From: Sphingomonas sp. LR60 | GTDB lineage: Bacteria; Pseudomonadota; Alphaproteobacteria; Sphingomonadales; Sphingomonadaceae | Direction: 5' to 3' | DNA: 64,000 nt | Assembly (NCBI RefSeq): GCF_036855935.1 | Contig: NZ_JASPFK010000001.1 | Coordinates: 312,501 to 376,500 of the forward strand | Shown here: one piece after another, positions 1 through 64,000 of the stretch | Layout: each line of letters begins with the position of its first letter | How positions within the stretch are numbered: position 1 is the stretch's first letter | Made by a program: the position numbers and the translations under genes | The notes under the pieces: generated by a model | Seen by the model: only the letters and a program-made list of their open reading frames with translations | What the model was told of the DNA's origin: nothing | The model's database searches: none

Positions 1-1
1 G

Positions 2-2533
2 CTCCACTTCACGCGCCTCGTGCTCACTGCGCCATCGCTGCGGCTCTCGGGCACCGGCTATCGCCGCCGCGACGGTACGTTCGTGTTCGAGGGATCGGGA
101 ACGCAGAGCAGCTATGGCCCGGTCCAGCTCAAGCTCGACGGCAGGATCGAGAAGCCGACGATCGACCTCGTCTTCGCGCGTCCCAATGCCGCGATGGGGC
201 TGAACAACGTCCGCGCGCACCTCGATCCGACGCCGCAGGGCTTCGCCTTCACCGCCGCGGGCGGATCGCGGCTCGGCCCGTTCGAGGGCGCGGGCGCGAT
301 CCTGCTGCCGCCGGGCGAGCAGGCGCAGATCGCGATCGCGCGGCTCGACGTCAGCGGCACGCGCGCCACGGGCACGCTCGATATCGTCGATGGCGGATTT
401 CGCGGGCGGATGAACGTCGCCGGGGGCGGCTTCACCGGCGCGCTCGATTTCGTGCCGGTCGGCGAGGTGCAACGGATCAGCGGAAGGATCGACGCACGCA
501 ACGCGCGGCTCGCCGGCGCGGCGACCGTCCGGCAGGCACGCGTCGATTTCAACGTGCTGCTCGAACCCGATGGCGCACGCGTCAACGCCACCACCAGCGG
601 CGCGGGCCTGCGGCGTGGCGCACTGTCGGTGTCGCGCTTCTCGGGACAGGCGGCGCTGACCGGCGACACCGGCGAGGTCCGCGCCTCGATCGCCGGCTCG
701 CGCGGGGTCGGCTTCCGCGTCGATACCGTCACGCAGATTACCGCCGACGGCTATGCGGTCCGCGCCTCGGGGACGATCGGCCAGCAGCCGATCCGGCTGG
801 AAACGCCCGCTGTCTTCCGCCGCGTCGGCGATCTCTGGACACTCGACCCGACCAAATTGACTTTTGCGGGCGGCGCCGCCGAAGTGTCGGGCCGGCTCGG
901 CAACGGCGAAACCGCGGTACGCGCCTCGCTCACGCGCCTGCCGCTCGGCGTGCTCGACATCGGCTATAGCGGCCTCGGGCTCGGCGGCACCGCGACGGGC
1001 ACGCTCGAACTCAACGCGCGCGACGGCGCGGCGCCGACCGGGCGCACCAACCTGACGATCCGTGGGCTCACCCGCTCGGGGCTGCTCAGCTCGTCCGCGC
1101 CGATCGACATCGGCGTTGCCGGGGTACTCGGTCCCGACAAGCTCGGCGTGCGGATGGTGATGGCGTCGGGCGGGCGCACTGTGGGCCGTGCGCAGGCGCT
1201 GCTCAAGCCGCTAGGCAGCGGCGATCTCGTCGAGCGGCTGACCAAGGCGGGGCTGTTCGCGCAGCTTCGCTATTCCGGCCCCGCCGACACGCTCTGGCGC
1301 CTCACCCGGATCGAGCTGTTCGACCTGTCCGGCCCGGTCGCCCTGTCGGCGGACGTCACCGGCACCGTCGCCAACCCGCAGATCCGCGGGCTGGTTCGCG
1401 CCAGCAACGCGCGCATCCAGAGCGCGACCACCGGCACCGTCGTCACCAACATCCAGACCGCCGGCCGCTTCGACGGATCGCGGCTGCGGATCGAGCGCTT
1501 CACCGGCGACGCCGGGCGTGGCGGGCGCGTGAGCGGCACCGGCAGCTTCGACTTCGCCGCGCCGAGCGGAGTCGCTTTCGACCTGCGCGTCGACGCCGAT
1601 CATGCGGTGCTGATCGATCGCGAGGATATCGGCGCGACCGCCACCGGGCCGCTTGCCTTCACCTCGGACGGGGTCGGCGGGGTCATCTCGGGTGACGTGC
1701 GCCTCGACAGCAGCCGCTACCGGCTCGGACAAGCGACGGTCGCCAGTGCGCTGCCGCAGATCAACGTCCGGGAAATCAACGTACCCGGCGGCGATCAGGT
1801 CGACGACGACGCCGCCGCGCCGTGGCGGCTCGACGTCCATGCCCGCGCACGCAACGGCCTGATGGTGTCGGGGCTCGGGCTGGCGAGCGAATGGACCACC
1901 GACGTCCAGATCGCCGGCACGCCGACCAACCCCGCGATCACCGGACGCGCCGATCTCGTCCGCGGCGATTATGAGTTCGCGGGGCGCGAGTTCGAACTGT
2001 CACGCGGGATCATCCGCTTTGCGGGCGAGGTGCCGGCGAACCCGGCGCTCGATATCGAGGCGGCGGCGAACACCACCGGGCTCAACGCCACGATCCGCGT
2101 CACCGGCGTCGCGCAGAAGCCCGAGATCAATTTCGCGAGCACCCCCGCGCTACCGCAGGACGAATTGCTGTCGCGGCTGTTGTTCGGCACCTCGATCACC
2201 AATCTGTCCGCGCCGGAGGCTTTGCAACTCGCCGCCGCGGTGGCGGCATTGCAGGGCGGCGGCAACGGGCTCAACCCGATCAATGCGGTACGGCGTGCAG
2301 CGGGCCTCGACCGGCTGCGCATCCTCCCCGCCGATCCGCAGACCGGGCAGGGCACGTCGATCGCCGCGGGCAAATATGTGACCCGGCGGCTCTATGCGGA
2401 GATCATCACCGACGGTGCCGGCTATTCGGCGACGCGCGTCGAGTTCCAGGTGACGCGCTGGCTGTCGCTGCTCTCCTCGATCTCGACGCTCGGGCGGCAG
2501 AGCGGAAACGTGCGGGTGTCGAAGGATTATTGA
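2..2533 (+). CDS. tamB: TamB-like translocation/assembly module, C-terminal part (5' truncated by window)
   Basis: The reading frame is open from the first complete codon of the window, so the true start lies upstream. About 840 residues are visible, built almost entirely of repetitive beta-strand-like sequence rich in Gly, Ala, Thr and Asp with few Lys or Cys, as expected for the elongated beta-taco of the TamB/AsmA superfamily. The last ~150 residues match the TamB C-terminal (DUF490) domain, with stretches such as LPQDELLSRLLFGTSI and SAPEALQLAAAVAAL, and an aromatic-rich end. TamB spans the periplasm from the inner membrane and works with a TamA Omp85 partner in outer-membrane assembly or lipid transport. 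tamA would be expected just upstream, outside the window. The family call is firm; the role is by homology. Confidence 0.9.
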   Translation, partial: LHFTRLVLTAPSLRLSGTGYRRRDGTFVFEGSGTQSSYGPVQLKLDGRIEKPTIDLVFARPNAAMGLNNVRAHLDPTPQGFAFTAAGGSRLGPFEGAGAILLPPGEQAQIAIARLDVSGTRATGTLDIVDGGFRGRMNVAGGGFTGALDFVPVGEVQRISGRIDARNARLAGAATVRQARVDFNVLLEPDGARVNATTSGAGLRRGALSVSRFSGQAALTGDTGEVRASIAGSRGVGFRVDTVTQITADGYAVRASGTIGQQPIRLETPAVFRRVGDLWTLDPTKLTFAGGAAEVSGRLGNGETAVRASLTRLPLGVLDIGYSGLGLGGTATGTLELNARDGAAPTGRTNLTIRGLTRSGLLSSSAPIDIGVAGVLGPDKLGVRMVMASGGRTVGRAQALLKPLGSGDLVERLTKAGLFAQLRYSGPADTLWRLTRIELFDLSGPVALSADVTGTVANPQIRGLVRASNARIQSATTGTVVTNIQTAGRFDGSRLRIERFTGDAGRGGRVSGTGSFDFAAPSGVAFDLRVDADHAVLIDREDIGATATGPLAFTSDGVGGVISGDVRLDSSRYRLGQATVASALPQINVREINVPGGDQVDDDAAAPWRLDVHARARNGLMVSGLGLASEWTTDVQIAGTPTNPAITGRADLVRGDYEFAGREFELSRGIIRFAGEVPANPALDIEAAANTTGLNATIRVTGVAQKPEINFASTPALPQDELLSRLLFGTSITNLSAPEALQLAAAVAALQGGGNGLNPINAVRRAAGLDRLRILPADPQTGQGTSIAAGKYVTRRLYAEIITDGAGYSATRVEFQVTRWLSLLSSISTLGRQSGNVRVSKDY

Positions 2534-2551
2534 GCGGACACCCGCAACCAT

Positions 2552-2603
2552 CGTGCTTCGAGACGCTCTCTCGACTGCGCTCGACGGCGCCTCAGCACGA
2601 ACG
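2552..2603. repeat. half-copy of dispersed palindromic repeat (family F)
   Basis: This stretch (TTCGAGACG, TCGACTGCGCTCGA, CCTCAGCACGAACG in order) closely resembles the right arm of the complete inverted repeat at 56266-56374. Only one arm is present here, between tamB and the permease gene. It is probably a decayed copy of a REP-like element. Confidence 0.6.
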
Positions 2604-2700
2604 AACCGGCTGGGATCGAGGCGTTCACCTTCGCCAATTCACCCTATCCTGCGGCAGCAAGCCGGAACCGCGCGACAAGCCCACGGTTGAGCGGCAGACG

Positions 2701-4476
2701 ATGACCACCCCGCAACTTCTCTCGATCGCCACCCTGATCGGGATGATGGCCCTCTTCATCTGGGGTCGCTTCCGCTACGACCTCGTGGCGATCATCGCGC
2801 TGCTCGCCAGCCTCGCGCTCGGCATCGTCGCGCCTGCCGACGCCTTCAAGGGCTTCTCCGACGACATCGTCATCATTGTCGCCTCCGCGCTGGTTCTGTC
2901 GGCAGCGGTGCAGCGCTCCGGGGTGATCGAGCGCGTGCTGCGCAAGGTCGCGCGGCGTGTCCGCCGCGTGCGCGGGCAATTGCTGGTGCTGACCGGCTCG
3001 GTCGGCGTCGCCAGCGCCCTGGTCAAGAACATCGGTGCGCTGGCGATGCTGATGCCGGCCGCGATCCAGATGGCGAAGAAGAACAACGCCTCGCCTTCGG
3101 TGTTCCTGATGCCCATGTCGTTCGCGTCGCTGCTCGGCGGGTTGATGACCCTGGTCGGCACCTCGCCGAACATCATCGTCAGCCGTTCGCGCGAACAGAT
3201 GCTGGGCGAGCCGTTCGGGATGTTCGACTATACGCCGGTCGGCCTCGGCCTGCTGGTCGTCGGACTGCTGTACCTCAGCATCGCCTATCGCCTGATCCCC
3301 GCCGACCGCCGCGCCGCGCCGAGCATGGCCGAAGCGCTCGACATTACCGGCTATGTCACCGAAATCGTCATTCCGGACGGCTCGCCTGCGGTCGGCGAAA
3401 CCGTCGCGGCGTTCCTCGATCGCCACGAACATGAGGTGACGATCACCCGCATGGTGCGCGCGGGGATGCGGAGCCATCCGCTCGCCGATACCGAGTTGCG
3501 CGCGGACGACACCCTGATCCTCGGCGGCGACCCCGACGCGCTGGAACGCGCGATCGCGGGCGATCGACTGACGCTGGAGAGCGAAGAACGCGAGAAGCGT
3601 ACCGATCGCGGCGAGAGCGAGATCGGCGTCATCGAGGCGGTGATCAACGTCGGGTCGCCGCTGGAAGGACAGACCGCCGGGCGGCTCGACCTTCAGGCGC
3701 GCTACGGCGTCAACCTGATCGCGATCTCGCGCCGTGACGAGCGCCTGTCGCGCCGGCTCGGCAATATCGCGCTGCGCACCGGCGACGTCGTGGTGTTGCA
3801 GGGCACGCTCGACACCTTGCCCGAGAAATTGCGCGAACTCGGCTGCCTGCCGCTCGCCGAGCGCGAGCTGCGGCTCGGCACCAGCCGGCGCGGCTGGTTG
3901 CCGGTCGCGGTGCTCGGCGCGGCGATGTTCGCGACCGCAATGGGCTGGGTCCCGGTCGGCGTCGCCTTCTTCGCCGCGGCGGGGATCGTCGTCGTGACCG
4001 GGCTGCTGCCGGTGCGCGAGGCGTACAATCATATCGAGTGGCCGATCCTCGTGATGCTCGGCGCGCTGATCCCGGTGTCCGACTCGCTGCGTACCACCGG
4101 CGCGTCGGACGTCATTGCGACATGGCTGGCGCAGACCGCGACCGTGCTACCGGCATGGGGAGCGGTGGCGCTGGTCCTCGCCGCGGCGATGGCGGTGACG
4201 CCGTTCCTCAACAATGCCGCGACCGTGCTGGTCATAGCGCCGATCGCCGCGCAATTCGCGGGCGACCTCGGCTATCGCCCCGAAGCGTTCCTGATGGCGA
4301 CGGCGGTGGGTGCCGGCAGCGATTTCCTCACCCCGATCGGGCATCAGTGCAACACGCTGGTATTGGGGCCGGGCGGGTATCGTTTCGGCGATTACGCGCG
4401 GCTCGGCGCGCCCTTGTCGGCGCTCGTGCTGCTGGTCGGCACGCCGCTGATCCTGTTCTTCTGGCCGCTCCATTGA
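2701..4476 (+). CDS. SLC13/DASS-family permease with two TrkA-C domains
   Basis: A 591-residue membrane protein. The N-terminal half has hydrophobic segments from about residue 4, including the conserved stretch KNIGALAMLMPAAI and the motif GTSPNIIVS typical of SLC13/ArsB-type permeases. Two soluble RCK_C/TrkA-C regulatory domains follow (about residues 210-290 and 300-385), then a second membrane half with FLNNAATVLVIAPIAAQ and GSDFLTPIGHQCNTLV. Such proteins carry anions (dicarboxylate, sulfate or related) with sodium or protons; the substrate cannot be read from sequence. I chose the ATG at 2701 because upstream codons in frame run through a repeat and lack membrane character. No linked substrate gene is evident. 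Confidence 0.85.
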   Translation: MTTPQLLSIATLIGMMALFIWGRFRYDLVAIIALLASLALGIVAPADAFKGFSDDIVIIVASALVLSAAVQRSGVIERVLRKVARRVRRVRGQLLVLTGSVGVASALVKNIGALAMLMPAAIQMAKKNNASPSVFLMPMSFASLLGGLMTLVGTSPNIIVSRSREQMLGEPFGMFDYTPVGLGLLVVGLLYLSIAYRLIPADRRAAPSMAEALDITGYVTEIVIPDGSPAVGETVAAFLDRHEHEVTITRMVRAGMRSHPLADTELRADDTLILGGDPDALERAIAGDRLTLESEEREKRTDRGESEIGVIEAVINVGSPLEGQTAGRLDLQARYGVNLIAISRRDERLSRRLGNIALRTGDVVVLQGTLDTLPEKLRELGCLPLAERELRLGTSRRGWLPVAVLGAAMFATAMGWVPVGVAFFAAAGIVVVTGLLPVREAYNHIEWPILVMLGALIPVSDSLRTTGASDVIATWLAQTATVLPAWGAVALVLAAAMAVTPFLNNAATVLVIAPIAAQFAGDLGYRPEAFLMATAVGAGSDFLTPIGHQCNTLVLGPGGYRFGDYARLGAPLSALVLLVGTPLILFFWPLH

Positions 4477-4508
4477 TCGGCATCACATAGAAATATTGGT
4501 TTCTTTCC

Positions 4509-4539
4509 GGGACGTTCGCCCCGAGCAGCGCGTTTGACA
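4509..4539 (+). promoter_or_regulatory. possible promoter for the DUF4142 gene
   Basis: Two overlapping signals precede the gene at 4575. GGGAC at 4509-4513, 17 bases before CGTT at 4531-4534, is one mismatch from the general-stress EcfG consensus (GGAAC-N16/17-CGTT). TTGACA at 4534-4539 matches a sigma-70 -35 box but has no good -10 partner. DUF4142 proteins are often stress-induced in alphaproteobacteria, so the first reading is attractive but unproven. Confidence 0.25.
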
Positions 4540-4574
4540 GGGCACAAATCCGAACGATGTGACGGAGAGAGAAG

Positions 4575-5057
4575 ATGAAGCGTTTCCTGCCGGCCGCTGC
4601 CCTCGCCATCCTGCTCGCCACGCCTGCCGTCGCGCAGCAGATGACCCCCGACGCCTATGTCGCCGCCGCCGGTGCCGGCGACCTCTACGAGAAGACGTCG
4701 AGCCAGATCGTCCTGCAATCGACCAAGGACCCCAAGGTCCGCTCGTTCGCGCAAGGCATGATCCGCGACCACAATAAGAGCACCGCGATGGTCAAGAGCG
4801 CCGCCACCAAGGCCGGGCTGAAGCCCAAGCCGCCAATGATGACGCCCGAGCAGAACCAGATGGTGGCGCAGCTCCGCGGCGAAAGCGGCACCACGCGCGA
4901 CCGGACGTACATGACCCAGCAGCAGACCGCGCACCAGCAGGCGCTCGCCCTGCATCAAGGCTATGCCGCCGATGGCACCGCCGCGCCGTTGAAGACCGCT
5001 GCGGGCGAAATCGCGCCGGTCGTGCAGCACCACATCGACATGCTCGGCGGGATGTAA
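4575..5057 (+). CDS. DUF4142 domain-containing exported protein
   Basis: A 160-residue protein with a clear N-terminal signal peptide (MKRFLPAAALAILLATPAVAQ, cleavage after AVA). The remainder is the DUF4142 fold, a predicted ferritin-like helical bundle: AGDLYEKTSSQIVLQST, FAQGMIRDHNKS, a Met/Gln-rich middle and a terminal VVQHHIDML. The conserved His residues in IRDHNK and VQHHIDM are typical of the family. Its function is not established; members are periplasmic and often stress-associated. GGAGAGA lies 5-11 bases before the ATG, and the gene is monocistronic, ending in a strong hairpin shared with the convergent phosphatase gene. Confidence 0.85.
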   Translation: MKRFLPAAALAILLATPAVAQQMTPDAYVAAAGAGDLYEKTSSQIVLQSTKDPKVRSFAQGMIRDHNKSTAMVKSAATKAGLKPKPPMMTPEQNQMVAQLRGESGTTRDRTYMTQQQTAHQQALALHQGYAADGTAAPLKTAAGEIAPVVQHHIDMLGGM

Positions 5058-5091
5058 GGTCTCGCGCTGAACCTGATCGCTTACCGTCCGT

Positions 5092-5114
5092 CGCCCCGGG
5101 TCAAGCCCGGGGCG
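5092..5114. terminator. bidirectional hairpin between convergent genes
   Basis: CGCCCCGGG and CCCGGGGCG form a perfect 9-bp stem with a 5-base loop (TCAAG), placed between the stop codons of the DUF4142 gene (+) and the phosphatase gene (-). There is no clear U-tract, so it may act as a bidirectional stem or be a repeat-derived element used as one. Confidence 0.55.
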
Positions 5115-5121
5115 CCGACAC

Positions 5122-6774
5122 TCACTTCGGGCAGCTGTCCCCCGCGCCAGCGTCCAGGTCGAGACACCGCCCGTCGAGCCCCGACACCGGCAGCCCGATC
5201 GTCGCCGCCAGCGTCGGTGCGATATCGACCGTCTCGACCGACAGCGGTTGCTCGAACGCGACCATTCCCTTGCGCCAGAACAGGATCGGCACGCGGCGGT
5301 CATAGTCCCACGGGCTACCGTGCGTCTCGACATAGAACGGCCCCGGCGTGACGATCGTCGTCACACGCGGCTTGAGCAGCACCATCAGGTCGCCCGACCG
5401 CTCGGCATCATAGGAGGCGCGCGCACGCTCGATCAGCGTCCACGTCTCCGGCGGAGTCTTGGCGAACGGCGTCGCCGCGATCTCGTCGCGCGTGAAGGCG
5501 GCGGCGACCTGCGGCATCGCCAGGTAACGACGCTTCGCTTCCGCCAGCACCTGCTTGCGCCGTGCGGCGGGCACGCTGTCGGCGATATAGACGTCGCTCT
5601 CCGGCCCGATCAGCACCGGCCCGGCGATGCCGAGGTCCCGCCCGATCGCCGCACCGACCAGCTTGGCGGCGTTGCTGGCGGAGGCATGTTCCTCCAGCGG
5701 CATCGCGCGCTGTTGCTGGCGCTCGGTCATGTCGTGCGCGCCGTGGTCGGCAGTCAGCATTACCTCATAGTCCAGCCCCCATTCGTCGAGCTGCGCGAGG
5801 AAGGCGCCGATCGTCTGGTCGAGCTGCGCCATCTGGATGCACATCTCCGATCCCTGCGTGCCGAGCGCATGGCCGACATAGTCGGTCGCCGACGCGCCGA
5901 CCGCGATCAGGTCGGTGCCCGCGCCCTGTCCGAGCTTCATGTCCTGGATCAGCCCGGCCGCCAGCGCGAACACCGCGCCGTCGAGTGCGGGAGAGGCGCG
6001 GAACGACTTGGTATCGCCGCCCGCGCGCTGGAACTGACCGGTGCCGATCGTCTGCGCGCCGACCGTGATCGGTTGCGCCAGCCCCTTGCAATAACCCGGC
6101 AGCGGCAGCGGTGCCTGCGCACCCGCCAGCAGCTTGCCGACCGCATCATTGGCGCGCGTCACCACCGCCGGCACCGGCGCGGTGCTGCGCGAGGGGAGGG
6201 TGACGAAATGGTCGGTGGCCCAGAACCACATCTGGTCGGTGTTGTGCCCGCCCATCATGATCGCCGCGCGATCCTTGCCCGCCACCGACACGACCCGGGT
6301 ACGCGGATCGGCACGCTTCATCATGTCGCCCAGCGTATCGACGCGCAGGTGCAGGTCGGACGGCTGGTATTTGTCGTGGTCCGATCCCGGTGCGCGCTCG
6401 TCCTCCGCGCAATAGACGGTCTTGTCGGGCCGCCCGGCGCGCTGGTCGATCCAGTTGTTGGCGATGATCCCGGTATGCGCGGGGCGCATCCCCGTCAGGA
6501 TCGTCGCGTGACCGGGGCAGGTCTCCGTCGCGGCATGGCTCTGGTAGCCCGAGGGGAAGACCACCCCCTGTTGCAATCGCGCGAGGCCATCGGTGTAGCG
6601 GTTGCGATATTGCGCGAACAGGTCGGCGGAGAATTGGTCGACCGAGATCGCGACGATCAGCTTCGGCTTGCCCTGCGGCGCCGTTGCGGCGGCGGTCGGC
6701 GTGGCCGTCTGAGCGGCGACCGGCAGGGCTATCGCGGCGGTGGTCAACAAAGCGGCGGCAAACAGCGATTTCAT
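5122..6774 (-). CDS. pafA: PafA-like alkaline phosphatase (type I phosphodiesterase/NPP superfamily)
   Basis: A 550-residue secreted phosphomonoesterase. A signal peptide (MKSLFAAALLTTAAIALPVAAQ) is followed by the alkaline phosphatase superfamily core: first metal-ligand Asp in VAISVDQF (about D46), the nucleophile motif ATETCPGHAT with Thr at about 85 (Thr rather than the Ser of PhoA), LTADHGAHDM for the second metal pair, and ETHGSPWDYDRRVPILFW near the C terminus. This pattern is that of PafA of Elizabethkingia and the Sphingomonas enzyme SPAP. It should release phosphate from monoesters in the periplasm. I start at ATG 6774, where the signal peptide begins, rather than 6 codons upstream. 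It is divergent from the DsbD-like gene across 50 bases. Confidence 0.88.
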   Translation of the reverse strand: MKSLFAAALLTTAAIALPVAAQTATPTAAATAPQGKPKLIVAISVDQFSADLFAQYRNRYTDGLARLQQGVVFPSGYQSHAATETCPGHATILTGMRPAHTGIIANNWIDQRAGRPDKTVYCAEDERAPGSDHDKYQPSDLHLRVDTLGDMMKRADPRTRVVSVAGKDRAAIMMGGHNTDQMWFWATDHFVTLPSRSTAPVPAVVTRANDAVGKLLAGAQAPLPLPGYCKGLAQPITVGAQTIGTGQFQRAGGDTKSFRASPALDGAVFALAAGLIQDMKLGQGAGTDLIAVGASATDYVGHALGTQGSEMCIQMAQLDQTIGAFLAQLDEWGLDYEVMLTADHGAHDMTERQQQRAMPLEEHASASNAAKLVGAAIGRDLGIAGPVLIGPESDVYIADSVPAARRKQVLAEAKRRYLAMPQVAAAFTRDEIAATPFAKTPPETWTLIERARASYDAERSGDLMVLLKPRVTTIVTPGPFYVETHGSPWDYDRRVPILFWRKGMVAFEQPLSVETVDIAPTLAATIGLPVSGLDGRCLDLDAGAGDSCPK

Positions 6775-6824
6775 CGGGCAACCTTGATGCAACGGGGGAG
6801 CGAAGCCGCTATGATCCCGCTCCG

Positions 6825-8846
6825 ATGATCAGGCAAGCAATGCGCGCGGCGCTTTTCACTCTGATGACAGCCGTCTCGCTGCTGCTCGCCTCCACGGCCG
6901 GCGCGCAGGCGCGGCATGTCGCGATGACGCTGATCGCCGAGAGCGACCGTCCTACGCCCGGCAGCACCGTCGCGCTCGCGATCCATGCCGTTCCCGACGC
7001 GGGCTGGCACGGATATTGGCGCAATCCCGGCGATGCGGGGGTGGCGACACGTGCGACCTGGACGCTGCCGGCCGGCGTTGCCGCGGGGGCGCTCGATTAT
7101 CCGCCGCCAGGGCGGCTGGTGATCGCCGGGCTAATGAACCACGTCTACGAACGACCGTGGACGATGCTGACGACACTGAAGGTGCCCGTCGGCCTGGCAG
7201 CCGGCACCGCGCTGCCCGTGCGCGTCAAGCTTGACTATCTCGTCTGCACCGAGACGATCTGCGTGCCCGAGACGCAGGAGCTTAGCACGCAACTGACGGT
7301 CGGCGACGGCGCGATCACGCCTGCGCGTCGCGCGCAATTCGACACATGGCGGCGCGCGCTGCCGCGCCCGCTGGGCAGCACCGCGACCTGGCAGATCGAC
7401 GCCGGGCGCTTCCGGCTGTCCGTGCCGTACCCCGCCGATGCGCCGCTGGGAAAGGCATGGTTCTACCCCGCGCGCAGTGGCGCGACCGACTATCCCGCGC
7501 AGCAGATCGTCACCCGCGACGGTGAGCGGCTGGTGATCGAGACCAAGGCCGCCGCCACCCCGGAGCGTGGCGCGCTGGAGGGCGTGCTGACGCTCGGCGA
7601 TGACGCTGCGCTGGCGCTGGTCGCGCAGCCCGGCACCGTCGCGCCTGCAAAGGCGGCGGCGTCGCTCGACTGGAGCGTCGCGCTGGCGGCGTTCGGCGGC
7701 GCGGTGCTCGGCGGTTTGCTGCTCAACGTCATGCCGTGCGTCTTCCCGATCCTCAGCCTCAAGGCGCTCGGCCTCGCACGCTCGGGCGAAAGCGAGCGCC
7801 ACGCGCGGATCGAGGCGCTCGCCTATACCGCGGGCGTCGTGCTGGTGTGCCTCGCGCTCGGCGCGATCTTGCTGGTGCTGCGCGCGGGCGGGGCGAGCGC
7901 GGGGTGGGCGTTCCAGTTGCAGGATCCGCGCGTCGTCGGCGTGCTGTTGCTCCTGGTTGTCGCGATCGCGCTCAACCTCGCCGGGCTGTTCGAGCTGCCG
8001 ACTCCGCAATTCGCCGGGCGCAGCGGTGCGAGTGGCGCCTTCATGACCGGGGCGCTCGCCGCCTTCGTCGCGACGCCGTGCACCGGCCCGTTCATGGGCG
8101 CGGCGCTCGGCGCAGCGTTGGTACTGCCTGCGATCGCCGCGCTGTTGGTGTTCGCGGGGCTGGGCCTCGGCATCGCGCTGCCGTTTCTGCTGATCGGCTT
8201 CGTTCCCGCGCTGCGACGGCGGCTGCCGAAGCCGGGGATGTGGATGGTGCGGCTGCGCCATATCCTGTCGGTGCCGATGTTCGCGACCGCGCTCGCGCTC
8301 GCCTGGGTGCTCGGGCGACAGGCGGGGGTCGACGGGATGACGCTCGCGCTCGCCGCTGCATTGCTCGCCGGGCTCGGCCTATGGTGGAGCGGGCGGCGGC
8401 AGGTGCAGGGCGACCGGCTGGTCTGGGCACCTGCGCTGGTCGCGCTGTTGCTGGCTGGCGGCGCGCTGGCCACCGTCCGCGCGATGCCGGCGGGCGCGAC
8501 GGTCGCCGGAGTCGCAGGTGCCGAGCCCTTCACCGAGGCGCGACTTGCGGCCTTGCGCGCCGAGGGCCGGCCGGTCTTCGCCTATTTCACCGCCGACTGG
8601 TGTTTGACATGCAAGGTCAACGAAAAGGCCGCCATCGAGACGCAAGGGGTGGCGGACGCCTTCAGGCGCAACAAGGTCGCGGTGCTGGTCGGCGACTGGA
8701 CCGACGGAGACCCGACCCTCGGTCGCTTCATCGCGCAGCACAATCGCGCGGGCGTGCCGCTCTACCTCTTCTACCCGCCCAAGGCCGACGAGCCGCGCGT
8801 CCTTCCGCAGGTGCTGACACCGGCGACGCTCACTTCGTTGCGTTGA
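6825..8846 (+). CDS. DsbD/ScsB-family thiol:disulfide interchange protein
   Basis: A 673-residue inner-membrane electron carrier that moves reducing power from cytosolic thioredoxin to periplasmic thiol proteins. In order: signal peptide ending ASTAGA; periplasmic N-terminal domain with the redox pair in LVCTETICVPET; a multi-span CcdA-like transmembrane domain carrying the two membrane cysteines in LLNVMPCVFP and VATPCTGPFMG; and a C-terminal thioredoxin domain with CxxC in FTADWCLTCKVNEK. The large N-terminal domain (GWHGYWRNPGDAG) points to the ScsB-type subgroup rather than classical DsbD. ATG 6825 is chosen because it begins the signal peptide. Confidence 0.88.
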   Translation: MIRQAMRAALFTLMTAVSLLLASTAGAQARHVAMTLIAESDRPTPGSTVALAIHAVPDAGWHGYWRNPGDAGVATRATWTLPAGVAAGALDYPPPGRLVIAGLMNHVYERPWTMLTTLKVPVGLAAGTALPVRVKLDYLVCTETICVPETQELSTQLTVGDGAITPARRAQFDTWRRALPRPLGSTATWQIDAGRFRLSVPYPADAPLGKAWFYPARSGATDYPAQQIVTRDGERLVIETKAAATPERGALEGVLTLGDDAALALVAQPGTVAPAKAAASLDWSVALAAFGGAVLGGLLLNVMPCVFPILSLKALGLARSGESERHARIEALAYTAGVVLVCLALGAILLVLRAGGASAGWAFQLQDPRVVGVLLLLVVAIALNLAGLFELPTPQFAGRSGASGAFMTGALAAFVATPCTGPFMGAALGAALVLPAIAALLVFAGLGLGIALPFLLIGFVPALRRRLPKPGMWMVRLRHILSVPMFATALALAWVLGRQAGVDGMTLALAAALLAGLGLWWSGRRQVQGDRLVWAPALVALLLAGGALATVRAMPAGATVAGVAGAEPFTEARLAALRAEGRPVFAYFTADWCLTCKVNEKAAIETQGVADAFRRNKVAVLVGDWTDGDPTLGRFIAQHNRAGVPLYLFYPPKADEPRVLPQVLTPATLTSLR

Positions 8847-8936
8847 GGGACTGCTGCACTGCAATGAAGTGTTGCACGGGCGGTTGATCTCGCTCAGCAT
8901 GCGACGAATCCGGTTATCGGGCGTTGCAGGGGACAA

Positions 8937-10442
8937 ATGGGGACAGCGGCGTTCGACGAGATCATGGGGGTAAGTGGCGCCGATGGTGCCCGCCCCGAGT
9001 TGCGGGAATTGTGCGGCTGGCTGGCCGACACGCCCGATGGCGAATTGCGCCGCCGCCAGCAGTCCGCCGAAACGACCTTCCGCCAGCTCGGCATCACCTT
9101 CGCGGTTTATGGTGAGAGCGATGCGGGTGAGCGGATCATCCCGTTCGATATCGTTCCGCGCGTCTTCCTCGCCGACGAATGGGCGCGGCTGTCCGAAGGG
9201 CTGATCCAGCGTGTCGAGGCGATCAACGCCTTCCTCGTCGACATCTATGGCGACCAGAAGATCCTGCGCGACGGCGTGCTGCCTGCCGACCTGATCCTCG
9301 GCAACGCGCAATTCCGCCCCGAAGTCGCCGGCATCCGCCCGCCGCACGACGTGTGGGCGCATATCTGCGGGATCGACCTCGTCCGCACAGGCCCGGACGA
9401 TTTCTTCGTGCTGGAGGACAATGCCCGCACGCCGTCGGGTGTGAGCTACATGCTGGAAAACCGCGAGGCGATGGTGCGGCTCTGCCCGGAGCTGTTCGCC
9501 AAGTTCCGCGTCGCCGCGGTCGACAGCTATCCCGATCGGCTGCTGGAGACGATGCGGTCGGTCGCGCCGCGTGGCTGCGGCGGTCCGCGCCCGACCTGCG
9601 TGGTGCTGACGCCCGGCCATTACAATTCAGCCTATTACGAGCACAGCTTCCTCGCCGATTCGATGGGCGTCGAGCTGGTCGAGGCCGCCGACCTCGTCGT
9701 CGATGACGACGTCGTCTACATGCGCACGATCGAGGGCCGCGTCCGTGTCGACGTCATCTATCGCCGGGTCGACGACGATTATCTCGATCCGCTCGTCTTC
9801 CGCCCGGATTCGATGCTCGGCGTGCCGGGGCTGATCGCGGCCTATGCCTCGGGCAACGTCGCCATCCTGAACGCACCGGGCAACGGCATCGCCGATGACA
9901 AGGCGATCTACAGCTACATGCCGGAGATCGTGAAATATTACTCGGGCAGCGAAGCGCGGCTGCCCAATGTCGAAACCTATCGCTGCCGCGAGCCGCAGGC
10001 GCTCAAATACGTCCTCGACCATCTCGACCAACTGGTGGTCAAATTGGTCGATGGATCTGGCGGCTACGGGATGCTGGTCGGCCCGACCGCCTCGACGGCG
10101 GAGATCGAGCGCTTCCGCACGGCGCTGATCGCCGAGCCCGAGCGCTATATCGCGCAGCCGACGCTGGCACTGTCCACCGTCCCCACCCTGGTCGAACAGG
10201 GCGTCGCACCACGCCACGTCGATTTCCGCCCGTTCGTGCTGACCGGCGCGAAGGGCGTGCAGGTCGTGCCGGGCGGGCTGACCCGCGTCGCGCTCCGCGA
10301 GGGCTCGCTGGTCGTGAACTCGTCGCAGGGCGGCGGGACCAAGGACAGTTTCGTGCTGATGGACGAACCCCGTGGCATGACCCAGTCGATGTCGGGCGCG
10401 GCCGGCACGATGACGCAGACGCTGGGCGGGGGACAGCGCTGA
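8937..10442 (+). CDS. circularly permuted type-2 ATP-grasp protein (COG2308), cluster 1
   Basis: A 501-residue protein of the DUF404/DUF407 circularly permuted ATP-grasp family, predicted to form peptide or amide bonds. Visible motifs: DIYGDQKILRDGVLP, FVLEDNARTPSGVSYMLENR (acidic and Asn ligands), NAPGNGIADDKAIYSYMPE, a Lys/Gly-rich nucleotide-binding stretch VVKLVDGSGGYGM (about residue 370), and the closing RPFVLTGAKGVQVVPGGLTRVA. All expected ligand positions look intact. It is first in a tightly packed operon: its TGA overlaps the ATG of the alpha-E gene, which in turn overlaps the transglutaminase gene. Iyer and colleagues placed this gene set among predicted amidoligase/peptide-synthesis systems; the product is unknown. 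Confidence 0.9.
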   Translation: MGTAAFDEIMGVSGADGARPELRELCGWLADTPDGELRRRQQSAETTFRQLGITFAVYGESDAGERIIPFDIVPRVFLADEWARLSEGLIQRVEAINAFLVDIYGDQKILRDGVLPADLILGNAQFRPEVAGIRPPHDVWAHICGIDLVRTGPDDFFVLEDNARTPSGVSYMLENREAMVRLCPELFAKFRVAAVDSYPDRLLETMRSVAPRGCGGPRPTCVVLTPGHYNSAYYEHSFLADSMGVELVEAADLVVDDDVVYMRTIEGRVRVDVIYRRVDDDYLDPLVFRPDSMLGVPGLIAAYASGNVAILNAPGNGIADDKAIYSYMPEIVKYYSGSEARLPNVETYRCREPQALKYVLDHLDQLVVKLVDGSGGYGMLVGPTASTAEIERFRTALIAEPERYIAQPTLALSTVPTLVEQGVAPRHVDFRPFVLTGAKGVQVVPGGLTRVALREGSLVVNSSQGGGTKDSFVLMDEPRGMTQSMSGAAGTMTQTLGGGQR

Positions 10443-11377
10443 TGCTCAGTCGTACCGCCGCGTCGCTCTACTGGCTCGGCCGCTATGTCGAGCGCGCCGA
10501 TTTCGTCGCGCGACTGATCGAGGCGACGCTGCGCCTTGACGTCCTTTCCCCGCGCTCGGCGGGCGAGGATGCGTGGCGCACCGCGCTTGCGGTAAGCGAA
10601 ACCGACGATGCTTTCGCAGCGGGCGGCCATGTCGTCAGCCGCGAAGAGGTCGCACACTTCCTGCTCGCCGACAGCTCGCATCCGGGTTCGATCCTGCGCT
10701 GCCTCGCGATGGCGCGCGACAATGCCCGCGCGGTGCGCACCGCGCTCAGCCGCGAAGCGTGGCAGGCGATCAACGGCGCATGGCTGATCTTCGATCAACG
10801 GATCGGCCGGCTCGATCCGACCGCGGTGCTCGGGGTGGTCGATGCGGTCAAGGCCGAGACACGCGGGTTCGAGGGCGCGGTGCACCGGATGCTCCGCAAC
10901 CAGACGACCTCGTTCATCCGGCTTGGGCAGGCGGTCGAGCGCACCGACAACACCGCGCGGCTGCTCGACGTCAAATATCACATCCTGCTCCCTGAGGGCG
11001 AACGCGTCGGCGGTACGGTCGATCGCGACCAGTGGACGACGATCCTCCAGACCGTCTCGGCCGTCACCGCCTTTCGCTGGCTTTACAACGACGGGCTCAA
11101 CCCGACCAACGTCATCGACCTGCTGCTCAGCCGCGGCGAGCTGCCGCGGAGCCTCGCCGCTTCGATCGAGGAGACCGTCGCCGCGCTCACCGCGCTCGCG
11201 CGCGCCAGCGGGACGCAAGGCGAGGCCGACCGGATGGCCCGTACCCGCCACGCGCGCGTCGCGCGCACCCGCACCGGCGACGTGATCGCCGCCGGGCTCC
11301 ACCAACATCTCCAGGCCCTGATCGTCGAGAACGCGCAATTGCACGACGCGATCGGCCGGCAGTTCAAGTTCCACTGA
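10442..11377 (+). CDS. alpha-E domain protein (COG2307), cluster 1
   Basis: A 311-residue all-helical protein of the alpha-E (DUF403) family. It opens with the family signature RTAASLYWLGRYVERADFVARLIEAT and has repeated aligned helices: SREEVAHFLL, RCLAMARDNARAVRTALS and RLGQAVERTDNTARLLDVKYH. Alpha-E proteins almost always accompany the circularly permuted ATP-grasp and a transglutaminase-like protein; no catalytic activity is known. Translation is coupled at both ends through one-base stop/start overlaps with its neighbours. There is a separate paralogue fused to an ATP-grasp domain at 56397-58862. Confidence 0.9.
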   Translation: MLSRTAASLYWLGRYVERADFVARLIEATLRLDVLSPRSAGEDAWRTALAVSETDDAFAAGGHVVSREEVAHFLLADSSHPGSILRCLAMARDNARAVRTALSREAWQAINGAWLIFDQRIGRLDPTAVLGVVDAVKAETRGFEGAVHRMLRNQTTSFIRLGQAVERTDNTARLLDVKYHILLPEGERVGGTVDRDQWTTILQTVSAVTAFRWLYNDGLNPTNVIDLLLSRGELPRSLAASIEETVAALTALARASGTQGEADRMARTRHARVARTRTGDVIAAGLHQHLQALIVENAQLHDAIGRQFKFH

Positions 11378-12177
11378 TGCGCCTGACCATCGACCACCGC
11401 ACCACCTATCGCTTCACCGCGCCGCAGGGCCGCGTCGTGCAATTGCTGCGCATGACCCCGCGCAACACGCACGATCAAACGGTGGCGGCGTGGAACATCA
11501 ACATCGATTGCGACGCGCGGCTGCGCGAGCATCGCGATGGCTTCGGCAACATCACGACGATGCTCTATGCCGAGGGGCCGCTGACGGGGATCGAGATCAG
11601 CGTTTCCGGCGAAGTGGTGACGAGTTCGTCGAGCGGCGTGCTGCACGGCACGTTCGAGCCGCTGCCTGCCGCGCTCTATCTGCGCAGCACCCCCGCGACC
11701 CACGCGGAATCCGCGCTTGCCGCCTTCGCGCAGGCCGAAGTCGAAGGGCGGACGCCGATCGCCGCGCTCCACGCGCTCAACCGCGCGCTCCACCGGCGCT
11801 TCACCATCGTCGACGGCCGTCCCGAGCCGGGGCTCACCGTCACCGCCGCCTTCGCGCGGGACACCGCCACCGCACGCGACTTGGCCCAGATGTTCGTCGC
11901 CGCCGCGCGCGCCGCCAATTTCCCGGCGCGCTACGTCACCGGCTATTGCGACATACTGGCCGGTGGCCGTGCGACGCCGCATGGCTGGGCAGAGGTGTGG
12001 GTCGAGGGACTCGGCTGGGTAGGGTTCGACCCGACGCTCGGATCGTCGCCGGAGGCGCACCACGTTCGCGTCGCGGTCGCGCTCGACGCTGCCGGTTGCT
12101 CGCCAGTCGCCGGGTCGCGGCTGGGCGAAGGACGCGAATGGCTCGACGTCGAGGTGCAGGTCAGCGCGCAGGATTGA
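11377..12177 (+). CDS. transglutaminase-like protein lacking the catalytic cysteine, cluster 1
   Basis: A 266-residue protein with the N-terminal beta domain of bacterial transglutaminase-like proteins (MRLTIDHRTTYRFTAPQGRV) and the papain-like core. The His (PHGWAEVWVEGLGWVGF, H202) and Asp (VGFDPT, D218) of the triad are present. The position of the nucleophilic Cys, normally GVCQDFA, reads TATARDLA, so Cys is replaced by Ala166 (codon 11872-11874, gca) while the next helix (QMFVAAARAANFPARYVTGY) aligns without gaps. No other Cys lies nearby in the right place. It is therefore likely a pseudoenzyme or binding subunit. It is the third gene of the ATP-grasp/alpha-E operon; the paralogue at 55324-56235 keeps the Cys. 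Confidence 0.85.
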   Translation: MRLTIDHRTTYRFTAPQGRVVQLLRMTPRNTHDQTVAAWNINIDCDARLREHRDGFGNITTMLYAEGPLTGIEISVSGEVVTSSSSGVLHGTFEPLPAALYLRSTPATHAESALAAFAQAEVEGRTPIAALHALNRALHRRFTIVDGRPEPGLTVTAAFARDTATARDLAQMFVAAARAANFPARYVTGYCDILAGGRATPHGWAEVWVEGLGWVGFDPTLGSSPEAHHVRVAVALDAAGCSPVAGSRLGEGREWLDVEVQVSAQD

Positions 12178-12365
12178 CCGAAACGGTTCGATCGTATACC
12201 CGCCGCGCCAACATCAAGAGTCGACGTAGTTCGACGCCAACCTGCTCCCGAGCAAGGTGGCGCCTCCGGCAACGGGGGGATGTGGCCGGACCGGCAACCA
12301 ACGGGACTTTCGCCACATATCGTTTCGACTCCTGATGCCCGAACCGAGCAACAGGATCAGCGACC

Positions 12366-13415
12366 GTGACGATCGAGCCCCAGCAATTCGCCAGCGACAA
12401 TTATGCCGGAGCCTGCCCCGAGGCGCTGGAGGCGATGCTCGCCGCCAATGCCGGCTCGGCGGTCGCTTATGGCGATGACGGCTGGACGCAGCGCGCGTCG
12501 GACAGTTTCCGCACCTTGTTCGAGACCGATGCGGAGGTCTTCTTCGTCTTCAACGGTACCGCCGCCAACTCGCTTGCGCTCGCGTCGCTCTGCCAGAGCT
12601 ATCACAGCGTCATCTGCTCGTCGGCGGCGCATGTCGAAACCGACGAATGCGGTGCGCCCGAGTTCTTCTCGAACGGCTCCAAGCTGCTGCTCGCACCATC
12701 CGCGGACGGCAAGCTGACGCCCGAAGCGATCCGCACGCTCGCCAGCAGCCGATCCGACATCCACTTTCCGAAGCCACGCGTCGTTACCATCACCCAGCCG
12801 ACCGAGACCGGGCAAGTCTATTCGATCACCGAGGTGCGCGCGATCTCGGCGGTGTGCCGTGAACTGGGGCTCAAGCTGCACATGGACGGCGCGCGTTTCG
12901 CCCACGCCTGCGCCGCGCTCGGCTGCACGCCGGCGGCGATCACCTGGGAGGCGGGCGTGGACGTCCTGTGCTTCGGCGGGACCAAGAACGGGCTGATGAT
13001 CGGTGAAGCGGTGATCTTCTTCGACCGCGCGCTGGCAGAGGATTTCGACTATCGCTGCAAACAGGCCGGGCAGCTCGCCTCGAAGATGCGCTTCCTCTCC
13101 GCGCCGTGGATCTGGCTGATCGACAGCGGCGCATGGCTGCGCAATGCCGAGCACGGCAATGCCTGCGCCGAGCGGCTTGCGGCGCGCGTCGCCGATCTGC
13201 CCGCGGTGCAGTTGCTGTTCCCGGTGCAAGCCAATTCGGTGTTCCTCGTCGCACCGGAGGCGGTACTCGACGAGCTGCGCGCGCTTGGCTGGCGCTTCTA
13301 CACGTTCATCGGCGGCGGAGCGCGCTTCATGTTCGCATGGGACGCCGACCCCGCGCGCGTCGACCAGCTCGCGGCGGACATCCGCGCCGCGTGTGAAGTG
13401 CCGGCGCTGGCGTAG
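12366..13415 (+). CDS. low-specificity L-threonine aldolase family protein (beta-eliminating lyase fold)
   Basis: A 349-residue PLP enzyme of fold type I. It begins ASDNYAGACPEALEAM, a variant of the aldolase SDN start, and has VFNGTAANSLAL for the cofactor phosphate site, LKLHMDGARFAHA with the Asp that contacts the pyridine nitrogen, and the Schiff-base Lys in CFGGTKNGLM (K207). It should cleave L-threonine or L-allo-threonine to glycine and acetaldehyde. The start is a GTG; AGGAT lies upstream. It is a single gene preceded by 188 bases in which I see no clear element. Confidence 0.85.
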   Translation: MTIEPQQFASDNYAGACPEALEAMLAANAGSAVAYGDDGWTQRASDSFRTLFETDAEVFFVFNGTAANSLALASLCQSYHSVICSSAAHVETDECGAPEFFSNGSKLLLAPSADGKLTPEAIRTLASSRSDIHFPKPRVVTITQPTETGQVYSITEVRAISAVCRELGLKLHMDGARFAHACAALGCTPAAITWEAGVDVLCFGGTKNGLMIGEAVIFFDRALAEDFDYRCKQAGQLASKMRFLSAPWIWLIDSGAWLRNAEHGNACAERLAARVADLPAVQLLFPVQANSVFLVAPEAVLDELRALGWRFYTFIGGGARFMFAWDADPARVDQLAADIRAACEVPALA

Positions 13416-13417
13416 GT

Positions 13418-13494
13418 CGTCATTGCGAGCGTAGCGAAGCAATCCAGCGCGTCTCGGTCCGACCCTGGATTGCTTCACTACACTCGCAATGACG
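13418..13494. repeat. dispersed palindromic repeat, family A
   Basis: An imperfect inverted repeat with arms of the type CGTCATTGCGAGCGTAGCG / CGCAATGACG and inner arms GCAATCCAG / CTGGATTGC. Other copies in this window lie at 39139-39214, 43330-43406, 45439-45515 and 46564-46641, with a shortened one at 51889-51908. All copies are intergenic and about 77 bases long. It can fold into one long stem and here lies between convergent genes. Confidence 0.85.
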
Positions 13495-13515
13495 GGTTTT
13501 ACGCCGGAATGTGGA

Positions 13516-14274
13516 TCAAGCGGTCACTGGCTGCGCTTCATCCTCGGGCATCAACACCCAGCCATGCGCCGCGAGCATCTCGATCGGACGATAGCGCGTC
13601 TTATACGCCATCCGCTGCGAGCCCTTCACCCAATAGCCTAGGTACACATATGGCAGCCCCGCCTCACGCGCGCGGGCGATATGGTCGAGGATGATGTAAT
13701 TGCCGAGCGCCGGGCGCGCATCCTGGTCGGTGTCGAAGAAGCTGTAGACCATCGACAGCCCGTCCGCCTGCCGGTCGGTCAGGCAACAGCCGACCAGCTT
13801 TCCCGGCCGTCCGTCGTCGGACGGCTCGCGATATTCGACCACCACCGAATTGACCGGCGAATGCTCGATCATGTCGGCAAAGTCGCCTTCGTCCATCGCC
13901 GCCATCCCGCCGCCGGGGTGCCGCGCCGACAGATAGCGGCGCATCAGCGTATATTGCTCGTCGGTCGCCCACGGCCGACATGCCGTCACGTCGAGATCGC
14001 CGTGGCGGCGGACCAGCTTGCGCTGCGTCGCGTTCGGTTCGAACTCGCGCGTGCGCACCCGCACCGACACGCAGGCGGCACACCCCGCGCAGCTTGGGCG
14101 ATAGGCGACCGACTGGCTGCGGCGAAAACCGATCCGGCCCAGCGCGTCGTTCAGCTCACCGGCCTCGGGGCCGGTCAATTCGGTGAACACCTTCCGCTCC
14201 TGCCGGCCGGGCAGGTACGGGCACGGCTGCGGGCTGGTGACGAAGAAGCGCGGGAAGCGGAACGGTGCCGTCAT
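13516..14274 (-). CDS. bpt: aspartate/glutamate leucyltransferase (Bpt), N-degron pathway
   Basis: A 252-residue aminoacyl-tRNA-protein transferase. Diagnostic features are the N-terminal [19 protein letters not shown] with its cysteine, [19 protein letters not shown] with a Cys cluster, the AVRV-like RVRTREF region, and the C-terminal [20 protein letters not shown] which is nearly invariant in Bpt and eukaryotic ATE1. It adds leucine from Leu-tRNA to proteins with N-terminal Asp or Glu, marking them for ClpS/ClpAP. Length is normal for the family. Confidence 0.93.
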
Positions 14275-14373
14275 TCGTGCCGCTCCTTTGCTGCGTCGCC
14301 CATGCCTCGGCCCATCGTCTTACCTGCCAACACCTTTATAGGCGATGTCGTGCGACGCGCGAAATGCCGCTTT

Positions 14374-14391
14374 GGCACAAAAAGCAGTGCC
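14374..14391 (-). terminator. short hairpin downstream of threonine ammonia-lyase
   Basis: On the minus strand GGCAC-TGCTTTTT-GTGCC forms a 5-bp stem a few bases after the ammonia-lyase stop codon. The stem is short and the T-run lies in the loop rather than after it, so it is only a possible terminator or attenuator before bpt. Confidence 0.3.
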
Positions 14392-14396
14392 TTGTG

Positions 14397-15638
14397 TCAG
14401 GCCAGCTCGACCGTGCTCACCTCGAACCCCGCCTCGCGCAGGCCGACCATCAACCGGTCGAGATGCGCACGATCGCGCGCCTCGCATTCGATGTCGGTGA
14501 TCAGGCCCTTGGCGGGCAGGGTGGTGAAGACGCGCTGGTGATAGATTTCGATGATGTTCACCCGCTCGCGATCGAACACCCGCATCACGTTATACAGCGC
14601 GCCCGGCTGGTCCTGCAGCCGCAGCCGCAGCCGCGCCAGCCGCCCCGACCGCGCCAGATCGCGCAGCAGCACGTTGGCGAGCAAGCGCGTATCGATATTG
14701 CCGCCGCACAGCACGACGCCGATCGTCCGGCCGCGGAAACGCTCGGGATGCGCGAGCAACGCGGCGAGCCCCGCCGCCCCCGCGCCCTCGACCACGGTCT
14801 TCTCGATCTGGAGCAACAGGCTCAATGCCTCCTCCAGATAACGTTCGGAGACGAGCACGATATCGTCGACCAGTTGCGCGACCATCTGCGCGGTGATCCC
14901 ACCCGGCTCCTTGACCGCGATGCCTTCCGCCAGCGTATCGCCGGCGCACGGCATGTCGGTGCCGTTGATGCGATTGTACATCGACGGATACAGCTCGGCC
15001 TCGACGCCGACCACCTCGATCGGGCGATCCGCCGCGCGCGCGACCGTCGCCATGCCGGAGATCAGCCCGCCGCCGCCGATCGGCACTACCAGCAGGTCGA
15101 TCTCGGGATGCTCCTCCAGCATCTCCAGCGCGACGGTGCCTTGCCCCGCGATGATCCGCGGATCATCGAACGGATGCACGAAGGTGAAGCCGCGCTCCGC
15201 CTCCAGCACGCGCGCATGGGCGTAGGCGGCGTCGAACGTGTCGCCCTCCAGGATCACGGTCGCGCCGTGGCCCTGCGTCTGCACCACCTTCACCACCGGT
15301 GTGTTGCGCGGCATCACGATCGTCACGGGCACGCCCAGCCGGTTGCCGTGATAGGCGAGCCCCTGCGCATGATTGCCCGCCGACGCCGCGATCACGCCCT
15401 TGGCGCGCGCTTCGTCGGAGAGTTGCAGCAGCGTGTTGAGCGCGCCGCGCTCCTTGTAGGCGGCGGTGAACTGCAGGTTCTCGAACTTCAGATAGACGGT
15501 CGCGCCGGTCAGCTTCGACAGCGTCTGGCTGATCAGCGTCGGCGTCCGCACGACCGCGTCGCCGATGCGGATCTGCGCGGCGCGCACGTCCTCGATCGAG
15601 ACGGGAAGGGCAGGGGCGGACGCGAGCTTGGTTGCCAT
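14397..15638 (-). CDS. ilvA: threonine ammonia-lyase with C-terminal ACT domain
   Basis: A 413-residue PLP enzyme that deaminates threonine to 2-oxobutanoate. The Schiff-base Lys is in FTAAYKERGALNTL, the Gly-rich phosphate site in VPIGGGGLISGMATV and the Asn loop in ASAGNHAQGLAYHGN. The last ~80 residues form an ACT-like regulatory domain (GALYNVMRVFDRERVNIIEI). Its length and single ACT unit match the shorter TdcB/IlvA2-type enzymes common in alphaproteobacteria rather than the long E. coli IlvA. 2-Oxobutanoate feeds isoleucine synthesis and can yield propionyl-CoA, the substrate of the cluster at 21.9-31.3 kb. I start at ATG 15638; seven more codons upstream are open. Confidence 0.88.
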   Translation of the reverse strand: MATKLASAPALPVSIEDVRAAQIRIGDAVVRTPTLISQTLSKLTGATVYLKFENLQFTAAYKERGALNTLLQLSDEARAKGVIAASAGNHAQGLAYHGNRLGVPVTIVMPRNTPVVKVVQTQGHGATVILEGDTFDAAYAHARVLEAERGFTFVHPFDDPRIIAGQGTVALEMLEEHPEIDLLVVPIGGGGLISGMATVARAADRPIEVVGVEAELYPSMYNRINGTDMPCAGDTLAEGIAVKEPGGITAQMVAQLVDDIVLVSERYLEEALSLLLQIEKTVVEGAGAAGLAALLAHPERFRGRTIGVVLCGGNIDTRLLANVLLRDLARSGRLARLRLRLQDQPGALYNVMRVFDRERVNIIEIYHQRVFTTLPAKGLITDIECEARDRAHLDRLMVGLREAGFEVSTVELA

Positions 15639-15731
15639 GCCGGGGACGTAGCGGAACACCGGTGCGAAAGGAACACCCGCGCGCCGTTACGGTGCGGACC
15701 GGGGCAACGAGCGCCATCGCCTTGCCACTAC

Positions 15732-15826
15732 CGTCATTCCCGCGAAGACGGGAATCCAGACACGCTGGTCCCTCTGATGACGCGAGGCGTCCGCGCTTCT
15801 GGATCCCCGACTTCGCGGGGATGACG
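15732..15826. repeat. dispersed palindromic repeat, family B
   Basis: Inverted arms CGTCATTCCCGCGAAGACG... and ...CTTCGCGGGGATGACG, with inner arms GGGAATCCAGA / TCTGGATCCCC, around a variable core. The same design occurs at 30298-30390 (inside pccA), 49364-49459 and 49568-49662. Confidence 0.85.
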
Positions 15827-15840
15827 GATGAGGGTGTCGC

Positions 15841-16560
15841 TCAGGATGGGCGCACGGCCGCGAACGCCCCGCGCCATTCCGGCCGCACGATCGCCAGCAC
15901 GGCAGGCGTGACCGGCACCGTCATCTCGTACATCCCCTCGGCATAGGAACCCGCGACATATTGCCCGGCGATCAGCCCGATGCGGTCGACCGCGCGGCGG
16001 TCGGTCGACCCAAGCAGCACCGTCAGGTCCGACACCGGCGGGCACGGAAAGATATCGCTCGCGCCCGGATCGCTCCCCAGCCGTCGACGCCGCTCGCCTT
16101 TCAGCCACGCGCACCAATTTGCACCGAACACGCGCTGCATCGCGGCCGGCGACTCGAACATCGCGCGCGGGTCGACCCGTCGCGCCTTGGCCTTGTCCCA
16201 CACCAGCGGCTCCAGCGTGGTGTTGCCGTGCGCGCCGCCCGTGAAGCGGTAGGTTTCACCCGACAGGCTCAGCAGCCGCGGCGTTTCGGTCACCACCTTC
16301 CATTCGCGCGTGGCGTCGTGCTGGTGGAACGGAAAGTTGCTCTTCGCCGTGTCGCGCCGGTCCTCCGCCGCCAGCCCGGCCGCACGGGTCCGCAGCCGTG
16401 CGCGGTCCGCCTCTAGCCAGCGGCGCAGCGGCGCGATCCGCGCGGCGGCGGCCGGATAACGGTACGAGAAGTCGAGTGCCGGGGTCTTCTCGCTTACCTT
16501 CGTCTGCGCCGCCGCCGGCACCGCGGACGCCAGCAAGATCAACCCCATCACTCGCCGCAT
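15841..16560 (-). CDS. DUF3298/DUF4163 (RsiV-like) exported protein
   Basis: A 239-residue protein with a signal peptide (MRRVMGLILLASAVPAAAQ). Residues ~30-110 resemble the DUF4163/PdaC N-terminal domain, and the rest is DUF3298, with the recognisable LSLSGETYRFTGGAHGN and a C-terminal GQYVAGSYAEGMYEMTVPVT. Such domain pairs occur in RsiV-type anti-sigma factors and in secreted proteins of unknown function; here there is no transmembrane anchor other than the signal and no linked sigma factor. ATG 16560 is chosen over an upstream TTG. It is divergent from the amidohydrolase gene with only 32 bases between. Confidence 0.8.
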   Translation of the reverse strand: MRRVMGLILLASAVPAAAQTKVSEKTPALDFSYRYPAAAARIAPLRRWLEADRARLRTRAAGLAAEDRRDTAKSNFPFHQHDATREWKVVTETPRLLSLSGETYRFTGGAHGNTTLEPLVWDKAKARRVDPRAMFESPAAMQRVFGANWCAWLKGERRRRLGSDPGASDIFPCPPVSDLTVLLGSTDRRAVDRIGLIAGQYVAGSYAEGMYEMTVPVTPAVLAIVRPEWRGAFAAVRPS

Positions 16561-16592
16561 GACATCCCTCGCCAAAGCCGTGCCGCTTCCAT

Positions 16593-18275
16593 ATGGCAGC
16601 GGACATGAACCGACGCCATCTCACCGCCGCGATCGTAGCGCTTGCCGGCCTTGCGACGACGCTCCCCGCGGGTGCCGACGCGCTGATCGACAACGTCAAC
16701 GGCCTGACGCTCAACCGTGACCGGCAGGTGGTGCGTTTCAAGGCGATGGTGATCGATGCGCAGGGCAAGGTCGTCCGCCTGATCGCCCCCGACGAACAAC
16801 CACCCAAGCCGACCAAGAAGAACCCCGGTCCGCGCTACGACTGGCGTGCCGACATGAAGGGGCGCGTGCTGGTGCCCGGCATGATCGACGCGCACGGCCA
16901 TGTCATTGAACTGGGGCTGGCAGCGCTGACGCTCGACCTGTCCGACACGCGGTCGCTCGACGAGGCCAAGGCGAAGATTGCGGAATACGCGCGCGCCAAC
17001 CCGGACCGGCAATGGATCATCGGGCGCGGCTGGAACCAGGAAGTGTGGAAGCTCGGGCGCTTTCCGTCCGCCGCCGATCTCGATGCGGTGGTCGGCGACC
17101 GCCCGGTCTGGCTGGCACGCGCCGATGGCCACGCCGGTTGGGCGAACAGCGCCGCGCTGAAACTGGCCGGCGTGACCGCCGCGACACAGGCTCCCGCGGG
17201 CGGGCGGGTCGAAAAGCCGCTCGGCGTGCTGGTCGATCGCGCCAAGGAACTGGTCGAGCGCGTCGTTCCCAAGGTCAGCCCCAAGGACCGGACCGCCGCC
17301 TTTCTCAAGGCGCAGCAGATCCTACTCGGCTACGGCGTCACCGCGGTGGCCGACATGGGGACCAGCGTCGACGACTGGATGACCTATCGACGGATGGGCG
17401 ACATCAATGCGCTGCGCGTCCGCATCATGTCCTACGGGCTCGGCATCGACACCGCGGTGACGATCGGCGGGACCGGCCCGACGCCGTGGCTATACGACGA
17501 CCGGCTGCGGCTGGAGGGCGTCAAGCTCTATGCCGATGGCGCGCTCGGGTCGCGCGGCGCGTGGCTGAAGGCAGACTATGCCGATGCGCCGGGGCAGCGC
17601 GGGCTCGGCTTCCTCGCCGACGATCAGCTACAGAACATCATGAGCCGCGCCGCGATGGACGGCTATCAGGTCGCGGTCCACGCGATCGGCGATCGCGCCG
17701 ACAAGCAGGTGCTCGATGCGATCGCCGAACTGTCGGAGACCTATAAGGGCGATCGCCGCTGGCGGATCGAACATGCGCAGATCGTCGATCCCGTCGACAT
17801 GGCGGCATTCGGCAAATACCGCATCATCGCCTCGATGCAGCCGACCCATCAGACGAGCGATCGCTTGATGGCCGAGGCGCGGCTGGGGCAGGCGCGGCTG
17901 GCGGGCGCCTATGCGTGGAAGACGTTGCTCGACGACGGCGCGACCTTGGCGTTCGGGTCGGACTTTCCGGTCGAGAAGCCGGATCCCTGGGCCGGCTGGG
18001 CGGCGGCGTTCACGCGCACCGATGCCGACGGGCAGCCGGTCGGCGGCTGGCACCCCGACCAGGCGGTGTCGCGCGAACAGGCATGGTGGGCGTACACCGG
18101 CGGCGCCAGCTACGCCGGGTTCGCCGAGCAGAAGTTTGGAACGCTGGCGGCGGGTCAGCGCGCCGACTTCCTGCTGCTCGATCGCGACCCGATGACCGCG
18201 ACGCCTGCCGACCTGCGCCAGACGAAGGTGCTGGAAACGTGGATCGGCGGCACGAAGGCGTGGGAGCGGAAGTAG
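16593..18275 (+). CDS. YtcJ-like metal-dependent amidohydrolase
   Basis: A 560-residue amidohydrolase-superfamily protein of the COG1574 group. The exported N terminus (a signal peptide best begins at the second ATG, 16605: MNRRHLTAAIVALAG) is followed by a beta domain, the metal site DAHGHV at about residue 100, the conserved WIIGRGWNQEVW, KLYADGALGSRGAWL, VAVHAIGDRADKQVLDA, WRIEHAQIVDP and the C-terminal FGSDFPVEKPDP with the last metal Asp. Family members hydrolyse amides or N-formyl compounds; the substrate is not predictable. No operon partner. Confidence 0.83.
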   Translation: MAADMNRRHLTAAIVALAGLATTLPAGADALIDNVNGLTLNRDRQVVRFKAMVIDAQGKVVRLIAPDEQPPKPTKKNPGPRYDWRADMKGRVLVPGMIDAHGHVIELGLAALTLDLSDTRSLDEAKAKIAEYARANPDRQWIIGRGWNQEVWKLGRFPSAADLDAVVGDRPVWLARADGHAGWANSAALKLAGVTAATQAPAGGRVEKPLGVLVDRAKELVERVVPKVSPKDRTAAFLKAQQILLGYGVTAVADMGTSVDDWMTYRRMGDINALRVRIMSYGLGIDTAVTIGGTGPTPWLYDDRLRLEGVKLYADGALGSRGAWLKADYADAPGQRGLGFLADDQLQNIMSRAAMDGYQVAVHAIGDRADKQVLDAIAELSETYKGDRRWRIEHAQIVDPVDMAAFGKYRIIASMQPTHQTSDRLMAEARLGQARLAGAYAWKTLLDDGATLAFGSDFPVEKPDPWAGWAAAFTRTDADGQPVGGWHPDQAVSREQAWWAYTGGASYAGFAEQKFGTLAAGQRADFLLLDRDPMTATPADLRQTKVLETWIGGTKAWERK

Positions 18276-18301
18276 CGGCCTCGTCGCCCCGCAATGCCCG
18301 C

Positions 18302-18403
18302 CACCCCGGCGAAGGCCGGGGCCTAGTTGGGGGACGCTGGTGATCACGCGCAGCGCGTTGTTACGACCGCCTTCCCAACTGGGCCCCGGCTTTCGCCGGG
18401 GTG
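18302..18403. repeat. dispersed palindromic repeat, family C
   Basis: Arms CACCCCGGCGAAGGCCGGGGCC and GGGCCCCGGCTTTCGCCGGGGTG (each an inverted repeat in itself) flank inner AGTTGGG / CCCAACT. It separates the convergent amidohydrolase and chemoreceptor genes. Related copies are at 51720-51821 and, reduced, at 27202-27261. Confidence 0.85.
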
Positions 18404-18432
18404 GCGATGGAAGCCTCAGGTAGAGGCGCCCC

Positions 18433-20286
18433 TCAGAACTCCGACCAATCCCCCTGCACCGCCACCGCCGCTGCGCCACGACTCCGCGCGCTGGCGGCGA
18501 TCCGTGCGCCGGCCTGCGCCGCGCGTGCCTGCAACTGGTGGACCGGCGACGCGGCCGGCGCGGCAACGCCCGACGCTCCCGCTGTCAGGCGGAAGCGCCC
18601 GACCTCGCGCGCCATCACGTCGGTTTCCTCGACCAGGCTGCGCGCCGCGGCGGTCGCTTCCTCGACCATCGCCGCATTCTGCTGCGTCACCCCGTCCATC
18701 TCCGACACAGCGGTATTGACCTGCTGCAAGCCGGTGGCCTGCTGATCGGCGGCCGAGGCGATGTTGCCGACCAACGTGCTGATCTCGCCGATCCGCGCCG
18801 TGATCCGCTGCAAGGCCGCGCCCGCTTCGGCGACGAGCCCGACGCCAAGATCGACCTGCACGGTAGAGGCGGTGATCTTGCTCTTCACGTCCTTCGCGGC
18901 ATCCGCGGACCGCTGCGCCAACGCGCGAACCTCGCTGGCGACGACCGCAAAGCCCTTGCCCGCGTCACCTGCCCGTGCCGCCTCGACGCCTGCGTTCAAC
19001 GCCAGCAGGTTGGTCTGGAACGCGATGCCGTCGATCACCGCGATGATCTCGCTGATCTCGTTCGACGAGCGTTCGATCCCGTTCATCGCCTCGACCGCGC
19101 GGCGGACCACGTCACCCGAGGCCTCGGCATCGCGGCGCGTTTCCACCACCACCGCATCCGCGCGCGAGGCGGTTTCGGCGGTTTCCTTCACCGTCGTCGT
19201 GATCTCGTGCATCGCCGCGGCGGTTTCCTCCAGCGATGCGGCCTGTTGCTCGGTGCGCTGCGACAGATCGTCGGAGGCCTGGCGGATGTCGTTGGCGCCA
19301 TTGGTGATCCCGGTCGCGCTGGTCGTCACCGCCGCCATGGCCGCGGACACCGCGGTCATCGCGCCGTTGAAATCGTTCTTCAGCTTGGCGAACGGGCCGG
19401 TCAGTTCGGCGTCGATCCGCGCGGTCAGGTCGCCCTGCGCCAGCGCGCTCAGCCCGCGGCCGATATTGTCGACGATCAGGGCGGTCTGCTCTTCCTTGGC
19501 GCGCTCGGCGGCGGCGAGCTGGTTGCGGAACTGCACCATCACCTTGGCGAGCTGCCCGACTTCGTCGGCGCGCTCGTCGACCGCGACCTGCGTGGAGAGG
19601 TCGCCCGACGCGAGCCGTCCGAGCGCCTCGGTCATCGCCTTGATCGGATTGGCGATGCCTCGGATCAGGGCGGTGAGGAGCAGCCCTGCGAGCACCAGCG
19701 CCGCGACGACCAGCGCGACCGACAGCACCCGCGAGAAGCTATAAAGCGCGCTCGCCGCATCCATCTCGCTTTCCATCAGCTTGATCTGCACGTCCTGCGA
19801 CGTGGCCGCCTCGGCATTGGCGCGATCGAACAGCGGCTGGCTGGCGCGGAACGCCTGCGTCGCTTCTTCATTGCGGTTCGCCTCGCCCAGACGGCGCGTC
19901 AGCTCCGACCGTGCGACGAACGCCGTCCAGACCTGCCTGAACCGCGCAAGCGAGGCGCGCGCGGCCTGGTTGACCAGCACCTTGTCGAGGAAGACGACGT
20001 TCTTGTCGATCAATGCCAGTTGCTCGGTCGCGGCCTGGTCGGCGTCGCGGATCTTGTCGGGTTCGGTCGACAGGATCACCGCCGCTTCGGCGATGCGATA
20101 GTCGGACGTCGCGGCGTTGACGGTCGCGATCGCCACCAACTTGTCGCGCCGGTCCTTGCCCAGCATCTCGGTGGCGTGGTTCAATCGCCCCTGCGTCCAG
20201 AGCGACATGCCCGCCATCGCGATCAAGGCGAGCGCGAGAATGCCGAAAGCGAGCAGCAGTTTGCGGCCAATCGCCAGATTCTTCAT
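18433..20286 (-). CDS. methyl-accepting chemotaxis protein with CheR-tether-like tail
   Basis: A 617-residue chemoreceptor. TM1 lies at about residues 10-30 (LLLAFGILALALIAMAG), then a four-helix-bundle periplasmic sensor domain, TM2 at about 190-210 (VALVVAALVLAGLLLTALI), a HAMP domain, and a long cytoplasmic coiled coil with the signalling hairpin FQTNLLALNAGVEAARAGD. The final residues are GDWSEF, which match the W-x-x-F type pentapeptide that tethers CheR/CheB. The ATG at 20286 gives the typical sphingomonad start MKNLAIGRKLL; upstream in-frame codons are arginine-rich and non-coding in character. No che genes are nearby, so it works with a remote chemotaxis locus. Confidence 0.88.
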   Translation of the reverse strand: MKNLAIGRKLLLAFGILALALIAMAGMSLWTQGRLNHATEMLGKDRRDKLVAIATVNAATSDYRIAEAAVILSTEPDKIRDADQAATEQLALIDKNVVFLDKVLVNQAARASLARFRQVWTAFVARSELTRRLGEANRNEEATQAFRASQPLFDRANAEAATSQDVQIKLMESEMDAASALYSFSRVLSVALVVAALVLAGLLLTALIRGIANPIKAMTEALGRLASGDLSTQVAVDERADEVGQLAKVMVQFRNQLAAAERAKEEQTALIVDNIGRGLSALAQGDLTARIDAELTGPFAKLKNDFNGAMTAVSAAMAAVTTSATGITNGANDIRQASDDLSQRTEQQAASLEETAAAMHEITTTVKETAETASRADAVVVETRRDAEASGDVVRRAVEAMNGIERSSNEISEIIAVIDGIAFQTNLLALNAGVEAARAGDAGKGFAVVASEVRALAQRSADAAKDVKSKITASTVQVDLGVGLVAEAGAALQRITARIGEISTLVGNIASAADQQATGLQQVNTAVSEMDGVTQQNAAMVEEATAAARSLVEETDVMAREVGRFRLTAGASGVAAPAASPVHQLQARAAQAGARIAASARSRGAAAVAVQGDWSEF

Positions 20287-20372
20287 CACCACGGCCTTCG
20301 CGACATCTAACTCGATCGGCTCAGCGCTAGGCGGAACAGCTTGATATCCTGTTAAAACGGCGCGGATCGGCC

Positions 20373-21734
20373 CTATATGACGCGATAGGGCACGACCCCG
20401 CGAACCTCGGCTTCGACCACGATCGCGCGATCGGTCGGCGGGAACGCCCGCTGGTCGCAGTCCGATCGCGGGCAGAGACGGCAACTGATCCCGATCGGGG
20501 TCGCGGCGCGCAGATCGACCGCATCGGCGTAGACGAAGTCGGCGGCATGGGCCACCTCGCACCCCAATGCGACCGCGTAGCGGCGTGGCGCGCGCGCGAA
20601 CCGCCCCGAAGGTTTGACCAGCCCATTGGCCATCGAAACATAGCGCACCCCATCGGGCGTCTCGGCGTGTTGCACGAGGATGCGATCCGGAATCGCGACC
20701 GCCTCATGGACGTGCCACAACGGGCACGCGCCGCCGAAGCGCGCGAATTGCAGCCGGGTGGCCGAATGGCGCTTGGTGATGTTGCCCGCCATGTCGACAC
20801 GACAGAAATAGAAGGGAATGCCCTCCGCGCCGGGGCGTTGCAGCGTCGACAGCCGGTGGCACGCCTGTTCGAAGCTGGTGCCGAACCGCCGCGACAGCCG
20901 GTCGATATCGTGGCGCACGTCGCGCGCGGCGGTGCGGAATGCCTGATACGGCATCAGCATTGCGCCGGCCGCGTAATTGGCGAGCCCGATCGCCAGCAGC
21001 CGCCGCGCCTCCGGCTGCGCCAGACCCGAGGCCGCGACGATCGCCGCGATGGGCGCGGCGAAGGCGAGCGCGGCGATGCGGTGCGCGATCAGGAAGCGGC
21101 GGCTTTCCGGCGGCAGCGCGGCATTGAGCCGCAGCACCCCGCCGTCGAAGCGCGCGAGCGGCGCATCCTCCCGCGCTTCGTCGAACAGCGTCACGCCTTG
21201 CGCCGCCAACGCTGCATCGATCGGCGTCGCGTGATGCGCCAGCGCCCATTCCTCGGCGGCGCGATCGAGCGGGTCGATGTAATTGCCCGCCTCGTGGAAC
21301 CAGTCGCGCACCGCCTCCCACGGCAAGCGCGCACCGACGCCCGCGGTCAGCGCTTCCTCGGCGAGCGCGACGCGTTCCTCGGCGGCGCGCTTCGCGGCGT
21401 GGAGCGCGATCATCCGGTCGGCGAGCGCGGGGCGTTCCTCGGCGAGGCGCGCGATCTCCTCGGGCGCGAGCGGGGCGACGGCGGGATCGGCGAGCGCCTC
21501 GCGCAATGCCACCAGCCGGCGCGCCGGCACGGCGCCCTCGATATCGGCAAGCGCGGCGGGGAAGTGCTGCGCCAACGCCGCGCTGACGGCGGCGGTAAGC
21601 GGGCGTTCGTCACTTTCGAGTTGCGACAGATAGCTGACCGACAGGCCAAGGCGGGCGGCCATCGCGCGCTGGTTGAGCTGGGCCGCGGCGCGAAGCGCGC
21701 GGAGTTGCGCACCGACGTAGAGGCGGGATTTCAC
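20373..21734 (-). CDS. pccR: ScfR/PccR-family regulator (XRE HTH, ImmA/IrrE-like, short-chain fatty acyl sensing)
   Basis: A 453-residue regulator. An XRE helix-turn-helix occupies residues ~5-60 ([30 protein letters not shown]). A central ImmA/IrrE-type domain follows but lacks a metallopeptidase HExxH ([12 protein letters not shown]), and a C-terminal DUF2083 domain carries clustered cysteines ([22 protein letters not shown]). PccR of Rhodobacter sphaeroides has this architecture and controls propionyl-CoA carboxylase genes; here the gene is divergent from pccB, which fits the same job. The start is GTG 21734 ([11 protein letters not shown]). Three TTCGCAA repeats lie in the shared intergenic region. 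Confidence 0.85.
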
Positions 21735-21739
21735 GCGCC

Positions 21740-21869
21740 GTCGCTCCTGCGTAGGCAGGGGCCCATGTCTGTATCGTGGTCGCGGATCGTCGACACACCA
21801 GCCTCTCTCACCGTAACAGTCGTCGCGCAGCACGACACAGCCATAGTCTCCTGCCTACCCAGGAGCGAC
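21740..21869. repeat. palindromic repeat, family E, in the regulator-pccB intergenic region
   Basis: GTCGCTCCTG at 21740-21749 pairs perfectly with CAGGAGCGAC at 21860-21869, and GTAGGCAGG at 21751-21759 with CCTGCCTAC at 21850-21858. The core of about 90 bases is not obviously structured. A related element is at 36394-36482. It lies between the regulator start and its probable operators, so it may affect expression of either gene. Confidence 0.7.
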
Positions 21870-21874
21870 AAAGG

Positions 21875-21905
21875 TTCGCAACCTCATCCTTCGCAAGTTC
21901 GCAAC
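21875..21905 (+). promoter_or_regulatory. probable PccR-type operator: three TTCGCAA repeats
   Basis: TTCGCAAC (21875-21882), TTCGCAAG (21890-21897) and TTCGCAAC (21898-21905) are direct repeats spaced 15 and 8 bases start to start, 60-90 bases upstream of the pccB ATG. The reported R. sphaeroides PccR site uses TTTGCAAA repeats, so this resembles a variant. The assignment rests on this similarity and on position. Confidence 0.5.
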
Positions 21906-21965
21906 TTCACATTTGCCCCGCCACGCTCCGCCGGGCACAACGCCGCTCGCGTCCGGGAGAGAACA

Positions 21966-23473
<1,508 letters not shown>

Positions 23474-23493
<20 letters not shown>

Positions 23494-23767
23494 CGCCGTT
23501 TCGGCCTCAATCGCTCGGCTGGTCGAACTGAAGAATGTCTGCGCGAAAAGCGCCGGCTGGCTGATCGATGTCGGTGTCGATTCGCCCGAACGACTCGTAG
23601 AGATCGGCGCGGTCGAGGCATATTGCCGCATCAAAGCCGCTCATCCGAGGGACGTCAGCCTTTGTGCGGTATGGGCGCTGCAGGGCGCAATCGACGGTGT
23701 CGCGTCACACCATCTGCCGGCAGACGTCAAGCAGGCGTTGAAGGACGCCGTGAAGGAACGCCAATGA
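23474..23767 (+). CDS. TfoX/Sxy C-terminal domain protein
   Basis: A 97-residue protein whose residues ~15-90 match the helix-hairpin-helix-like TfoX C-terminal domain: [32 protein letters not shown] and [12 protein letters not shown]. It has no N-terminal TfoX domain, as is common for stand-alone members, whose function is not known. Its ATG lies 20 bases inside the end of pccB, and its TGA overlaps the epimerase ATG (ATGA), so it is translated within the propionate operon. Confidence 0.8.
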
Positions 23768-24186
23768 CCCTCGGCCGTCTCAACCATGTCGGCGTCGCCA
23801 CGCCGTCGATCGCGAAGTCAATCGAGACGTATAAAACCCTGCTCGGCGCGGAGGGGATCGGGGTGCCGTTCGATCTGCCAGCGCAGGGCGTCAAAGTGTG
23901 CTTCATCGACGCGCCCAACACGCAGATCGAGCTGATCGAACCGTATGACGACACTTCCCCCATCGCCGGCTTCCTGAAGAAGAACCCCGCCGGCGGCCAG
24001 CACCACGTCTGTTTCGAGGTGCCCGATATCCACGCCGCGGTCGCCGACCTCAAGGACAAAGGCGCGACGATCCTCGGCGAACCGCGGATCGGCGCGCATG
24101 GTACGCCGATCGTCTTCGTCCACCCGCGCGACATGGGCGGCGTGCTGGTCGAACTGATGGAAACCCCGCAGGAGGGCGCGCATTGA
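23764..24186 (+). CDS. mce: methylmalonyl-CoA epimerase
   Basis: A 140-residue vicinal-oxygen-chelate fold enzyme that interconverts (S)- and (R)-methylmalonyl-CoA. The metal and catalytic residues sit in RLNHVGVATPS (His), QIELIEPYDDTSPI (Glu), GGQHHVCFEV (His) and GVLVELME (Glu). The length is typical of the family. It overlaps the preceding gene by 4 bases and the following one by 4 bases, so it is firmly inside the operon between the carboxylase and the mutase. Confidence 0.92.
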   Translation: MTLGRLNHVGVATPSIAKSIETYKTLLGAEGIGVPFDLPAQGVKVCFIDAPNTQIELIEPYDDTSPIAGFLKKNPAGGQHHVCFEVPDIHAAVADLKDKGATILGEPRIGAHGTPIVFVHPRDMGGVLVELMETPQEGAH

Positions 24187-24977
24187 CCTACGAGACGATC
24201 ACCTTCGACGTCAGCGATCGTGTCGCGACGCTCGCGATCGACCGGCCCGCGCGGATGAACGCGCTCACCCCGCGCGTCTTCGCCGAATTGACCGCCGCGA
24301 TCGACGCCGCGCTCGAACAGGGCGCGCGCGCGATCGTGCTGACCGGCACGGGCGGGGCGTTCTGCTCGGGCGCGGACCTGGTTGGCGACGCCAAGGATCC
24401 TGGGGCTGCACCCATGCCGCGCGACCTCGGCGAGTCGCTCGACACCAGCTACAACCCCTTCGTTCGCAAGGTCGCCGCGCTCGACGTGCCGCTCCTCACC
24501 GCGATCAACGGCCCGGCGGTCGGCGCGGGGCTGGGGCTGGCGTTGCTCGGCGATATCAGCGTCATGGCGCGCTCGGCCTATGTGCTGCTCGCCTTCGTCA
24601 ACATCGGGCTGGTCCCCGATGCCGGCGCGACATGGCTGGTCGCCAAGGCGGCCGGGCGCACCAAGGCGCTGGAGATGGCGCTGCTCGGCGAGCGCGTCTC
24701 TGCCGACGACGCGCTCGCCGCCGGGCTGGTGACGCGCGTCGTCGACGATGCGCAGGTGCTCGCCGAAACGCAGCAGCTTGCGGCAAAGCTCGCCGCCGGG
24801 CCATCGGTCGCGATCGGGATGATCCGCAAGCAGGTCGCCGCCGCTTTGTCGCTCGACCTCGACCAGTCGCTGGCGGTCGAGCGCGAGAACCAGACCCGCG
24901 CCGGCCACACCCGCGACTTCGCCGAAGCGGTGCGCGCGTTCGGCGAGAAGCGTAAGCCGGTCTTCGAGGGTCGCTGA
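24183..24977 (+). CDS. enoyl-CoA hydratase/isomerase family protein (PaaG-like)
   Basis: A 264-residue crotonase-fold protein. The oxyanion-hole segments are [12 protein letters not shown] and [14 protein letters not shown], and an Asp occupies the C-terminal catalytic position ([14 protein letters not shown]) as in PaaG-type epoxyphenylacetyl-CoA isomerases rather than the Glu of classical hydratases. The start is a TTG overlapping the epimerase TGA. Its place in a propionate operon suggests a role in feeding acyl-CoA to it, or simply shared regulation; the substrate is not known. Confidence 0.82.
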
Positions 24978-24979
24978 GC

Positions 24980-27172
24980 ATGGCCGAAGAGCGCAACATC
25001 GGCGAGGACAGCGGCGCGGCGGCAGCGATCGGGACGCCCGCCCCGACCGGCACCGAAAGCTGGACCGCCGCCGCCGCCAAGGAGGTGAAGGGCCGCGACC
25101 TGACGTGGCGCACCCCCGAGGGGATCGACGTCAAGCCGCTCTACACCCCCGCCGACGTCGAGGGCTGGGACCCCGGCCTGCCCGGCTTCGCGCCGTTCGC
25201 GCGCGGGGTGCGCGCGTCGATGTATGCCGGGCGGCCGTGGACGATCCGCCAATATGCGGGCTTCTCGACCGCCGAGGAATCGAACGCTTTCTACCACCGC
25301 AACCTGAAGGCGGGGCAGAAGGGGCTGTCAGTCGCGTTCGATCTGGCGACGCATCGCGGGTACGACAGCGACCATCCGCGCGTCACCGGCGACGTCGGCA
25401 AGGCGGGTGTGGCGATCGACACCGTCGAGGACATGAAGATCCTGTTCGACGGCATCCCGCTCGACGAAATGTCGGTGAGCATGACGATGAACGGCGCGGT
25501 GATCCCGATCCTCGCCTTCTTCATCGTCGCGGGTGAAGAACAGGGCGTCGACCGGAAATTGCTCGACGGGACCATCCAGAACGACATTCTGAAGGAGTTC
25601 ATGGTCCGCAACACCTATATCTACCCGCCCGAACCGTCGATGCGGATCATCTCCGACATCTTCGCCTATACCTCGGCGGAGATGCCCAAGTTCAACAGCA
25701 TCTCGATCTCCGGCTATCACATGCAGGAAGCCGGGGCGACGCAGGTGCAGGAACTGGCCTTCACCATCGCCGACGGCATGGAATATGTGAAATACGGGGT
25801 CGCATCGGGGCTCGACATCGACAAGTTCGCCGGGCGGCTGAGCTTCTTCTTCGCGATCGGCATGAACTTCTTCATGGAGATTGCCAAGCTGCGCGCCGCG
25901 CGGGTGCTGTGGCACCGGGTCATGACCGAACTCGGCGCGAAGGACGAGCGCAGCAAGATGCTGCGCACGCACTGCCAGACCAGCGGCGTCTCGCTGACCG
26001 AGCAGGATCCTTACAACAACGTCATGCGCACGACGATCGAGGCGATGGCGGCGATGCTCGGCGGCACGCAATCGCTGCACACCAACGCGCTGGACGAGGC
26101 GATCGCGCTGCCGACCGATTTCTCCGCCCGGATCGCGCGCAACACGCAATTGGTGATCCAGGAAGAGACGGGGATGACCAACGTCGTCGATCCGCTCGGC
26201 GGCAGTTATTATGTCGAGGCGCTGACCAAGCGGCTGGTCGACGATGCCTGGACGATCATCGAGCGTGTCGAGCGCGAGGGCGGGATGGCCAAGGCGGTCG
26301 CGGCGGGCTGGCCCAAGGCGATGATCGAGGAAGCGAGCGCAGCGCGCGCGGCGCGCGTCGATCGCGGCGAGGACGTGATCGTCGGCGTCAACAAATACCG
26401 CAAGGAGAATGAAGACCCGGTCGAGATCCTCGCGATCGACAATCACGCCGTCCGCGATGCGCAGGTGCGTCGTATTCGGGAGGTGAAGGCGGCGCGCGAC
26501 GAGGCGAAGGCACGCGCGGCGCTCGACGCATTGCGCGACGGCGCGCGCGGCGACGCGAACCTGCTCGCGCTCGCGGTCGATTGCGCGCGCGCCCGCGCCA
26601 CGCTCGGCGAGATTTCCTCGGCGATGGAGGAGGTGTTCGGCCGCTACGGTACGCAGCCGACGCCGGTGAAGGGCGTCTACGGCGGCGCCTATACCGACGA
26701 CGCGCGCTGGACGCGGCTCGAGGACGGCGTCGCCGCCACCGAGCGGCGGCTGGGGCGCAAGCCGCGAATGCTGGTCGCGAAGATGGGGCAGGACGGTCAC
26801 GACCGCGGTGCCAATCTGGTCAGCAGCATGTTCGGCGATCTCGGGTTCGAGATCGTGCCCGGCCCGCTGTTCCAGACCCCGGAGGAAGCCGCGAAGCTGG
26901 CGCTGGAGAAGGATGTCGATGTCGTCGGCGCCTCCAGTCTGGCGGCCGGGCACAAGACGCTGATCCCCGAACTGATCGGGCATCTGCGCGATGCTGGCCG
27001 CGCCGATATCAAGGTGATCGCGGGCGGGGTGATCCCCGCGCAGGATTATCAGGCGCTGTTCGATGCGGGCGTGCAGGCGATCTTCGGGCCGGGCACCAAT
27101 CTGATCACGGCGGCGGAGGAAGTGTTGCGGCTGCTCGGCCACAACATGCCCCCGCAGGGAGAAGCGGCATGA
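24980..27172 (+). CDS. mcm: methylmalonyl-CoA mutase, single-chain
   Basis: A 730-residue adenosylcobalamin enzyme that turns (R)-methylmalonyl-CoA into succinyl-CoA. The N-terminal TIM-barrel carries [51 protein letters not shown] and [19 protein letters not shown]. The C-terminal B12 domain has the cobalt-binding His in [13 protein letters not shown] (H607) followed by [11 protein letters not shown]. It contains both the substrate and B12 domains, so it should act as a homodimer. Two bases separate it from the preceding gene. Confidence 0.95.
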
Positions 27173-27639
27173 TGGACGGGACACCTCATCCCCACACACT
27201 GCGTCACCCCGGCGCAGGCCGCGCGGCCGGCAACCTGGCTCCGGCCTCCGCCGGGGTGACGGCAGTGTTGGGAATAGCGGCATTGGCAGCATCGCTGCTG
27301 TCCACCCCCGCCACCGCCCAGACCCAGGCCGACATGAACGCGCAGGCCGCCGCCAGCTACAAGACCGCCGACGCGGCGATGAACGCGCAATGGCCGCGCA
27401 CCTATGCCGCGATGAAGCGTCACGACGCGGGCGATACCACGCGCGGCGGCGGCTTCGGCTATGCCGCGGCGACGCTCGCCAGCCAGCGCGCATGGCTGAC
27501 GTTCCGCGACAAACAGTGCACGATCGAAGGTGGCGAGTTCGCCGGCGGCTCGCTCCAGCCGATGGCGCGCTTGCAGTGTCTGGCGCGGCTGACCAAGGAG
27601 CGCACCACGCAATTGAAGGACCTGATGTGGCAACGCTGA
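27169..27639 (+). CDS. LprI/DUF1311-family secreted protein, leader overlapped by a repeat
   Basis: The mature part ([54 protein letters not shown]) is the DUF1311 fold with two conserved Cys, related to the lysozyme inhibitor LprI. The longest frame starts at 27169, overlapping the mutase stop, but residues ~12-31 are encoded by a family C palindrome (27202-27261). A normal signal peptide ([15 protein letters not shown], cut at TPATAQ) begins just after it, from a GTG at 27256 at the end of the repeat. I list the long frame; the true start may be 27256, giving 127 residues. Confidence 0.75.
27202..27261. repeat. compact family C palindrome within the LprI-like reading frame
   Basis: CGTCACCCCGGCG and CGCCGGGGTGACG are perfect 13-bp arms at its ends, with a GC-rich core. 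It lies between the mutase stop codon and the signal peptide of the downstream protein and is in frame with both possible starts. The GTG inside its right arm could serve as the start codon. Confidence 0.8.
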
Positions 27640-28643
27640 TCGAGACGACGACCCGCAACGACTGGACGCGCGAGGAAATCGCCGACCTGTTCGACCTGCC
27701 GTTCGACGAGTTGATGTACCGCGCGCAGACCGTCCACCGCGCGCATCACGCGCCCTCGGAGGTGCAGCTCTGCACGCTCCTGTCGATCAAGACCGGCGGC
27801 TGCCCGGAGGATTGCGGCTATTGCTCGCAATCGGTCGCGGCGGAGAGCGGGGTCAAGGCGACCAAGCTGATGGACGTGCAGGCGGTGCTCCAGCGTGCCG
27901 CCGAGGCCAAGGACGCCGGCTCGCAGCGCTTCTGCATGGGCGCGGCGTGGCGCAACCCCAAGGACCGCGACATGGATGCGATCATCCAGATGATCGAGGG
28001 CGTGCGCGGCATGGGGATGGAAACCTGCATGACGCTGGGGATGCTGACGCCGGAGCAGGCGCAGCGGCTGGGCGAGGCGGGCCTCGACTATTACAACCAC
28101 AATATCGACACCTCGCCCGAGCGTTACGCCGACGTCATCACGACGCGAACGTTCGGCGAGCGGCTCGACACGCTGGAGAATGTCCGCTCGGCGGGGATCA
28201 ACGTCTGCTGCGGCGGGATCGTCGGCATGGGTGAGACGCGTTCGGATCGCGTCGGCTTCGTCCATGCGCTGGCGACCTTGCCGCGTCACCCGGAGAGCGT
28301 GCCGGTCAACGCGCTGGTGCCGGTCAAGGGTACGGTGCTCGGCGACATGCTCGCCGACACGCCGCTCGCCAAGATCGACGACATCGAGTTCGTCCGCACC
28401 GTCGCGGTCGCGCGGATCACGATGCCGCTCAGCATGGTGCGGCTGTCGGCCGGGCGCGAGAGCATGGGCGAGGCGACGCAGGCGCTCTGCTTCATGGCTG
28501 GCGCGAACTCGATCTTCACCGGCGACAAACTGCTGACCGCGGGCAATCGCGGCGACAGCGCGGATACGGCGCTGTTCGCGAAACTTGGCGTGCGACCGAT
28601 GGAAGCGCCCGAGCCGATGCGGGTGTTCGAGGCCGCGGAGTAG
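27627..28643 (+). CDS. bioB: biotin synthase
   Basis: A 338-residue radical SAM enzyme that inserts sulfur into dethiobiotin. The SAM-cluster cysteines are C59, C63 and C66 in [13 protein letters not shown]. Later motifs are [22 protein letters not shown] (the dethiobiotin contact region), [13 protein letters not shown] and the [2Fe-2S] Arg in [15 protein letters not shown]. The GTG start overlaps the end of the LprI-like gene. No other bio genes are near; placing bioB among genes for the biotin-dependent propionyl-CoA carboxylase suggests co-expression of enzyme and cofactor supply. Confidence 0.95.
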
Positions 28644-28653
28644 AGGATCTCAT

Positions 28654-28917
28654 ATGAACCCGACGAAGGAAGTCATTGAAAATCGGATCGAAGAATTTGA
28701 TCGGGATGGCGAAGAACGCTTTCTAGCGCGGTACGCAAACGGAATTGGGGCCAAATCGCATATTATGGTAAAGAGCGGGAAGGCTTATCCTACGAAAGCG
28801 CTCTGGGCTTCCGCTTTTGATCCTCCAATATCGCCCCGCGCTTTTCAATCTCTTGAGGCGGTCGCGGGTTTGCAGTCATTCGGCTTTGAATGCTTCCATA
28901 AAATAGAGCCAAGCTAA
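28654..28917 (+). CDS. small protein of unknown function in AT-richer DNA
   Basis: An 87-residue protein I do not firmly recognise. Its shape (ARYANGIGAKSHIMVKSG, KAYPTKALWASAF, FQSLEAVAGLQSFGFECF) recalls the small N-terminal DNA-associated module found before HNH or McrA-like nucleases, where a 'YPxKA...GF' pattern is seen, but no nuclease domain follows. The coding sequence is visibly less GC-rich than its surroundings (about half GC) and uses codons such as AAA, ATA and GAA freely, which suggests recent acquisition. One base separates its TAA from the next ATG. Confidence 0.6.
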   Translation: MNPTKEVIENRIEEFDRDGEERFLARYANGIGAKSHIMVKSGKAYPTKALWASAFDPPISPRAFQSLEAVAGLQSFGFECFHKIEPS

Positions 28918-28918
28918 C

Positions 28919-29161
28919 ATGCGCGAGCAAGAGGTTTCGGACGTCCGGTTCGACGACGCCAGCCTGATCGTCGACCTCATGGACGGGCGCACGATCGCCG
29001 TGCCGCTCGCCCGGTATCCGCGGCTGCTGCACGCCAGCCCGGCGCAGCGCGCCGGTTGGGAGAAGGCGGGGGCGGGGTACGGCATCCACTGGCCGGATAT
29101 CGACGAAGACCTGAGTACGGACGGCTTGCTGCGCGGCGTCCCGGCGGCACGCGCGAACTGA
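28919..29161 (+). CDS. DUF2442 domain protein
   Basis: An 80-residue protein matching DUF2442 throughout: VSDVRFDDASLIVDLMDGRTIAVPL, RYPRLLHASPAQR and IHWPDIDEDLSTDGLL. DUF2442 proteins are often next to DUF4160 or other small proteins in toxin-antitoxin-like pairs. Here the partner is the unrecognised small gene just upstream, one base away. Base composition is that of the host chromosome, unlike its partner. Confidence 0.8.
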   Translation: MREQEVSDVRFDDASLIVDLMDGRTIAVPLARYPRLLHASPAQRAGWEKAGAGYGIHWPDIDEDLSTDGLLRGVPAARAN

Positions 29162-29183
29162 TAAAAGAAAACAGGAGAGGCCG

Positions 29184-31286
29184 TTGTTCAAGAAGATCCT
29201 GGTCGCCAATCGTGGCGAGATCGCCTGCCGGGTGTTCCGCACCGCCAAGAAGATGGGCATCGCCACCGTCGCGGTCTATTCGGATGCCGATGCGCGCAGC
29301 CCGCATGTGCTGATGGCGGACGAGGCGGTGCGGCTCGGGCCGGCGCCGGCGGCGGACAGCTATCTCAAGGCGGAGCTGATCCTGCTCGCCGCCAGGGAGA
29401 CCGGCGCGGACTGCATCCACCCCGGTTACGGCTTCCTCTCCGAACGCGAGAGCTTTGCGCGCGCCTGCGCCGAGGCCGGGATCGCCTTCGTCGGCCCGCC
29501 GCCGAACGCGATCGCCGCGATGGGCGACAAGATCGAGTCGAAGAAGCTCGCCAAGGCGGCGGGCGTCAACGTCGTCCCCGGCTATCTCGGTGAGATCGCC
29601 GACACCGACGAGGCGGTGCGGATCGCGTCCGAGATCGGCTTCCCGGTGATGATGAAGGCCAGCGCGGGCGGCGGTGGCAAGGGGATGCGGCTGGCGTGGA
29701 GCGAGCAGGACGTCCGCGACGGCTTCGAGGCGACCAAGCGCGAGGGGCTGGCGAGCTTCGGCGACGACCGGGTGTTCATCGAAAAGTTCATCGAGAGCCC
29801 GCGCCATATCGAAATCCAGCTGCTCGGCGATCAGCACGGCAACATCGTCTATCTCAACGAACGCGAATGCTCGATCCAGCGCCGCCACCAGAAGGTGGTC
29901 GAGGAAGCACCGTCGCCGTTCGTCACCCCGCAGATGCGTCGCGCGATGGGCGAGCAGGCGGTCGCGCTGGCTCGTGCGGTCGGCTATTACAGCGCGGGCA
30001 CGGTCGAGCTGATCGTCTCGGGCGCGGATACGACCGGCGAGAGCTTCTACTTCCTCGAAATGAACACCCGGCTGCAGGTCGAACATCCGGTGACCGAGGA
30101 GATCACCGGGCTCGATCTGGTCGAGCAGATGATCCGGGTGGCGGCGGGCGAGACGCTGTCGTTCGGGCAGGAAGACGTTCGGCTCGACGGCTGGTCGATC
30201 GAGAATCGCGTCTATGCCGAGGACCCGTATCGCGGCTTCCTGCCGAGCATCGGGCGGCTGGTGCGCTACGCGCCGCCTTCGACCACCACCGACGACCCGT
30301 CATCCCCGCGCAGGCGGGGATCCAGAACCCATGTCGTCGATGGGGCCGAGACGTCGGCGGGTCTGGATTCCCGTCTTCGCGGGAATGACGATGCGGGTGA
30401 CGGGAACGCGGTGCGCATCCGCGTCGACGACGGCGTCGCGGAGGGCGGCGAGGTCAGCATGTTCTACGACCCGATGATCGCCAAGCTGGTGACATGGGCT
30501 CCCACCCGCGAAGCGGCGATCGACGCGCAGGTCGCCGCGCTCGACGCCTTCACGATCGAAGGGCCGGGGACCAACCTCCATTTCCTGTCGGCGCTGATGC
30601 AGCACCCGCGCTTCCGCTCGGGCAACATCACCACCGGCTTCATCGCCGAGGAATATCCGGATGGGTTCCACGGCGCGCCCGCCGCACCCGCGCTGCTGAC
30701 GACGCTCGCCGCGATCGGCGCGGTTGCGGCGCATGCGCAGGTGACCCGCGCGCGGCTGGTCGACGGGCAGCTCGGCCACGTCCTGTCGGCGCCGAGCGAC
30801 TGGATCGCCCGCGTCGATGGGCACGATCATGCCGTGACGATCCGCGACGGCCGCGTCACCGTCGACGGCACCCCGCTCGATGCCGCGATCGACTACACCC
30901 CCGGCGCGCCCACCGCGCAGGTGGACGGCGACGATCCGCTCTCCGTCGCGATCACCAAGGGCCGCGACGGGTTCACGCTCACCGCACGTGGCGCGCGTCA
31001 CAAGGTGCGCGTCCTGCCGGCGCATGTCGCGCCTTATGCCGCGCATCTGATCGAGAAGGTCCCGCCCGACCTGTCGAAGTTCCTGATCGCGCCGATGCCG
31101 GGGCTGCTCGTCCGGCTCGACGTTGCGGCGGGCGACCGCGTCGAGGCCGGGCAGGCGCTGGCAGTGGTCGAGGCGATGAAGATGGAGAACATCCTGCGGG
31201 CCGAGAAATCCGGTATCGTCGCTGCGGTAAAGGCGCAGGCCGGTGACAGTCTGGCGGTCGATCAGGTCATTCTCGAGCTGGAATGA
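29184..31286 (+). CDS. pccA: propionyl-CoA carboxylase alpha (biotin carboxylase/BCCP) subunit with an in-frame repeat insertion
   Basis: A 700-residue subunit that carboxylates biotin and passes it to PccB. The start is TTG 29184 after AGGAGAGG. The N-terminal biotin carboxylase domain shows KILVANRGEIACRV, HPGYGFLSE, KASAGGGGKGMR, ECSIQRRHQKVVEEAPS and EMNTRLQVEHPVTEEITGLD. The biotin-accepting Lys is K666 in EAMKMEN. Between RGFLPSIGRLVRY and VRIRVDDGVAEGGEVSM about 40 extra residues appear (SSPRRRGSR ... LDSRLRGND), which are a translated family B palindrome at 30298-30390. The insertion keeps the frame and lies in a surface region at the end of the biotin carboxylase part. All catalytic motifs are intact, so a working protein is plausible. 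Confidence 0.9.
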   Translation: MFKKILVANRGEIACRVFRTAKKMGIATVAVYSDADARSPHVLMADEAVRLGPAPAADSYLKAELILLAARETGADCIHPGYGFLSERESFARACAEAGIAFVGPPPNAIAAMGDKIESKKLAKAAGVNVVPGYLGEIADTDEAVRIASEIGFPVMMKASAGGGGKGMRLAWSEQDVRDGFEATKREGLASFGDDRVFIEKFIESPRHIEIQLLGDQHGNIVYLNERECSIQRRHQKVVEEAPSPFVTPQMRRAMGEQAVALARAVGYYSAGTVELIVSGADTTGESFYFLEMNTRLQVEHPVTEEITGLDLVEQMIRVAAGETLSFGQEDVRLDGWSIENRVYAEDPYRGFLPSIGRLVRYAPPSTTTDDPSSPRRRGSRTHVVDGAETSAGLDSRLRGNDDAGDGNAVRIRVDDGVAEGGEVSMFYDPMIAKLVTWAPTREAAIDAQVAALDAFTIEGPGTNLHFLSALMQHPRFRSGNITTGFIAEEYPDGFHGAPAAPALLTTLAAIGAVAAHAQVTRARLVDGQLGHVLSAPSDWIARVDGHDHAVTIRDGRVTVDGTPLDAAIDYTPGAPTAQVDGDDPLSVAITKGRDGFTLTARGARHKVRVLPAHVAPYAAHLIEKVPPDLSKFLIAPMPGLLVRLDVAAGDRVEAGQALAVVEAMKMENILRAEKSGIVAAVKAQAGDSLAVDQVILELE
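30298..30390. repeat. family B palindrome inserted in frame within pccA
   Basis: This 93-base copy (31 codons) has arms CGTCATCCCCGCG / CGCGGGAATGACG and inner GGGATCCAGA / TCTGGATTCCC, as in the intergenic copies at 15732-15826 and 49364-49459. Its length is a multiple of three and no stop codon occurs in the frame used. Confidence 0.9.
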
Positions 31287-31343
31287 TGCCGCCGCGACAT
31301 ATCGCGACATATTAGCGCTGGACGCGCGCCTTATGCGTGCGTC

Positions 31344-32867
31344 ATGCACGACGACATGAGGCGCGTTCTTCTCTGCACGACGATGGCGCTGGCGGCTGCC
31401 GGCTGCACCGTCGGCCCCGATTATCGTCCGCCCGCCGCTGCCGAGCTGGCCGTGCCCGCCGGCTATTCGGTGCGCGGCGCGCCGACGCCCGAGGATCTGA
31501 CGCGCTGGTGGCAACGCTTCGACGATCCGGTGCTCGGACAGTTGGTCGAGCAGGCGTCGGCCGCGAACACCGATGTCGCGCAGGCGGTGGCGCGGTTGCG
31601 GCAGGCGCGCGAGGCGCTGGTGCAGAGCCGGTCGAACCTGTTGCCGACGATCAGCGGCAACACCGGCTACAGCCGCTCGGAGACGCTGCGCGGCGGCGGG
31701 CAGACGATTACGCTCCCCGATGGCACCGTCCAGAACATCGGCGGCGGGGGCGGGGCCAACAACTTCTCGCTCGGCGGCAGCGCTTCCTACCAGCTCGGGC
31801 TGTTCGGTGAGGTGCGCCGCACGATCGAGGCCAGCCGTGCGCAATATGAATCGTCGGGGTTCGACTATGCCGCCGCGCTGCTGACCGTCCAGCAGGAAAC
31901 CGCGCAGAACTACATCCTCGCGCGGCTCTACCAGCAGCAGCTCGCCAATGCCCGCGCCAGCCTGGCGTTGCAGGAGGACAATCTCGAGATCGCGGGCTTC
32001 CGCCTTCAGGCCGGGCTCGTCTCGTCGCTCGATCAGGAGCAGGCGCGGCAGCAGCGTGCGCAGACCGCCGCGACGATCCCGACGCTCGAACAACAATATA
32101 ACGCCGCAGTGTCGCGGCTCGGCGTGCTGACCGCGCAGGCGCCCGGCGCGCTCAAGCCGTTGCTGGCCGAGGTCCGCGCGATCCCGACCGGGACCCCGCC
32201 CGCCGGGATCGGCATCCCCGCCGACGTGCTCCGCCAGCGCCCCGACGTGCGCGCCGCCGAACGCGCGCTTGCCGCGGCCACCGCGCAGATCGGCGTCGCG
32301 CAGGCGGCGCTCTATCCGAACTTCGCGTTCAGTGGGAACATCAACGCGCGCGCCAACACCGTCGGCTCGCTGCTCGACACCGTCACCGGCGGCTTGTTCG
32401 CCGGGTTGACGCAGGCGATCTTCAACGGTGGCCGGCTGCGTAGCCAGGTGCGCGGTCAGGAGGCCGCGGCCGACGCCGCGCTTGCCGCCTATAAAGGTAC
32501 GGTGCTCACCGCGCTCGAGGACGTCGAGAATGCGGTCGTCGCGCTCGACACCGCCGATCGTCGCGAGCGCGAGCTGTCGGTCGCGTTCGACGCCGCCGGC
32601 AACGCCGCCTTGCTGTCGCGCGAACAATATCGCAGCGGGTTGAGCGACTTCACGACACTCAGCCAGCAGGAGGCGACGCTGCTCACCACCCGCAACAGCG
32701 CGGCACAGGCACGTGCCGACGAGGCGACCGCGCTGGTGCAGCTCTTCGCCGCGCTCGGCGGCGGCTGGGACAGCACGACGGTGCCGACCGCCCCGCCGCG
32801 GGTCGCTCCTGCGCCGACGCTCGCCCAACCGGCTCCGACGCCCGCCTCCACCAACGGAAATCCCTGA
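31344..32867 (+). CDS. NodT-family RND/ABC efflux outer-membrane lipoprotein (TolC-like)
   Basis: A 507-residue outer-membrane channel. The N terminus (best read from ATG 31356, MRRVLLCTTMALAAAGC) is a lipoprotein signal with its lipobox Cys, followed by TVGPDYRPP, the hallmark of the NodT/OprM family. Two OEP repeats follow, with WWQRFDDPVLGQLVEQA, LGGSASYQLGLFGEVRR, GIPADVLRQRPDVRAAERALA and the closing EQYRSGLSDFTTLSQQEATLL. The tail is Pro/Ala-rich. It forms the outer channel for the adaptor and ABC proteins encoded next; its TGA overlaps the adaptor ATG. Confidence 0.9.
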   Translation: MHDDMRRVLLCTTMALAAAGCTVGPDYRPPAAAELAVPAGYSVRGAPTPEDLTRWWQRFDDPVLGQLVEQASAANTDVAQAVARLRQAREALVQSRSNLLPTISGNTGYSRSETLRGGGQTITLPDGTVQNIGGGGGANNFSLGGSASYQLGLFGEVRRTIEASRAQYESSGFDYAAALLTVQQETAQNYILARLYQQQLANARASLALQEDNLEIAGFRLQAGLVSSLDQEQARQQRAQTAATIPTLEQQYNAAVSRLGVLTAQAPGALKPLLAEVRAIPTGTPPAGIGIPADVLRQRPDVRAAERALAAATAQIGVAQAALYPNFAFSGNINARANTVGSLLDTVTGGLFAGLTQAIFNGGRLRSQVRGQEAAADAALAAYKGTVLTALEDVENAVVALDTADRRERELSVAFDAAGNAALLSREQYRSGLSDFTTLSQQEATLLTTRNSAAQARADEATALVQLFAALGGGWDSTTVPTAPPRVAPAPTLAQPAPTPASTNGNP

Positions 32868-34226
32868 TGGCCGACCCCAATCTCGACGATTTCCTCGGTG
32901 TGAAGCCGCAGCCGGCATGGCGGCGCTGGGGCAAATGGGTGCTGGTGCTCGCCGCGGTCGTGCTGGTCGGGCTGCTGCTGTCGCGCTGCGTGTTTGGCGA
33001 TCCCGACAAGGTCGATTACGCCACCACGCCGGTGACGCGCGGACGGCTGACCGTCTCGGTCTCGGCGACCGGCAAGCTGGCGCCGACCAATCAGGTCACG
33101 GTCGGCTCGCAGCTGTCGGGGCTCGTCACCAAGGTGGTGGTCGACGTCAACGACCGCGTCACCGCCGGGCAACCGCTCGCGCTGATCGACCCCGAGCAGA
33201 TCGACGACCAGATCAACGCCGCCAAGGCGACGCTCGCCGCCAACGAGGCGCAGGTGGCGCAGGCGCGCGCGACGCTGGCGGAGTCGCAGGCGCAGCTCGC
33301 CCGACTCAACGAAGTCTATCGCCTGTCGAAAGGCCGGGTACCGTCGAAGACCGAATTGCAGACCGGGCAGGCCGATGCGCAACGCGCACGCGCCGCGCTC
33401 AACGTCGCGCAGGCGAACGTCACCGCCGCGCGCGCGCAATTGTCGCAGCAACAGACGCAGCGCGCGCGTGCGATCATCCGCTCGCCCGTCAACGGCGTGG
33501 TGCTGGCGCGACAGGTCGATCCCGGCCAGACGGTCGCGGCGTCGTTCAACACCCCGACCTTGTTCGTCATCGCCGAGGACCTGACGCGCATGAAGTTGGA
33601 GGTCGCGATCGACGAGGCCGATGTCGGCGAGGTACAGGTTGGCCAGAAGGCGACCTTCACCGTCGACGCCTTCCCCGGCAAGACCTTCCCGGCCGCGATC
33701 ACGCGCGTCGATCTCGGCTCCAACCTGACCGTCAGCAACGCGACGGCTTCGTCGTCGAGCAGCTCCGGCACCACCAGCACCACCGGCCAGGTGGTGTCCT
33801 ATGCCGCCGACCTGACCGTCGCCAACCCGACCTTGCAATTGCGCCCCGGCATGACCGCAACCGCCGACATCGTCACCGCCGACCGCCAGAACGTGCTGCT
33901 CGTCCCCAACGCCGCCTTCCGCTTCAAGCCGGGCGCGGGCGGCGGGAAGCGTGGCGGCATCACCGGCACGATCCTCGCCGGCCCGCCGCGCCGCAACGCC
34001 GCCCAGCGCAGCGCGACGCTCGGGCGCGGCGCGACGCAGACGGTCTACGTCAAGGGCGCGGACGGCACGCCGCAGCCGGTGCAGGTCACGACCGGCGACA
34101 CCAACGGCACGCTGACCGAGGTGACCGCGGGCGGGCTCCAGCCCGGACAGCAGGTCATCACCGGGCAATTGGCGGCGGGCGAGAGCGCGGGCACGGCGGG
34201 CGGCGCGGCGAAGGGCGGCCGGTCGC

Positions 34227-34237
<11 letters not shown>
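32867..34237 (+). CDS. periplasmic adaptor (membrane fusion) protein, MacA-like
   Basis: A 456-residue adaptor with a single N-terminal membrane anchor (residues ~23-43, WVLVLAAVVLVGLLLSRCVF). The lipoyl half-motifs are VTVGSQLSGLVTKVVVDVND and RSPVNGVVLARQVDPGQTV, with an alpha-helical hairpin between (NAAKATLAANEAQVAQARA). The beta-barrel part contains LRPGMTATADIVTADRQNVLL. A Ser/Thr-rich linker (TASSSSSSGTTSTTG) is inserted in the beta-barrel region. It links the inner-membrane ABC transporter to the NodT channel. It overlaps the ATPase gene by 11 bases. Confidence 0.9.
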
Positions 34238-34956
<719 letters not shown>

Positions 34957-34976
<20 letters not shown>

Positions 34977-35147
34977 GGGAGAGGGATACGGAGACTTGGC
35001 GGCTACGCCGCCTAGTCGCAGTTGGGTGAGGGTCTGCGGCGCGCCGCGCCGCGCGCGCCAAAGGCGCGCTCGACCCCTCACCAAGCTTCGCTAACGAGCA
35101 AGCTCGCAAGCTGCGCTATCCTCTCCCCTGTCCAGGGGAGAGGGCAG
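34957..35147. repeat. long palindromic element (family D) between ABC ATPase and permease genes
   Basis: The outer arms CCCTCGCCCCTCCTAGGGGAG and CTCTCCCCTGTCCAGGGGAG are themselves hairpins; within them are GGTGAGGG/CCCTCACC arms and further small stems (GCGCGCC, AGCAAGCTCGCAAGCT). This element occupies the whole gap inside an operon, where a structured RNA could alter coupling between the two genes. Confidence 0.75.
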
Positions 35148-35151
35148 TAAC

Positions 35152-36360
35152 ATGTTCGGCACCACGCTCCTCCTCGCATTGCGGTCGATCCGCCGCCACA
35201 TCCTGCGGTCGTTCCTGACGATCCTCGGCATCGTCATCGGCGTCGGCGCGGTGGTGACGATGGTGACGCTCGGCAAGGCGACCACCGCGGCGGTCCAGTC
35301 ACAGATCGCCGCGCTCGGCACCAACATCCTCCAGATCCGCCCGGGTCAGGGCTTCGGCCGCGGCGGCGGCGGGCCGCGTCCGCCCGACTTCGCCCCCGAG
35401 GACGTGACCGCGATCGCGACGCAGATCGCCGGCGTCACCGCGGTCGCCCCGCAGGCGCAGGCCAGCGCGACCGCGATCTACGAAGGGGCGAACTGGTCGA
35501 CGACGATCAACGGCACCACAGCGGCCTATTTCCAGGTCCAGCCGTGGCCGCTCGCCAGCGGGCGCTACTGGACCACGCCCGAGGAACAGGCCGGCAAGGC
35601 GGTGTGCATCATCGGCAATACCGTCCGCCAGAACCTGTTCCGCGGCGGCGAGGCGGTCGGCGAGCGCTTCCGGCTCGGTGACGTCAGCTGCGACGTGATC
35701 GGCACGCTCAGCACGCGCGGGCAGGCCGGCTTCGGAGGCGATCAGGACGATGTCGTCATCATGCCGATCAAGGCGGTGCAGCGTCGCTTCACCGGCAGCC
35801 GCGACATCCGCCTGATGCTGGTCGGCGTCGACCAGCGGTATCAGACCGCGAGCGTCCAGTCCGCAATCACCGACCTGCTGCGCGAACGCCGCAAGATCAC
35901 CGACGGGCGCGAGGACAATTTCAACATCTTCGACACCAAGCAGATCAGCGACACGCTGACCGGCACCACCACCGCGCTGACCCGGATCGTCGCGGCGGTG
36001 GCGGCGATCAGCCTCGTGGTCGGCGGGATCGGCATCATGAACATCATGCTGGTCAGCGTCACCGAACGCACGCGCGAGATCGGCATCCGGCTCGCGATCG
36101 GCGCGGTGGCGAACGAGGTGCTGCTGCAATTCCTCGTCGAGGCGGTGGCGCTGTCGTGCCTCGGCGGGCTGATCGGGCTGCTGATCGCGCAGGCGGTGAT
36201 CGCCGGGCTGACCCCGCTGCTCGACGTGCCGTGGACGTTCGATCCGCAGATCAACATGATCGCCTTCGCGATCTCGGCGGTTATCGGGGTCGTCTTCGGC
36301 TATTTCCCGGCCCGGCGCGCCGCGGCGCTCAATCCGATCGACGCACTCCGCCACGAATAG
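35152..36360 (+). CDS. MacB-type ABC transporter permease
   Basis: A 402-residue permease with the MacB/FtsX topology: TM1 at the N terminus ([21 protein letters not shown]), a large periplasmic domain (residues ~45-265) and three C-terminal membrane segments, including [32 protein letters not shown] and [20 protein letters not shown]. It completes a four-gene tripartite exporter for a macrolide, peptide or lipid-like substrate that cannot be specified. Its ATG lies 5 bases after the palindromic element, with AGGGCAG as the only ribosome-binding signal. Confidence 0.9.
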
Positions 36361-36393
36361 AGCGATCCGAAAAGCCCTTCGCGTGAGGTGATT

Positions 36394-36482
36394 GTGCTCC
36401 TGCGAACGCAGGAGTCCAGAGCCAAGTAGAACAACGCCTTATGGTGTGTGCAACCCTGTGCTCCTGCCGTCGCAGGAGCACA
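36394..36482. repeat. palindromic repeat, family E
   Basis: GTGCTCCTGCGAACGCAGGAG and CTCCTGCCGTCGCAGGAGCAC form the ends, each also an internal hairpin. It lies after the exporter operon and before the convergent diguanylate cyclase gene, where it could end transcription. The element at 21740-21869 is a more diverged relative. Confidence 0.75.
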
Positions 36483-36546
36483 GAAGAGGAAGTCGCAAGC
36501 ACCGCATCGATCCCCCGGCCCATGAAGGCGAGGGGAGACGTAGCAC

Positions 36547-37446
36547 TCACGCCGAAGCGCGGAGCGCCGCCACCCCCGCACGCTCGACCCGGTTCCGCCC
36601 GTCGCGCTTGGCGCGATACAGCGCGGCGTCGACATGGCTGAACAGGTCGTTGGCGGGCTGCGGATCACGGAAGGTGCCGACACCGATCGAGATCGTCACC
36701 TTGCCATGCGGTGAATTGCCCTCGTGCGTCAGGTCGAGGCCAGCGACCGCGGCGCGCAACGCCTCGAAGAAGGCGACCGCATCGCCTTCCTCCGCCACGC
36801 GGCACGCGATCAGGAATTCCTCGCCGCCGATCCGGAACGCCATATCGTCGACATGCCCGATCCGCTTGCGAAGCAACGCGCCGATCTGCCGCAGCACCAG
36901 ATCGCCCGCGGCATGGCCGTACAGGTCGTTATACGCCTTGAAGTTATCGACATCGACGATCCCGATCGACCGCACGCTGCCATCGGGTGCGGCCTCGGCG
37001 AAGGCGGGAAAGTCGATCGAATAGGCGCGCCGGTTGGGAATGCCGCACAGCGGATCGAGCCGCGCCGACCGTGCGTCGGTGACGTCGGAGAACACCCATA
37101 AACGTCCCGCGAATTCGCCGTCGGTGACGAAGGGTACGCTCCGTCGCATCAGAATTCGCCCGTCGCGCAGCAACAACTCATCCTCGACTGGCTCGGTGGT
37201 CGGCGTGACGCGGTCGACTTCGTTCAGGAACTGCGCCGGATCGATGAGTTGCTGGCAGGCGCAACCGAGCATCAGATGCTCGTCGCGCGTCGCGGCGATC
37301 TCTTTGGGAACGCCCCATTGGCGAATCAGCGCGGCGTTGCTGTAGATCACGCGCCGATCGGCGTCGATCAGCACCACGCCGTCGGGCAGTGCATCAAGTG
37401 CCAATTCAAACAATGACTTGCTGACGTTGATACCGGGATTGCTCAT
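36547..37446 (-). CDS. diguanylate cyclase with N-terminal PAS domain
   Basis: A 299-residue protein. Residues ~12-130 form a PAS domain (LALDALPDGVVLIDADRRVIYSN) with a PAC-like end (VFSDVTD). The GGDEF domain follows: LDPLCGIPNRRAY, the metal Asp in GIVDVDNFKAYND and the active-site signature RIGGEEF, a form compatible with c-di-GMP synthesis. The RxxD inhibitory site is absent (His in place of Arg), so product inhibition through that site is unlikely. ATG 37446 is chosen as the start of the PAS helix. No transmembrane segment is present, so a cytosolic signal is sensed. Confidence 0.88.
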   Translation of the reverse strand: MSNPGINVSKSLFELALDALPDGVVLIDADRRVIYSNAALIRQWGVPKEIAATRDEHLMLGCACQQLIDPAQFLNEVDRVTPTTEPVEDELLLRDGRILMRRSVPFVTDGEFAGRLWVFSDVTDARSARLDPLCGIPNRRAYSIDFPAFAEAAPDGSVRSIGIVDVDNFKAYNDLYGHAAGDLVLRQIGALLRKRIGHVDDMAFRIGGEEFLIACRVAEEGDAVAFFEALRAAVAGLDLTHEGNSPHGKVTISIGVGTFRDPQPANDLFSHVDAALYRAKRDGRNRVERAGVAALRASA

Positions 37447-37537
37447 CGAACGTCTGCCGTTTCCGCCAAATTGGGAGGGTCGTCGGCAGCAAGCAGTAAA
37501 ACTACGATATACTTGGGTAAAGAGGTTGACGCATATC

Positions 37538-38209
37538 TCAGGCGAGCTTGTCGATCGCCGCCTGGCGCTGCTCGCTCGATCCGGCGCGCAGCAGGTGGGC
37601 GTCGGGGCGCACCAACGCCTCGGGCGCATGGACCAGTTCACGCAACCGCTCCAGATCCGCTTGCGTGTCGACGTCGATCAGTTCGGCGGCATTGGTGACG
37701 ACATGTCGCCCGGCCTGGATCAGGTCGCGCGCGCCCTGGTCGCCGGTGATCGCCAGCACGTCCTCGAACCGGTCGCGTCCGAACAGCACCGGCGGGCGCG
37801 GCGTGGTACCGTCGCTCGACGCCACCACTGCCTGGCCATCGAGATCGGCGGCGGCATCGAACAGGCGGTAGATGTGCGCCGCCGTCACGCGCGGCATATC
37901 GGCCAGCGCGATCAGCACCGCCGCCGCGTCGTGCGCGCGCGCGCACTCGACGCCCATCCGTACCGACGATGCCATGTCGCGATCCGGCGCGGCATTGTGC
38001 AAGACTTTGAAATGATGCGCCGCGTAATCGATCGTGCATCCATCGACGACGACGATCCGCTCGCGGAACGGCATGTCCTCCAGCGCGACCGCGACATGCA
38101 GGCCCAGCGGCCGCGCGAGGAATTGTTCCTCCAGCTTGTTGACCTCGCCGAAGCGATCGGAGCGGCCGGCGGCCAGCAGGATCAGGACGGTCTCTTCAAC
38201 GGCGATCAT
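37538..38209 (-). CDS. mocA: MocA-like molybdopterin nucleotidyltransferase
   Basis: A 223-residue protein with the nucleotidyltransferase signature LILLAAGRSDRFGEVNKLEE (the GR-S-RFG-NKL pattern of MocA) and metal-site VLIALADMPRVT. MocA transfers CMP to molybdopterin for enzymes of the xanthine oxidase family. It overlaps xdhC by 14 bases and lies downstream of the paoABC-like genes on the same strand, so it very likely matures that enzyme. Confidence 0.85.
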   Translation of the reverse strand: MIAVEETVLILLAAGRSDRFGEVNKLEEQFLARPLGLHVAVALEDMPFRERIVVVDGCTIDYAAHHFKVLHNAAPDRDMASSVRMGVECARAHDAAAVLIALADMPRVTAAHIYRLFDAAADLDGQAVVASSDGTTPRPPVLFGRDRFEDVLAITGDQGARDLIQAGRHVVTNAAELIDVDTQADLERLRELVHAPEALVRPDAHLLRAGSSEQRQAAIDKLA

Positions 38210-39119
38210 GAAAGGCTCCCACCATCGCGGCGGCGATCGACAAAGCGATTTCCGCCGGGCCGATCGCGCCGATATCGATTCCCACCGGGCCATCGATGCG
38301 CTCGAGTTGATCCGCACCAACGCCCGTCGCCGCCAGTCGCTCCCGCCGCGCGGCATGGCTGCGGCGGCTGCCCAGCGCACCGACATAGGCGGCATCGCTC
38401 GCCAGCGCGGCGATCAGCGCGGGATCGTCGATCTTGATATCGTGGCTGAGCGTCACGACCGCGGTCGCGCGCCCCGGCTTCCACGCCGCGACCGCTTCGT
38501 CGGGCCAGCGATCGTCGAGCGTCACGCCCGGAAAGCGCTCCTCGGTCAGGAACCGCCCGCGCGGATCGATCACCACCACCTCGATCCCCAGCGTCGACGC
38601 GAGCGCGGCGAGGCTCTGCGCGATCTGTACCGCGCCGACGACCAACAACCGGCGTGGCGGGTCGTAGCGGTTGACGAACACCTCTCCGGTCTCTTGCGGG
38701 CGCAGGTCTGCGTGGCCGGTGGCAAGATCGGTGGACACGGTCAACGATTGACCCGCCGCACGCGCCTCGGCGATGCGATCGAACAATTCGGGATCGAAGC
38801 CCTCGGCGCCGACCGGCTGGACCATCACCGAAATCTCGCCACCGCACGGCAAGCCGACCTGCCATGCGCTGTCGTCCGCGACGCCATAGATCTTCACCGC
38901 GAAGGGCGCGCCCGCGATCACCTGCGCGGCGGTGTCGAGGATATCGCCCTCGACGCACCCGCCCGACACCGAGCCTTCGAACCGCCCATCGGCATGGACG
39001 AGCATATGGCTTCCACGCGGACGCGGCGCCGAACCCCACGTCGAGACGACGGTAGCGAGCGCCAGCGGCTCGCCCTTCCAGGCGGCAGCGGCGGCGAGGA
39101 CGGAATCATTGTCGGCCAT
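38196..39119 (-). CDS. xdhC: XdhC/PaoD-family molybdenum hydroxylase maturation factor
   Basis: A 307-residue protein. The N-terminal XdhC/CoxI domain has TVVSTWGSAPRPRGSHMLV and GSVSGGCVEGDI with its conserved Cys; a Rossmann-like C-terminal domain has LLVVGAVQIAQSLAALA, DPRGRFLTEERFP and YVGALGSRRSHAARRERL. XdhC-type proteins bind the molybdenum cofactor, help sulfurate it and insert it in the target enzyme. It is separated from the paoC-like gene by a family A repeat, and overlaps mocA. Confidence 0.9.
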   Translation of the reverse strand: MADNDSVLAAAAAWKGEPLALATVVSTWGSAPRPRGSHMLVHADGRFEGSVSGGCVEGDILDTAAQVIAGAPFAVKIYGVADDSAWQVGLPCGGEISVMVQPVGAEGFDPELFDRIAEARAAGQSLTVSTDLATGHADLRPQETGEVFVNRYDPPRRLLVVGAVQIAQSLAALASTLGIEVVVIDPRGRFLTEERFPGVTLDDRWPDEAVAAWKPGRATAVVTLSHDIKIDDPALIAALASDAAYVGALGSRRSHAARRERLAATGVGADQLERIDGPVGIDIGAIGPAEIALSIAAAMVGAFHDRR

Positions 39120-39138
39120 TGTTGTCTTTCAGAAGCCG

Positions 39139-39214
39139 TCGTCATTGCGAGCGGAGCGAAGCAATCCAGTGTACCGCGAGACGCCCTGGATTGCTTCGCT
39201 ATGCGCGCGTTGAC
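39139..39214. repeat. dispersed palindromic repeat, family A
   Basis: CGTCATTGCGAGCGGAGCGAAGCAATCCAG pairs with CTGGATTGCTTCGCTATGCGCGCGTTGACG, with mismatches near the right end. It fills most of the 98-base gap between the paoC-like and xdhC genes, inside an apparent operon. Confidence 0.85.
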
Positions 39215-39217
39215 GAA

Positions 39218-41467
39218 TTAGACCGCCGGCAGATCCGCCAGCAACTTGTCACAGGTAATCGGATAGTCGCGCACCCGCACACCGGTCGCATGATAGATCG
39301 CGTTGGCGATCGCTGCGCCTGCGCCAGAGATACCCAGCTCGCCGATCCCCTTGGCATGGATCGGATTGGCGTGGATATCGCGCTCGTCGAGGAACGCAAC
39401 CTCGATCTGCGGAATATCGGCGTTCACCGGGACATGATATTCGGCGAGATCGCGGTTCACCACCTTGCCGTTGCGCGGATCGTGGACCAGCTCCTCGGTC
39501 AACGCCGCGCCGATCCCGAACGTCATCCCGCCAAGACATTGCGACCGCGCCGTCTTCTCGTTGAGGATTCGCCCCGCCGAGAACACGCCGAGCATCCGCT
39601 CGACGCGCACCTCGCCGGTGGTCACGTTCACCTTCACCTCTGCGAAATGCGCGCCATAGCTGGCCTGGCGGTGCAATTTCTCCTGCTTGCCTGGCGCGAT
39701 CGTGCCGGTGACGCTCAGGCCGTCGCCGACCAGGTCGCCGATCTCGACCGCCCGGTTCTCGGCGATCGCGCGGCCATCCTTCAGCGTCATCGCGTCCACC
39801 TCGACGCCCATCGCCTTGGCGAGTTTCTCGCGCAGCCCTTCGCACGCCAGATAGACCGACGATCCCGAAGAGCCCGCGCCCCACGATCCGCCGGACCCTG
39901 CCGAAGGCGGGGCGGCGCCATCGCCGAGCTGCACCGTGACGCTCGTTAGCGGCAGCCCCAGCGTCTCGGCGGCGATTTGTGCGAGGATCGTATAGGTGCC
40001 GGTGCCGATATCGGTCATGTCGGTCGACACGATCGCGCGCCCCTCCGCCGTCAGCTCGACCGTCGCCGACGATTTCTGGAGCATGTTCGACCGCACCGCC
40101 GCCGCGACGCCGACGCCGTGCAGCCACTCGCCGCGTCGGTCGCTCGCCGGTTCGGCCTTGCGGTCCGACCAGCCGAACAGCTCCGCGCCCTTGTCGAGGC
40201 ACGGCATCAATAGCCGCGTCGAGAACGGCACGTCGTTGGTTGGATCGATCGTCGGCTCGTTGCGGCGGCGCAGTTCGATCGGGTCGATGCCGACCTGATA
40301 GGCCAGCTCGTCCATCGCGGCTTCCAGCGCCAGCATCCCGACCGCCTCGCCCGGCGCACGCATCGATCCCGCCAGCAACCAGTTCAGCCGCACCAGCTTG
40401 TGATCGATCAGCCGGTTCTCGGCGGCATAGGCGAATTGCGTGCCGATCCCGGCCGGCTCGAAATAATCCTCGCCCGGCAGATTGCTGGCCAGCGTCTCGT
40501 GACCCAGCCCGGTCAGCTTGCCATGCGCATCCGCCGCCAGCCGGATTCGCTGCTCGGTATTCGAGCGGCGGACGGTGGCGTCGAACACCTGCTGGCGCGC
40601 CATCGCGACCTTCACCGGCCGATCGAGCCGCTTCGCCGCGATCGCCGCCGCCACGCTCTCGGGCGCGATCCCCAGCTTCGACCCGAACCCGCCGCCGACA
40701 TAGCGCGAGATGATCCGCACCTTGTCCTTGCCGACCCCCAGTGCCGCCGCGAGCTGCATCTGGTCGGACGCGATCATCTGATAGCTGCCGTGCAGCGTCA
40801 GCGCGCCGTCCTTCCACTCCGCGATCGAGGCATGCGGCTCCATCGCCGCCGAATTCTGGCTGGGCGTGGTATAGGTTTCGTCGATCGAGAACGCCGCGTC
40901 GACCATCGCCTTGTCGAGGTCGCCCTTCGCGATATGCGCCGGCATCTGGTCGGCGGGCGGACGGTCCGCCTGATCGCGATGCGCGGCGAAGACATATTGG
41001 CCCTCGGCCGGCTCGTACGCGACCTTCACCTGCGCCGCGGCATCGCGCGCCGCCTCGAACGTCTCGGCGACGACGATCGCGACGATCTCGCCGTGATAGT
41101 CGACCTTCTCGACCCCTTGCGTGGGCGCCTTCTTCTCGCCGCCCTGCTGCGGGTTGCGGATGAAGCTGGGGTAGTCGGTGATGACGTCGATCACGCCCGG
41201 CAGGCGGCGCGCCGCGTCCGCGACCACGTCGGTGATCTTCCCGGACCCGAACGGCGCACGCACCAGCACGCCGTAGCTCAGCCGCTCGATCGGATATTCG
41301 GCGGCATAGGTCGCCTTGCCCGATACCTTCAGCGGCCCCTCGACGCGGTCGAGCGGCTTGCCGATCACGCCCTGCGTCCCCGCGTCCAGCCAGCTGTGCG
41401 GATGCGGCTCGTTCATCGTCAGGCTGCGCGTGTCCTCGCGCCCGAGTACCTTGTCGATCAGCGTCAT
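39218..41467 (-). CDS. paoC: molybdopterin-binding subunit of a PaoABC-type aldehyde oxidoreductase
   Basis: A 749-residue large subunit of the xanthine oxidase family. Residues ~30-150 form the alpha/beta-hammerhead ([20 protein letters not shown]); molybdopterin contacts include [23 protein letters not shown] and [15 protein letters not shown]; the catalytic Glu is in [17 protein letters not shown] near the C terminus. Sequence style and subunit arrangement match E. coli PaoC (YagR). It should oxidise aldehydes, probably aromatic, by hydroxylation. Its ATG overlaps the end of the FAD-subunit gene. Confidence 0.9.
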
Positions 41468-42429
41468 TGCGTCACCTCGCGCAGGCTGGCGATCAACGTA
41501 CGCCGCGCCAGCGGGATCTTGAAGTCATTGGTGCCGAAGCCCTTTGCGCCATCGAGCAGCGCATCGGCAGCGGCGTTGAAGGTGGCGTCGGACGGTGCCT
41601 TGCCGACCAGCGCCGCCTCGACCGCCGGGTTCCGCCACGGCATGTGCGCGACCCCGCCGAACGCCAGCGCAGCCCTGGCGATGACACCGTCCTCGACCGT
41701 CACCACTGCCGCGACCGAGAACAAGGCGAACGCATAGGAGGCCCGGTCGCGCACCTTGCGATACAAATGCCGGCCGCCGGCCGGTGCCGGCAGCTCGACA
41801 TGCGTGATGAGTTCGCCCGCCTCCAGCACATTCTCGATATGCGGCGTGTCGCCGGGCAGCCGGTAGAAGTCGGCGATCGGCACGCGGCGCTTGTCGCCGT
41901 CGGACTTCTGGGTGACGATCACCGCGTCGAGCGCGCGCATTGCCACCGGCATGTCGCCGGGGTGCGTCGCGATACACTGGCCGCTGGTGCCGAGGATCGC
42001 ATGGATGCGGTTGAACCCGCCGATCGCCTCGCACCCGCTGCCCGGCTGCCGCTTGTTGCAGCCCGCCGCAGTGTCATAGAAATAATAGCAGCGCGTCCGC
42101 TGGAGCAGGTTGCCGCCGGTCGTCGCCTTGTTGCGCAACTGCCCCGAGGCACCCGCCAGCAGTGCGCGGCTCAGCACCTCGTACTTCGCGATCACGCGCT
42201 TGTCCGCGGCCAGATCGCTGTTCGGCACCAATGCACCGATCGTCAGGCCACCATCCTCGCGCTCCTCGATCGTGTCGAGATCGAGCCGGCTGATGTCGAC
42301 CAGCTTGTCGGGCGTCTCCACCTGCAATTTCATCAGGTCGAGCAAGTTGGTGCCGCCGGCGATGAACCGCCCGCCCGCGCGCGTGGCATCGGCGATGCTG
42401 TCGGCCCGCGCATAGTCGAAGGTCTTCAT
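41464..42429 (-). CDS. paoB: FAD- and [4Fe-4S]-binding subunit, PaoB-like
   Basis: A 321-residue subunit. FAD-binding motifs are [14 protein letters not shown] and [15 protein letters not shown]. The extra loop [20 protein letters not shown] followed by [12 protein letters not shown] has the cysteines that hold an additional [4Fe-4S] cluster in E. coli PaoB and are missing from ordinary CoxM-type subunits. It carries electrons between the molybdenum and [2Fe-2S] subunits and FAD. It overlaps both neighbours by 4 bases. Confidence 0.9.
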
Positions 42430-42935
42430 GCGTCCACCTTCGCGTTGGAGTCCGCGACCTCACGGATCGCGTCGACGATATTGGGATAGGCGGCGCAGCG
42501 GCAGATATTGCCGCTCATCCGCTCGCTGATCTCGGCATCGTCCAGCGCGGCGCCGGTCAGATCGGCGGAAGCATGGCTCGGCCAGCCCTTCTTGACCTCG
42601 TCGAGCATCCCGACCGCCGAGCAGATCTGCCCCGGCGTGCAATAGCCGCATTGATAGCCATCGTGACGGACGAACGCCGACTGCAGCGGGTGGAGGTTCT
42701 CGGGCGTACCCAGACCCTCGATCGTCACGATCTCGTCGTCCTGATGCATCACCGCCAGCGTCAGGCAGGAATTGATCCGGCGTCCGTTGACCAGCATCGT
42801 GCATGCGCCGCACTGGCCATGGTCGCAGCCCTTCTTGGAGCCGGTCAGCCCCAGATGTTCGCGGCACAGGTCGAGCAACGAGGTACGGACATCCACCTCC
42901 GCGTCGAACGACTGGCCATTAATCGTGAAATGCAT
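42426..42935 (-). CDS. paoA: [2Fe-2S] subunit, PaoA-like, without Tat leader
   Basis: A 169-residue iron-sulfur subunit. The plant-ferredoxin-type cluster uses the Cys of [18 protein letters not shown] and INSCLTLA; the second cluster uses [14 protein letters not shown] and [14 protein letters not shown]. coli PaoA starts with a twin-arginine leader and is periplasmic; this protein starts directly with [16 protein letters not shown], so the complex should be cytosolic. It is the first gene of the paoABC-xdhC-mocA set. Confidence 0.9.
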
Positions 42936-43060
42936 GGAATCCGCCTCTTACTGACCCGCCAAGAACGTCGGCGGAGACGGGGAGGGTCCGTGCGAACGAT
43001 TCTCATAGGTTTCGTTCAGCTTTGCGCTGCTATGGGGACGCGAAAGGGCGGGAGGTCGAA

Positions 43061-43324
43061 ATGATGCGCAAAGTGATATTCGTGCTGGCGGTGGCGCTGT
43101 CGACCAGCGGCTGTGTGCGCACCGCGTGGAACGTCGCGACACTGCCGGTGAAAGCCGTCGGCAAGACCGCCGACCTAATGACGACCAGCCCCAAGGAGCG
43201 CGACGAAAAATACGTCCGCAAGATGCGCAAGGAACAGGAACGTCGCGACAAGGAATGCCGCAAGCATCCCGAGACATGCGAGGCGGATGGCTATCAGGGA
43301 CAGCGCTTGCCGGCCGGCTACTGA
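43061..43324 (+). CDS. small lipoprotein of unknown function
   Basis: An 87-residue protein. The N terminus (MMRKVIFVLAVALSTSGC) is a lipoprotein signal with lipobox Cys at 18; the remainder is TAWNVATLPVKAVGKTADL followed by a charged, Lys/Arg/Glu-rich tail with a Cys pair (ECRKHPETCEADG). GGGAGG lies about 7 bases before the start. Similar small lipoproteins with a 'VATLPVKAV' segment are common in sphingomonads; function unknown. It stands alone. Confidence 0.75.
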   Translation: MMRKVIFVLAVALSTSGCVRTAWNVATLPVKAVGKTADLMTTSPKERDEKYVRKMRKEQERRDKECRKHPETCEADGYQGQRLPAGY

Positions 43325-43329
43325 TTCAT

Positions 43330-43406
43330 CGTCATTGCGAGCGTAGCGAAGCAATCCAGGGCGTCCTGGTCCGACCCTGGATTGCTCCGCTACGCTCGCA
43401 ATGACG
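43330..43406. repeat. dispersed palindromic repeat, family A
   Basis: CGTCATTGCGAGCGTAGCG pairs with CGCTACGCTCGCAATGACG perfectly, and GCAATCCAGGG with CCCTGGATTGC. It lies between convergent genes, shortly after the lipoprotein stop codon. Confidence 0.9.
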
Positions 43407-43422
43407 AACAGGCTCGGTCACC

Positions 43423-43671
43423 TTACTCCGTCGACGGCGCATTCGGCTGATGCCCGTCCTTTTCTTCGCCGGCCTGACTGCCGCCGTGATAGCCGCGGTC
43501 GCTTTGCCCGCCCTGGAAGTGCCCGCCGTCCTTCCCGGTATGCGGGTTGGGATAGGCGCCGCCCTGGCTTTCGCCGCTGCTGTCGCGCCGGCTCGCCACT
43601 TCGCCGCTGCCATCGGGATCGTGCGGCGCGGTGCCTTCGCCATCGGCCTGCATCGGTTGCTTGTCGGTCAT
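43423..43671 (-). CDS. small hydrophilic, Gly-rich protein of unknown function
   Basis: An 82-residue protein without hydrophobic segments, rich in Gly, Asp, Gln and Ser, and probably disordered. Its core, GGAYPNPHTGKDGGHFQGG followed by QSDRGYHGGSQAGEEKDG, recalls a short recurrent motif in sphingomonad proteins of unknown function. GGAGG precedes the ATG by 6 bases, which supports translation. It is monocistronic; I cannot assign a role. Confidence 0.65.
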   Translation of the reverse strand: MTDKQPMQADGEGTAPHDPDGSGEVASRRDSSGESQGGAYPNPHTGKDGGHFQGGQSDRGYHGGSQAGEEKDGHQPNAPSTE

Positions 43672-43824
43672 GACATCCTCCAGACCTCACCTACGCACCG
43701 ACACGACAAAGGGTGCGTCAGGCGTTTGATCTGAATGACTTGGACCCGACGTCGCCTCGGCATGATGTCCTCGCGCGATTCCTCCGTCGCCCCGGCTCAA
43801 GGCCGGAACAACGGAGGCGCCGGA

Positions 43825-44949
43825 TCACACCAATTCGGCCAGCGCGCTCGCCTCGAAGCCCTTCAGCCCTGCCGCATCGCCCGCGCGCACCTTTGCCACC
43901 CATTCCGGATCGCTGATCAGCGCACGTCCGACCGCGATCAGGTCGAATTCGTCGCGCTCCATCCGCGTCACCAGCCGATCGAGATCGGTGCTGGTCGACC
44001 CTTCGCCGCCGAACGCCGCGAGGAACTCGCCCGAGAGCCCGACCGACCCAACGCTGATCGTCGTCGCGCCCGTCAACTTCTTGGCCCAACCCGCGAAGTT
44101 GAGGCCCTCCGCGCCGTCCAGCTCGGGGAACTCGGGCTCCCAGAAGCGCCGCTGCGAGCAATGCAGCACGTTCGCGCCGGCCTCGACCAACGGCAACAGC
44201 CAGTCGGTCATCGCCTCCGGCGTCTCGGCGAGCCGCGCGCGGTAATCCTGCTGCTTCCACTGGCTGACGCGCAGGATCACCGGCATGTCGGGGCCGACCG
44301 CCGCGCGCACCGCCTTGACCACCTCGCCCGCGAACCGCGACCGCTCGCGGATCGTCGCCCCGCCGTAAGGGTCGTTGCGCTGGTTGGTGCCGCCCCAGAA
44401 GAACTGGTCGATCAGATAGCCGTGCGCGCCATGGATCTCGACCGTGTCGAAGCCGAGCGCCTTCGCCTCCGCCGCCGCGCGCGCAAAGGCGGCGATCGTG
44501 TCGGCGACATCCTCGTCGCCCATCGCCTGTCCACGCGCTTCCTCGGGCGCGTTATAGCCCGACGGGCTCTCGACGGGCTGCGGCGGCGCCCAGTCACCGG
44601 CGGGCGGCCCGTTAGTGGCGCCGGTGTGCCAGATTTGCGGCCCCATCTTGCCGCCTGCCTCATGCACCGCGTCGATCACGCCCTTCCAGCCCGACAGCGC
44701 GGCGTCGCCATGGAAGAACGGGATACCCGGATGGTTGCGCGACGACGGTCGGTCGATCACCGTTCCCTCGGACAGGATCAGCCCGACGCCCCCTTCGGCG
44801 CGGCGGCGATAGTAAGCGGCATTGGCCTCGCCGACCACGCCGCCCGGCGCCATCGTGCGCGTCATCGGCGCCATGACGATGCGGTTGGGCAGCTCCAGCG
44901 AGCCGAGCGAGAAGGGACGGAACAGCGTATCGACCGAAGCGGAGGACAT
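43825..44949 (-). CDS. Old Yellow Enzyme family NADH:flavin oxidoreductase (NemA-like)
   Basis: A 374-residue FMN-dependent TIM-barrel enzyme. Motifs: LFRPFSLGSLELPNRIVMAPM at the start, GPQIWHTGA, EIHGAHGYLIDQFFWGGTN with the substrate-binding His region, NDPYGGATIRERSRF and LIAVGRALISDP. Such enzymes reduce electron-poor alkenes, quinones and nitro compounds. ATG 44949 gives the usual start. It is divergent from an HxlR regulator across an intergenic region with an inverted repeat, so its expression is probably controlled by that protein. Confidence 0.9.
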   Translation of the reverse strand: MSSASVDTLFRPFSLGSLELPNRIVMAPMTRTMAPGGVVGEANAAYYRRRAEGGVGLILSEGTVIDRPSSRNHPGIPFFHGDAALSGWKGVIDAVHEAGGKMGPQIWHTGATNGPPAGDWAPPQPVESPSGYNAPEEARGQAMGDEDVADTIAAFARAAAEAKALGFDTVEIHGAHGYLIDQFFWGGTNQRNDPYGGATIRERSRFAGEVVKAVRAAVGPDMPVILRVSQWKQQDYRARLAETPEAMTDWLLPLVEAGANVLHCSQRRFWEPEFPELDGAEGLNFAGWAKKLTGATTISVGSVGLSGEFLAAFGGEGSTSTDLDRLVTRMERDEFDLIAVGRALISDPEWVAKVRAGDAAGLKGFEASALAELV

Positions 44950-44980
44950 CCACGGAGCCTTTTCTTGTGATTGCGGCCCT

Positions 44981-45021
44981 TCAGGTATATATTGGAAACC
45001 TGAGGTCAATAACGCACCTGA
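44981..45021. promoter_or_regulatory. probable HxlR operator in the divergent promoter region
   Basis: TCAGGT (44981-44986) and ACCTGA (44998-45003) form a perfect inverted repeat with an 11-base AT-rich spacer; another ACCTGA is at 45016-45021, and AGGTATA occurs twice (44983, 45030). This is the only AT-rich stretch between the oxidoreductase and HxlR genes and so also holds their promoters. Confidence 0.5.
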
Positions 45022-45039
45022 GATCGACTAGGTATACTC

Positions 45040-45429
45040 ATGGAAACCACCACCCTGACGCCGCCGCACGTGTGCCAGCATTTTTCGGTCGATTGCCCCA
45101 GCCGCGCGCTGCTCGACCAGATCGCCGACAAATGGTCGATGATGGTGCTCACCGTGCTCGACGCCGGGCCGATGCGCTTCAACGCCGTACGCCGCCATCT
45201 CGAAGGCGTGACGCAAAAGGCGCTGACGCAATGCCTGCGCCGGCTGGAGCGAAACGGTATGGTCTCGCGCCGCGTGATCCCGGCGTCGCCGGTCGCGGTC
45301 GAGTACGCGATCACGCCGCTCGGGCGCTCGCTGCACCAGCCGTTCAAGGCGCTGTACCGCTGGACGATCGAGAACATGCCGCACGTCGAAGAGGCGCGTC
45401 GCAGTTTCGATGAGAAGGTGGCGGCATAA
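45040..45429 (+). CDS. HxlR-family transcriptional regulator
   Basis: A 129-residue winged-helix regulator: CPSRALLDQIADKWSMMVLTVL, FNAVRRHLEGVTQKALTQCLRRLERNGMV and VEYAITPLGRSL. Two Cys (C12 and C19) lie in the N-terminal arm; C19 is at the position conserved in the family, where redox-sensing members such as YodB and QorR use a Cys to detect quinones or oxidants. Together with the divergent ene-reductase this suggests an electrophile-responsive pair. Confidence 0.88.
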   Translation: METTTLTPPHVCQHFSVDCPSRALLDQIADKWSMMVLTVLDAGPMRFNAVRRHLEGVTQKALTQCLRRLERNGMVSRRVIPASPVAVEYAITPLGRSLHQPFKALYRWTIENMPHVEEARRSFDEKVAA

Positions 45430-45438
45430 TCATCCCTA

Positions 45439-45515
45439 CGTCATTGCGAGCGGAGCGAAGCAATCCAAGGCGTCCTGGTCCGACTCTGGATTGCTTCGCT
45501 CCGCTCGCAATGACG
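45439..45515. repeat. dispersed palindromic repeat, family A
   Basis: CGTCATTGCGAGCGGAGCGAAGCAATCCA pairs with TGGATTGCTTCGCTCCGCTCGCAATGACG perfectly, giving a long stem with a short core. It lies between two co-directional genes (hxlR-like and LLM oxidoreductase). Confidence 0.9.
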
Positions 45516-45537
45516 AGCATTCTTACGGACTGAATCC

Positions 45538-46553
45538 ATGAAAAAGATCGGCTTCCTCTCCTTCGGCCACTGGTCGGACGCGCACGGCTCCGCCACGCGC
45601 TCCGCCAGCGACGTCCTGCTCCAGTCGATCGACCTCGCCGTCGCCGCGGAGGAACTCGGCGCGGACGGCGCCTATTACCGCGTCCACCATTTCGCGCAGC
45701 AGCTCGCCTCGCCGTTCCCGCTGCTTGCAGCGGTCGGCGCGCGGACGCGCTCGATCGAGATCGGCACCGGCGTCATCGACATGCGGTACGAAAACCCCTT
45801 CTACATGACCGAGAATGCCGGCGCGGCAGACCTGATCGCGGGCGGTCGCCTGCAACTCGGGATCAGCCGCGGCTCGCCCGAGCAGGTGATCGAAGGCTGG
45901 CGCTATTTCGGCTATGCCCCCGCCGCCGGGGAGAGCGACGCCGACATGGGGCGCCGCCACAGCGAAATGTTCCTGCGCCTGTTGCAGGGCGAGGGCTTTG
46001 CCAAGCCCAATCCGCAGCCGATGTTCCCCAACCCGCCCGGCCTGCTCCGGCTCGAACCGCACGCCGCGGGCTTGCGCGATCGAATCTGGTGGGGCTCGGC
46101 GTCGAACGCCACCGCCGTGTGGGCGGCGCAGAGGGGATGAACCTGCAAAGCTCGACGCTGAAGGCCGACGAAAGCGGCGAGCCGTTCCACGTCCAGCAGG
46201 CCAAACAGATCCGCGCCTATCGCGAGGCGTGGAAGGCGGCGGGCCACACCCGCACCCCGCGCGTCTCGGTGTCGCGCTCGATCTTCGCGCTGACCGACGA
46301 TCGCGACCGCGCCTATTTCGGGCGCGACGGTGGCGGCGACCAGATCGGCGTGATCGACAACATGCGCGCGGTGTTCGGCCGCTCCTACGCCGCCGAGCCC
46401 GAGCGGCTGATCGAACAGCTCCGCGCCGATGAGGCGATCGCCGAGGCGGACACGCTGCTGCTGACGGTGCCCAACCAGCTCGGCGTCGACTATAACGCGC
46501 ATGTGCTGGAGAACATCCTCCGCCACGTCGCGCCTGCTTTGGGCTGGCGTTAA
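45538..46553 (+). CDS. LLM-class flavin-dependent oxidoreductase, interrupted by a one-base deletion
   Basis: The N-terminal part (45538-46140 frame) holds KKIGFLSFGHWSDAHGSATR, EELGADGAYYRVHHFAQQ and GTGVIDMRYENPFYMTENAG; the second part (to 46553, shifted frame) continues GMNLQSSTLKADESGEPF to PNQLGVDYNAHVLENILRHV. The break is at the G-run 46133-46136 (AGAGGGGATGA): adding one G joins WAAQRG to MNLQS and gives a 338-residue protein of normal length. The family uses FMN or F420; substrate unknown. As written, translation stops at 46140. A homopolymer sequencing error is the likely cause. Confidence 0.8.
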
Positions 46554-46563
46554 TTCCTCTTCC

Positions 46564-46641
46564 CGTCATTGCGAGCGTAGCGAAGCAATCCAGGGCGTCC
46601 TGGGCCGACTCCTGTATTGCCGCGCTACGCTCGAGATGACG
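46564..46641. repeat. dispersed palindromic repeat, family A
   Basis: CGTCATTGCGAGCGTAGCG pairs with CGCTACGCTCGAGATGACG (one region mismatched), and the inner arm GCAATCCAGG with CCTGTATTGC has one mismatch. It is the most diverged full-length copy. Confidence 0.85.
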
Positions 46642-46695
46642 GGTGAAACCACAACATTCGCCTCGCCCAACGAACCCCGCTAAAGCCCCGCCGCC

Positions 46696-48309
46696 ATGAT
46701 CCGCATCACCGACCTGAAATTGCCGCTCCACCATGCCGACGAGGCGCTGCCCGCCGCGATCGTCAAGCGGCTGCGCATCACCCCGCGCGACCTGATCCGT
46801 TTTGCGGTCGCGCGGCGCGGCAATGATGCGCGCGAACATGGCAAGATCCAGCTCGTCTACACCATCGACGTCGCGGTGAAGAACGAGGGCACCGTGCTCG
46901 CGCGCAACCGCCGCGATCGCGACGTCTCGCTCACCCCCGACACCCGCTACCGCGCTCCAGAGTCTGCAAGAGACGGCGCGCCGCGCCCGGTGGTGATCGG
47001 CGCCGGCCCGTGCGGGCTCTTCGCCGCGCTGATCCTCGCGCAGGCTGGCTATCGCCCGATCGTCCTAGAGCGCGGCAAGGTGGTGCGTGAGCGGACCAAG
47101 GACACCTGGGGTCTGTGGCGGCGCAGCGTCCTCAACCCGGAATCGAACGTCCAATATGGCGAGGGCGGGGCGGGGACCTTCTCGGACGGCAAGCTCTACA
47201 GCCGCATCAAGGACCCGCGCCACCTCAACCGCAAGGTGCTGACCGAATTCGTCAAGGCCGGCGCGCCCGAGGAGATCCTCACCGAAGCGCACCCGCACAT
47301 CGGCACCTTCCGGCTGGTGACGATGGTCGAGAGCATGCGCGCGACGATCGAGGAACTCGGCGGCGAATACCGCTTCTCCACCCGCGTCACCGGCTTCGAC
47401 GTCGCGGAGAGTGGCGGCGAACGCCGTATCCGCGGGCTGCACCTCCACGACGGCGGCTATCTGGAGGCCGAGCATGTCGTGATGGCGATCGGCCACAGCG
47501 CGCGCGACACGTTCGGGATGCTGGTCGAGGCCGGTGTTCATGCCGAGGCCAAGCCCTTCTCGATCGGCGTCCGCATCGAACATCCGCAATCCTGGATCGA
47601 CCGCGCGCGCTTCGGCCCCGATGCCGGCCATCCCGTTCTGGGCGCGGCCGAATATCACATCTCGCACCACTGCTCGAACGGCCGGACGGTCTACAGCTTC
47701 TGCATGTGCCCCGGCGGCACCGTCGTCGCCGCGACCAGCGAGGAAGGCCGCGTCGCCACCAACGGCATGAGCCAATATTCGCGCAACGAGCGCAACGCCA
47801 ATTCCGGCTTCGTCGTCGCGATCGACCCCGAACGCGACTATCCCGGCGACCCGCTCGCCGGGCTGGCGCTGCAACGCCGGATCGAGGCGCAAGCCTATGT
47901 CGCGGGCGGCTCCAATTATCACGCCCCCGCGCAGCGCGTCGGCGACTTCCTCGCCGGTCGCGCCTCGACGACGCTCGGCAGCGTCGTGCCCTCGTACAAG
48001 CCCGGCGTCACCCCCACCGACCTCGCCGAATGTCTCCCCGACTTCGCGATCGCGGCGATGCGTGAGGCGATCCCGGTGTTCGGCCGCCAGATCAAGGGCT
48101 ACGACCACCCCGATGTCGTGATGACCGGAGTCGAGACGCGCACCTCCTCGCCGGTGCGCTTCACGCGCGGCGAAGACATGCAGAGCCTCAACACCCGCGG
48201 CCTGTATCCGGCGGGGGAGGGCGCGGGCTATGCCGGCGGCATCCTCTCGGCGGCGGTCGACGGGATCCGGGTGGCGGAGGCGGTGGCGCAGCAGATCGCG
48301 CGCGCATGA
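46696..48309 (+). CDS. COG2509-type FAD-dependent dehydrogenase
   Basis: A 537-residue flavoprotein. A ~90-residue N-terminal domain ([20 protein letters not shown]) precedes the dinucleotide-binding [14 protein letters not shown], then [34 protein letters not shown] and the C-terminal FAD loop [20 protein letters not shown]. The family is conserved across bacteria without a settled reaction. A family A repeat separates it from the upstream gene; its TGA overlaps the next ATG. Confidence 0.88.
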
Positions 48310-48844
48310 CGCTGATCCTGTTCAACAAGCCATATGATGTGCTGAGCCAGTTCACCGACCGCGGCGCGCCCACCACGCGCTCGACGCTCTCCGACTATAT
48401 CGACCTGCCCGGCGTCTATCCCGCCGGACGGCTCGACCGCGACAGCGAGGGGCTGTTGCTGCTCACCGACGATGGCCGGTTGCAGGCGCGGATCGCCGAT
48501 CCGAAATTCAAGCTGCCCAAGACCTATTGGGTGCAGGTCGAGGGCGTCCCCGACGATGCCGCGCTGGCGGCGCTCCGCACGGGCGTGATGCTCAAGGACG
48601 GCATGACCCTGCCTGCCGAGGCCACGCGCCTCGACGCCCCCGCCATCTGGCCGCGCACCCCGCCGATCCGCTACCGCGCGAGCATCCCCGACAGCTGGAT
48701 CGCGCTGACGATCCGCGAGGGGCGCAACCGGCAGGTCCGCCGCATGACCGCGGCGGTCGGCCACCCGACGCTGCGGCTGATCCGCTGCCGGGTCGGCGAG
48801 TGGTCGCTCGGCGACCTTGCGCCGGGGAGTGGCGGCAGGCGTGA
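48306..48844 (+). CDS. rluE: RluE-type 23S rRNA pseudouridine synthase, 3' frameshift
   Basis: An RsuA/RluE-family synthase without an S4 domain: [38 protein letters not shown] with the catalytic Asp, [11 protein letters not shown] and the closing [24 protein letters not shown]. The expected end [16 protein letters not shown] needs one more G in the run 48824-48827; with it the protein is 179 residues and stops at TGA 48842-48844. As written the frame runs on to 49097 through non-homologous Arg-rich sequence. RluE modifies U2457 (E. coli numbering) of 23S rRNA. It overlaps both neighbours. Confidence 0.85.
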
Positions 48845-49233
48845 AGATTTTCTTCGACGGCGGCTATTCGCCCGCCGGGATGGAATATGCGCTGGTCGCG
48901 GGCGGGCGGACCTACATGCGCCGCGACCTCGGCGCGGGCAGCAGCATGGAGGCCGAATGGCTGGCGCTGATCGCTGCGCTGACGCTCGCGAACGATCTCG
49001 CGCTTGGCGAAGCGGTGCTGCTCGGCGACGCCGCGGCGGTGATCGCGCAGGCACACGGCGCGATCCGCTGCCCGCCGGCCTATCGCGACCATTATGAGCG
49101 TTTCCAGTCGCTGCCCCGCCCCGCCGGACGGCTGCGCATCCGCTATATCAAGCGTACGCAGAACCTGGCCGGCATTGCGCTGGAAGCGGTGCAGCAGCGG
49201 AGCATGTCCTTCCTCCACCCCCGTTCGCCCTGA
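48841..49233 (+). CDS. RNase H-like fold protein
   Basis: A 130-residue protein with the RNase HI core acidic residues in [10 protein letters not shown] (Asp), [15 protein letters not shown] (Glu) and [12 protein letters not shown] (Asp), and [15 protein letters not shown] at the C-terminal helix. Related small RNase HI-like proteins are often of unknown function. The GTG start overlaps the corrected rluE stop codon (GTGA), which supports the rluE frame correction. The last residues and the stop (PRSP*) come from a family F repeat. Confidence 0.78.
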
Positions 49234-49272
49234 ACCTGTCGAAGGGCGTGTTCCAGGCACGTGCTTCGACAA
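49222..49272. repeat. partial palindromic repeat, family F
   Basis: CGTTCGCCCTGAACCTGTCGAAGGGCG and a following GTGCTTCGACAACCTCC resemble the left arm of the 56266-56374 element and its GTTCGCCCTGAxC...TCGAA pattern. It supplies the stop codon of the RNase H-like gene. Confidence 0.55.
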
Positions 49273-49329
49273 CCTCCGCACAACCGGAGCAGGTGCGGCG
49301 GCCTGACCGACCGATACCCCGCCACGTTG

Positions 49330-49738
49330 CCGCCCCCTTCGCGGATGCCGCTTCAACCGTTCCCCGTCATTCCCGCGAAGGCGGGAATCCAGAACCTCTG
49401 ACGTACCGCCCCTATCGACAGACCTGCGCGTCTGGATTCCCGCCTCCGCGGGAATGACGGAAGACGGGCCGTCTTGCCGGATCAAGGCCGGGGCGACGGA
49501 CGCGCGTCAGCGGAAACCCCCGCTACTCCGCCGCCGCCCTTTCGCGGATGCCGCTTCCACCCTTGCCCGTCATTCCCGCGAAGGCGGGAATCCAGAACCT
49601 CTGACGTATCGCCCCTATCGACAGACCTGCGCGTCTGGATTCCCGCCTACGCGGGAATGACGGAAAATTGGCGGTCTTGCCGGATCAAGTACGGAGCGAC
49701 GGACGCACGTCAGCGAAAACCTCGCGCTACTCCGCCGC
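49330..49738. repeat. tandem duplication of a ~203-base unit carrying two family B palindromes
   Basis: Two copies of CGCGGATGCCGCTTC, a family B palindrome (49364-49459 and 49568-49662) and GTCTTGCCGGATCAAG (49471, 49674) recur with a period of about 203 bases. The downstream copy runs into the 3' end of the chemoreceptor gene, so that CTACTCCGCCGCC (stop and last codons of that gene) is also present at 49521-49533. Apart from these repeats the 493-base gap 49234-49726 holds nothing I recognise. Confidence 0.85.
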
Positions 49739-51277
49739 CAACCGCTCGCACGTCAGGAACGCGACGAACCGGTTGGTCGACCCATGCAGGTCGCGCGCGC
49801 TGGTCGCCAGCGCGCTCGCGCTGTTGCGCACCGTCGCCGACAGGGTCGAAGCCTTGCCGACCGTTTCGACCAGCGCCCCGATCCCGCCGCCGATCGCCTC
49901 GGCCATATCCGCCGCGCGCGCCGCGCCGCCATCGACTTCCATCGCGCTGTGGCGCTGCTCGTCGGCGGCCACCGCGATCCCGCGCGCCGCGCACGACACT
50001 TCGGCAACCGCCTGGGTCACGCTGCGGAGTTTCTGGCCGGTTTCCGCCACTCCCTCGCGGATCCCCGCGATCAGCACGCCGATGCGGTCGCTGGCGCGCG
50101 TCGTGTCGGCCGACAGCGCCTTGACCTCGCCCGCGACCACCGCGAAGCCGCGCCCCGCCTCGCCCGCACGCGACGCCTCGATCGTCGCGTTCAGCGCCAG
50201 CAGGTTGGTCTGCGCCGCGATCCGTCGAATGTCCGCCAGGAAGCCCTCGATCTGCACCGCCTGCTCCTCCAGCATTGCGGCGGTCTGGACGCTGCGCTGC
50301 GCGGCGGTGCTGACCCCGTCGGTCAGGTGCGACTGGAGCTCGGCGGCGACCGCGATCGTCTGGATCGACTGGGTCAGGTCGCGGATCGACGCGGCGACCT
50401 GAGCGATATCGGATGCCGCCTCGACCGCGCTCGTCGCCGCCGACACGGCGTCGCCGCGCGCGGCGGTGGTGCCGCCTTCGAGCTGGATCGCCGCCTGTTC
50501 GAGCCGCTCGCTCGCCTGCGCGATCCCGCCGACGATCGAGGTGACCGAGCGTTCGAACTCACTCGCCAGCATCATCAACTCGCCGCGGCGCTCCTGTGCG
50601 ACCTGCGCTGCCTGTTCCTCGCGCCGTCGCCGCTCGCGCGCGGCCCGGTCTTCGGCGAGCCGCGCTTGCTCTAGCGCGTTTTCGGTGGCCCGACGGCCGT
50701 CCTCGGCAATCGCGATCAGCTCGCGCGCGCGTTGCAGGCTGCGCTCCTGCGCGGCGAACAGCCGCTCCAGCATCAGCGTGACCACGGTCAGCGCGCCGAA
50801 CTGCAATCCGACCGCGACGACATGGAACAGCACCCGGCCGAGATCGCCATTGCCGTCGAACACCCAATCGGGCGCGAACCATTCGAGCAAGAGGTGATGC
50901 ACCGCGGTCAGCCCGGTCGCGATCAGGATCGGCCGCCAATCGGCGAGGACCAGCAACGCCGCCATCGCGACGAAGAAATACATATGCGCGTCCATCTGCC
51001 AGGCGCGTCCTTGCAGGACGAACACCAGCAGCGCCGGCAGCACCGACGCCAGCGTGCCCATCGTGGCGCGCGCCGCCGCATCGTAGCGGCCGAGCACCAT
51101 CATCGCCGTCGGCCCGATATTGGCGAGCAGCCCGACCGCAAGGATCACCGGCAGCTTGCCCCCGCCGATCACCAAGTCGCCCGCGCACAGCCCGGCGAGC
51201 ACGATCCAGCCCGCCCATGCCCAGCCCCTGACGCCGTACATGCGCATCCGGTCGAGCGGATCGGTCGGCGTGCTCAT
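49727..51277 (-). CDS. methyl-accepting chemotaxis protein with polytopic N-terminal membrane domain
   Basis: A 516-residue chemoreceptor without a periplasmic sensor loop or HAMP. Residues ~15-170 contain about six hydrophobic segments (WAWAGWIVLAGLCAGDLVI, LPVILAVGLLANIGPTAMMV, HMYFFVAMAALLVLA), followed by a charged coiled coil (RATENALEQARLAEDRAARE) and the signalling hairpin AAQTNLLALNATIEASRAGE. There is no CheR-tether tail. The signal is probably sensed within the membrane or through an accessory protein. ATG 51277 overlaps the stop of the small upstream gene by 4 bases. Confidence 0.87.
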   Translation of the reverse strand: MSTPTDPLDRMRMYGVRGWAWAGWIVLAGLCAGDLVIGGGKLPVILAVGLLANIGPTAMMVLGRYDAAARATMGTLASVLPALLVFVLQGRAWQMDAHMYFFVAMAALLVLADWRPILIATGLTAVHHLLLEWFAPDWVFDGNGDLGRVLFHVVAVGLQFGALTVVTLMLERLFAAQERSLQRARELIAIAEDGRRATENALEQARLAEDRAARERRRREEQAAQVAQERRGELMMLASEFERSVTSIVGGIAQASERLEQAAIQLEGGTTAARGDAVSAATSAVEAASDIAQVAASIRDLTQSIQTIAVAAELQSHLTDGVSTAAQRSVQTAAMLEEQAVQIEGFLADIRRIAAQTNLLALNATIEASRAGEAGRGFAVVAGEVKALSADTTRASDRIGVLIAGIREGVAETGQKLRSVTQAVAEVSCAARGIAVAADEQRHSAMEVDGGAARAADMAEAIGGGIGALVETVGKASTLSATVRNSASALATSARDLHGSTNRFVAFLTCERLAAE

Positions 51278-51594
51278 GCGACGTTGGCCTGTCGCGAGGG
51301 GGTGCCGCATCCGGCGGGCGGGGCGGCGAGCATCAGGATCTGCCACGGGTGAATTACCGTCGCCATCTGCGCCCTGCTGCCCACCACCACCAGCGATCCG
51401 GGCAGCGGCCCTTCGCCGAGCAGCGCCGCACCAGAGGACAGCGCCAGCCGCGCCGTGGCGTTGACGTCGTGATTAAGCACCGGGACCAGCAGGATGCGCC
51501 CCTCGGCGGGCGGATACAGGCTCATGACGGCAAGCGCCGCGATTCCCGCGGTCACCTGTGCAGCGAGGAAGAGCCGGTCGGAAGGGTGATCCAT
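51274..51594 (-). CDS. small membrane protein coupled to the chemoreceptor
   Basis: A 106-residue protein I do not recognise. It has one N-terminal hydrophobic segment (FLAAQVTAGIAALAVMSLYP) and a C-terminal half with alternating hydrophobic pattern (GRILLVPVLNHDVNATARLA, GSLVVVGSRAQMATVI). The ATGA overlap with the chemoreceptor start indicates translational coupling, so the two products are likely to work together, perhaps as sensor accessory and receptor. The role is inferred only from position. Confidence 0.6.
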   Translation of the reverse strand: MDHPSDRLFLAAQVTAGIAALAVMSLYPPAEGRILLVPVLNHDVNATARLALSSGAALLGEGPLPGSLVVVGSRAQMATVIHPWQILMLAAPPAGCGTPSRQANVA

Positions 51595-51719
51595 TCCGCA
51601 CCTTGTAAGATTTGGTGCTTAACGGAGTGTAATTGGTGCGCTTTTTCGCGCGTGACATCATCGCCTCGATCGATCGAGGCCCTGGGGTTTGATTCAGCTG
51701 GCTTCAACCACCTCTATCT

Positions 51720-51821
51720 GTACCCCGGCGAAGGCCGGGGCCCAGTTGGGAAGGTCCAGAAGATGAAGCGCGACGCACATCAGTAGCGTCCTCAACTGAG
51801 CCCCGGCCGTCGCCGGGGTAC
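51720..51821. repeat. dispersed palindromic repeat, family C
   Basis: GTACCCCGGCGAAGGCCGGGGCCCAGTTG pairs with CAACTGAGCCCCGGCCGTCGCCGGGGTAC, with a core of about 40 bases. It is closely related to the copy at 18302-18403. Confidence 0.85.
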
Positions 51822-51888
51822 ACGTCAGGATTGATGAACAGCACGCTAAAGTGCGATGACACAACGTCGAACCGGAGCCGTCATTGCG

Positions 51889-51908
51889 AGCGCAGCGAAG
51901 CAATGACG
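51889..51908. repeat. shortened family A repeat
   Basis: CGTCATTGCGAGCGCAGCGAAGCAATGACG: the left arm of family A runs directly into a GCAATGACG end, so the core has been deleted. It is probably a deletion remnant of a full element. Confidence 0.65.
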
Positions 51909-51970
51909 AACGTGGGTCGGCCCACGTCATCCTGGTCGAAAGGGAAAGTCTAACCTCTGTCTATCCCGCC

Positions 51971-52525
51971 CTAAGCCTCACCGAGCCGGGCGAACGCGGG
52001 CGCATGGGTAGCGGCCCCACGCTCGCCGCAGGGTATCAACCCGCCCTGGATCGGCAGCGCCATCAGATGCTCGCCCGCATAAGGCGAAGCGAAGTTCTTG
52101 GCATAATCACCGTGGAAGCCGAACCGCGTGTAGAAGGCCGGCTCACCCAGTACGAAGCACAGCACGACGCGCGCCGCCTCGATCCGCTCGATCCCGGCAT
52201 GGATCAACGCCTCGGCGACGCCCTGCCGACGATAAGTCTCCGCGACCGCCACCGGAGCGAGCGCGACCGCCGCAATCGCCTTGCCGCCGACATCGACCGC
52301 CATCCGGCTGAACGCGACCGCGCCGACCAGCGCGCCACGCTCCTCATCCACAGCGACCGTCATCAGCACCATGTCGCCATCGACGCAAAGCTGCCGCACC
52401 AGATCGGCCTCGTCCGCGCGCGTAAAGACGGCCCGAAGCAGCGCGTCGATCGCGGCGACATCGCCGCCGGCCGCCGGGCGGACCGCGATCGTCACGCTCC
52501 CAATGCTCGCACCTTCAACGCTCAC
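51971..52525 (-). CDS. GNAT-family N-acetyltransferase (YhbS-like)
   Basis: A 184-residue (or 174-residue) acetyltransferase. The acetyl-CoA loop is APVAVAETYRRQGVAEALI, preceded by VGAVAFSRMAVDVG and followed by VVLCFVLGEPAFYTRFGF and GAATHAPAFARLGEA typical of the COG3153/YhbS subgroup. The GTG at 52525 overlaps the fabI stop codon (GTGA); the alternative GTG at 52495 gives the more usual start VTIAVRPA. Substrate unknown. It follows fabI and is probably co-transcribed with it. Confidence 0.83.
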   Translation of the reverse strand: MSVEGASIGSVTIAVRPAAGGDVAAIDALLRAVFTRADEADLVRQLCVDGDMVLMTVAVDEERGALVGAVAFSRMAVDVGGKAIAAVALAPVAVAETYRRQGVAEALIHAGIERIEAARVVLCFVLGEPAFYTRFGFHGDYAKNFASPYAGEHLMALPIQGGLIPCGERGAATHAPAFARLGEA

Positions 52526-53349
52526 GCCAGCGCGATGTCGGGCGCGTCCTCGGCCTTCATCCCGATCACATTGTACCCAGCGTCGACATGGTGGATCTCG
52601 CCGGTCACGCCGCTCGCCAAATCGGAGAGCATGTACAGCCCCGCACCGCCGACGTCCTCGATCGTCACGGTCCGGCGCAGTGGGGCGTTCAGCTCGTTCC
52701 ACTTGAGGATGTAGTTGAAATCGCCGATCCCGCGCGCCGCCAGCGTCTGGATCGGCCCGGCCGAGATCGCGTTGATGCGGATGTTGTCGGGGCCCAGATC
52801 GACCGCGAGATACTTGACGCTCGTCTCCAGCGCCGCCTTGGCCACGCCCATGACGTTGTAGTGCGGGATCACCTTCTCCGCGCCATAATAGGTCAGCGTC
52901 AGGATCGAGCCGCCCTCCGGCATCATCCGCCGCGCGCGCTGTGCGACCGCGACCAGCGAATAGGCGGAGATGTTCATCGTCATCAGGAAGTTGTCGAGCG
53001 TCGTGTCGTAATAGCGTCCGCGCAGCTGGGACTTGTCAGAGAAGCCGATCGCATGGACCACGAAGTCGATCGTCGGCCATTCTTCCGCCAGCGCCGCGAA
53101 GGTCGCGTCGAGCGCGTCCATATCCGACACGTCGCAATCGAACAGTCGCGCGACGCCCAGTTGCTCGGCGAGCGGCCGCACGCGCTTCTCCATCGCCGCG
53201 CCCTGATAGGAGAAGGCGAGTTCGGCACCGGCCTCGCTCAGCTTCTTGGCGATTCCCCAGGCCAGCGACTTGTCGTTGGCCAGCCCCATGATGAGCCCGC
53301 GCTTGCCCGCCATCAATTCGTTCACGCGTGTACCTGCATTATTATTCAC
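52522..53349 (-). CDS. fabI: enoyl-[acyl-carrier-protein] reductase (NADH)
   Basis: A 275-residue short-chain dehydrogenase that performs the last step of fatty-acid elongation and is the triclosan target. It shows GLANDKSLAWGIAKKLSEAG for NAD binding, VVHAIGFSDKSQLRG, and the Y-x6-K catalytic set in TYYGAEKVIPHYNVMGVAKA (Y164, K171). The annotated GTG start at 53349 overlaps the upstream YihY stop codon; an ATG at 53313 (MAGKRGLIMG) or GTG at 53325 is closer to the usual FabI N terminus. Confidence 0.93.
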   Translation of the reverse strand: MNNNAGTRVNELMAGKRGLIMGLANDKSLAWGIAKKLSEAGAELAFSYQGAAMEKRVRPLAEQLGVARLFDCDVSDMDALDATFAALAEEWPTIDFVVHAIGFSDKSQLRGRYYDTTLDNFLMTMNISAYSLVAVAQRARRMMPEGGSILTLTYYGAEKVIPHYNVMGVAKAALETSVKYLAVDLGPDNIRINAISAGPIQTLAARGIGDFNYILKWNELNAPLRRTVTIEDVGGAGLYMLSDLASGVTGEIHHVDAGYNVIGMKAEDAPDIALA

Positions 53350-54292
53350 CCTGTCCGGTCCCCTCTACAACCGGTTCGGGCGGCTCCGCCAGTGCCGCGT
53401 TGAGGTGCGCGCCGAAGACCAGTCCCAGCCCGATCAGATAGAAGAACAACAGCATCACCACCACACCCGCCAGGCTGCCATAGGTCAGGTCATAGCCGCC
53501 GAGCTGCGACAGCGCCCAGGGCAGCCCGGCGGTCATGCTCACCCACCACAGGGTCGTGAACAAGGCGCCGGGCCATTTGCGCGCATCGCTGCGGCGATAT
53601 TTGCCGGGCGTCACCGAATAGAACAGCATGTAGAGCGCGCCGAACATGATCGCCGCCGGCACCAGCCGCGCGATATTGAGCCATTCGGCGACATGCTGCG
53701 CGACCGGCAGCAGGCGATAGATGAACTGCTCGGCGGCGGTCAGGATGCCCTGCACCAGAAACGCGAACAGGGCGATCACCACCGAGGCGATGATCGCGAT
53801 GCTCAGCCCCAGCCGCGCGCGCCACAACGACTGCGACGAGCGCGTGCCATAGGCTTTGCGGAAGATGTCGCGGATCGTCTCCGCGAAGCTGCCGACCGTC
53901 CACAGCCCGACCAGTGCACCGAACCACAGCAGCGGCCCCGTGCGCGCTTGCAGGACATTGGCGATCGGCGTCCGCAGCACGTCCGCCACGTCGCGCGGCA
54001 GCACCGACAGGAAACTGGCCAGCCCGTGCTGCACCTCGTCGCTCTGCCCGAACAAGGACGCCACCGCCGCCGCGACGATGAAGAACGGAAACACCGTCAT
54101 CAGCGCGAGATAGGCGAGGTTGCCCGCATAGATGAACCCGTCGGTCCACACGCCGATCACCGCGCGCTTGAACACCTCCCAGGCATAGGCGCCGGGGCGG
54201 AGGTGAGCGAGCTGTCGGTCGAGCCGGCGACGCGCGGCGCCGTGGTGGCGCCCGCGGTCTTCAGGCGTCAGCGATAGCGGGGCGTCGGTCAC
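53342..54292 (-). CDS. YihY/BrkB-family inner-membrane protein
   Basis: A 316-residue integral membrane protein with six predicted segments, among them IYAGNLAYLALMTVFPFFIV (the family signature YxA.YLTLAL-like region), WFGALVGLWTVGSFAETIRDIFRKAYG, SIAIIASVVIALFAFLVQG and VVVMLLFFYLIGLGLVFGAHLNAAL. Once called RNase BN, the family is now regarded as a transporter of unknown substrate. The start is a GTG. It lies 6 bases after the dnaJ-like gene and overlaps fabI by 8 bases. Confidence 0.88.
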   Translation of the reverse strand: MTDAPLSLTPEDRGRHHGAARRRLDRQLAHLRPGAYAWEVFKRAVIGVWTDGFIYAGNLAYLALMTVFPFFIVAAAVASLFGQSDEVQHGLASFLSVLPRDVADVLRTPIANVLQARTGPLLWFGALVGLWTVGSFAETIRDIFRKAYGTRSSQSLWRARLGLSIAIIASVVIALFAFLVQGILTAAEQFIYRLLPVAQHVAEWLNIARLVPAAIMFGALYMLFYSVTPGKYRRSDARKWPGALFTTLWWVSMTAGLPWALSQLGGYDLTYGSLAGVVVMLLFFYLIGLGLVFGAHLNAALAEPPEPVVEGTGQGE

Positions 54293-54298
54293 GCACGA

Positions 54299-55263
54299 TC
54301 AGACGCCCATCGCCGCGCGGGGGTTCCCGCCGCCGTCCCAGCCGGCCACGAACGCCTTCAGCGCCGCATCGTTCGCGGGCACGTCGACCACCAGCGTCAC
54401 CAACTGATCGCCACGCTCGCCGCCCTTGCGGTGGAAGCCCTTTCCCTTCAAGCGCAACGTCTTGCCGGAGGTCGCGCCGGTGGGGACGGTGATCATCACC
54501 GGATTGTCGACCGTCGGACACTTCACCTTGCCGCCCTCGACCGCTTCCTTGAGCGTGATCGGCAGGTCGAGGCGCACGTCGTCGCCGTCCCGCGTGAAGA
54601 AGCGGTGCGGCTGCACCTCGATCGTCACGATCGCGTCGCCCGCGCCGCCGGGACCGGTGTCGCCCTTGCCCGCCAGCCGCATCTGCGTGCCGGTATCCAC
54701 CCCGGCGGGCAGCTTGAGATCGATCGTCGTCCCACCCGCCAGCGTCACGCGCTGCGGGGCGAGCGTCGCGGCGTCGGTGAACGGCACGCGCAGCGCATAG
54801 GCGACATTGCCGCCCTTCGCCGGCGGCTGCCGCCGTCCGAAGCCGCTGGCGAACCCGCCAGCACCGCCGCCGCCGCCGCCGCCGCGCGCGCGCCGCCGCC
54901 GAACAGCCCCTCGAAGATGTCGCTCATGTCCGGGCCGCCCGCGCCGCCGCCCATCCCGCTCATGTCGAAGCCCTCAGGCCGGAACCCGCCGTTGCCCGCC
55001 TGTCCGCGCCCGCCCGCGCCGAAGCCGAACGGCGCGGCCGGGTTGCCGTCGCCGTCGATCTCGCCACGGTCGAAGCGCGCGCGCTTGTCCTTGTCGGTCA
55101 GCAGGTCATAGGCGCTGGTGACCTGCCCGAACTTCTCCGCCGCCTTCGGATTGTCGCGGTTGCGGTCGGGATGCAGCTCCTTGGCGAGCTTGCGATACGC
55201 TTTCTTGATGTCCGCCTCGCTGGCGCCGCGCGCCACGCCCAGCGTCGCATATGGATCGGCCAT
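54299..55263 (-). CDS. DnaJ/CbpA-type co-chaperone, interrupted in a GC repeat
   Basis: The first frame holds the J domain ([31 protein letters not shown] with the HPD motif) and a Gly/Phe-rich linker ([29 protein letters not shown]). The C-terminal substrate-binding domain ([37 protein letters not shown]) is in another frame from about 54785 down. The break is in the tract GCGCGCGCGC (54884-54893): removing one GC unit joins [13 protein letters not shown] to [15 protein letters not shown] and gives ~320 residues. There is no zinc finger, so it is CbpA-like, not DnaJ class A. Slippage in sequence or assembly is likely. Confidence 0.82.
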
Positions 55264-55323
55264 GTCGTCCCCGGTTGGTGTGTTACTCGCCTATGTGGGG
55301 CAGTGTCGCGCGAAGCGCAATCG

Positions 55324-56235
55324 TTACGCTGGCTCCGCGATCGCCTCGACGATGCCCTCGACGATCGGCGCCACGTCGACGCTGACCTCCATCGCCTGCG
55401 CCCCCGATCCCAGCACCACGCCGTCGACCGGCGCGATCTCGGCATAGTCGCGCCCGATCGCGACGACGATATGGTCGCCTGCCATCCAGATGCCGTTGGT
55501 GGGATCGACCCCGACCCAGCCGCGCACCGGCCCGCACCAGATCAGCACCCAGGCGTGCGTCGCATCGGCGCCGACCAGCCGTTCCTGCCCGGGCGGCGGG
55601 ATGGTGCGGATATAGCCCGAGGCATAAGCGGCGGGCAGCCCGGCGGCACGCAGCCCGGTCAGCATGATCTGCGCGAAATCCTGACAGACGCCGCTGCGCT
55701 TGGCGAACGCCTCGTGCGGCGGCGTGTCGACCAGGGTCGCCGTGGGATCGAACGCAAAGTCGCGCTGGATCCGCCGCGCCAGCGCGATCCCGGCCTCCAG
55801 CACGTTGCGGTCGGGCGACAGATCGGGCGCGCAATAATCGGCGATCGCACGGTCGAGCGGGATCAACGGCGACGGGAACAGATACGCCGCCGGCCCCGCC
55901 GCCGAGACGTCGCCGGACGCACGGGCGAGCGCGCAGACCTCGGCGATCGAGAGATCGCTCGCGTCGGGCACCGGCACCAGCCGGTCGACCGTCAGCCGCG
56001 CGACACTCTCGATCGTCAGCCGCCGGACCCGCTCGTCGACCACCAGCCGGGTGACATGCGCCAGCCCCGCTTCGGCATGTGCCTCGGTGGTCCGCCCGGA
56101 GGGCGCGACATGGAGCGCATATTCCTCCAGCTTCTGCCCCGGCCAGTCGATCGGCTTCAGCCGCAGGTTGCAGCGCGCGAACTTGACCGCATTGCCATAG
56201 TCGAAGCGGGTGATGTGGCGGATGTCATAGCGCAT
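55324..56235 (-). CDS. transglutaminase-like cysteine peptidase family protein, cluster 2
   Basis: A 303-residue protein with the N-terminal beta domain (MRYDIRHITRFDYGNAVKFA, CNLRLKPIDWPGQ) and a complete catalytic triad: C184 in KRSGVCQDFAQIM, H227 in ADATHAWVLIW and D244 in GWVGVDPTNGIWM. It follows the ATP-grasp/alpha-E fusion gene on the same strand, separated by a family F palindrome. In this system the transglutaminase-like protein may cleave or rearrange a peptide or amide made by the ATP-grasp protein. Confidence 0.9.
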   Translation of the reverse strand: MRYDIRHITRFDYGNAVKFARCNLRLKPIDWPGQKLEEYALHVAPSGRTTEAHAEAGLAHVTRLVVDERVRRLTIESVARLTVDRLVPVPDASDLSIAEVCALARASGDVSAAGPAAYLFPSPLIPLDRAIADYCAPDLSPDRNVLEAGIALARRIQRDFAFDPTATLVDTPPHEAFAKRSGVCQDFAQIMLTGLRAAGLPAAYASGYIRTIPPPGQERLVGADATHAWVLIWCGPVRGWVGVDPTNGIWMAGDHIVVAIGRDYAEIAPVDGVVLGSGAQAMEVSVDVAPIVEGIVEAIAEPA

Positions 56236-56265
56236 CGATCAGGCCGTTCCTCTCGCCGCCACACC

Positions 56266-56374
56266 CGTTCGCCCTGAGGAGAGGCTGAGCGAAGTCGAAG
56301 CCTCGTCTCGAAGGGTACGCGCGATGCTTCGAGACGGCATTTCGACTGCGCTCAATGCCTCCTCAGCACGAACG
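56266..56374. repeat. palindromic repeat, family F, complete copy
   Basis: Arms CGTTCGCCCTGAGGAG / CTCCTCAGCACGAACG and AGTCGAAGCCTCGTCTCGAAG / CTTCGAGACGGCATTTCGACT flank a short core. It fills the gap between the fusion gene and the transglutaminase gene, within an operon. Confidence 0.85.
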
Positions 56375-56396
56375 GAGGGGTAGGGGGCGAGCGGGC

Positions 56397-58862
56397 TCAC
56401 GCCAGCGTCAACCCGCTCGCCCGCAACGGCTCCGCACCCTGCAGGAAATACCGCCGCGCGATCGCCTCCGACAGCCGGAACAGCCGATTCTCGACCTCCG
56501 ACAGCGTCTCGGGATCGAGCAGTGCCGCCTGCGCCGGGGCGACCAGGGCGTGCAGTTCGGTCGCCTCGATCTGCTGCGGCTCGGCCATGCCGTCGTCGTC
56601 GAGCACCGGCAGCGCCGCCAGATGCTCGCGGATCCGCTCGACCTGGAACGCCAGCGCGCGCGGATTGCCGGGATCGAGTACCGTCAGATCGACCACCGGC
56701 ACCCGCGCGATCCCGGTCAGATAGCGCTGGCGATAGCTGATCTGGCTGTCGGCGAGGTCGAGCAGCGTCGACAGATCGCCGGCCGACGCGCCGCTCATCC
56801 CGAAGATCCGCGCCGCGCGCGTGATCGCCCGCGCCCGCTCGATCCGCCGCCCGAGATCGTGGAACCGCCACGCCGCGGTCCGCCCCATATGCTCGGCCGA
56901 CAGCCCGGCGATCGCGGCATAGCGGCGCTGGAGCGACCCGGCGCGGTCGAGCATCCCGCGATGCGTCGGGAAGGGCGCGTCGAGCAACCGCACCATGTCC
57001 ACCGACAGCCGGTCGCGCGATCCGCCGGCGATCCGCTGCGCATGGGTGTTGATCGCCGCCACCGATTGCCAGCCGTCGCGCGCTTCCATCGCGGTGCGCG
57101 CGAAGGCGATCAACTCGGCGCGGCGGAAGCCGGTCGGGGCAGGGGCCGCGCCGCTGTCGACGATCTCGGCGACCAGCTTGGCGATCGTCGCGTCATCGGG
57201 CGCCGCGCCGGTATCGGCGTCGATCGAATGGCCGAGCATCACCCGGATCGCCGCCAGCAACGCCTCGCCGCGATCCAGATAGCGCCCGAGCCAGAAGAAA
57301 TTGTCCGCGACCCGGCTCGGCAAGGTGCCGGGATTGCGCCTTATGTGGAGCGAGTCCGGCGCGGGCAGCAACGAAACCGGCGAAACCGGCTCCGCACCGT
57401 GGACGCAGACGTCCGCAGACCACGTCCCTTCGCCCAGCACCGCGGCCCGCGGGTCGGGATGCTCGCCGATCCGCGCGAAGCCGCCCGGCAATACCTGCCA
57501 ATTGCCCTGCGCATCGCGCGCCGCGAACACCCGCAGCGTGAACGGGCGTGGCTCCAGCCGGTCCTCGATGATGACCGGCATCGTCGACAGCCGCACGATT
57601 TCCTGCCCGACGTAATCCTGCGGACGCCGCGTGAGATCGTCGAGGAATGCGGCGCGCTGCTCCTGCGTCAGGTCCGCCCCCGCGACCGGTGCCTCGCCCG
57701 GCAGTCCCAGCGTTCGCGCGCCGAACGCCGGCGACAGCAGCATCGACCCGAACTCGCCCGCGACATGCGCCGCCTCGCGCGGCTGCCCGCACCACCAGGT
57801 CGCGATATTGGGCAGGATCAGGTCCGCGCCGGTCAGCCGCGTGCTGAGTTGCGGCAGGAACGCCCCGAACGCCGGGCTTTCCAGCACCCCGGCGCCGGGC
57901 GCATTGGCGAGCACGACATTGCCCTGCGCCCAGACGTCGATCAGCCCCGGCACCCCGATCCGCGAGTGCGAATCGAACGCCAGCGGATCGAGCAGCCGCG
58001 GATCGAGCCGCCGCCACAGCGCATCGACACGCTTCAGCCCGCCGATCGTGCGGACGTACAGCCGATCCTCCAGCGCGGCGAGATCGTCGCCTTCGACCAG
58101 CAACAGCCCCAGATAGCGCGCCAGATGCGCCTGTTCGGGGTAGCTGGGATTGTAGCGCCCAGGGGTCAGCAATCCGATGCGCGGATCGCTGCGCCGGCAC
58201 GCCGCGGCCAGCCCCTCGCGGAACGCCGCGAAGAACGGCGCGTGGCGACGCACGTTGAGCCGCGCCTGCAGCCCGCCTAGCGTGCGGCTGACCGCAAGCC
58301 GGTTCTCCAGCGCATAGCCCGCCCCGGTCGGCGCACGCAGGTGGTCGGCAAGCACGCGCCACTCGCCCGACGGACTGCGCCCCAGGTCGATCGCGACGAA
58401 ATGCAGATGGTGCCCGCCGGGTGGCGCCAGCCCGACCAGCGGGCGCAGGAAGAACGGGCTGCCGGTGACGAGCGTCGCGGGAAAGTGCCCGCGTTCCACC
58501 AGCTTCGACGGGCCGTACAGATCGGCGAGGATCGTCTCGAACAGATCGGCGCGCTGGACGATCCCGCGCTCGATCAGGGACCATTCCTCCGCCTCGATCA
58601 GCAGCGGCATCGGGCTGACCGGCCACGGCCGCTCGCTGTCCTCGCCGATGATGCGGAAACCGGTGCCGATATCGATCGCGTGCCGCTGCACCCGCTCGCG
58701 CGCATGGCCGAGATCGTCGCCCGCGACCGCGGACAATTCCTCGAGCACCGCCAGCCACGGCGCGCCGGCACCGGCGCGCATCGTGTCGGACGACGTGCCT
58801 GCGTAATCGTCGAAGCGGCGGCGGGCGAGGGTGCCGGTATCGAAGAGGGGCTGCGTGGCCAG
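56397..58862 (-). CDS. circularly permuted ATP-grasp / alpha-E fusion protein, cluster 2, probable CTG start
   Basis: An 821-residue fusion. Residues ~1-500 are a COG2308 ATP-grasp domain (LYGPSKLVERGHFPATLV, LADHLRAPTGAGYALENR, DVWAQGNVVLANAPGAGVLE, RPFTLRVFAARDA), and ~510-821 an alpha-E domain (RVADNFFWLGRYLDRGEALL, WRFHDLGRRIERARAITRAAR). Compared with the stand-alone protein at 8937, EDN reads ADH and the nucleotide-site Lys stretch VVKLVDGSGG reads LLSPAFGART, as often seen in this fused subgroup. No ATG, GTG or TTG lies in frame upstream of residue 28; AAGGAGG sits 5 bases before a CTG at 58862, followed by ATQPLFDTGTLARRRFDDY, so CTG is the probable start. Confidence 0.85.
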   Translation of the reverse strand: MATQPLFDTGTLARRRFDDYAGTSSDTMRAGAGAPWLAVLEELSAVAGDDLGHARERVQRHAIDIGTGFRIIGEDSERPWPVSPMPLLIEAEEWSLIERGIVQRADLFETILADLYGPSKLVERGHFPATLVTGSPFFLRPLVGLAPPGGHHLHFVAIDLGRSPSGEWRVLADHLRAPTGAGYALENRLAVSRTLGGLQARLNVRRHAPFFAAFREGLAAACRRSDPRIGLLTPGRYNPSYPEQAHLARYLGLLLVEGDDLAALEDRLYVRTIGGLKRVDALWRRLDPRLLDPLAFDSHSRIGVPGLIDVWAQGNVVLANAPGAGVLESPAFGAFLPQLSTRLTGADLILPNIATWWCGQPREAAHVAGEFGSMLLSPAFGARTLGLPGEAPVAGADLTQEQRAAFLDDLTRRPQDYVGQEIVRLSTMPVIIEDRLEPRPFTLRVFAARDAQGNWQVLPGGFARIGEHPDPRAAVLGEGTWSADVCVHGAEPVSPVSLLPAPDSLHIRRNPGTLPSRVADNFFWLGRYLDRGEALLAAIRVMLGHSIDADTGAAPDDATIAKLVAEIVDSGAAPAPTGFRRAELIAFARTAMEARDGWQSVAAINTHAQRIAGGSRDRLSVDMVRLLDAPFPTHRGMLDRAGSLQRRYAAIAGLSAEHMGRTAAWRFHDLGRRIERARAITRAARIFGMSGASAGDLSTLLDLADSQISYRQRYLTGIARVPVVDLTVLDPGNPRALAFQVERIREHLAALPVLDDDGMAEPQQIEATELHALVAPAQAALLDPETLSEVENRLFRLSEAIARRYFLQGAEPLRASGLTLA

Positions 58863-58939
58863 CGTTTCCTCCTTCAGCCAACCGGGGCGACCCTAATGCC
58901 GCGACCGGGTTAAGCAATCGGAATCGACCGCGCCGCTTA

Positions 58940-59205
58940 GGGTCTGTACTCAATCGCAACAAGGATCGTGATCGCCTCTGGAAGGCCGCCCACGAGGAGC
59001 GAAGCGCAGTCGGGTAGCTGCGCTACCCGCAAGCAAGCGACGATGCTGGGCGGCCTTCCAGGGGCGACCGCGAAGCGGCGGGCGGATTTTGGCGCCAGGC
59101 GGCGTCGCGCGTCGGTCACGATGCTTGGGCATCGCTCCCTCCTTGCTCCTAGCCTGGCGCCAAAATCCGCTCCGTCACGACCTTGTTGCGATTGGGTACA
59201 GACCC
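58940..59205. mobile_element. 266-base MITE-like element with nested hairpins
   Basis: Terminal inverted repeats GGGTCTGTACTCAATCGCAA and GGGTCTGTACCCAATCGCAA (read inward) extend to about 31 bases with one mismatch and one indel; TA flanks both ends, as for a TA target duplication. Inside are two perfect long stems: CTGGAAGGCCGCCCA (58978) with TGGGCGGCCTTCCAG (59047), which encloses CGGGTAGC-TGC-GCTACCCG, and GGATTTTGGCGCCAGGC (59084) with GCCTGGCGCCAAAATCC (59152), which encloses CGATGC-TTGG-GCATCG. It has no coding capacity. The TA at its right end forms part of the ligD stop codon. Confidence 0.85.
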
Positions 59206-61604
59206 TAAAGGTCGGGCAGCACCTGATCGGCGACGCCCCACTCCTTCAGCGATCGTCCATTGGCGCGCGCGATCAGCGCCTCGGCATCGCCGACGTGCCA
59301 ATGCGCGGCGCTGTCGAGATCGCGCAGTTCGGTCCACGATACCGGCGCCGCGACCGGCGCACCGGCGCGTGCGCGCGCGGCATAGGGCATGATCGCGGTC
59401 GCGCCGCGCTGGTTGCGCAGATAGTCGATGAAGATCCGCCCCTTGCGCTTGGCCTTGCTCATGACGGCCACGAACCGCTCGGGATCGGCATGCGCCAGCG
59501 CGCGCGCAAACCGCTCCGCGAAGTCGCGGACCGCCGGCCATTCGGCCTTGGGGGTCAGCGGCACGACGACATGGACGCCCTTGCCCCCCGACAGCAACGG
59601 GAAGCTGACCAGCCCCAGTTCGGCGAGTTGCTCTTTCAGGTGTACGGCGGCGCGCTTGGTTTCCTCGAAGCCCAGCCCTTCGTCGGGGTCGAGGTCGAAC
59701 ACCAGCCGGTCTGGTCGTTCAAGCGCATCGATGCGCGATCCCCAGCCGTGGAACTCGATCGTTCCCATCTGCACGCACGCGACCAGACCGTCGGCGTCGT
59801 CGACATACAGATAGTTCTCGGTGCTGCCGTCCTTCTCGCGGATCGGCACCTGATGCACGGTATCGCCGAACGATCCGGCGTCGTGCTTCTGGAAGAAGCA
59901 TTGCCGCGCTCGCCCTTGCGGGCAACGCACCAGGCTGACCGGCCGATGCCCCGCCCATGGCAGCATGATCCCCGCGACCGTCGCATAATAATCGGCGAGC
60001 TGCCCCTTGGTGACGTCGCTCTCGGGAAAGATCACGCGATCGCGATTGGTGACCTTGATCTGCGACTCGACCTTCGGCGGCGCTGCCGGCCGCTCGGCGA
60101 CCACCTCCGCCGCCGGCTTGTCGCCGCGCAACCCGATGAAGCTCGAATGGCGCAGCACGCCGTCGGGCGTCGTCTCGGCGAAGGCGACCTCCGCCACCAG
60201 CTCGGGCTTTACCCAATGCGCTCCTTTTACCGCCGCACGCGGTGCCTCGACCGTGGCGGTCTTGCGCGCCAGTTTGTCGAGCCGCGTCCGCAGCTCGTCG
60301 ATCATCGCGGCGTCGAATCCGGTGCCGACCTTGCCGGCATAGCGCAGCGTGTCGCCGTCATGCACGCCGAGCAGCAACGACCGCAGCCCGCGCGACTTGG
60401 TGGAGGGCAGCCAGCCGACGATCACGAACTCTTGCCGCCGGATACACTTGATCTTCAGCCATGCGGACGTCCGCTTCCCGCGATACGGCGCATCGGCGCG
60501 TTTGGAGACGACGCCCTCATAGCCTTCGCGGCACATCGTCTCGAACAATTCCTCGCCGGCGCCGACGATATGCTCGGCAAAGCGCAGCCGCTCCTCGCCG
60601 CCGCCGACCAGTGCACGCAGCCGCTCCTTGCGCGCGACATTGGGCTGGTCGCGCAGATCCTTGCCATCCACTTCTAGCAGGTCGAACGCAAACAGCGTCA
60701 TCGCGCCCCCCGCGCCGATCGCATCCTTGAGCGTCGAGAAATCGGGCCTGCCCTGCTTGAACGCGACGATTTCACCATCGATCAGCGCGGTCGTGGCGGG
60801 GAGCGCGGCGGCGGCTTCGGCGATGCCGGGGAATTTGTCGCTCCAATCGAGCCCGCTGCGGGTAAAAACCTTCGCCTTGCCGCCCCCGACCGCGATCAAC
60901 GCGCGATAGCCGTCGTATTTCACCTCATGTATCCACTCCCCGCCGCCCGGAACGTGGTCCACGAGCGTACAGAGCTGTGGCGGCTCGTAGACGGGCGGCT
61001 TGCCCGATTTGCGCTTCCGGGCCGGTTTCCCACCCTTGCCGTCGGCGATTTCCTGCATCGTCCGCCCGGTCGCGACACTGGTCAGCGCCGTCTCCACCAG
61101 CGTGTCGGTGCCACCCGCCGCGGCATCCTCGATCTTGCGTAACAGCCAGTTTTCGCGGCGTTCTTTGCCGCGCGGGCGCAGCCGGATCAGCAGCCACTCC
61201 CCCTTCATCCGCTCGCCATCCAGGACGAAGTGCAGATGGCCCTTGTCGATGTCGGCGGCACTCTTGCCCTTGACCGGCGACCAGGTGCCGCGGTCCCACA
61301 ACATCACCGTCCCACCACCATATTCACCCGCCGGAATGGTCCCCTCAAACGTCTGATAAGAAAGCGGATGATCCTCGGTCCGCACCGCCAGACGCTTCTC
61401 GTTCGGGTCGAGACTCGGGCCGCGGGTGACGGCCCAGCTTTTCAGGACGCCGTTGACTTCCAACCGGAAATCCCAGTGCAATCGCGTCGCATCGTGCTTC
61501 TGCACGATGAAGCTGTTGCCTTTCCCGGGCGCGAGCGTCCCGGCCGGCTCGGCGGTCTTCGCGAAATTGCGCTTGGCATTATAGGGGGCGAGCGGGTCGG
61601 TCAT
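59205..61604 (-). CDS. ligD: multifunctional DNA ligase D (phosphoesterase, ligase, polymerase)
   Basis: A 799-residue NHEJ enzyme with domains in the order 3'-phosphoesterase (residues ~30-180, DATRLHWDFRLEVNG), ATP-dependent ligase (~205-500, adenylated K229 in EVKYDGYRAL, SAWLKIKCIRRQEFVIVGW) and AEP-type polymerase (~515-799, catalytic D637/D639 in LVFDLDPDEGLGF, LSGGKGVHVVVPL). With Ku it repairs double-strand breaks without a template. It follows ku by 27 bases. Its stop codon TAG is shared with the edge of the adjacent MITE-like element (TA flank plus first G). Confidence 0.95.
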   Translation of the reverse strand: MTDPLAPYNAKRNFAKTAEPAGTLAPGKGNSFIVQKHDATRLHWDFRLEVNGVLKSWAVTRGPSLDPNEKRLAVRTEDHPLSYQTFEGTIPAGEYGGGTVMLWDRGTWSPVKGKSAADIDKGHLHFVLDGERMKGEWLLIRLRPRGKERRENWLLRKIEDAAAGGTDTLVETALTSVATGRTMQEIADGKGGKPARKRKSGKPPVYEPPQLCTLVDHVPGGGEWIHEVKYDGYRALIAVGGGKAKVFTRSGLDWSDKFPGIAEAAAALPATTALIDGEIVAFKQGRPDFSTLKDAIGAGGAMTLFAFDLLEVDGKDLRDQPNVARKERLRALVGGGEERLRFAEHIVGAGEELFETMCREGYEGVVSKRADAPYRGKRTSAWLKIKCIRRQEFVIVGWLPSTKSRGLRSLLLGVHDGDTLRYAGKVGTGFDAAMIDELRTRLDKLARKTATVEAPRAAVKGAHWVKPELVAEVAFAETTPDGVLRHSSFIGLRGDKPAAEVVAERPAAPPKVESQIKVTNRDRVIFPESDVTKGQLADYYATVAGIMLPWAGHRPVSLVRCPQGRARQCFFQKHDAGSFGDTVHQVPIREKDGSTENYLYVDDADGLVACVQMGTIEFHGWGSRIDALERPDRLVFDLDPDEGLGFEETKRAAVHLKEQLAELGLVSFPLLSGGKGVHVVVPLTPKAEWPAVRDFAERFARALAHADPERFVAVMSKAKRKGRIFIDYLRNQRGATAIMPYAARARAGAPVAAPVSWTELRDLDSAAHWHVGDAEALIARANGRSLKEWGVADQVLPDL

Positions 61605-61631
61605 TTGGCAGCCCCGTCAACGGGATGAAGC

Positions 61632-62501
61632 TCAAGCACTTTTCTTCGTCTTCGCCGCCGGTTTGCGGGCGGCAGGCTTGCGCGCCGGAGTCTTCTTCTC
61701 CGTGGTGCCGCCCTTGCCCTCCATCGACTTTTTGAGCGCCGCCATCAGGTCGACGACATTCGAGCCCGACCGCCCGCCGTCATCGCCCTTGTCCTCGATG
61801 ATCTTGCGACCCTTCGCCTTGCGCTTGCGCTCGATCAGGTCCTTGAGCGCATCGACATAGCGGTCGTGGAACTCGGCCGGATCGAACGCCGCGGCCTTCT
61901 TCTCGATCAGCGCCTCGGCGAGGTCGAGCAATTCGGCGTCCGGCTTGTCGTCGGGAATGTCACGGAAATATCCCTGCGCGCGGTGAACCTCGTCGGCATA
62001 GCGCAAGGTTTCGAGGATCATGCCACGCCCGCACGGCTTCAGGCTGACCACATATTCGCGACCGCGCATCGCAAGTTGCCCGAGCCCGACCTTCTTCGTG
62101 CGACGCAACGCCTCGCGAAGCACGATGAACGCTTCCTCGGCGAGGTCGTCGGCGGGGACGACGAAATACGGCTTCTCGTAATAGAGCACGTCGATCTCGT
62201 GCGCGTCGACGAACTGGGTGAGCTCCAGCGTCTTCTTCGACTCGAGCTTGACCGCGTCGATCTCATCCTGTTCGAGCAGGACATATTCGCCCTTCTCGAT
62301 CTCGAAGCCCTTCATGATCTCGTCGGTATCGACCGGGCCGACACCGGGCGCGACCTTCTCGTATTTGATCCGCTGCCCGCTCGGTTCGTGGATCTGGTGA
62401 AAGGCGACCTGCGCACCGGACTTGGTGGCGGAGTAGATTTCGACGGGGATCGACACCAGCGCCAAACGGATCTGCCCCTGCCAGTATGCGCGCGCCGCCA
62501 T
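61632..62501 (-). CDS. ku: Ku protein, NHEJ DNA-end binding
   Basis: A 289-residue bacterial Ku homodimer subunit. The Ku core runs from MAARAYWQGQIRLALVSIPV to LKDLIERKRKAKGRK, with GFEIEKGEYVLLEQDEIDAV, YYEKPYFVVPADDLAEEAF and LKPCGRGMILETLRYADEV. A Lys/Ala/Pro-rich basic tail (KKTPARKPAARKPAAKTKKS) may bind DNA, as in extended bacterial Ku proteins. The ATG at 62501 is preferred to an upstream in-frame start. It heads the ku-ligD operon, directly after a ParDE-type module on the same strand. Confidence 0.95.
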   Translation of the reverse strand: MAARAYWQGQIRLALVSIPVEIYSATKSGAQVAFHQIHEPSGQRIKYEKVAPGVGPVDTDEIMKGFEIEKGEYVLLEQDEIDAVKLESKKTLELTQFVDAHEIDVLYYEKPYFVVPADDLAEEAFIVLREALRRTKKVGLGQLAMRGREYVVSLKPCGRGMILETLRYADEVHRAQGYFRDIPDDKPDAELLDLAEALIEKKAAAFDPAEFHDRYVDALKDLIERKRKAKGRKIIEDKGDDGGRSGSNVVDLMAALKKSMEGKGGTTEKKTPARKPAARKPAAKTKKSA

Positions 62502-62561
62502 CGGATAAGCCTCTCGTTGCGAGAGCGATTCAATCATCGGGCGCGGCGGGGGTTCCGGGGC

Positions 62562-62858
62562 TTAACGTGCATCTAACACAGCGCCGAGATCGCGTGCACC
62601 ATGGGCGAAGGCGAGTACCTGGATATCGTTCGCGCGAACTTCGTAGAAGATTGCATAATCGTTGTGATTCAAGCGCCGGATTTCGCGAGCGGAATGATGT
62701 GGCCATCGTGGGTAGATGCGCGGATAGATCGCGAGGGCTGCACAGGCATCAAGCAATTCATCGATGTAGCCGACTGCGCGGCCCGGATCGTCGCGTGCGA
62801 TCCACTCGCCGATTGCACCAAGATCGTCCCACGCTCCGGCAGCAATCGCGACCTTCAT
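62562..62858 (-). CDS. parE: RelE/ParE-family toxin
   Basis: A 98-residue toxin of the ParE type: KVAIAAGAWDDLGAIGEWIA, DPGRAVGYIDELLDAC, IRRLNHNDYAIFYEVRAND and IQVLAFAHGARD. ParE toxins act on DNA gyrase, while RelE toxins cut mRNA; the helical hairpin start favours ParE. The ATG overlaps the antitoxin stop codon by 4 bases. It lies 60 bases upstream of ku on the same strand. Confidence 0.88.
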   Translation of the reverse strand: MKVAIAAGAWDDLGAIGEWIARDDPGRAVGYIDELLDACAALAIYPRIYPRWPHHSAREIRRLNHNDYAIFYEVRANDIQVLAFAHGARDLGAVLDAR

Positions 62859-63103
62859 GCCTGCGGCTTGAAGCGCCGGTGGAAGTCTGCGCGAACCTCG
62901 TCGATGGTAAAAACCCGTCCGGCATCGACGTCGGCGAGACCGCGGTCGACCTGCGCCTGAACCATCGCCAGCCACGATTCGCGTTCGTGGACAAGCCGCA
63001 CCCCTTCCCGCAGCACCTCGCTACGCGAACCATAGCGGCCCTTCTGCACTAGTTCGTCGACATAGCTTTCCAGCCGGTCGCCCAGTTTCACGCTGCTCGC
63101 CAT
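62855..63103 (-). CDS. parD: ParD-family antitoxin
   Basis: An 82-residue ribbon-helix-helix antitoxin (SSVKLGDRLESYVDELVQKG, YGSRSEVLREGVRLVHERE) with a C-terminal toxin-binding tail (GRVFTIDEVRADFHRRF). It should neutralise the ParE-like protein and repress the pair. GGAGG lies 4 bases before the ATG. Confidence 0.88.
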   Translation of the reverse strand: MASSVKLGDRLESYVDELVQKGRYGSRSEVLREGVRLVHERESWLAMVQAQVDRGLADVDAGRVFTIDEVRADFHRRFKPQA

Positions 63104-63118
63104 GATCCACCTCCACGG

Positions 63119-63130
63119 TGATAATAATCA
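63119..63130. promoter_or_regulatory. AT-rich inverted repeat between parD and pdxH
   Basis: TGATAATAATCA is a short inverted repeat (TGAT/ATCA) in the only AT-rich part of the 84-base divergent gap. It is in the right place for a ParD operator and for the promoter of parDE, but evidence is limited to its form and position. Confidence 0.35.
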
Positions 63131-63187
63131 ATACCGCTATGAACGACAATGATGACCTTTCCAGCCGATCGCGGTAAGAGCGCCGCC

Positions 63188-63769
63188 ATGGCCGACGATC
63201 CCTTTTCCTTGTTCGACCGCTGGTACGCCGAGGCGCGCGAGAGTGAGCCGAACGACCCGAATGCGATGGCGCTGGCGACCGCGGATGCGCGCGGCCGGCC
63301 GTCGGTGCGGATGGTGCTGTTGAAGGGGCACGGCCCGGACGGCTTCGTCTTCTATACCAACCGCGGCAGCCGCAAGGCCGGCGACCTAGCGGTCAATGCG
63401 CAGGCGGCGTTGCTCTTCCACTGGAAATCGCTGCGCCGGCAGATCCGGATCGAGGGCGCGGTGACCCACACCACCGATCAGGAAAGCGACGCCTATTTCG
63501 CGACTCGCGGGCGCGACTCGCAACTCGGCGCGTGGGCGTCCGAACAATCGCGCCCGCTCGACGATCGCGCGACCTTCGAGGCGCGTTTCGCCGAGATGAC
63601 AGCGCGCTTCGACGGACAGCACGTGCCGCGTCCACCCAATTGGGGCGGTTACCGCGTCACGCCCGACCACCTCGAATTCTGGCATGACCGTGCGCACCGG
63701 CTGCACGAACGGCGCGTGTTCGCGCCCGATGCGCAGGGTGGCTGGCGCGAAGGATTGCTGTTCCCATGA
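63188..63769 (+). CDS. pdxH: pyridoxamine 5'-phosphate oxidase
   Basis: A 193-residue FMN enzyme that oxidises pyridoxamine or pyridoxine phosphate to pyridoxal 5'-phosphate. Motifs: DPNAMALATADARGRPSVRM, VLLKGHGPDGFVFYTNRGSR, KAGDLAVNAQAALLFHW and the C-terminal WGGYRVTPDHLEFWHDRAHR ending in Pro. ATG 63188 gives the usual N terminus; a longer in-frame start at 63149 is less likely. It overlaps the following cation transporter gene by 4 bases. Confidence 0.93.
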   Translation: MADDPFSLFDRWYAEARESEPNDPNAMALATADARGRPSVRMVLLKGHGPDGFVFYTNRGSRKAGDLAVNAQAALLFHWKSLRRQIRIEGAVTHTTDQESDAYFATRGRDSQLGAWASEQSRPLDDRATFEARFAEMTARFDGQHVPRPPNWGGYRVTPDHLEFWHDRAHRLHERRVFAPDAQGGWREGLLFP

Positions 63770-64000
63770 CGCGCGACGAACGCCGCCGGATCATCCCGCT
63801 CGCGATGCGCGCCGCGCTGGCGAGCGTGGCGATGGCCTGCACCTTGTTGATCGTGAAGGGCTATGCCGCCTGGCATACCGGATCGATCGCGATGCTGGGC
63901 AGCCTTGCGGACACCGGGCTCGACCTGCTCGCCAGCCTCGTCACGCTCTATGGCGTGAAGCTCGCCGCCGAGCCTGCCGACCACGACCATCGCTTCGGCC
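63766..64000 (+). CDS. cation diffusion facilitator (FieF-like), 5' part
   Basis: The first 78 residues of a CDF-family metal exporter are visible before the window ends: MTRDERRRIIPLAMRAALAS, TM1 (SVAMACTLLIVKGYAAWHTG) and the conserved TM2 motif SLADTGLDLLASLVTLYGVK with the Asp pair of the zinc/iron transport site, then the His-rich loop ADHDHRFG. The ATG overlaps the pdxH stop (ATGA), so the two are probably co-transcribed. Confidence 0.85.
   Translation, partial: MTRDERRRIIPLAMRAALASVAMACTLLIVKGYAAWHTGSIAMLGSLADTGLDLLASLVTLYGVKLAAEPADHDHRFG

What the first reader, a model, noticed from the sequence alone, without database searches (positions are those of the whole stretch)
8937..12177. 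Two ATP-grasp/alpha-E/transglutaminase clusters that appear complementary
Cluster 1 (8937-12177) has an ATP-grasp protein with EDN and VVKLVDGSGG motifs intact but a transglutaminase whose nucleophilic Cys is Ala166. Cluster 2 (55324-58862) has an intact Cys-His-Asp triad in its transglutaminase but a fused ATP-grasp/alpha-E protein with ADH and LLSPAFGART at the matching sites. The system is conserved and predicted to make or modify a peptide or amide, with no known product. The mirrored pattern suggests one split machine: cluster 1 makes the bond, cluster 2 carries the thiol hydrolase or transferase, and the two degenerate partners serve as scaffolds.
Basis: partly seen in the sequence, partly recalled or inferred. 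Interest (0 to 1): 0.72.

Follow-up and report, generated by a model that had tools for sequence, protein, structure and literature searches.

The report
Two gene clusters, one amide machine
In Sphingomonas bacteria an uncharacterised peptide-making system is split over two distant gene clusters, each keeping one enzyme that looks able to work and one dead relative of the other's enzyme, and some other bacteria carry the same parts in one stretch of DNA, so the clusters very probably work as one machine.

Summary
Cluster 1 has an ATP-grasp ligase with its conserved motifs (AG1), an alpha-E protein and a transglutaminase-fold protein (TG1) with Ala166 at the nucleophile. Cluster 2 has a fused ATP-grasp/alpha-E protein (FU2) without those motifs and a transglutaminase (TG2) with Cys-His-Asp.

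The "one split machine" idea survives its own refutation test. Of 97 loci from genomes without FU2, TG1 is readable in 91, and all 91 keep Cys. Of 128 loci from FU2-bearing genomes, 73 lost Cys, 32 keep it, 22 show no TG1, 1 is cut. The 11 losses inferred if loss is irreversible all fall on FU2-bearing branches (8 changes is the minimum). FU2 was not seen without cluster-1 parts in three genome surveys. In three Burkholderia all parts lie in one locus, again with a Cys-less TG1 and a degenerate FU2.

Corrections: FU2's degeneration is old and family-wide, not a mirror event. The putative ligase DUF2126, usual in cluster 2 elsewhere in the family, is missing in 140 of 141 genus genomes. Cys-less TG1 is under purifying selection: a retained pseudoenzyme.

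Product and physical contact remain untested.

The parts
8937..10442 (+). AG1: circularly permuted ATP-grasp with conserved motifs (predicted live ligase)
   Evidence: PF14403 543.5 bits, PF04174 482.1 bits; nearest solved structure by sequence 3n6x, E 2.4e-186; E160, N162, D320-K322, K369 invariant in a 29-sequence alignment
9414..9422 (+). codons of EDN 160-162 in AG1
   Evidence: EDN in 231 of 231 loci; place computed from the ORF
10442..11377 (+). AE1: stand-alone alpha-E protein; overlaps AG1 and TG1 by one base at each end
   Evidence: PF04168 264.6 bits; coordinates
11377..12177 (+). TG1: transglutaminase-fold protein without nucleophile (pseudoenzyme)
   Evidence: PF08379 and PF01841; model pLDDT 85.5, best fold match 3isr; dN/dS 0.13-0.14 against three close relatives
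11872..11874 (+). Ala166 codon at the nucleophile position of TG1
   Evidence: same alignment column as TG2 Cys184
56397..58781 (-). FU2: degenerate ATP-grasp fused to alpha-E
   Evidence: PF14403 437.2 bits, PF04168 186.7 bits; EDN motif absent in the family
58341..58349 (-). ADH 145-147 of FU2, at the EDN site
   Evidence: place computed from the ORF
57711..57740 (-). LLSPAFGART 348-357 of FU2, at the Lys/GSGG loop
   Evidence: place computed from the ORF
55324..56235 (-). TG2: transglutaminase-fold protein with Cys184, His227, Asp244 (predicted live)
   Evidence: Cys in 62 of 62 orthologs

Best explanation
The two clusters are unlinked halves of one amide-bond system, of the kind predicted for ATP-grasp/alpha-E/transglutaminase operons. 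AG1 is the only CP-ATP-grasp of the genome with intact motifs; by its family it should activate a carboxylate with ATP and join it to an amine. TG2 is the only Bact_transglu_N protein with a nucleophile; it should hydrolyse or transfer the same or a related amide. FU2 and TG1 are retained pseudoenzymes, most simply non-catalytic partners that bind substrate or hold the live enzymes together (FU2 with AG1 and AE1, TG1 with TG2). Likely history: a full set (AG1, AE1, TG1, TG-DUF2126, FU2, TG2), seen as one locus in Burkholderia, is split in sphingomonads; FU2 was already degenerate, TG2 made the TG1 nucleophile dispensable, and DUF2126 was lost in this genus. Shown: anatomy, co-occurrence, Cys loss only where FU2 is present, purifying selection, single-locus relatives. 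Inferred: catalysis, shared product, physical contact, order of events.
For: (1) Genomes without FU2: Cys in 91 of 97 loci, the other 6 having no readable TG1 site. FU2-bearing genomes: 73 of 128 loci lost Cys, 32 kept it, 22 show no TG1 in the stretch, 1 is cut. (2) On an AG1+alpha-E tree of 194 rows there are at least 8 changes of the Cys state; with irreversible loss 11 losses, all on branches whose lower end is reconstructed as FU2-bearing. Such branches hold 28-31% of the Cys-bearing branch length; chance of all falling there 8e-7 to 3e-6 for 11 events, 4e-5 to 9e-5 if 8, 0.006-0.009 if only 4 are independent. G029 (L412), without FU2 but placed inside the Cys-less clade, keeps Cys (branch support not examined). 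(3) FU2 without cluster-1 parts: none of 47 genomes in the family sample (G093 shows only a TG1 piece), none of 129 in the genus sample (G202 shows alpha-E and TG1 on one contig), none of 37 with E below 1e-85 in the class sample (G527 shows only an AG1-like fragment); the samples overlap slightly. (4) Burkholderia multivorans, arboris and stagnalis: AG1, AE1, TG1 (GTSRD), TG-DUF2126, FU2, TG2 in order on one strand; two Caballeronia records and an Enterobacter plasmid have the set without TG1. Five alphaproteobacterial genomes (G359, G365, G460, G499, G529) have FU2, TG2, AG1 and alpha-E side by side. (5) TG1 dN/dS 0.13-0.14 against three relatives, within the 0.06-0.34 of nine Cys-bearing pairs; His and Asp in all 51 Cys-less own-genus TG1. 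(6) In B. cenocepacia H111 four neighbouring genes I35_5080-5083 (DUF404/DUF407, DUF403, transglutaminase-like, large transglutaminase-like) are down 6.0- to 9.4-fold in the NtrC regulon data (PMC5491218, passages); the passages do not name FU2 or TG2 genes.
Against: No physical or biochemical link was tested; for the Yersinia Anbu operon pull-downs found no specific complex (PMC6376114, passages). 32 FU2-bearing loci keep Cys in TG1, so loss is allowed, not required. The independent-pairs test on the first tree found 5 pairs, 1.8 on average going the same way, none the other way, median p 0.5; it has too few pairs to reach 0.05. 57 of the 71 Cys-less rows come from one inferred event. FU2 degeneracy exists also beside intact TG1. 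Three genomes (L079, L088, L132) have a Cys one place earlier (GCSMD), which may not be a clean loss. Five plasmid-collection loci with FU2 show no AG1 in the stretch.
Confidence: 0.7

Rival explanations
1. Redundancy only: cluster 2 is an independent system whose transglutaminases cover for TG1, so the TG1 nucleophile decays under relaxed selection with no shared machine.
For: Cys loss was seen only where FU2 and its TGs exist; 22 of 128 FU2-bearing loci show no TG1 near AG1, 20 of them in the class sample (of the 22, L182 is cut by a contig end and L078 has its TG1 elsewhere); TG1 evolves faster than AG1 in all three window comparisons.
Against: dN/dS 0.13-0.14 and full His/Asp conservation in own-genus Cys-less TG1; a new Arg after the old nucleophile is conserved (49 of 51); FU2 not seen without cluster-1 parts in the surveys; single-locus sets in Burkholderia, Caballeronia and Enterobacter.
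Confidence: 0.17
2. TG1 is still an enzyme with a changed nucleophile or chemistry, for example the hydroxyl residue before the old Cys (Thr165) or Cys45.
For: Thr or Ser at the preceding position in 47 of 51 Cys-less own-genus TG1, Arg after it in 49 of 51, Cys45 in 48 of 51, His and Asp kept in all; three Burkholderia loci show the same T-x-R-D motif.
Against: In the model a helix begins at 166, so Thr165 sits where a helix N-cap is expected and Asp168 would complete a capping box (structural rule recalled); Pro occupies the old site in 26 of 51; Cys45 lies in the N-terminal beta part. Distances could not be measured, as coordinates were not returned.
Confidence: 0.08
3. Coincidental lineage effect: one or two early losses in a clade that happened to carry cluster 2.
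For: 57 of the 71 Cys-less rows of the tree derive from one inferred event; independent-pairs test not significant.
Against: Further losses in G056 (L145), G362 (L377), G403 (L380) and in Burkholderia lie outside that clade; G029 without FU2 inside the clade keeps Cys.
Confidence: 0.05

Closest known systems
Predicted ATP-grasp/alpha-E/transglutaminase peptide-synthesis operon, with or without Anbu (Iyer et al. 2009, cited in PMC5666114 and PMC6376114; the 2009 paper itself was not held)
   Same: Same three families in the same gene order in cluster 1; the Yersinia ATP-grasp of this operon releases phosphate from ATP (PMC6376114, passages)
   Different: No Anbu-like gene found in the own genome (one proteasome-family match, at a high score like HslV); TG1 lacks the nucleophile; a second unlinked cluster carries the live TG
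TG-DUF2126 / fused ATP-grasp-alpha-E / transglutaminase cluster (Pfam: putative amidoligase enzyme DUF2126)
   Same: FU2 and TG2 of the window match its members by sequence and order
   Different: DUF2126 is absent in the window genome and in 139 of the other 140 genus genomes searched
RloA-RloB-RloC of Pseudomonas aeruginosa (PMC12239564)
   Same: An ATP-grasp protein acting with an 'inactive transglutaminase' in one operon, with genetic interaction reported (abstract and passages)
   Different: RloB is fused to seven transmembrane helices with a periplasmic domain; RloC shares 24% identity with RimK; the protease is a retropepsin; membership in the families here was not tested
Glutathionylspermidine synthetase/amidase (recalled)
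   Same: Works like: a circularly permuted ATP-grasp ligase paired with a papain-fold thiol amidase on one product; 3n6x is named a putative glutathionylspermidine synthase
   Different: Separate chains, different amidase family, product unknown; the profile search of A2 matched 3n6x alone

Membership tests
ATP-grasp/alpha-E/TG operon (cluster 1) | CP_ATPgrasp, Alpha-E and Bact_transglu_N/Transglut_core genes adjacent and co-directional | tested here: met
ATP-grasp/alpha-E/TG operon (cluster 1) | transglutaminase nucleophile Cys | tested here: not met
   Ala166
Anbu operon variant | Anbu gene in the operon | tested here: not met
   one PF00227 match in the genome, unlinked, at a high HslV-like score
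CP-ATP-grasp catalytic ligase (AG1) | conserved E/N, DDK and Lys-GSGG residues | tested here: met
CP-ATP-grasp catalytic ligase (FU2) | the same residues | tested here: not met
   ADH, LESP and LLSPAFGART
DUF2126 cluster | TG-DUF2126 gene next to the fused gene | tested here: not met
   no PF09899 match in G000
Transglutaminase-like cysteine enzyme (TG2) | Cys-His-Asp triad | tested here: met
Glutathionylspermidine synthetase/amidase | glutathionylspermidine made and cleaved | not testable with these tools
   biochemistry needed
One physical complex of the five proteins | stable association | not testable with these tools
   only single-chain modelling was offered

The most novel reading that the evidence does not exclude
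Sphingomonas builds an obligate hetero-subunit synthetase/amidase from two unlinked operons: each catalytic subunit (AG1, TG2) needs the pseudoenzyme relative from the other locus (FU2, TG1), and TG1's T-[A/P/S]-R-D helix cap is a converged non-catalytic form that also arose, independently, in Burkholderia.
Probability: 0.35. Interest if true: 0.75.

Novelty: new variant of a known kind. Interest (0 to 1): 0.62.

Why it matters
This system was found in 166 of 199 family and 94 of 212 class genomes searched, and no product was named in the papers I saw. The comparison says the two clusters should be studied together and names the one ligase and the one thiol enzyme whose removal should matter in Sphingomonas. 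It gives natural reference sets (five genes on an Enterobacter plasmid, six in one Burkholderia locus) and a dead-partner pattern that makes subunit cooperation directly testable. Sphingomonas, with the putative ligase DUF2126 already gone, is a simple host in which to look for the product.

Tried and rejected
The mirror reading (both degenerations as one reciprocal event) was rejected: FU2 lacks the motifs also where TG1 keeps Cys. A link of Cys loss to DUF2126 loss alone was rejected: DUF2126-bearing genomes such as G028, G031, G034, G071, G084, G094, G110, G114, G171, G174 and G182 lost Cys. Sigma-54 promoters: 15 matches in the window against 20.3 expected. Relatives of FU2 in viral contigs: none confirmed. 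The independent-pairs test was not significant. The uncorrected Fisher test is not used, as it ignores kinship. Searches for earlier reports of this pattern listed no paper naming it, within open-licence PMC papers only; I saw listings, and passages of eight papers.

Sampling: loci without FU2 were 79 of the family's one-match genomes (chosen from the printed list, not at random), all 8 of the genus and 10 of the class. Some are incomplete genomes (G007, G022, G177, G190), where FU2 may be missing from the assembly. FU2-bearing loci were 46 from the family, 52 of 129 of the genus and 30 of the class. Dropped before counting: L424 (a 100-base filler), L149 (G093, a TG1 piece with Cys, FU2-bearing), L150-L152 (other TG matches). 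Unreadable: L148, L158, L182 (ends of contigs). G027 is counted twice (L078 without TG1, L129 with it). L129 and L131 are not in the trees. The realignment left one more FU2-bearing row unreadable (72 lost instead of 73).
Full report
Anatomy. Cluster 1 is AG1 (8937-10442), alpha-E (10442-11377) and TG1 (11377-12177), on the + strand with one-base overlaps. Cluster 2 is FU2 (58781-56397) and TG2 (56235-55324) on the - strand. Pfam assigns all five proteins to the expected families. TG1 Ala166 aligns with TG2 Cys184, and both keep His and Asp. AG1 reads EDN and VVKLVDGSGG; FU2 reads ADH and LLSPAFGART there. The genome has two CP-ATP-grasps, two alpha-E domains and two Bact_transglu_N proteins, no DUF2126, and one proteasome-family match far away with a high score, unlike the weak matches near cluster 1 in G362 and G375 (naming these HslV and Anbu is by score and place). 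Of the 80 best relatives of AG1 in named genomes, 78 carry Sphingomonas in the title shown.

FU2 is an old pseudo-ligase. AG1 orthologs read EDN in 231 of 231 loci (some genomes more than once); of 67 FU2-type proteins none does (ADH 37, the others also xDx), and none of the 40 loop variants printed keeps GSGG. In a 26-row FU2 alignment the E, N and Lys positions are not among the conserved ones, while they are invariant in 29 AG1 rows. In 11 further loci, from Alpha-, Beta- and Gammaproteobacteria and an acidobacterium, FU2 reads AQH, AHH, AHR, SDR, ADR or GDR; the Lys position is kept in 5 of the 11. That these residues bind metal and ATP is family knowledge, recalled.

TG1 and the refutation test. 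I fetched cluster-1 loci from genomes with and without FU2. Without FU2: 97 loci, of which 91 have Cys, 5 show no TG1 in the stretch and 1 is cut. With FU2: 128 loci, of which 32 have Cys, 73 another residue, 22 no TG1 in the stretch and 1 is cut (72 and 2 after the realignment). In the own genus, 51 of 51 readable FU2-bearing loci of that set are Cys-less, as are G091 and G155, and 7 of 7 readable loci without FU2 have Cys. In the 80 named loci, which overlap with these genomes, 76 of 77 with a detected TG1 have P, A or S and one is a gap.

Tree. On a quick tree of AG1 plus alpha-E (194 rows) the Cys state changes at least 8 times. If loss is irreversible there are 11 losses, all on branches whose lower end is reconstructed as FU2-bearing. 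Those branches hold 28-31% of the Cys-bearing length, so chance would give this with probability near 1e-6 for 11 events and 4e-5 to 9e-5 for 8; counting only four gives 0.006-0.009. FU2 states were reconstructed by parsimony on a midpoint-rooted gene tree, a simplification, and support values were not weighed. The earlier independent-pairs test was not significant, with only 5 pairs. G029, which lacks FU2 and lies within the Cys-less clade, keeps Cys; three FU2-bearing members of that clade keep it too.

Dead but kept. Against three close relatives TG1 has dN/dS 0.13-0.14, AG1 0.05, TG2 0.07. Seven Cys-less TG1 pairs range from 0.04 to 0.48 and nine Cys-bearing pairs from 0.06 to 0.34, so constraint is similar. 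In 51 Cys-less own-genus TG1, His and Asp are kept in all, Arg after the old nucleophile in 49, Thr or Ser before it in 47. The model (pLDDT 85.5) starts a helix at residue 166, so Thr165 to Asp168 read as a helix cap (inference). The nearest solved fold is 3isr, E 7.6e-18.

One machine elsewhere. In Burkholderia multivorans, arboris and stagnalis the genes lie in the order AG1, alpha-E, TG1 (GTSRD), TG-DUF2126, FU2, TG2 on one strand within about 11 kb. Two Caballeronia records have the set without TG1, in one annotated case with a gene on the other strand between alpha-E and TG-DUF2126. An Enterobacter roggenkampii plasmid carries AG1, alpha-E, TG-DUF2126, FU2 and TG2 as five consecutive genes, with insertion sequences nearby. 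In five alphaproteobacterial genomes FU2, TG2, AG1 and alpha-E are neighbours without TG1. Conversely, five fetched records with FU2 and TG2 (Caballeronia SBC2, Azospirillum, Granulicella, Shinella, Sinorhizobium) show no AG1 in the stretch; two of them (Azospirillum, Shinella) have a second matching place in the record, and other replicons were not searched. In the genome surveys FU2 was not seen without cluster-1 parts: 47 in the family sample, 129 in the genus sample, 37 with E below 1e-85 in the class sample, with only fragmentary evidence in G093, G202 and G527.

Physiology. In Burkholderia cenocepacia H111 four neighbouring genes described as DUF404/DUF407, DUF403, transglutaminase-like and large transglutaminase-like are strongly down in the NtrC regulon data (PMC5491218, passages), which links at least that half of the system with nitrogen limitation there. 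The Yersinia ATP-grasp releases phosphate from ATP and no specific operon complex was detected (PMC6376114, passages).

Conclusion. The claim of one machine is well supported by comparison; the claim of a mirrored origin is not. The product, and whether the subunits touch, remain unknown.

Noticed in passing
13519-14274 (-): An ATE_N/ATE_C protein (tRNA-protein transferase family) lies near cluster 1; in L359, L364, L388 and L390 a protein with a similar start follows alpha-E directly where TG1 is missing (by eye).
   Followed up: partly
L367, L371, L373, L374, L383: Proteins with starts such as MTYCVGLL or AVTYCVGML, which I take for Anbu from recall, follow alpha-E where TG1 is missing.
   Followed up: no
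L450:5126-14317: The five-gene set sits on a 90 kb IncFII Enterobacter plasmid with IS6-family, IS26 and IS110 genes nearby, so it may travel as one unit.
   Followed up: partly
L293: Only G263 of 141 own-genus genomes has DUF2126, on another contig than its FU2 gene.
   Followed up: no
L129, L131: In G027 and G171 the Cys-less TG1 has no AG1 or alpha-E gene in the fetched stretch; in G027 it lies at 3.72 Mb against 0.23 Mb for AG1 on a 3.9 Mb contig.
   Followed up: no
L079, L088, L132: Three genomes read GCSMD, with Cys one place before the usual nucleophile; L079 also has Gln in place of His.
   Followed up: no
L442: In Sphingomonas parapaucimobilis YK209 FU2 and TG2 lie on a 395 kb replicon beside DnaJ-like, YihY and fabI genes, resembling the DnaJ-like and FabI-like ORFs next to cluster 2 in the window (by eye).
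   Followed up: no
G280:C1:773428-775793: In one genus genome the FU2 match falls into two overlapping ORFs (ATP-grasp part and alpha-E part), a split or a frameshift.
   Followed up: no
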